A stretch of DNA of 22,996 nt from a virus. The position numbers and the translations under genes were made by a program. The notes under the pieces were generated by a model. It worked only from the letters and a program-made list of their open reading frames with translations, searched no databases and had not been told where the DNA came from. Of the stretch, positions 1 to 22,996 are shown piece after piece. The stretch covers positions 1 through 22,996 of the IMG/VR virus record IMGVR_UViG_3300018055_000012; one strand, given 5' to 3'. Position 1 is the first letter of the stretch, and each line of letters starts with the position of its first letter.

Positions 1-1
1 C

Positions 2-37
2 CTACGTGCATCTTTTGCCTATGTGAATTATGCCTGA
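2..37 (+). CDS. Possible 3' end of an upstream gene (small terminase?)
   Basis: Frame 2 is open from the window edge and ends at a TGA at 35-37, reading LRASFAYVNYA. This would overlap the large terminase start by 8 nt, in the style of the other junctions here. Another frame ends at 24-26, so the assignment is uncertain. A small terminase is expected immediately upstream of the large one, which is the only support for the product name. Confidence 0.25.
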   Translation, partial: LRASFAYVNYA

Positions 38-1643
38 CGCCGTCGTCGTCCCATTGAAACGTGATCGGCGAGGGGGCTGGAACCGGAACGCACCGACCCG
101 TCACGATGGCGCCATAGCGAAACCGTTACCATCGAGAAATCCGATTCGGTTCATCAACCGCCTCACGCATACGAAAGGCGCCTTCGGGGGTCAAACATTC
201 AAGCTGCGCCGCTGGCAGGTGCGCATCCTCAAGAAACTGTTCAAAAAGAGAAGCGACGGGCTGCGGCAGTACCGCACGTGCCTGTTGATGCTGCCGCGCA
301 AGAACGGCAAGACGGAGCTCGCGGCGGCGATTGCGCTCTATGGGCTGCTGGCCGATGGCGAGATGGGCGCGGAGGTGTATTCAGCGGCCTCCGACCGGGA
401 TCAGGCCGGTCTGGTTTTCGCCGTGGCTGCCCAGATGGTCAGGAACGATCCGAAGTTGGACGCGGCCTGCTACATCGTCGAATCCCAGAAAAAGATCGTC
501 CATCGGAAGAGCGGCAGCTTTTACCGGGCGATCTCGGCCGACGCGTACAGCAAGCACGGTTTCAATGCGTCGATGGTCATCTATGACGAGCTCCACGCCG
601 CGCCAGATCGCCGACTGTACGACGTGCTGTCGACATCGATGGGCGCCAGGCGACAGCCGCTGCTGCTCGTGATTTCGACCGCCGGCTACGATCGCCATTC
701 GATTCTCTGGGAGCTGTACGCGCACGCGAAGAAGGTGCAGGAGCGGCCCGCGATGGACCCCTCGTTCCTCCCGATTCTCTACGAGGCGCCCGATGGGGCC
801 GACTGGACGAAACGGCGCGTCTGGCAGCAGGCCAACCCGGCGCTCGGGGACTTCCGGTCGCTCGAGGAGATGCAGATTCTCGCGTCACGGGCCATGCAGA
901 TTCCCGCGCAGGAAAACAACTTCCGCCGGCTGTATCTGAACCAGTGGACCGAGCAAGCCTCGCGCTGGATTCCGCTGTCGGCCTGGGACGCCTGCCTGGC
1001 GCCGATCGTGCGGGCGAGCCTGGCCGGCCGGCGCTGCTACGTCGGGATGGACCTGAGCACGACGACCGACCTGACGGCCCTCGTGGCGGTCTTTCCCGAC
1101 GAGCTCGGCTTCGACGTCCTGGCCCAGTTCTTCGTGCCCGAGGAGCGGATCCTGGAACGGTCCCGGCGGGATCACGTCCCGTATGACGAGTGGGCGCGGC
1201 AGGGGTTCCTGACGGCGACGCCTGGCGCGGTCGTCGATTACGACATCTTGCGCCAGGTCCTGCGACAATGGGCCGCGGAGTTTGCCCTGCAGATGGTCGC
1301 CTTCGACCCGTGGAACGCCACCGACATGGTCTCGCGCCTGCAGCAGCAGGACGGGCTGGCCTGCGTTTCGATGCGCCAGGGCTTCGCGTCGCTCTCGGCG
1401 CCGACCAAGTCGCTCGAGGGGGCGATCCTCGGCCGCCGGCTGCGCCACGATGGACATCCGGTCCTGCGCTGGAATATCAGCAACGTCGCCGTCGAGACCG
1501 ACTCGGCGGGCAACATCCGCCCGCACAAGACGCTCTCGACCGAGCGTATCGACGGCGTCGTCGCCCTCATCATGGCGGTCGACCTGATGAACCGCCAGGC
1601 GGCGGCCGCGGCGCCGAGCTACCAGATGCTGGTCGTCGGATGA
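30..1643 (+). CDS. terL: Terminase large subunit (HK97/Terminase_1 type)
   Basis: This is the ATPase-nuclease motor that packages DNA into the prohead. The 537 aa length is normal for the family. Visible motifs are a Walker A-like loop LPRKNGKT (residues 88-95), Walker B MVIYDE (182-187, with acidic D186-E187), the coupling motif ISTAGY (215-220), and nuclease-domain acidic residues around D341 (GMDLS), D426 (FDPWN) and D509 (RIDGV). The N-terminal 35 residues are basic and poorly structured. The stop overlaps the next start. It is followed by capsid and portal genes, as in HK97-like siphophages. The ATG at 30 has no strong ribosome binding site and is probably translated by coupling to the preceding gene. 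Confidence 0.96.
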   Translation: MPDAVVVPLKRDRRGGWNRNAPTRHDGAIAKPLPSRNPIRFINRLTHTKGAFGGQTFKLRRWQVRILKKLFKKRSDGLRQYRTCLLMLPRKNGKTELAAAIALYGLLADGEMGAEVYSAASDRDQAGLVFAVAAQMVRNDPKLDAACYIVESQKKIVHRKSGSFYRAISADAYSKHGFNASMVIYDELHAAPDRRLYDVLSTSMGARRQPLLLVISTAGYDRHSILWELYAHAKKVQERPAMDPSFLPILYEAPDGADWTKRRVWQQANPALGDFRSLEEMQILASRAMQIPAQENNFRRLYLNQWTEQASRWIPLSAWDACLAPIVRASLAGRRCYVGMDLSTTTDLTALVAVFPDELGFDVLAQFFVPEERILERSRRDHVPYDEWARQGFLTATPGAVVDYDILRQVLRQWAAEFALQMVAFDPWNATDMVSRLQQQDGLACVSMRQGFASLSAPTKSLEGAILGRRLRHDGHPVLRWNISNVAVETDSAGNIRPHKTLSTERIDGVVALIMAVDLMNRQAAAAAPSYQMLVVG

Positions 1644-1816
1644 AGCGCCCCGGCCGGCCCCCACTCGCCCGCGATGATGCCTCGGTGGCGATGAGTTTCC
1701 GTATGCCCGCCAAACAGTACGACCTGGCCCAGAAGCAGGCCACCGAGGCGAGAATGTCGCTCTCGGAGTGGTTACGGCGCGTCGTCACACGGACCGTGCG
1801 CGAGCGGTCGCGCTGA
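1640..1816 (+). CDS. Small ribbon-helix-helix-like DNA-binding protein
   Basis: This 58 aa gene starts at the ATG overlapping the terminase stop (ATGA). A much longer frame starting at 1190 runs through the terminase gene and is not credible. The protein has a basic, proline-containing N-terminus, then a short strand (residues 17-21, AMSFR), a helix (PAKQYDLAQKQATEA), a turn and a second helix (SLSEWLRRVVTRTV). This layout matches Arc/CopG ribbon-helix-helix proteins. The likely role is DNA binding, perhaps regulating or assisting late functions; its partner and target are unknown. No regulatory site was recognised beside it. Confidence 0.7.
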   Translation: MKRPGRPPLARDDASVAMSFRMPAKQYDLAQKQATEARMSLSEWLRRVVTRTVRERSR

Positions 1817-1846
1817 CGGGTTGTGCACCCGCCCTGTCACACGGGG
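1817..1846 (+). other. Two small adjacent hairpins upstream of the capsid gene
   Basis: CGGGT and ACCCG (1817-1831) form a 5-bp stem. A 6-bp stem with one wobble pair (1832-1846) follows directly. There is no T run, so these do not look like a terminator. They lie in the only 84-nt gap between the terminase-side genes and the capsid gene, and could act at the RNA level or be chance in GC-rich DNA. Confidence 0.25.
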
Positions 1847-1900
1847 TTCTGAACACAGAAATCAGCCGGCGCGCCTGGAACGCGATGAACTACCTGGGCC

Positions 1901-3742
1901 GTGGAACGGGCGTACGCACTCCTCGAGGTCAAGACGGTCGAACCGTCGCGCCGGATGATCACCGGCATCGCCTCGACGCCCGAGGTCGACCGCCAGGGCG
2001 ACATCTTCGACCCGGCCGGCGCCACGTTCCGTAATCCCGTCCCGCTCCTGCTCCATCACGACACCGAGCGGCCGATCGGGACCGCGCATCTCTCGGTCAC
2101 CCCCGCCGGCATCACGTTTGATGCGACCTTTCCGAGCGTTGACGAGGCCGGCCCGCTCAAGGCGCGCATCGATGATGCCTGGCAGTGCCTCAAGGCCGGC
2201 GTCATCTCGGGCGCCTCGATTGGCTTTCGCGTCCTCGATGGCGGTGTGCAGTACCTCAAGGGCGGCGCCCGCAAGCTCGTCAAAACGGAGATCTGCGAGC
2301 TGTCGCTCGTCACGATTCCATCCAACGCCAGCGCAACCATTCGCCTCGTGAAGTCACTCGCGGCGCCGCGCCGCATGGAGCAACCTATGAAGCCGACGAT
2401 CTCGGAGCACATTCAGAACCTGGAAAACAAGGGCGCGGCGGTGGAGAGGCGGATGGCTGAGATCATGGAAACCACCGCCGTCGACGGGCAAACGCTACAG
2501 CCCGACCTGGCCGCGGAGTATGACGGCCTGGCGCTCGAGCTGAAGAGCATTGATGCCGATCTGGGCCGCTGGCGCGACCTCGAGAACCTGCAGATCAGGG
2601 CCGCCGTGCCGGTCCCGGCCTCGCCGGTGCTCCGGCCCTATCCCGTGATTTCTGTGAAGTCCAACTTGCCGCTGGGAACGGCGTTCATCCGCGCGGCCTG
2701 CGCGAAGCTGATCACCAAGGGCACGGACGTCAGCGCGGTCGCCTACGCGGAAGATCGCTGGAAGGATTCGCCGGAGGTCGCGCTGTACCTCAAAGCCGCC
2801 GTGGCGCCTGGGACGATCACGGATGCGACCTGGGCGGCGCCGCTGGTCAACCAGAACATCGCCAACGAGTTCATCGAACTGCTGCGGCCGGCCACGATCT
2901 TGGGCAAGATCCCAGGGTTCATCCAGGTACCGTTCAATACGAAGGTATCCGGGCAGACGGCTGGTGGCACGTACGGCTGGGTGGGTGAGGCGAAGCCCAA
3001 GCCTGTCAGCAAGCTCGCGTTTTCCTCCACGTCGCTGGGGATCGCGAAGGCCGCCGGCATTATCGTCATCACGCAAGAGCTCGCGCGGCTGTCTTCCCCG
3101 AGTGCCGAGGCCCGCGTACGTGATGACATGGTGAAGGGGATCGCGCAATTCCTCGATGCGCAGTTTATCGATCCGGCCGTCGCGGCGGTCGCGGGCGTCA
3201 ATCCGGCGTCGATCACGAATGGCGCGCCGACCGCGGCGGCCACCACGAACCCGCTCGCCGACCTCATCAGCCTGATTGCGCACTTCACCGCGAACAACAT
3301 CGCCGTCGGCGGCGTGACGTTCATCATGTCGGCGTCGAACGCGCTCTCGTTGTCGTTCCGCACAAACCTGGACGGGTCGCCTGAATTCCCCGGCATCACG
3401 GTCGACGGCGGCACATACAAGGGCCTCACGTTCATCACGAGCCAGGCGGCTGGCGCCAACGTCATCGCGCTGCAGCCGGGGCTGATTCTCTACGCGGACG
3501 ATGGCGGCGTCACCATCGACGCCTCACAAGAGGCGTCGGTGCAAATGGATAGCGCGCCGGCGTCGCCGGCCGATGCGACCACGGTGTACGTCTCGCTCTG
3601 GCAGACCAACATGATCGGCCTGCGCGCCGAGCGGTACATCAACTGGCAGAAGACCAACGCCAACGCGGTCAAGTACCTGACGGCGACCGCCTGGCCCGCG
3701 CCGACTGGCGCCGAACCGCCAGCCGCGCGCAGCAAGGGCTAA
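1901..3742 (+). CDS. Prohead protease fused to HK97-fold major capsid protein
   Basis: One 613 aa frame carries two proteins normally encoded separately. Residues 1-155 form a U35-type prohead protease: LLHHD (His52/53), ISGASIGF with the likely nucleophile Ser104, and the ELSLVTIPSNASA block (132-145). Residues from about 165 form the capsid protein: a helical scaffold-like delta region to about 235, then the HK97 fold. The protease normally removes the delta region during maturation. The GTG at 1901 has no good ribosome binding site. No stop codon separates the halves, and an internal ATG at 2387 is preceded by GGAG, so free capsid protein may also be made. Confidence 0.92.
   Translation: MERAYALLEVKTVEPSRRMITGIASTPEVDRQGDIFDPAGATFRNPVPLLLHHDTERPIGTAHLSVTPAGITFDATFPSVDEAGPLKARIDDAWQCLKAGVISGASIGFRVLDGGVQYLKGGARKLVKTEICELSLVTIPSNASATIRLVKSLAAPRRMEQPMKPTISEHIQNLENKGAAVERRMAEIMETTAVDGQTLQPDLAAEYDGLALELKSIDADLGRWRDLENLQIRAAVPVPASPVLRPYPVISVKSNLPLGTAFIRAACAKLITKGTDVSAVAYAEDRWKDSPEVALYLKAAVAPGTITDATWAAPLVNQNIANEFIELLRPATILGKIPGFIQVPFNTKVSGQTAGGTYGWVGEAKPKPVSKLAFSSTSLGIAKAAGIIVITQELARLSSPSAEARVRDDMVKGIAQFLDAQFIDPAVAAVAGVNPASITNGAPTAAATTNPLADLISLIAHFTANNIAVGGVTFIMSASNALSLSFRTNLDGSPEFPGITVDGGTYKGLTFITSQAAGANVIALQPGLILYADDGGVTIDASQEASVQMDSAPASPADATTVYVSLWQTNMIGLRAERYINWQKTNANAVKYLTATAWPAPTGAEPPAARSKG
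2377..2389 (+). promoter_or_regulatory. Internal ribosome binding site and start for capsid protein
   Basis: GGAG at 2377-2380, a 6-nt spacer and ATG at 2387-2389 lie in frame inside the protease-capsid gene, at the domain boundary (residue 163, MKPTISEH). Initiation here would give a 451 aa capsid protein, supplying many capsid subunits per protease. This is inferred from sequence spacing only. Confidence 0.5.
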
Positions 3743-3747
3743 GCCGC

Positions 3748-5061
3748 GTGGGCGTGCTCGCGTCGATCCGCTCGTCGCTACGCGCGGTCTTCGCCCCTGG
3801 CGCGTCATCGCCAGCCGGGGGCGCAGGCGCCTGGATGCCGATTGTCCACGAGCCCTATACCGGCGCCTGGCAGAAGAACGACGAGCTCCGGCTCGAGACG
3901 GCCCTCGGCAATCCGACCGTCTTTCGCTGCGTGTCGCTCATCGCTTCCGATATCGGGAAGCTACCGCTGCGGCTCGTCGCCGTCGATGCCAATGGAATTT
4001 GGCACGAGACGACGAGCCCGGCGTTCTCGCCGGTGCTGCGCGTGCCGAATCGCTACCAGACGCCGCAACAGTTCTTCGAAGTCTGGATGTTCAGCAAGCT
4101 GCTCTGGGGCAACACCTACGTGCTGAAGGATCGCGACCAGCGCGGCGTCGTCACGGCGCTCTACGTGCTCGACCCGTGCCGCGTGAAGCCGCTCGTCGCG
4201 CCCGATGGCAGCGTCTACTACGAGCTCCAGACCAACGACCTGGCCGGGATCCCGAACGCGGGCGGCCAGGTAGTCGCGCCCGCCAAGGAAATCATTCACG
4301 ACCGCTGGAACTGTGCCTTCCATCCGCTGGTCGGCCTCTCGCCGCTCTACGCCTGCGGCGGGGCCGCCAGTCAAAGCCTCGCGATGCAAGCGTCCAGCAC
4401 GGCCTTCTTCTCGGGCGGTGGCCGGCCGAGTGGGATGCTGACGCCGCCGGCCGGGGCGCCGTCGATGGACCAGAAGACCATCGAGCGCATCAGCGAGAAG
4501 TGGAACAACCTTGGGTCGAATCGGACGGCCATCCTCGGCGACTTCCTGAAGTACGAGCCGATCGGCAGTTCTGCGGCCGACTCGCAATGGATCGATCAGA
4601 TGGGCTGGACGGCCAAGACGATCGCGGGCTGTTTCGGCGTGCCGATCTCGATGGTCGACTCGAGCCAGCAGCCGCCGTACGCGAACAATGAAGCCTCGAC
4701 GCTGCAGTATCACTCGCAGTGCCTGCAGACGCACCTGACGGCCATCGAGGGCGCGCTCGATGGCGGGCTCGAGCTCCCGGCGCCCTACGGGACCGAGTTC
4801 GACCTGGACGACCTGATCTGGATGGACACGGCGACCAAGACGAAGGCCGCGCACGATGCGATCAGCGCCGGCGCGATGTCGCCGAATGAAGCGCGCCTCA
4901 AGTACTTCGGGCTCGGCCCGGTGCCGGGCGGCGACTCGCCGTACCTCCAGCAGCAGTACTACTCGCTCGAATCGCTCGCCATGCGGGATCTGGGTGTCCC
5001 GGCGCCGCCGGCGGCCCCCCTGCCGGCGGTCGTCGCGGCGCCCGCGGAGAGCCAGCCGTGA
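3748..5061 (+). CDS. Portal protein (HK97 family)
   Basis: The dodecameric portal forms the DNA entry vertex and joins head to tail. The 437 aa length is typical of the HK97 portal family. Recognisable blocks include NPTVFRCVSLIASDIGKLPL (55-74), a family hallmark, the WGNTYVL segment, HDRWNCAFHPLVGLSPLY, and FGVPISMVD near residue 310. The C-terminal 25 residues are Ala/Pro-rich and likely disordered. The GTG start lies 5 nt after the capsid stop. The stop overlaps the next gene. The position between capsid and connector genes is usual for this portal, although the portal often precedes the protease; here the protease-capsid fusion comes first. Confidence 0.95.
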   Translation: MGVLASIRSSLRAVFAPGASSPAGGAGAWMPIVHEPYTGAWQKNDELRLETALGNPTVFRCVSLIASDIGKLPLRLVAVDANGIWHETTSPAFSPVLRVPNRYQTPQQFFEVWMFSKLLWGNTYVLKDRDQRGVVTALYVLDPCRVKPLVAPDGSVYYELQTNDLAGIPNAGGQVVAPAKEIIHDRWNCAFHPLVGLSPLYACGGAASQSLAMQASSTAFFSGGGRPSGMLTPPAGAPSMDQKTIERISEKWNNLGSNRTAILGDFLKYEPIGSSAADSQWIDQMGWTAKTIAGCFGVPISMVDSSQQPPYANNEASTLQYHSQCLQTHLTAIEGALDGGLELPAPYGTEFDLDDLIWMDTATKTKAAHDAISAGAMSPNEARLKYFGLGPVPGGDSPYLQQQYYSLESLAMRDLGVPAPPAAPLPAVVAAPAESQP

Positions 5062-5402
5062 CGCTGACCTTCTCGCGTGTCACGCTCGCCGGCCCGCTCT
5101 GGACGACCGAGGAGGTCAAGGCGATCCAGTTGCGCATCACCGACGCGGCGCACGATGAGGACGTCGCCGAGAAGCTGGCGACGGCGCAGGAAGCGGTGCT
5201 CGCGTACCTGGGGCCCTCGGCCGACGAGACCTGGACGCCGGTCACCGCCCCCATGGCGGTCAAGCACGCGATTCTGCTCATGACGGTGCACTACTACGAG
5301 CACCGCGGCGACGATCTCGGGCAACTGCGGCCGGATGAGGCCGTGATCTGGAAGGAGCTCCGGAACCTGCTCGCGATGTATCGCGATCCGGCGCTGGCCT
5401 GA
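5058..5402 (+). CDS. Head-tail connector protein (HK97 gp6-like)
   Basis: This 114 aa mostly helical protein fits the connector ring that sits under the portal. It has the usual architecture: an N-terminal helix beginning TTEEVKAIQLRI, a second helix DEDVAEKLATAQEAVLAYL, then PMAVKHAILLMTVHYYEHR, a phrase very characteristic of gp6-like connectors, and a C-terminal NLLAMYRDP segment. The GTG start overlaps the portal stop (GTGA), implying translational coupling. The identification rests on motif memory and on position between portal and head-closure genes. Confidence 0.85.
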   Translation: MTLTFSRVTLAGPLWTTEEVKAIQLRITDAAHDEDVAEKLATAQEAVLAYLGPSADETWTPVTAPMAVKHAILLMTVHYYEHRGDDLGQLRPDEAVIWKELRNLLAMYRDPALA

Positions 5403-5404
5403 TC

Positions 5405-5683
5405 ATGGGGATCGGCGCCTACCGGCATCGCGTGACGTTGCAGACCACGGGCGGGGATCCGCTGGTCCCGGCGGCGTGGTACTGCGCGGTCCAATCCCAG
5501 GGGATGATGGCCGGCGAGGGCCTGGCGGCGTTTGTCGTCCGCGGCGCCTTTCATCCGGAGATCACCCTCGAGACGCAAATCCATCACGACGGCCGGCTGC
5601 TGCAAGTCCAGGGCATCAATGACGTCGACGACCGGCACGTCGAACTGGTGCTCTCGGCGGTCGAGGTCCGCGGCCGTGCGTGA
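5405..5683 (+). CDS. Head closure / head-tail joining protein
   Basis: This 92 aa beta-rich protein begins MGIGAYRHRVTLQ, the typical opening of head-tail joining proteins of the SPP1 gp16 / phage_H_T_join group (GxxRHRVxLQ). The end, HVELVLSAVEVRGRA, fits the final beta strands. It would close the portal channel after packaging and form the interface for the tail. It starts 2 nt after the connector stop and overlaps the next gene. The protein is slightly shorter than the roughly 105-110 aa common in the family. Confidence 0.82.
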   Translation: MGIGAYRHRVTLQTTGGDPLVPAAWYCAVQSQGMMAGEGLAAFVVRGAFHPEITLETQIHHDGRLLQVQGINDVDDRHVELVLSAVEVRGRA

Positions 5684-6107
5684 CAACGCGCTGGAAATCA
5701 AGGGCCTCGAGGAGCTCCGAGAGGCGCTGAAGAAGCTGCCGCCCGAGCTCGTCACCGAAGGCGGCGCGATCGTCCAGGCCCACGCGGCCGAAACGGCGCG
5801 GCTCATCGAAGCGTCGTATCCGGTCGGGCCGACCGGCAACCTCAAGTCCCACGTCGTGATGGATGTCCAGACGGATGCCGTCTCGGCCGTGGCGCGGGTC
5901 CGGTCGACCGCGAAGCACGCCTGGATCTTCGAACACGGGACCAAGCAGCGGGCCTGGAAGTCGAAGCCCGACCGCACCACGGGCACGATGCCCCAACACA
6001 AAAATACGGCCTCGTTCGTCGACATCGCGGTACGCCGACGCGCCTTGATGACGGCCGCCCTGATCGAACTGGTAGAACGCGCCGGTCTCACCGTGAGCGG
6101 CCGTTAA
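5676..6107 (+). CDS. HK97 gp10-like tail-completion protein
   Basis: This gene starts at GTG 5676, which overlaps the previous stop; a longer frame from 5532 lies inside the upstream gene and is not credible. The 143 aa protein reads LEIKGLEELREALKKLPPEL at its N-terminus, the signature opening of gp10-like proteins, followed by a helix, the segment YPVGPTGNLKSHV, and a beta region with AKHAWIFEHGTKQR (the family's characteristic ...EfGT block). It is expected at the tail terminator or neck and acts in head-tail joining. Its place just before the tail tube gene is standard. Confidence 0.88.
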   Translation: MRDNALEIKGLEELREALKKLPPELVTEGGAIVQAHAAETARLIEASYPVGPTGNLKSHVVMDVQTDAVSAVARVRSTAKHAWIFEHGTKQRAWKSKPDRTTGTMPQHKNTASFVDIAVRRRALMTAALIELVERAGLTVSGR

Positions 6108-6142
6108 GGCATTCACCGACTGCATTCCATAGGAGCCTGACC

Positions 6143-6769
6143 ATGCCCGCACCCGCCGCACCCGTCAACAATCCCGGTACCCACGGTAAAGAGGGCATCG
6201 TCGCGCTGAAGATGAACTCGGGCGACGCCTATGTCGCCATCGGGAACATCTCCGACTGGACCTTGAACATGGCCAAGGACAAGGTCGAGACGACCTCCCT
6301 GGGCGATTCCAACAAGCGGTACGTGATGGGCCTGAAGGACCTGTCCGGCTCGTTCACGGCGTTCGGCGATCGGATTACCGACGTCCTCTTCGACGCGGCC
6401 GATACCGATCTCGGCTGCTTTCTCGCGTTCTATCCGTACGGCGTGCTGTCGGCCCAGTCCTGGGAAGGGCCGGCGCATCTGGACGCCTCGATCAAGGGCG
6501 GCGTGACCTCGGCCGTCACGATCGACGCGACGTTTGTCGCTAACGGCGCCTGGACGCGGACCTCGATGGTCGCGGCCACCGGCGCGAATGGCGTGAGCTC
6601 GCCGGGCTCGTTCACGCCCGCGGGCGCGATGGCGCCGGCGAACCTGGCCGCCATGGGTAGCATCGTCGCGGCCCCGGCCACGGCCTGGCCGGCCGGCACG
6701 TACGTCAAGCTCGGCGATGGCAGCAGCGCGCACTGGAACGGCACCGCCTGGGTCGCTGGCGTCGCCTGA
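6143..6769 (+). CDS. Major tail tube protein
   Basis: This 208 aa protein polymerises into the siphovirus tail tube. The first 140 residues match the tail-tube beta-sandwich pattern: IGNISDWTLNMAKDKVETTSLGD is a typical N-terminal block (conversion of a spacer strand followed by ETTS), then YVMGLKDLSGSFTAF. Residues from about 150 are Ala/Gly/Pro-rich and end in a small repeat-like module with WPAGTYVKLGDGS and HWNGTAWVAG, probably exposed on the tail surface. GGAG lies about 9 nt upstream of the ATG. It precedes a small tail-region gene and the tail chaperone. Confidence 0.88.
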   Translation: MPAPAAPVNNPGTHGKEGIVALKMNSGDAYVAIGNISDWTLNMAKDKVETTSLGDSNKRYVMGLKDLSGSFTAFGDRITDVLFDAADTDLGCFLAFYPYGVLSAQSWEGPAHLDASIKGGVTSAVTIDATFVANGAWTRTSMVAATGANGVSSPGSFTPAGAMAPANLAAMGSIVAAPATAWPAGTYVKLGDGSSAHWNGTAWVAGVA

Positions 6770-6775
6770 TCCGCC

Positions 6776-7054
6776 GTGGCCATCACGGGGCAACGGCATC
6801 GGATCGTCATCGAAGGCGTGGCGGCGACGGTGAGACTTGGGTATCACCACGCCGCCACGCTCGGCGCGTGGAAGGTCGAGGGCGACTTCTTCATCGCCGC
6901 CGTCGAGACCGTCGATGGCTTCCGGATCACGCAGTCGCCGCTGACCCTCGAGATCCAGAACGCCGACGGCATCCCCACCAGGCGGCCGCTCGGCGATGTC
7001 ACCGTCTACCAGGGGCAACTCTCGGCCCGGCTATTACCGAAACAGGAGCGCTGA
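6776..7054 (+). CDS. Small tail-region protein of unknown function
   Basis: A 92 aa beta-rich protein (RHRIVIEGVAATVRLGY, then LEIQNADGIPTRRPLGDV) starting at GTG 6776, 6 nt after the tail tube stop, and ending immediately before the chaperone start. I do not recognise a family. Its position between tail tube and tail assembly chaperone suggests a tail assembly or minor tail component, but nothing in the sequence proves it. Confidence 0.7.
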   Translation: MAITGQRHRIVIEGVAATVRLGYHHAATLGAWKVEGDFFIAAVETVDGFRITQSPLTLEIQNADGIPTRRPLGDVTVYQGQLSARLLPKQER

Positions 7055-7480
7055 ATGGGATCACGGTACCGTCGCCAGGAAGAACTGCGGATCGACATCT
7101 CGGAGGGGGACTGGCTGCTCGTGCGCAAACACCTGACGGCCGGCGAGGAGCGGGACGCCCAGGCGCGCGTCATCAAGACCGGCTCATTCAAGCAGGGCGA
7201 GAAGCCCGAACTCGACCTCGAGCACCTGGGCATCAGCCAGGCCGTGAGCTACCTGATCGACTGGTCGATCACCGACGCCGACGACAAGCCGATCCGGATT
7301 CGCGATCAGTCGTACGCGTTCGTCGCCGCGGCGCTCCGGAACCAGACGCCCGAGAGCCTGCGCGAGATCCTCGACGCCATCCAGGCGCACGATGGCGCGA
7401 TGTCCGCTGAGCGGGAGATCCAAAAAAAAGACCGGGCTGGCGAGACCGCACCCTCTCTGACCTCCACATCTGTCGGGTGA
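7055..7480 (+). CDS. Tail assembly chaperone, short (G-like) product
   Basis: This 141 aa protein sits directly between tail proteins and the tape measure gene, the fixed position of siphovirus tail assembly chaperones. It is charged and helical with a beta-rich N-terminus (ELRIDISEGDW), and its central segment QAVSYLIDWSITDADDKPI resembles gpG-type chaperones. The chaperone coats the tape measure during tail assembly and is not part of the virion. Near its 3' end it contains a run of eight A (7422-7429) that would allow a -1 shift into a hidden frame ending at 7578. The short form ends at TGA 7478-7480. Confidence 0.85.
   Translation: MGSRYRRQEELRIDISEGDWLLVRKHLTAGEERDAQARVIKTGSFKQGEKPELDLEHLGISQAVSYLIDWSITDADDKPIRIRDQSYAFVAAALRNQTPESLREILDAIQAHDGAMSAEREIQKKDRAGETAPSLTSTSVG
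7423..7429 (+). promoter_or_regulatory. -1 ribosomal slippery heptamer (A AAA AAA)
   Basis: In the chaperone reading frame the codons are CAA AAA AAA GAC, so a heptamer of the X XXY YYZ form (all A) is correctly phased for a simultaneous -1 slip. The shifted frame stays open for 49 codons. This is the standard way that siphophages make the G-T fusion, so the site is probably functional. I did not identify a specific downstream stimulatory structure. Confidence 0.85.
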
Positions 7481-7578
7481 TGGGCTGGACGTACGACGAG
7501 CTGCTCGAGCTGCCCGTCGACGTCTACGGGGTGCTCGTCGACGCCTTGAACGAAGAAGCCGCGCGCAGTCGAAAGTGA
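7429..7578 (+). CDS. Tail assembly chaperone frameshift extension (T part)
   Basis: After a -1 slip the ribosome reads 49 codons from 7429 to 7575 and stops at TGA 7576-7578, just 1 nt before the tape measure start. The fusion would be about 174 aa. The extension contains DLHICRVMGWTYDELLELP and VYGVLVDALNEE, the pattern usual for the T segment of tail chaperones. The fusion form binds both the tape measure and tail tube subunits during assembly. An ATG at 7480 overlapping the G stop could alternatively start a 32 aa protein, but the frameshift explanation fits the conserved arrangement better. Confidence 0.8.
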   Translation, partial: RPGWRDRTLSDLHICRVMGWTYDELLELPVDVYGVLVDALNEEAARSRK

Positions 7579-7579
7579 C

Positions 7580-10513
7580 ATGGCCCTTTCCGCAACGTTC
7601 ACCGCGAACTTCTCCAGCTTCTACGATGCTGTCGCGAAGGCCGACGCCCAACTGAAGGACTTCGGCGAGGGCGCCGACAAGGTCGGCGGCCGCCTGAATA
7701 CCCTGGCGAATCAGTTCACCGGCAAGAAAATCATTCAGGAAGCCACGCTGATGGCGAAGGCCGTCGAGGACATCGGCGGTACCTCGATGCTCACCGAGAG
7801 GGAGCTCGGACGGCTCGGCGCCACGGCGAGCGAGGCGGTCGCGAAGATGAAGGCGCTCGGGATGGAAGTCCCGAAGAACCTCCAGGAGATCGCCGACAAG
7901 ACCAAGAACGCCAATCAGGCCACGAGCGACTGGACGGGCTCGCTCGTGAAGGTGGCCGGCGCGATCGGGATCGCGTTCTCGGTCGATGCCATCAAGGGGT
8001 TCATCGGCAGCGTGTTTGATGCCGCGAGCGCGGTCAAGGACCTCTCGGATCAGTGGGGCGTGTCGACGACGGCCGTCCAGCAGTGGACCGGCGCCGCGAA
8101 GGCCAGCGGCGTCGAGGCCGAGACCGTCGGGAAGTCCGTCCAGTTCCTGACCGAGCAACTCGGCGACGGGTCGGATGCCTACCAGGCGCTCCTGAAGAAT
8201 GTCGGCCTCTCGTACGACGAGCTCCGGAAGATGCCGCTCGAGGACGCGTACAAGCAAGTCGTCGCGGCCATCGGCGGCATCAAGGACGAGACGCTGCAGC
8301 TCGACATCGCCCAGGGCCTGCTCGGGACGAGCTCCAAGAAGATGGTCGGCGCGATTCGTGATGGTTTCCTCGAGGCCGCCGACGCGCAGAAGGTGATGAG
8401 CGACGAGACGATCAAGCGACTCGAGGCCGCGCAGGCGTCCTGGGAACGGTTCACGAACGCCGTCATCGTCTACTCGGGCGAGGCCCTCGCCGCCGTCATG
8501 GACGACACGAAGCGGATGACGAGCTCCTGGGGGAACTTCTTCCGGTACCTCAACGCCGCGGCCCAGGGCGCGGGCGCCGTCGCGATGCTCATCGAGCAGG
8601 ACAAGGCCCTCGAGAAGACGAACCAGACCATGAAGGCCACTGTCTCGACGACCGAGACCTTCACCGTCGCCGGCACGAAGATGGAGAGCGGCCTCAAGAC
8701 GACCGCCCAGGTGCTCGAGGAGGGCCGCAAGAAGACCGAGGCCCTGAAGACGGCGGAGCAGCGGCGCACCCAGGCGCAGGAGGCGGCCAAGAAGGCGCAG
8801 GAGGACTACACCAAAGGGCTCGCCTCGCAGAATCAAAAACTGCTCGACCTGGTGAACACGTTCGAAGGGCGCGACCTGATCGGCAAGGCCAACCTCTACC
8901 TCGAGGCGCTGAAGGATTCCATCCCCGTCCAGACGATGACGGCCGAGCAGCAGGCCAACATCAACAAGGTGATGGTCGACGCGATCAAGGTGTACGACGC
9001 CGCCGGCGAAGAGGCGCCGCAAGCGCTGTACGACATGTGGGCGGCGACCGTGAAGGCCGACCAGGCGACGGTCCAGTACGCCGAGGACCTGAGCAAGCTG
9101 AAAGCGCCGCCGATCAGTTTCGACCTGCCGAACCTCGGCCCGGGCATCAAGATGGGCCTGCCGCCGCCGACAGAGCTCGAGCAGTGGAACAAATCCGTCC
9201 ACGAGCTCGCGGGCGCGTTTGCGCAGCTCGCGCAGATCAGCGACGGGGCGTTCAGCGACATCGCCCAGGACATCGGGACCCTGATCGGCGCGATGGATCT
9301 GGCGGGCAAGTCGACCAAGACCTTTCAGACCGGCATCGCCAGTTTCAAGGCGGGCAATCTCACGCAGGGCTTCGCGCAGAGCGCGGCGGGCGCGGCGGGC
9401 GTGATCAGCTCATTTCAGAGCGCCACCAAGGAAACGGGCAAGCTGCAAAGCACGCTCAACGGCGCGGCGATTGGTTTCTCGGTCGCCGGGCCCTGGGGCG
9501 CGGCCGTCGGCGCCGGCATCGGGCTGCTCAAGGGCTTCCTGAATGCCGCGAAAGCCGCGAGAGAAGTCCGGAACCTGCGCGACGACTTCCTCGCGGCCGC
9601 CGGCGGCGCCGAGGAATTGCGGGACCGCGCCTATCAGGCTGGGGTGAGTCTGGACGACCTCTATGCGGCGAAAAAGAAAGGGGACCTCGAAGCGGCCATC
9701 AAGGACATCAACGCGGCGTTCAAGTACCAAGAGGACGCGCTGAACATGGTCACCGAGGCCGCGCAGCGGTACGGCTTCACGCTCGAGGAGCTCGGGCCGG
9801 CGCTCCAGCGCCAGGAGCTCGACAAGCAGGCGCAGCAACTCTACAAAGACTTCGAACTGCTCACGAGCGCCGGCATCGACTCGATCGCCGTCAACGAACG
9901 GATGAGCGAGGCCGTCAGCAAGTACGTTCAGGACGCCAAGAAGATGGGGCTCGAAGTCCCCGAAGCCATGCGTCCGATGCTCGAGACGTTCGCGAAGTCC
10001 GGCACGCTCCTAGACGAAAACGGGAACGCCATCACCGACCTCGAGGACGCGGGCCTCTCATTTTCGATGACGATGTCCGAGGGCTTCAAGAAGCTCATCG
10101 AGCAGGTCGAGAAGCTCACCGACGTCATCTCGAAAACACTAACCGGTGCGATCAATGACATTCCGCCGGTCCAGGTGCCAGTCCCGGGTGTGAACGTACC
10201 CTACAACTACCGCGACAAGCGGGAGTACCCGAGTTATCAGGAGGGCACGGACGGCTTCCGGAATTTCGGGACCGGCACGCCCGTCATGCTGCACGGCTGG
10301 GAAGCGGTCGTGCCGCGCGAGGAGTCGGGCGCCTTCGCCACCGTGGCGGCCGCGCCCATGATGGCCGCGGTCGCGGCGCCGGGCCCCACGATTGTCATCA
10401 ACGCCCAGGGCGCGCTCTTCGACTCGCCCAGCGACCTGCAGCGGCTGGCCGATCGCGTCAATGACGCGCTCACGGCGAAGTACGGCATCCGCAACGCCAT
10501 GCGGGCGGGATAG
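7580..10513 (+). CDS. Tail tape measure protein
   Basis: At 977 aa this is the longest gene of the window and sets tail length. The sequence is mainly helical with many Ala, Lys, Glu and Gln residues. Hydrophobic segments at about 123-145 and 627-653 are typical for tape measures that insert in the host membrane. Residues 240-600 carry long coiled-coil stretches. The C-terminus contains YQEGTDGFRNFGTGTPVMLHG followed by WEAVVPREE, the widely shared end motif of tape measures. It starts 1 nt after the chaperone extension. Using roughly 0.15 nm per residue, the tail would be near 145 nm; that is a family rule of thumb, not a measurement. Confidence 0.93.
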   Translation: MALSATFTANFSSFYDAVAKADAQLKDFGEGADKVGGRLNTLANQFTGKKIIQEATLMAKAVEDIGGTSMLTERELGRLGATASEAVAKMKALGMEVPKNLQEIADKTKNANQATSDWTGSLVKVAGAIGIAFSVDAIKGFIGSVFDAASAVKDLSDQWGVSTTAVQQWTGAAKASGVEAETVGKSVQFLTEQLGDGSDAYQALLKNVGLSYDELRKMPLEDAYKQVVAAIGGIKDETLQLDIAQGLLGTSSKKMVGAIRDGFLEAADAQKVMSDETIKRLEAAQASWERFTNAVIVYSGEALAAVMDDTKRMTSSWGNFFRYLNAAAQGAGAVAMLIEQDKALEKTNQTMKATVSTTETFTVAGTKMESGLKTTAQVLEEGRKKTEALKTAEQRRTQAQEAAKKAQEDYTKGLASQNQKLLDLVNTFEGRDLIGKANLYLEALKDSIPVQTMTAEQQANINKVMVDAIKVYDAAGEEAPQALYDMWAATVKADQATVQYAEDLSKLKAPPISFDLPNLGPGIKMGLPPPTELEQWNKSVHELAGAFAQLAQISDGAFSDIAQDIGTLIGAMDLAGKSTKTFQTGIASFKAGNLTQGFAQSAAGAAGVISSFQSATKETGKLQSTLNGAAIGFSVAGPWGAAVGAGIGLLKGFLNAAKAAREVRNLRDDFLAAAGGAEELRDRAYQAGVSLDDLYAAKKKGDLEAAIKDINAAFKYQEDALNMVTEAAQRYGFTLEELGPALQRQELDKQAQQLYKDFELLTSAGIDSIAVNERMSEAVSKYVQDAKKMGLEVPEAMRPMLETFAKSGTLLDENGNAITDLEDAGLSFSMTMSEGFKKLIEQVEKLTDVISKTLTGAINDIPPVQVPVPGVNVPYNYRDKREYPSYQEGTDGFRNFGTGTPVMLHGWEAVVPREESGAFATVAAAPMMAAVAAPGPTIVINAQGALFDSPSDLQRLADRVNDALTAKYGIRNAMRAG

Positions 10514-12181
10514 ATGGCGATCACTGGATCCCAGAAGGCCTACACCTGGGCGCGGTCGGGCCAGGCGCGATCAGGCGCCGCCCGATCGGGGTACGTGATG
10601 CCCTGGACGGCCGTCGACCTGATCGTGCGGGACAGCGCGGGCAACATCATCAGCCGGACCGACATCGTCCCGTATATTCGCTTCGGGTCGCTCACCGTGT
10701 CGCAAGCGCTGAACGATGAACCCGACACCTGCAGCTTTCAGATCGTCCCGACGGCGCCCGCGGCGGCCGTCCCGGACGTGGGGCAGGAGATCGTCGTCGC
10801 CTGGACGCCGGGCGTGGTCGAGTTCCGGGGGTACGCGCTCGTGATCCAGTTCACGCGCCGGGTCCGCAACGATCCGCCCTGGGTCGACGTGCAGTGTGTC
10901 GATGCGATGTGGCGCTTCGACGCCCGGATCGTGACCTATCGGTTTCCCGCCCAGTCGATTACGGCCTCGATCGCCTTCCTCGTGCATTGGTTCGTGAATG
11001 ACCCGTCGGCGCCGACCGCGGCGGACATCACGACGACGTTCGTCGCCGCCGGGATGCCGAGTATCCCGGCCTTCGACGTCGTCAACCAGCGGCCGTCGAC
11101 GGTGATGCGCACGCTCATGGCCGCAGTGCAGGGCGGCTTCTACCTCGACGGGCTCGAGCTCCACGCCTGGGCGGGCTCGCTCACCGAACCGGGACAGACG
11201 CCGCCGACGCCGCTGACCAATGACCTGTCGACGCTGAAGGCGTTCCAGTTGACCCAGGACGCGACGCAGCTCCGGAACTGGATCACGGTGGAAGGCCGGC
11301 GCACGGCGACGCTCGTGGACCGCGCGACGTTCGACACGTCCGCGCTGCTCCCGATCGGGCTGCCGCTCGAGGATGCGTCGATGTTTGATGCCAGCCTGGG
11401 CGTCGACCATCAACACGTCGTCCGGATCGGCACGCAGTGGATGCAGTTCCAGTCGCCGGTCCCGGCGTCGGCGCCCGGGACGAACCCACCCCAGACGGTG
11501 CTGACGTCGGCGTATACGCCAGGCGATGGGCTGCTGGTCTGTCAAGCGCTCACGCCGGCGCCGCCGCTCCAGGGCTGGGTGAAGGTCGGCGGGCAATTCG
11601 CGGGGTACCAGGGATCGTCGACGGCGGGCGCCGTCCTGACGTTGTCGCTGGCGTCGCCGACCCATAGCTTCGGCCAGTTGAATGTGCCGATCGCCGCGGG
11701 GACGCTCGTCGAGTGGGTCGATGGCGTGATGGAGGATTATCCGCTCTCGATCAATCGGCTGGACGCGGTGACGAGCGGCGTGATCTGGGCGCAGCCGACC
11801 GATACGCCCGTCGTGCTCATTGGGTCGGCGATCGCGCCCAACACCTTCGGCTGGCCGCGGCTCGAGGGGTTCGTCCAGGACGGCCGCTATAGCTACGTGG
11901 GCGCCCAGGCGCGGGCCGACGCCGACCTGGCCGCCTTTCAAGAGCCCCTGGTCACGGCGACCTGGGAGACCGAAGATGTCCACGCCGCGCCGGGCCGGCC
12001 GCAGGTGATCAACCTCTCGGGGCTGACCGTGATCGAGGCCCGCCTGCCGGCGTCGACCCTGACGATCCTCAAGGTCGATGTGACGTTCCCGCTCCGGACC
12101 CAACCGCCGCGGCGACGCTGCACGGGCGGCGAGCTGAAACAAAGTACCTTCCTCGATGTGGTCGTGACCGACCTGAGCTGA
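10514..12181 (+). CDS. Tail tip / baseplate hub-like protein
   Basis: This 555 aa beta-rich protein directly follows the tape measure. Its segments DEPDTCSFQIVPTAPAA, GQEIVVAWTP and FRGYALVIQFTRR resemble the first domain of hub proteins related to T4 gp27 and lambda gpL-like or gp37-like tail-tip proteins, in which a tail-axis hub is built. An abundance of Thr, Pro and Val and a late segment with TQWMQFQSP suggest further beta domains. Two starts are possible: ATG 10514, right after the previous stop, or ATG 10598 with GGGG upstream; the intervening 28 residues contain a Ser-Gly-Arg repeat and look unstructured. The exact role is inferred from position and domain pattern. Confidence 0.65.
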   Translation: MAITGSQKAYTWARSGQARSGAARSGYVMPWTAVDLIVRDSAGNIISRTDIVPYIRFGSLTVSQALNDEPDTCSFQIVPTAPAAAVPDVGQEIVVAWTPGVVEFRGYALVIQFTRRVRNDPPWVDVQCVDAMWRFDARIVTYRFPAQSITASIAFLVHWFVNDPSAPTAADITTTFVAAGMPSIPAFDVVNQRPSTVMRTLMAAVQGGFYLDGLELHAWAGSLTEPGQTPPTPLTNDLSTLKAFQLTQDATQLRNWITVEGRRTATLVDRATFDTSALLPIGLPLEDASMFDASLGVDHQHVVRIGTQWMQFQSPVPASAPGTNPPQTVLTSAYTPGDGLLVCQALTPAPPLQGWVKVGGQFAGYQGSSTAGAVLTLSLASPTHSFGQLNVPIAAGTLVEWVDGVMEDYPLSINRLDAVTSGVIWAQPTDTPVVLIGSAIAPNTFGWPRLEGFVQDGRYSYVGAQARADADLAAFQEPLVTATWETEDVHAAPGRPQVINLSGLTVIEARLPASTLTILKVDVTFPLRTQPPRRRCTGGELKQSTFLDVVVTDLS

Positions 12182-12185
12182 CCTT

Positions 12186-12665
12186 ATGCCTATCACCCGC
12201 ACCCCGATGATCGACGATGACGGTTCCGGCACGACCGGGACCATCATCAACAACGCCTGGAAACAGGAGATCTACAACCAGATCGACGCATCGCTGGGCC
12301 AATGGACGCAGATCACGTCCACGCCTGGGATGTTTCACGGAAGCGGCGGCATGACCTGGGACGTGCCTGGTCCAGTGGGCCTCATGTACACGCTGATCGC
12401 GCAGACGTGCTTCTTCGATTTTGAAATCAATAGCAGCGCGGTCAACGGCCCAGCGGGGGCGGAACTGATGATCGATCTACCCGTGATGCCTCAGTTACCA
12501 GCGACCTCGACCTCTTGTCGCGCGCTGCTCCTGGGGGTGTGGGAGGTCCTGACGTGTCAGGTCGTGCCAGGGACGCCGCAGATCAAGCTGTCGCGGTTGA
12601 ACGGATCAGTATTCACGCTCGGCGCAGTCGCGGTCCAGGGGCAGATCTTTTTCAGGGCGAGTTGA
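12186..12665 (+). CDS. Tail fibre / receptor-binding-like structural protein
   Basis: This 159 aa protein opens with ITRTPMIDDDGSGTTGTIIN followed by NAWKQEIYNQID, a short N-terminal anchor seen in many phage tail-tip or fibre proteins. The rest is beta-rich and ends VAVQGQIFFRAS, like the tip domain of a fibre. It lies 4 nt after the hub gene and is the last structural gene. It could bind a receptor on the host surface. No enzymatic motif is visible. It is short for a fibre, so it may be a small trimeric tip protein. Confidence 0.6.
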   Translation: MPITRTPMIDDDGSGTTGTIINNAWKQEIYNQIDASLGQWTQITSTPGMFHGSGGMTWDVPGPVGLMYTLIAQTCFFDFEINSSAVNGPAGAELMIDLPVMPQLPATSTSCRALLLGVWEVLTCQVVPGTPQIKLSRLNGSVFTLGAVAVQGQIFFRAS

Positions 12666-12682
12666 CCGCCCGGACGATATGG

Positions 12683-12883
12683 CTACCGGCCCAGAATCTT
12701 CGCCCCGAGGTCAGCATTCAGCCGGCGTTGAGCGTCGCGGTCTTTCACGTCCTGCGCGTCTCGCCGCGCGATCTCGTCCCGTGCCTGGTCGCGCTCCAGT
12801 GTCGTCGCCTCGAGCTCGGCGGTCAACCTGGCGATCTGCGTGCGTGCCTGCTCGAGCTGCTGCTGCGTGGTGATCTCAGTCAT
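12683..12883 (-). CDS. Small coiled-coil protein on the opposite strand
   Basis: A 66 aa protein starting at ATG 12883 (minus strand), preceded by AGGA about 9 nt upstream; a TTG at 12892 would add three residues. The sequence from TTQQQLEQARTQIARLTAELE to about residue 50 is a regular heptad coiled coil, ending DLGAKILGR. It is the only minus-strand gene in the late region and converges with the fibre gene (18 nt apart). The amino-acid composition looks like a real protein. I do not recognise a family; a lysis or structural accessory role is possible but not shown. Confidence 0.55.
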   Translation of the reverse strand: MTEITTQQQLEQARTQIARLTAELEATTLERDQARDEIARRDAQDVKDRDAQRRLNADLGAKILGR

Positions 12884-12927
12884 GTCTGCCAATCCTACCA
12901 GCGTAGGCCAGGCCGGAAATCACCTAG

Positions 12928-12940
12928 AAGGAGGACTGTG
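12928..12940 (+). promoter_or_regulatory. Strong ribosome binding site of the holin-like gene
   Basis: AAGGAGG (12928-12934) is a near-perfect Shine-Dalgarno site 6 nt before the ATG at 12941. It fixes the start of the small membrane protein, since a much longer frame running in from 12515 overlaps the fibre gene. It is much stronger than the sites of the tightly packed structural genes. Confidence 0.85.
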
Positions 12941-13123
12941 ATGGATCTGATCATCCTCGTGCTAGTGGTCGCGCTCATTGGGTTCCTCGTCTACATCATC
13001 ACGACGAAGGTGCCGATGCCGAGCGGCTGGGCGACGACGCTCCAGGTGCTGGCGCTGGTCGTCGTGGTGCTCTGGCTGCTCTCGCATTTCGTCGGGCTGC
13101 CGAACGTGCTCCCGCGGCGATAG
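12941..13123 (+). CDS. Two-helix small membrane protein, holin-like
   Basis: This 60 aa protein has two hydrophobic helices (residues 2-21 and 34-50) separated by a polar turn TTKVPMPSGW, and ends in PNVLPRR. Length, topology and the position at the end of the late region resemble small class II holins and related conserved phage membrane proteins. No endolysin is adjacent, so the lysis role is an inference. The strong ribosome binding site suggests high expression. An alternative is a superinfection or membrane-stress protein. Confidence 0.6.
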   Translation: MDLIILVLVVALIGFLVYIITTKVPMPSGWATTLQVLALVVVVLWLLSHFVGLPNVLPRR

Positions 13124-13205
13124 ACCTGGCCGAAATCAGCGTGCTTATTACGTGAATGGAGGGTGCCGAAACGTGGCGAAAGGTGGCGTTTGGTGACTGT
13201 TCAGC

Positions 13206-13244
13206 CTCGCCCTGGCGAGCAGGGCCCACCCTCGATTGAGGCCC
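13206..13244 (+). terminator. Candidate end-of-late-operon hairpins
   Basis: CTCGCC/GGCGAG (13206-13219) and GGGCC/GGCCC (13222-13226 with 13240-13244) can each form stems, the second with an inner CCTC/GAGG stem. T-rich DNA follows at about 13246-13270. This lies between the convergent late operon and the minus-strand integrase operon. The T run is not immediately adjacent to the stems, so a factor-independent terminator is only a possibility. Confidence 0.25.
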
Positions 13245-13273
13245 GTATTCATTGATTTATTTGGGGTTTTTGG

Positions 13274-13320
13274 TGGTGGACGGCGCGAGGCTCGAACTCG
13301 CGACCTCTGCGTTGCGAACG
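13274..13320 (-). other. attP core: 3' part of tRNA-Ala(CGC)
   Basis: Read on the minus strand this is the 3' part of a tRNA. The anticodon loop is TTCGCAA (13318-13312, anticodon CGC), the T stem GCGAG pairs with CTCGC around a TTCGAGC loop, and the acceptor strand GCCGTCC is followed by discriminator A and CCA (13276-13274). A U at position 70 and A73 agree with alanine identity. Pairing of the anticodon stem breaks at position 29, so only about 47 nt are tRNA. On integration it would rebuild the 3' end of the host tRNA-Ala gene. Confidence 0.8.
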
Positions 13321-13390
13321 GGGAGCTAATTACGTTTTCCCTAACGTTTTGAGCGGTTTTTGAGGGTGCGTGAACAGATCGTGAATGGGA

Positions 13391-13618
13391 TCAGGGCTTT
13401 ATGTCGATGATCGGTTCACCGCGCGTCTCGGTGGCGCCGCCGTTGATCGTGATCTTGAACGTACGGCCATCGGTCGGAAACGACTCGACATACCCCGTAT
13501 TCAAGTTGTCCCGATGAACAATGCCGACGGCAGAGTCGATTTCCACCGTCCGTGCGGCAACGAGCGTTCTACGCAACGTAGCCAATAGGATCTCGATGTC
13601 AGCCTCAGTCAGTTTCAT
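13391..13618 (-). CDS. Small protein of unknown function beside attP
   Basis: A 75 aa protein starting at ATG 13618, sharing its A with the integrase stop (TGATG), so it is coupled to the integrase. A longer frame from 14032 lies inside the integrase and is not used. The N-terminal half is helical (TEADIEILLATLRRTLVAAR) and the C-terminal half beta-rich (GRTFKITINGGATETR). I do not recognise a family. Being the last gene of the lysogeny operon next to attP, a role in integration or excision is possible but unproven. Confidence 0.65.
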   Translation of the reverse strand: MKLTEADIEILLATLRRTLVAARTVEIDSAVGIVHRDNLNTGYVESFPTDGRTFKITINGGATETRGEPIIDIKP

Positions 13619-14694
13619 CACGCCCTCTTTCTGAGCCGCGGCGCGCCGACCATCGCGAGCTGATCGTCTTGTCGGGCCTCCGCGTAGATCCGGAGCAGCA
13701 TCTCCGGGTGTTTCCAATTGCCCTGCTTCTGGACCGCGCTGATCGGCGCGCCCTTCTGGAGGAGGTACCGCGTGGCGCCGGTGCGGCGCGTCGCCCAGTG
13801 AAACGTCAGGCCGCCGTGCTTGCGGCCGTAGCGGAGGCCGGCCTTCTTGCAGAGGTACTCGAAGCGCTGGCGCACGGAGCCGACCCAGTCCCGCGGGTTT
13901 TCGGCGCGTCGGAACTTCGCGAAGTAGTACCGCTCCTCCGTCTTCTCGATCACCTTCAGGACGGCCAGGGCGCGGGGCGACAGGGCCGTCTCGTAGGCGT
14001 CCCCGCTCTTCGCGTGCTTGACGTACAGCCACTGGCCATCGTGCTCGCTCCGCTCGAGGTCGAGCAGGTCCCCGAGACGGATCATGGTATCGATCCCGAG
14101 GATGATGATCGCCTTGTCCTGGGCATCCTCCGCGACCTCGAGGAGTTTGTGCTCTTCGGCCGGCTGCAGCAGGCGCCGTTTGATGGGCGGCGCTTTCAGG
14201 CGCTTCAGGCCGACGATGGGCGAGGCCTCGAGGTACGGGCCGACCGCATCGCGCAGCATCCCTTTGAGGATGTCGATCTCCCGATTGATGGTCCGCGGGC
14301 CGCAGCCATCGGCGGTCCGGGCGGCCATGTAGGCCCGGACGCGATCGGCGTCGATGGCCGAGAGCAGCTCGGCGTCGAACGCCCGCCGGAGCGGCTTCAG
14401 CGCGTCGACTTCGCGCAAGGCACCCCGGCGGAGCGCGATGACGTCGCGGGCGTACCGTTCGGCATAGACGGCAAAGCGCACCATCGGCGGGCCGTTGGGC
14501 AGGCGGCGCACCTTCCGCTCGGCGATCTCGAGCATCCGGCGCTGATACGCCTCGACCGCGAGCGCCTTGTTGTCTTTTCTCTGGGTCGTCGTCTCGCCGA
14601 TGAGAATCTTGCTGCTCTCGCGCTGTTGCCCTTTCGGCGCGATCTCGAGATGCAGCCAGTAGTACGGCGAGTCGTCGCGGGTGAAGACGCTCAT
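13618..14694 (-). CDS. int: Tyrosine site-specific integrase
   Basis: This 358 aa tyrosine recombinase would integrate the phage at the tRNA-Ala site next to it. It has an N-terminal AP2-like/arm-binding part (residues 1-60), a SAM-like core-binding domain (about 70-165) and a catalytic domain. Likely catalytic residues are R206 (TMIRLGDLLDLE), K229 (KHAKSG), H299, R303, W327 (GNWKHP) and nucleophile Y337 (RIYAEA). The His-Arg box reads HWATRRTGAT, one residue longer between His and Arg than the usual HxxR. It follows the hypothetical gene by 1 nt on the same strand. Confidence 0.94.
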   Translation of the reverse strand: MSVFTRDDSPYYWLHLEIAPKGQQRESSKILIGETTTQRKDNKALAVEAYQRRMLEIAERKVRRLPNGPPMVRFAVYAERYARDVIALRRGALREVDALKPLRRAFDAELLSAIDADRVRAYMAARTADGCGPRTINREIDILKGMLRDAVGPYLEASPIVGLKRLKAPPIKRRLLQPAEEHKLLEVAEDAQDKAIIILGIDTMIRLGDLLDLERSEHDGQWLYVKHAKSGDAYETALSPRALAVLKVIEKTEERYYFAKFRRAENPRDWVGSVRQRFEYLCKKAGLRYGRKHGGLTFHWATRRTGATRYLLQKGAPISAVQKQGNWKHPEMLLRIYAEARQDDQLAMVGAPRLRKRA

Positions 14695-14695
14695 C

Positions 14696-14944
14696 TTAGC
14701 GCCGGCGGCCTGGTTGGACCCGACGCTGGCGACACTGCTTGGCCGCCAACTTCGTGGCGTCGAGAATCCCTTGCATCACCGCGGATTGCTCCTCGGCGAG
14801 TACGTACAGGTCGTTAAGGTGTTCGCTGAAGGCCTTCGCCAGGGGCACGCCTCGGATCGTTGCGGGCGTGGGCCGGGGAATGAGGACCGCGCGCTGCGTG
14901 TGTGGAAGGACGAGATACAAACACGGATGACGCTCTTTCGCCAT
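14696..14944 (-). CDS. Hypothetical protein upstream of integrase
   Basis: An 82 aa protein starting at ATG 14944 (MAKERHPCLYLVLP), preceded by GAGG in a suitable position; an upstream frame start at 14977 is less well supported. It reads HPCLYLVLPHTQRAVLIPRP in a beta-like N-terminus, then a helix AKAFSEHLNDLYVLAEEQSAVMQGILD, and ends in an Arg-rich tail. Its stop is 1 nt before the integrase start, implying co-translation. No family is recognised; a DNA-binding or integrase accessory role is possible from context and the basic tail. Confidence 0.6.
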   Translation of the reverse strand: MAKERHPCLYLVLPHTQRAVLIPRPTPATIRGVPLAKAFSEHLNDLYVLAEEQSAVMQGILDATKLAAKQCRQRRVQPGRRR

Positions 14945-14973
14945 AGACCCACCTCGCCGCTGTCCTGACTGGA

Positions 14974-15549
14974 TCAAGATTTCTTCTTGGCCTGTGGCAC
15001 GACGCTGGGGAGGGTCGGCGCCTGGGTCGCGGGCGATTGGCCGTCGTCAGTGAGCGGGGCCAGCATCGTTTCCACGACGGCGATCTGCGATTCATCAAGG
15101 CGGATCAGGGCGCCCAAGATGAGGGCGATGTGTTCCCGCTGGTCTTCTGACAAGTCAGCCGTGAACAACGCCTTAACGGCGTGTTTGACTTCGGCCCCCG
15201 CGTGATGAAAGCGCTGCGCGAGCCGCAAATCCTCCTGCAATAAATCCTTCAAGAGGGGATCGGGGGTCTGGCCTGCCTCCGCATCGTCGGCGGTGAGCTG
15301 ATCGAAGGTCAGATCCATCGCCCGGGCGATCCGTTCTACCTGCTTCTTTCGCGTCTGGCGCATCTCCGTCTCGAAACCTTGGAGACAGCCCACCGAAATC
15401 CCGGCCTTGGCCGCGAATTGGACTTGACTCATGGCGCCGTGCTCCCGGCGCCATGCGATCACCCGTGCGGCCGCTTGGCGATACATCGCCTCATTGTCGG
15501 TGTCGTTCACGGAACGGTCAACGATCAGAAGGGGCTTAGTCCCGAACAC
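14974..15549 (-). CDS. Helix-turn-helix regulator, lysogeny repressor candidate
   Basis: This 191 aa protein has an XRE-type HTH at about residues 25-86 (MSQVQFAAKAGISVGCLQG then QVERIARAMDLTFDQL). The rest is helical and acidic with no LexA/CI-type autoprotease motif (no S24 Ser-Lys pair seen). It is the first gene of the minus-strand lysogeny operon and faces a second HTH gene across a short switch region, as repressor and Cro do. GTG 15549 is used here; ATG 15486 is an alternative that keeps the HTH. The absence of a cleavage domain suggests induction is not by RecA-stimulated self-cleavage. Confidence 0.7.
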   Translation of the reverse strand: MFGTKPLLIVDRSVNDTDNEAMYRQAAARVIAWRREHGAMSQVQFAAKAGISVGCLQGFETEMRQTRKKQVERIARAMDLTFDQLTADDAEAGQTPDPLLKDLLQEDLRLAQRFHHAGAEVKHAVKALFTADLSEDQREHIALILGALIRLDESQIAVVETMLAPLTDDGQSPATQAPTLPSVVPQAKKKS

Positions 15550-15571
15550 AATAGAGAGCGTAAATTAACTG

Positions 15572-15587
15572 GTTGACACAAGTCAAC
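15572..15587. promoter_or_regulatory. Perfect operator-like inverted repeat
   Basis: GTTGAC at 15572-15577 and GTCAAC at 15582-15587 form a perfect 6+4+6 inverted repeat. It covers the -35 element of the rightward promoter. Related half-sites are AATTAACT (15563-15570) and the palindrome AGTTAACT (15610-15617). Binding of either divergent HTH protein here would block rightward transcription. Confidence 0.7.
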
Positions 15588-15600
15588 TTAGTTGTATATT
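15573..15600 (+). promoter_or_regulatory. Sigma-70-like early rightward promoter
   Basis: TTGACA at 15573-15578 and TATATT at 15595-15600, separated by 16 nt, form the clearest promoter in the window. Transcription would begin near 15607, leaving a leader of about 11 nt before the ATG at 15618, so the Cro-like mRNA is nearly leaderless. AGTTAACT overlaps this leader. Confidence 0.75.
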
Positions 15601-15617
15601 GTGCTGAAAAGTTAACT

Positions 15618-15845
15618 ATGTTGCTCAAATTGGCGCGCAAAGTCGCCGGGCTCACCCAGGGAGAGCTAGCCAAACAGGCTGGCGTCACCAAGTCGTTTAT
15701 TTCGCTGCTCGAGAGCGGCAAGCGCGACGTCCGGGCCGTGGGCTATGAAACGGTCGCGCGAATTGCCGAGGCGCTCGGCGTGAGCCCGCAGGAGTTGTTC
15801 CCGCTGGACGTCCGGAAATCCCATCGCACGAAGAGGCCGGCATGA
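15618..15845 (+). CDS. Cro-like XRE-family regulator
   Basis: A 75 aa protein that is almost entirely one HTH domain: LTQGELAKQAGVTKSFISLL at residues 12-31, then helices through IAEALGVSPQELF. The ATG at 15618 is chosen because the longer frame would start at 15573 inside the promoter, upstream of transcription. It is the first gene of the early rightward operon and faces the candidate repressor. It probably acts like Cro, or as a second repressor. The stop overlaps the start of the next gene. Confidence 0.85.
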   Translation: MLLKLARKVAGLTQGELAKQAGVTKSFISLLESGKRDVRAVGYETVARIAEALGVSPQELFPLDVRKSHRTKRPA

Positions 15846-16054
15846 TGTCGCCCAGTCCCTATCTCACCGCCCATGAAGCCATGGCGTACCTCCGGCTCGG
15901 CTCGCTGAACATGCTGTACCGCCTCGTGAAGCAACACCACTTGCCGTTCTGCCGCCGCGGGCGCCTGTACCTCTTCGATCAGCGCGAGATCGACGTCTGG
16001 CTGCACGGCTTCGACAGTCAGATTGAGTTCCATCGCGCGCGGCGCCGCGCGTGA
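15842..16054 (+). CDS. Excisionase-like helix-turn-helix protein
   Basis: A 70 aa protein with SPYLTAHEAMAYLRLGSLNM followed by LYRLVKQHHLPFCRRG and RLYLFDQREIDVWL, the pattern of the winged HTH_17/excisionase family (residues 5-55). Such proteins bind DNA, as excisionases or transcription regulators. The ATG at 15842 overlaps the Cro-like gene stop (ATGATG); a second in-frame ATG at 15845 is equally possible. Its distance from integrase and attP (about 2.2 kb) leaves open whether it directs excision or early-gene control. Confidence 0.78.
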   Translation: MMSPSPYLTAHEAMAYLRLGSLNMLYRLVKQHHLPFCRRGRLYLFDQREIDVWLHGFDSQIEFHRARRRA

Positions 16055-16095
16055 GAGCGGCGCCCCCAGTAGACCGAGCCAAGGACACCTGAGCG

Positions 16096-16791
16096 ATGTG
16101 GGTGAAAGTCGATGACGGCTTCGTGGAGCATCCCAAAGTGATGGCCGCCGCGCGTCATCTCGGCGCGAATGGCGCGGGGCGCGTGGTGGCGGTGTGGCTC
16201 GAGGCGATCTGCTACGCGGCCCGGAATCTCACCGATGGGCTCGTGCCGATCCTGATCGCGCGGAAGTTCATCACGGACCGGCGCCCGCTCGATGTGCTCG
16301 ATGTCATGGCGATGCCCGATGTCCGGCTGATGACCAAGACCGACACCGGGTATCGGTTTCACGACTTCGAGCACTATCAGCCCTCCGCGGCGGCGGTGAA
16401 AGAGAAGCGTCAACGCGAACGGGAGCGGAAATCCACCAAAGTTCCGCACGGAATCCGCGCGGAATCCGCGCGGCAGATTCCCGGCGGAATCGCTACGGCT
16501 TCCGCGCGGATTCCAGAGCGCTCGCGCGCGCGCGATCCCGTCCCGTCCCCTAAAGAGCATAAGAAAGAGCAGTGCGCTGACGCGCACGCCGCGTCTACAC
16601 GGGTGCTGCTCAAACTCGCCCATGTGGTCCTCGACGACATCAGCGAGGACGCCGACGCGCCCCCTATCAGTGAACTGACCCATCGGCTCGGTGATACCGC
16701 CGCGCAGTACGGCATTCCCTATGCGACGGCACGCGAACTGACCAAGGCGATGGATTCGGCCGTGGCGCAACGGCGGCGGCGGGCCTCGTGA
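16096..16791 (+). CDS. Replication initiator-like protein
   Basis: A 231 aa protein with an N-terminal domain (1-98) opening MWVKVDDGFVEHPKVMAAAR, then WLEAICYAARNLTDGLVPI and YRFHDFEHYQPS, a combination found in phage replication-region proteins next to DnaD-like or primosomal domains. Residues 99-155 are a charged, low-complexity linker (KEKRQRERERK, then IRAESARQIPGG). The C-terminal part (about 170-231) is helical. The linker DNA contains a cluster of GGAATC/GATTCC repeats resembling origin iterons, as in lambda O. Initiation is inferred from neighbours and architecture, not from a recognised catalytic motif. Confidence 0.6.
   Translation: MWVKVDDGFVEHPKVMAAARHLGANGAGRVVAVWLEAICYAARNLTDGLVPILIARKFITDRRPLDVLDVMAMPDVRLMTKTDTGYRFHDFEHYQPSAAAVKEKRQRERERKSTKVPHGIRAESARQIPGGIATASARIPERSRARDPVPSPKEHKKEQCADAHAASTRVLLKLAHVVLDDISEDADAPPISELTHRLGDTAAQYGIPYATARELTKAMDSAVAQRRRRAS
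16442..16514. repeat. Iteron-like repeat cluster (origin candidate)
   Basis: GGAATC occurs at 16450, 16461 and 16486 and its reverse complement GATTCC at 16476 and 16509. GGAATCCGCGCGG is repeated at 16450-16462 and 16461-16473 and its exact inverse lies at 16502-16514. GATTCC and GGAATC also face each other at 16476-16491. A CG-alternating run and a purine/AT-rich stretch (16551-16570) follow, reminiscent of the lambda origin inside gene O. Confidence 0.6.
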
Positions 16792-17147
16792 TGGCGGCCA
16801 CCTGGAGGCTCGCCGTCATCGAGACGCGCTGCGGTGGCTGCTGCGGCGACGACGTGCACGGCCCGACCACGATTCCCGCCGGCGCGCTCGTGCTGGAGCT
16901 GCGCCTGCCTGGCGTGTCGCGGCCGAAGTACCGCTGCCAGACGTGCGGCGAGCCGTACCGGCCGCTTACGGACGCCGATCTGCGCCAGCTCCCGGCTTCG
17001 CCCGTGGAGACGCCCGCCCCGCGCGCGCCCGCGTCCGTCCGGCGGCTGCGCCTGGTGCGCGCGCCGCAGTCCTGGGCCTCGCTCGCCGAGTCCACCACCG
17101 GGCTCTTCGACCACGCGAAAGCCGCAGCAGGGGACCGAAATGAATAA
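16791..17147 (+). CDS. Zinc-ribbon-like protein in the replication operon
   Basis: A 118 aa protein starting at ATG 16791, one nucleotide overlapping the initiator stop (TGATG). Cysteines C14, C17/C18 and C49, C52 (CGGCC and CQTC) look like a split zinc-binding ribbon. The C-terminal half is Pro/Ala/Arg-rich and basic. It overlaps the annealing protein start by 8 nt. I do not recognise a family; nucleic-acid binding or a partner of the recombination proteins is a reasonable but unproven role. Confidence 0.65.
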
Positions 17148-18027
17148 CACAGCGCAACTTGCCACCGTGCCCGTGTCGTCCCTGACGACCGCGCCGTACA
17201 CCCGCGAGCAGATCGAGCTCATCAAGCGCCAGGTCGCCGTCGGCGTGACCGACGACGAGCTCAAGCTCTTTCTCTACCAGTGCCAGCGCACCGGCCTGGA
17301 CGCGCTCACGCGGCAGATCTACGCGATCAAGCGCGGCGGGAAGCTCTCGATCCAGACGGCGATCGATGGCTTCCGCCTCATCGCCCAGCGCACGGGCGAG
17401 TATCGCGGCCAGGCCGGCCCGTTCTGGTGCAGCGAGTCAGGCGCCTGGTCGGATGTCTGGCTCTCGAGTAGTCCGCCGGTGGCGGCCAAGGTCGGCGCCT
17501 GGCGGAAGGAGTTTGCTGAGCCGGTCTGGGGCGTGGCGCGGACCGACGCCTATGCGGCGCGGACCGAGAGCGGCCGGTTCGCCGGCCTCTGGCGGACGAT
17601 GCCGGACACGATGATCGCCAAGTGCGCGGAGGCGCTGGCCTTGCGCAAGGCCTTTCCGCAGGAGCTCTCCGGCCTCTACACCGGTGACGAAATGGCCCAG
17701 AGCGCCGTCGACCAGGACACCGGCGAGATCGTGGCCGAGACGCCGGCGGCGCCGCCCGATCTCCCGGCGGTCGCGCGTCCCGAGACGATCGAGGTGAAGG
17801 TCCTCGGCATCGTGAAGCGCCAGGTCAAGAACGGCTCCGAGAAGTTCGTCATCACGGGCGACAACCAGCAGACGTACCAGAGCTTCTCGGTGACGGTGGC
17901 GAAGAAGGCGAAAGAGGCGCAGGCCGCCGGCCTGCCGGTCCTGATCACCTACACCGACACGAAGTACGGCCGGATGATTTCACACCTGCGCGAGCGCGAC
18001 GACCCGCGCCCAGAACCACCGCTCTAA
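17140..18027 (+). CDS. bet: Bet/RecT-family ssDNA annealing protein with extra C-terminal domain
   Basis: A 295 aa protein. Residues 20-185 match the lambda Bet family: [40 protein letters not shown] and a later [20 protein letters not shown]. Bet anneals complementary single strands during phage recombination. Residues 215-285, after an Ala/Pro linker, contain [18 protein letters not shown] and [14 protein letters not shown], an OB-like beta pattern not part of lambda Bet. The ATG at 17140 has a GGGG-type upstream sequence; a longer frame from 16834 lies over the previous gene. No exonuclease or SSB gene is adjacent. Confidence 0.88.
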
Positions 18028-18039
18028 AGGGGAACTGCC

Positions 18040-18444
18040 ATGCGATCCTGTCTCGTCATCCTCGTCGCGCTCCTGGTCGCCGGCTGCCGGCCGACGACGA
18101 TCGTCCAGAACAATCTGCCCACGCAGCCGTCGGCGCCCACGGTCGTCAAACATACGATCCAGTTCCGCGTGAATGGCAACGCGACGAGCGTACGGGTCCG
18201 CTACTCGACGCCGATCGATGGGCTCGGCCAGGTCGTGACGTCGCTCCCGTACTTCAACACGCTCGTGGTCGCTGGGGATTCGCTCTTCTTGTCGCTCGAG
18301 GGGACGCCGATCAGTTACGGCTTCCAGGTGTTCTACCCGTTCTTCTCGGTCCAGATCGTCGTCGACAACGTGGTCTTTCGCGAAGCGACGACGCAGGACT
18401 TCCTGCTCGCGCCCTTGTCGGTCAGTGGGCAGTGGCGGCAATAG
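18040..18444 (+). CDS. Envelope lipoprotein, MmpS-like fold
   Basis: A 134 aa precursor with a short signal peptide and lipobox VAGC (residues 13-16); C16 would be lipidated and Arg follows at position 17. The mature part (about residues 38-125) is beta-rich, HTIQFRVNGNATSVRVRYS, then LPYFNTLVVAG and VQIVVDNVVFRE, resembling MmpS-like small membrane-associated proteins of bacteria. The gene sits within the early replication-recombination operon, 12 nt after bet, and overlaps the next gene. A cell-envelope role after infection or in lysogeny, such as superinfection exclusion, is inferred only from precedent in other phage lipoproteins. Confidence 0.78.
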   Translation: MRSCLVILVALLVAGCRPTTIVQNNLPTQPSAPTVVKHTIQFRVNGNATSVRVRYSTPIDGLGQVVTSLPYFNTLVVAGDSLFLSLEGTPISYGFQVFYPFFSVQIVVDNVVFREATTQDFLLAPLSVSGQWRQ

Positions 18445-18668
18445 TGGCGGCGCCGCTCCTCCCGAACCCGATCGCGTCGCTCATGCTGGAAGACCTGCGC
18501 CTCGCCGCGGATTATCTCGAGCAGGTCGGCGCCGGCGTGATGATCGACCCGGCGACCGCGCGCCGCCATGCGCTGCGTCTCTGGTCCGCGTCTCAAGGGG
18601 TCGAGCGTCTGCTGGTCGCGGTCGAGCAGCTCCTCGTCCAGGAGCGCGCCCGTCGGGGAGAGTCATGA
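18432..18668 (+). CDS. Small helical protein of unknown function
   Basis: A 78 aa protein starting at GTG 18432, overlapping the lipoprotein stop by 13 nt; GTG 18444 is an in-frame alternative giving 74 aa. The sequence SLMLEDLRLAADYLEQVGAG and LWSASQGVERLLVAVEQLLV indicates two or three helices. The stop overlaps the nuclease start (ATGA), implying coupling to it. No family is recognised. Confidence 0.6.
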   Translation: MAAIVAAPLLPNPIASLMLEDLRLAADYLEQVGAGVMIDPATARRHALRLWSASQGVERLLVAVEQLLVQERARRGES

Positions 18669-19069
18669 CGGCGAGCGATCGCGCAGCCTGGACGAAGCAA
18701 CTCAGCGACGGGCCCGTGGCACTTTGCGCAAACAAATACCACGCCCAGGTGTGCACCGTCGACGGGTTCCGGTTCGACTCGCGGAAGGAAGCGCGCCGCT
18801 ATGAACGCCTGAAGCTCTTGGTGGCCGCCGGCGAGATCCTCTGGCTCGAGCTACAACCGGAATTTCCGATCATCGTCCTCGAGCTGTATCGGGACGACGG
18901 GCGCCAGGTCGTCTGCGGGCGGTTTCGCGCGGACTTCCGGTACGTCGACGCGCACAGCGGGGAAGTCGTCATCGAGGACGCGAAGAGCCGGCCGACGAAA
19001 ACGACCGCGTACCGCCTGCGGAAGCGCCTGGTCGAAGCGATCCACGGCGTGACCATTCGGGAAGTGTAA
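18665..19069 (+). CDS. DUF1064-type PD-(D/E)XK nuclease
   Basis: A 134 aa protein starting at ATG 18665; a longer frame from 18425 runs over the previous gene. NKYHAQVCTVDGFRFDSRKE, then RRYERLKLLVAAGEI, LELQPEF, FRADFRYVD and VVIEDAKSRPTKTTAYRLRK are typical of DUF1064 phage proteins, related to small endonucleases/Holliday-junction resolvases. Candidate active residues are E42, D90, E104/D105 and K107. It likely works with the annealing protein in DNA processing and recombination. It overlaps the upstream gene in ATGA manner. Confidence 0.8.
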   Translation: MTASDRAAWTKQLSDGPVALCANKYHAQVCTVDGFRFDSRKEARRYERLKLLVAAGEILWLELQPEFPIIVLELYRDDGRQVVCGRFRADFRYVDAHSGEVVIEDAKSRPTKTTAYRLRKRLVEAIHGVTIREV

Positions 19070-19119
19070 AACCCACGCGCCGAGCGCGGGATTGTCAGAG
19101 GGATTCGAGGAGGCAAAAG

Positions 19120-19527
19120 ATGGCGAAGAAGGCGAGTAGACCGACGAAGCGCAATCCTGTCGACACGTTCAAGGCGAATGGCGCCTTCCTTGAATCGCGC
19201 GAGGTCGCGCCTCGGCCTCGCGGCCGCCCGCGCCAGCAGGATCTCCCCGGCACCGAGGATCGCATCCTGCGGCCGCTCGACGACATCGCCGCGGCCTACG
19301 CGGACGTGCGCGACCGTCGGATCGAGCTGAACAAGGAAGAAGCTCAGCTCAAGGCGTCAGCGCTGAAGCTGATGCACAAATTCGAGAAGACGATCTATCG
19401 GCACGATGGGATCGAGATCTTCCTGATCGCCGGCGAAGAGGACGTCAAGGTCAAGGTCCGCAAGGCGACCGATGACGAGGACGACAAGACCAGCGACAAG
19501 GTCGAGCTGACCAGGTCACAGGAGTAA
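19120..19527 (+). CDS. Basic, coiled-coil protein with an AT-hook-like motif
   Basis: A 135 aa protein preceded by an excellent ribosome binding site GAGGAGG (19107-19113), 6 nt before the ATG. The N-terminus is basic, and PRPRGRPRQQ at residues 31-40 resembles an AT-hook. A helix follows (residues 53-90, ADVRDRRIELNKEEAQLKAS), and the C-terminal end is acidic (DDEDDKTSD). It resembles small phage proteins of unknown function in early regions. DNA binding is suggested by the motif but is not established. Confidence 0.65.
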   Translation: MAKKASRPTKRNPVDTFKANGAFLESREVAPRPRGRPRQQDLPGTEDRILRPLDDIAAAYADVRDRRIELNKEEAQLKASALKLMHKFEKTIYRHDGIEIFLIAGEEDVKVKVRKATDDEDDKTSDKVELTRSQE

Positions 19528-19532
19528 GCGAA

Positions 19533-20300
19533 ATGAAAAAAGCCGTGGTCATCCGGATCATCCCGATCGCTGCTGTGCTCGTCGGCCTTGCCGCGAGCGC
19601 CGCGGAGGGATCGGCGCTGCTCAATTTCCGAACCGGCACGACGTCGGTCCTCTGCGATACGCGCGTCGCGTTCTCGGCCGCCAACTGCGGCGCCGGGTAT
19701 ACGGTCGCCGGCGACACGATCGCGTACGTGGGCCCGATCGGGACGTGGCAGATCGACACGCTGGCTGTTACTTCAAGTAACACACCGGGAATCACGCCGA
19801 TCGGGAAGATCAATCTCGGGCTCGTCGATGTCCGGCACCTGGCCGGCACCGATGATCTCACCGTCGACTTCGGCCACGACGGATTCTCGGCGCCGACCGG
19901 GCCGAGTCTCTTCACAGCGACGGGGGCGGCGAGCTCCGATCAGGCGCTCGTCGGCGACCGGTCCTCACTCACCGGGTACGCTCGCGCCGCCAACGACCTG
20001 GCGCTCGTCCCCCCGACCAGCGCGACCGCGCTCGATCTGGTCACGCACCTCGCCGGCTGTACGCCCGCGGCGGGCCCGACGAAATCGTGCGCGATGGTGA
20101 GTCCGGCGGTGCCATTCACGACGACGGGGCCGTTCTATTCGCTCGCGGCGCGGGCGGTGATTCAGCAGCAGACGTCGACCGACATCCAATGGTCGTATCT
20201 CGAGAAAGCCGCCGTGCAACCCGTCCCGGAACCCGCGTCGATCCTCCTCCTAGCCGCGGGTCTGCTCGCGCTCGCGGCGCGCTGGCGGCGGGTGCACTGA
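19533..20300 (+). CDS. PEP-CTERM sorting-domain protein
   Basis: A 255 aa exported protein. Residues 1-27 form a signal peptide (MKKAVVIRIIPIAAVLVGLA with an Ala-rich cleavage region). The C-terminus has the complete PEP-CTERM signal: VPEP (PEP at 232-234), a hydrophobic helix (236-249) and a basic end RWRR. Such signals are cut by exosortase in hosts making exopolysaccharide-associated surface proteins. The middle is beta-rich and Ser/Thr/Gly-rich with several cysteines. AGGAG lies 8 nt before the ATG; stop and next start overlap (TGATG), so it belongs to the phage operon. An exosortase host is required for the expected processing. Confidence 0.88.
   Translation: MKKAVVIRIIPIAAVLVGLAASAAEGSALLNFRTGTTSVLCDTRVAFSAANCGAGYTVAGDTIAYVGPIGTWQIDTLAVTSSNTPGITPIGKINLGLVDVRHLAGTDDLTVDFGHDGFSAPTGPSLFTATGAASSDQALVGDRSSLTGYARAANDLALVPPTSATALDLVTHLAGCTPAAGPTKSCAMVSPAVPFTTTGPFYSLAARAVIQQQTSTDIQWSYLEKAAVQPVPEPASILLLAAGLLALAARWRRVH
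19766..19782. repeat. AT-rich 17-bp perfect palindrome
   Basis: TGTTACTT, a central C and AAGTAACA form an exact inverted repeat inside the PEP-CTERM gene. It encodes Val-Thr-Ser-Ser-Asn and stands out in GC-rich DNA. It could be an operator-like site for a regulator or chance; related half-sites are not obvious nearby. Confidence 0.35.
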
Positions 20301-20779
20301 TGGCCTTCGCGGAAAGCACGATCGTATCGGTCGAGAAATCGCGGGCCGAAATTGAGCGGCTCTTGATGCGCCATCGGTGCACGAAATTCATGTGCGGCAC
20401 CGACAACGAGCAACACCGCGCGACGGTGCAATTTCAAGCGAACAACCGGATCATCCGCTTCGAAATCGCGCTTCCTAATCCGGCGGACCCGGCCTACCGA
20501 AAGATGAAGAACAGCTATCTGCAGCGGTCGAGCGCGGGCATCACGAAGGTCGTCGAGCAAGCCAGCCGAACACGTTGGCGCGCGCTCCTCTTGGTCATCA
20601 AGGCGAAGCTCGAATCGATCGAAAGTGGGATCGCGACGTTCGAAGATGAGTTCCTCGCCCACATCGTTCTGCCGAATCAGCAAACCGTGGCCCAGTACAT
20701 CGCTCCCGCCGTCGCGCGGATGTACGAGACCGGGCTGATGCCGCCGGCCGACCGCCAGCTGACGAGCGGGGACGTATGA
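20300..20779 (+). CDS. Conserved phage protein of unknown function
   Basis: A 159 aa protein starting at ATG 20300, overlapping the PEP-CTERM stop. The segment RTRWRALLLVIKAKLESIES, then GIATFEDEFLAHIVLPNQQT and VAQYIAPAVARMYE, recurs in many siphophage early regions without assigned function. The N-terminus is basic and contains MRHRCTKFMCGTDNEQH. The stop overlaps the next gene. Its conservation suggests a real role in early infection or DNA metabolism. Confidence 0.72.
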   Translation: MAFAESTIVSVEKSRAEIERLLMRHRCTKFMCGTDNEQHRATVQFQANNRIIRFEIALPNPADPAYRKMKNSYLQRSSAGITKVVEQASRTRWRALLLVIKAKLESIESGIATFEDEFLAHIVLPNQQTVAQYIAPAVARMYETGLMPPADRQLTSGDV

Positions 20780-21000
20780 CGGGCCCGATCGCGCGCGTCA
20801 GGTGTCCAGGGTGCGGCGGGATCTTCGCGCGGCGCCTGGACGGCCGCACGCCGTACCGGCATGTCTGCTGCACCGATCCGACCTGGCGGCCGGCGCTGCG
20901 AGCGCGCTGCGAACACTGCGGCGCGTACCTGACGCGCGGCCGCGACGGTTGCCGGAAGTGCGGCGGGAACTTGGAAGTCAGAAGTCAAAAGGGAGAGTAG
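20776..21000 (+). CDS. Small zinc-ribbon protein
   Basis: A 74 aa protein rich in paired cysteines: CPGC (10-13), CC (31-32), CEHC (45-48) and CRKC (59-62). This arrangement predicts two zinc-binding ribbons. Such proteins are common in phage early operons and may bind DNA or RNA or the host RNA polymerase; nothing decides between these. The ATG overlaps the previous stop (ATGA). Confidence 0.7.
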   Translation: MTGPIARVRCPGCGGIFARRLDGRTPYRHVCCTDPTWRPALRARCEHCGAYLTRGRDGCRKCGGNLEVRSQKGE

Positions 21001-21004
21001 ACAC

Positions 21005-21274
21005 ATGGATGAGAAGAACGAGATCAACGTACAGAACACGCTCGACAAGTACCTCGAGGAGAACCCCGTCGTCCAGCAGTACGTGATGAAGATCTACTAC
21101 GTGCCCGCCGGCGCGGAGATTCCGCCCGCCACGACGCACATGGTGCGGCTCACGTCGGTCGACGAGCCCCAGCTCGAGCTCCGCCTGGGCGTCGTCGCCA
21201 CGCCGAACACGACCGCGATCGCGAATGTGATCCTCGGCCTGATCGGCCGCTCGGACGACGATCCCAAGGAGTGA
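21005..21274 (+). CDS. Hypothetical protein
   Basis: An 89 aa acidic protein, 4 nt downstream of the zinc-ribbon gene. It begins MDEKNEINVQNTLDKYLEEN and then reads as beta and helix (VVQQYVMKIYYVPAGAEI, LELRLGVVATPNTTAIANV). No known domain is recognised. Its end is acidic. Confidence 0.55.
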   Translation: MDEKNEINVQNTLDKYLEENPVVQQYVMKIYYVPAGAEIPPATTHMVRLTSVDEPQLELRLGVVATPNTTAIANVILGLIGRSDDDPKE

Positions 21275-21278
21275 CGTC

Positions 21279-21539
21279 ATGGCCCATTCCGATCAGGGCA
21301 TCGCGCGGATCGTGATTTGTGCCCCGGCCAAGCTGCCGGCGTTCTTTCGCGATGATCTCGATGGCACCTGCGCCCTCTGCCAGCAACCGGTGCGCTTTCG
21401 GCCCCACGGGCCGACCGTCCGCGTGCTCGTCTGCCTGGAGTGTTACATCGTGCACGCCGAACCGGGCGCGAAGTGTGAAGTCCTCGACGAGGCCGCCGCG
21501 GAGCTCGAGGCGCTCGGCGTCGCGCCGCCGACCTGGTGA
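21279..21539 (+). CDS. Small zinc-finger-like protein
   Basis: An 86 aa protein with CALC (31-34) and CLEC (52-55), a classic treble-clef or ribbon spacing, flanked by aromatic and acidic residues. The C-terminus is a helix (VLDEAAAELEALG). The stop overlaps the next gene (GTGA). No specific function can be assigned. Confidence 0.6.
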   Translation: MAHSDQGIARIVICAPAKLPAFFRDDLDGTCALCQQPVRFRPHGPTVRVLVCLECYIVHAEPGAKCEVLDEAAAELEALGVAPPTW

Positions 21540-21739
21540 ATGCCATGCGCTGGCCCGCCCTCTTGTGCGACCACCCGCACACCTGGCGCGACCGGGCGCC
21601 TGACGGTCGGGTGGTCTTGGTCTGTCATCGCTGCGGTCGGCGCGCGCCGGCAATTACGCGCACCGAGGAGGAACGGGCGACCCTGCGCAGTAGATTCCCA
21701 GCGCCGCCTGCCCCCGCGGCGCGGAAGGGGCCGCGGTGA
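21536..21739 (+). CDS. Small cysteine-containing protein
   Basis: A 67 aa protein from GTG 21536 (overlapping the previous stop; ATG 21545 is an alternative). It has CDH near residue 11 and CHRCG near residue 30, likely one zinc-binding site. The C-terminal part is Pro/Ala-rich. It overlaps the next start (GTGA). Function unknown. Confidence 0.55.
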   Translation: MNAMRWPALLCDHPHTWRDRAPDGRVVLVCHRCGRRAPAITRTEEERATLRSRFPAPPAPAARKGPR

Positions 21740-21933
21740 CGGCGGATCAGGCCCTCGTGGCGCTGGCCGTGGTCGCGGCGTTCCTGCTGCTCGCGCTCAC
21801 GCTCGAGCGCCTGCGCCAGGTCAGCGCGCAGCTCGCCGTGCTCACGCTGCGCGTGACCGACCTGGTCGACGCCGTCGCGGAACTCAACGCCGATCTACGG
21901 GCTGAGCTCGAGGAGAGGAGCACAGGCGCATGA
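21736..21933 (+). CDS. Single-pass membrane protein with coiled coil
   Basis: A 65 aa protein starting at GTG 21736 that has one hydrophobic helix (residues 5-22, ALVALAVVAAFLLLALTL) followed by an amphipathic coiled coil to the end (RLRQVSAQLAVLTLRVTDLV). The topology recalls small inner-membrane spanins, but those usually sit with lysis genes, not in early operons. It overlaps the next start by 4 nt. Confidence 0.55.
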   Translation: MTADQALVALAVVAAFLLLALTLERLRQVSAQLAVLTLRVTDLVDAVAELNADLRAELEERSTGA

Positions 21934-22382
21934 GGGAACCCACATGGGATCAGATGGCCGCGCTGTATGCCACGGCGCTAGAGCAGATCGCCATGCTCAC
22001 CGCCGAGCACGCCGCGCTGAAGGCGGAACGCGAAACACTGGAATTGAAACTGGCCGCGTGTGGCGTGGCGTCGTTCATGAACACCACAGACACCATCAAG
22101 GACCGCATCGCACCCGGGCATCCCTACTGGTCTGCCTCTTATGGCGACGTGTGTAGGGCCGTCGATCGTGAGATGGAGTTGCGTGCCGAGAATGTTGGAC
22201 TGAAGACCATCCTTGAGTTGCTGAAAGCTGAACAGGACGAGGCGCGGGCGCCCCGGGAGGCCCGGTTGAATCAGATTATTGAACTGTCGCGTCGGTCAGA
22301 CACGCATGCGTCGTCGCAGATTCGAGAGTTGGCCGAGCGGGCACTCGCCGATCTGCGCGCCGAGCTCGAGCGCGAGGACTGA
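21930..22382 (+). CDS. Coiled-coil hypothetical protein
   Basis: A 150 aa, strongly helical, charged protein: EQIAMLTAEHAALKAERETL (about 18-37), then AVDREMELRAENVGLKTILE and RELAERALADLRAELERED. The middle (residues 45-75) is less regular. No enzyme motif. It may assemble with the preceding membrane protein, but this is only suggested by adjacency. Confidence 0.55.
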   Translation: MREPTWDQMAALYATALEQIAMLTAEHAALKAERETLELKLAACGVASFMNTTDTIKDRIAPGHPYWSASYGDVCRAVDREMELRAENVGLKTILELLKAEQDEARAPREARLNQIIELSRRSDTHASSQIRELAERALADLRAELERED

Positions 22383-22402
22383 ACACGGAAGGGGCCGCCG
22401 AC

Positions 22403-22633
22403 ATGAGCACGCACATCATCGGGACACATCAGCTCGTGGAAGCCCTGAAGGCTGAAGGCTTTCCGATCCCGGAGCAGTGCCGGGAGGCGCGGATCGTGAT
22501 GGGCGTCAACAGCGCGTTCGTCGTGCAATACGACGTCTTCGTGACGGCGGAGAACCTCGCGCGCCTGGGTCGCGCCTTTCAACGGATGGCCGAGGCGAAC
22601 GAGAACCCGGCCAAGCCAGCGAAGGCGCCCTGA
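22403..22633 (+). CDS. Hypothetical protein upstream of HNH
   Basis: A 76 aa protein beginning MSTHIIGTHQLVEALKAEGF, with a beta segment IVMGVNSAFVVQYDVFVTAE and a C-terminal helix. No family is recognised. It is coupled to the HNH gene, whose start overlaps its stop (TGATG). Confidence 0.55.
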   Translation: MSTHIIGTHQLVEALKAEGFPIPEQCREARIVMGVNSAFVVQYDVFVTAENLARLGRAFQRMAEANENPAKPAKAP

Positions 22634-22965
22634 TGCCAACGCAAGCGCCCCACTTCTGCGTCGTGCCCGGCTGCTCGACCCTGACCGTGCGCCGCCGCTG
22701 CCTCGCCCACGCGGTCCAGACCGAACACGCGCGCCCGAACTACGCGGTCCGGCGCTGGTACCGCACCCCTCGATGGAAGGCGTTGCGCGCGCTCGTGCTG
22801 CGCGAGGCCGGCTACACCTGCGCCGGCTGCGGCAAGGTCGCGCTCGCGCTCGAGGTCGACCACATCACCAAGCACGAAGGAAATCCGGCGTTATTCTGGA
22901 ATCCCCAGAACCTGCAAGCGCTCTGTTCGCGCTGTCACATCGCGAAAACAAAACAGGGGGGGTAG
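22633..22965 (+). CDS. HNH endonuclease
   Basis: A 110 aa protein starting at ATG 22633. An N-terminal C-C-C-H cluster (C9, C14, C23, H26) is followed by a C63-C66 ... H77 ... N93 ... C98-C101-H102 pattern: YTCAGCGKV, VDHITKHEG, NPQNLQALCSRCH. This is the standard zinc-bound HNH nuclease of phage packaging modules, which acts with the terminase during DNA cleavage in HK97-like phages. It lies directly before a new gene start at 22970, consistent with a following small terminase. Confidence 0.9.
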   Translation: MPTQAPHFCVVPGCSTLTVRRRCLAHAVQTEHARPNYAVRRWYRTPRWKALRALVLREAGYTCAGCGKVALALEVDHITKHEGNPALFWNPQNLQALCSRCHIAKTKQGG

Positions 22966-22969
22966 GGAA

Positions 22970-22996
22970 ATGTTCAAGGAAAACACCCGCTCAAAC
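22970..22996 (+). CDS. 5' end of a further gene, probably the small terminase
   Basis: ATG 22970 follows the HNH stop by 4 nt with a GGG-rich sequence just upstream, and reads MFKENTRSN to the window edge. In HK97-like genomes HNH is usually followed by small and then large terminase; the large terminase starts at the left edge of this window. Product identity is inferred from order only. Confidence 0.4.

Follow-up and report, generated by a model that had tools for sequence, protein, structure and literature searches.

Many bacteria place proteins in their slime coat by means of the PEP-CTERM tag, and the exosortase substrates that carry it are matrix or surface proteins, for most of which it is unclear what each one does. 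What, then, is a protein bearing this tag doing among the putative early genes of a temperate phage, and by whose enzyme and to what end would it be sorted? The question is raised by a 22,996-base IMG/VR virus record (the window, meaning the whole stretch of DNA analysed), whose gene content is that of a temperate tailed phage.

The PEP-CTERM protein of the window

The argument draws on the following features of the window.

30 to 5061, plus strand: terminase large subunit, protease-capsid fusion and portal, establishing phage identity (profile search)
7580 to 10513: long protein in tape-measure position, assigned by size and place only
13618 to 14694, minus strand: tyrosine integrase (PF00589)
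14974 to 15549, minus strand: HTH repressor-like gene, pointing away from the early operon (PF01381)
15572 to 15587, no strand: operator-like palindrome GTTGACACAAGTCAAC over the -35 box
15573 to 15600, plus strand: putative early (PR-like) promoter, TTGACA-16-TATATT (11/12 consensus matches)
15618 to 15845, plus strand: Cro-like HTH gene, first in the early operon (HTH by eye)
17140 to 18027, plus strand: recT, early operon (PF03837)
18040 to 18444, plus strand: lipoprotein gene with predicted MmpS fold and lipobox Cys16, early operon
18668 to 19069, plus strand: Holliday junction resolvase-like/DUF1064 gene, early operon (phrog_190; PF06356)
19533 to 20300, plus strand: PEP-CTERM protein gene, family A, 255 aa
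19533 to 19613, plus strand: signal-peptide-like N-terminal segment, about residues 1-27 (hydrophobicity heuristic)
20220 to 20291, plus strand: PEP-CTERM tail, made up of PEP motif, hydrophobic helix and basic end (PF07589)
20300 to 20779, plus strand: phrog_17260 gene, in 1-nt overlap with the PEP-CTERM gene
22965, plus strand: HNH gene, at the end of the early plus-strand run

The reading frame of the PEP-CTERM gene agrees exactly with the first-pass annotation of this DNA, and the tail which that annotation had placed at its end is confirmed by two profiles above their curated cut-offs. The full PF07589 model aligns to residues 230-253 with 27.5 bits (Pfam cut-off 20.7), and TIGR02595 scores 19.4 in the protein search (cut-off 16) and 23.5 in a six-frame search. 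All three parts of the tail (PEP, hydrophobic helix, basic end) are present in PVPEPASILLLAAGLLALAARWRRVH, and PF07589 had no match in any of 14 control genomes. The N-terminus is strongly hydrophobic after KK, with residues 4-21 as the best 17-residue window of the hydropathy profile, and the orthologues are likewise hydrophobic there; between about residues 40 and 225 no stretch reaches transmembrane-level hydrophobicity, the 17-residue maximum in the middle being 0.96. The AF2 model is of low confidence (pLDDT 38), placing a helix at residues 3-21 and leaving the mature domain with no assigned fold, and a PDB sequence search with family A returned no match.

Conservation in related phages

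Scans of IMG/VR recovered four more phage contigs (G1-G4) encoding proteins 63-68% identical to that of the window, all with intact tails and PF07589 scores above cut-off. The gene is thus found in phage relatives, as the first-pass annotation had proposed to check, and an artefact of assembly is ruled out for the gene of the window. Within this family A, pairwise dN/dS ranges from 0.23 to 0.34, and the mean column identity of the mature domain is 81%. The closest phage to the window, G1 (L026; integrase 97%, TerL 85% identical), has the PEP-CTERM gene ahead of recT and behind a homologue of 16788-17147; in the window it stands directly before phrog_17260; and in G2-G4, where the window integrase finds no match, it lies behind a different small gene. 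Such a pattern, with the gene and its tail retained among varying neighbours, is what an accessory phage gene under selection should show. At the sensitivity of the scans made, family A homologues were found neither in named phages and plasmids nor in the genome collection.

Several observations concern the phages themselves. The contigs of the window and G1 both begin 29 nt upstream of the start of terminase, at what may be a genuine packaging end, and G1 continues for about 1.3 kb beyond HNH as compared with the window. The phrog_17260 protein is 94% identical in G2 and occurs also in mycobacteriophages and in Leptospira phage LE1; the 15 other phage records reached through phrog_17260 contain no PEP-CTERM match. 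Of the tRNA-Ala integration site suggested in the first-pass annotation, what stands is a resemblance, by eye, of positions 13277-13325 (minus strand) to the 3' part of a tRNA-Ala (CGC), a possible attP beside the integrase; neither ARAGORN nor Rfam confirmed the tRNA remnant, and a scan of the genome collection with the 42-nt tRNA-Ala-like attP pattern gave no matching genome.

Placement in a putative early operon

Between the cro-like gene at 15618 and the HNH gene at 22965, both included, every gene lies on the plus strand and no gap exceeds 50 nt. The description of the PEP-CTERM gene as embedded by gene overlaps holds on the downstream side, where it shares 1 nt with its neighbour (TGATG); upstream there is a 5-nt gap. 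Between 15400 and 20800 we find two plus-strand sigma-70-like matches with a common -35, judged by a consensus that may not be the host's, and no plus-strand terminator-like site. The better match, the only good plus-strand promoter, is located at the divergence of the repressor and cro-like genes and is overlain by the palindrome GTTGAC-ACAA-GTCAAC. The arrangement is what one would expect of an early, repressor-controlled operon, and with its sole good promoter at the switch, the PEP-CTERM gene far downstream is expected to be active chiefly in early infection or upon induction. A phage-borne PEP-CTERM protein in the early operon of a temperate phage, as originally claimed, is well supported. 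The change of the lysogen surface proposed along with it fares less well, given a gene so far down an operon behind the switch promoter; judged from gene order, expression in the course of infection is the better fit, compared with a change confined to lysogens. That the operon truly belongs to the phage is seen from a sister phage (L073; TerL 84%, capsid 84%, portal 87% identical to the window), in which a tail gene, the early operon and then terminase, capsid and portal follow one another on a single stretch.

PEP-CTERM tails in other phages

The sister phage L073 carries a different PEP-CTERM protein, family B, with a close relative in L075; the part that the L075 protein has in common with family A is the tail alone, about 26-28 residues. 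A further family B relative, 35% identical, is encoded in L093, an unrelated phage whose TerL has no significant match to that of the window. Across IMG/VR, a strict tail pattern occurs in 35 contigs, in about 30 of them within an ORF having a proper tail, and a second pattern (PEP[ST]T...) in 4 contigs. Phage context was checked for L053, L068, L092 and L093 among the strict-tail contigs, phages unrelated to that of the window, and in all four PF07589 scores above cut-off: the gene lies near TerL phrog_979 in L053 and within a RecE/RecT operon, with an integrase present, in L068, while L092 and L093 both have TerL phrog_979. The PEP-CTERM tail is common to otherwise unrelated phage proteins. 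Four contigs (L038, L039, L042, L054) encode one and the same PEP-CTERM protein among uncharacterised neighbours, in a region that could be of phage or host.

The lipoprotein of the operon

All five family A phages also encode the lipoprotein found at 18040-18444 of the window. Its Cys16 is invariant in six aligned sequences, within a lipobox (LVAGC) recognised by eye. The predicted structure (pLDDT 83.5) matches mycobacterial MmpS5 in Foldseek (9mvz, E 7e-6; 8em5, E 2e-4, TMt 0.76), and a weak profile match to MmpS5 is in line with this, so that an MmpS beta-sandwich fold is predicted for the protein. It differs from MmpS5 in being lipobox-anchored and at most 19% identical, and no MmpL partner was seen among the annotated genes of the window.

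Relatives of the lipoprotein occur on 27 IMG/VR contigs, and none was found in named phages. With the window counted in, a PEP-CTERM protein is encoded on 10 of 28 lipoprotein contigs. At least three kinds are represented: five contigs have family A, four (L073, L075, L093, L094) have family B, and the tenth is L092. The other 18, several of which are fragments, show no PEP-CTERM gene. Four of the 27 contigs also show the strict tail pattern, which is present in 35 of about 2.9 million contigs; the naive hypergeometric probability of this overlap is 3e-16, or 5e-8 when only two lineages are counted, both values being too small through their neglect of shared ancestry and shared hosts. For the same reason the co-occurrence is an association and not proof of partnership; as the 18 contigs show, the lipoprotein gene does not always come with a PEP-CTERM gene, and hosts in common may account for the pairing. 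We consider that the lipoprotein probably serves a purpose related to that of the PEP-CTERM protein. In L053, a lipoprotein-like gene unrelated to the window's (8374-8901) directly adjoins the PEP-CTERM gene, a further such pairing.

Discussion

Based on the collective evidence, the PEP-CTERM gene is probably best understood as an accessory gene of the phage, its product being an exported protein of the envelope sorted by the exosortase of the host. According to the model of Haft et al. (PMC1569441), EpsH acts on PEP-CTERM proteins at the periplasmic face, once they have been exported and while the tail retains them. The window protein resembles the substrates of this PEP-CTERM/exosortase system (PF07589, TIGR02595) in its hydrophobic N-terminus (a candidate signal peptide), the lack of a membrane segment between this and the tail, and the sequence of PEP, helix and basic tail, and shares with typical PEP-CTERM proteins a mature domain that has no known homologues; unlike in the EpsH system, its gene is phage-encoded and part of an early operon, with no exosortase or exopolysaccharide genes alongside. 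Exosortase (PF09721) was found in none of 12 phage records tested, and processing, if any, would thus be by a host enzyme.

A spanin or virion role was set aside, given that the gene appears to belong to the early operon and its product looks exported. Early placement in one operon with a lipoprotein gene suggests modification of the envelope during infection. From sequence and gene order, we infer export, processing and early timing, as well as a function in exclusion, along the following lines. The gene would be transcribed with the rest of the early operon (cro-like gene, recT, lipoprotein, resolvase), and its product exported by Sec and kept in the inner membrane by the tail. Host exosortase would then act at the PEP motif, with the effect that the beta-rich domain is released, or becomes attached to the cell surface or within the exopolysaccharide. 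Its most likely use would be to alter the envelope soon after infection, making adsorption or injection by incoming phages inefficient and sparing progeny from being wasted on debris. Superinfection exclusion as such is a possible role, on the unlikely side in our estimate. Among functional readings we would place superinfection exclusion or modification of receptor or matrix first, followed by lysogenic conversion and then by a decoy for the exosortase.

In lysogenic conversion, the protein would be made in lysogens and alter their surface or matrix (aggregation, biofilm) to the lysogen's benefit. The phage is temperate, with integrase and repressor; floc formation in some bacteria requires PEP-CTERM proteins (PMC9012009); and among the top NCBIfam scores for the whole protein is that of the flocculation protein PepA, far under cut-off and mostly via the tail. 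The gene is, however, inside the early operon, coupled to its neighbours and with no promoter-like site of its own, and while an unseen promoter could still drive it in lysogens, we hold this reading to be unlikely. Alternatively, abundant early PEP-CTERM protein could occupy the host exosortase, so that surface proteins or matrix of the host that stand in the way of the phage are displayed less. That families A and B have only the tail in common is as expected if the tail were the active part, but the conserved mature domain of family A and its purifying selection indicate that this domain matters too, and such a decoy seems to us distinctly improbable. Least credible of all is a host gene carried by chance as passenger DNA or through an assembly join: PEP-CTERM is otherwise a cellular signal, and in L038, L039, L042 and L054 the neighbours of the PEP gene are uncharacterised, but family A occurs in five distinct contigs, where selection acts on it and where it belongs to phage operons and is coupled to the phage genes there, it has no close cellular homologue in the genome collection, and the relatives refute the assembly version.

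Regarding precedent for the preferred accessory-gene reading, TIGR03118 exosortase-associated proteins figure in a tally of transferred genes on virus contigs from Yellowstone (PMC11003980). Judged by their description, these are, like ours, proteins on virus contigs with a putative exosortase-interaction end; what that study reports is a number for the family, and nothing on operon, conservation or function. Exclusion of other phages by a phage lipoprotein is known as well, from Lpp of the mEpimmI coliphages (PMC11893012). Lpp is, in common with the protein studied here, a phage-encoded exported envelope protein, and the window operon also has a lipoprotein; it differs in sequence, in its location in the structural gene cluster and in that no PEP-CTERM protein is described with it. 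Full-text searches, drawing largely on open-access papers, returned no description of phage PEP-CTERM operon genes. We see here a known tag on a new carrier and, probably, in a new use.

Lastly, the finding that several unrelated phages encode PEP-CTERM proteins suggests that phages use the surface-sorting machine of their hosts, and the repeated carriage, with the tail kept while the rest differs, suggests that exosortase sorting matters in the conflict between phage and host. Tentatively, and at somewhat less than even chances, phages of exosortase-bearing hosts may have repeatedly acquired exosortase substrates which, paired with an MmpS-fold lipoprotein, would form an early envelope-remodelling module that controls phage entry or the matrix by way of the host's own surface-sorting pathway. 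The phage PEP-CTERM genes offer compact test genes for PEP-CTERM protein function, and the tail could help to link uncultured phages to exosortase-bearing hosts.
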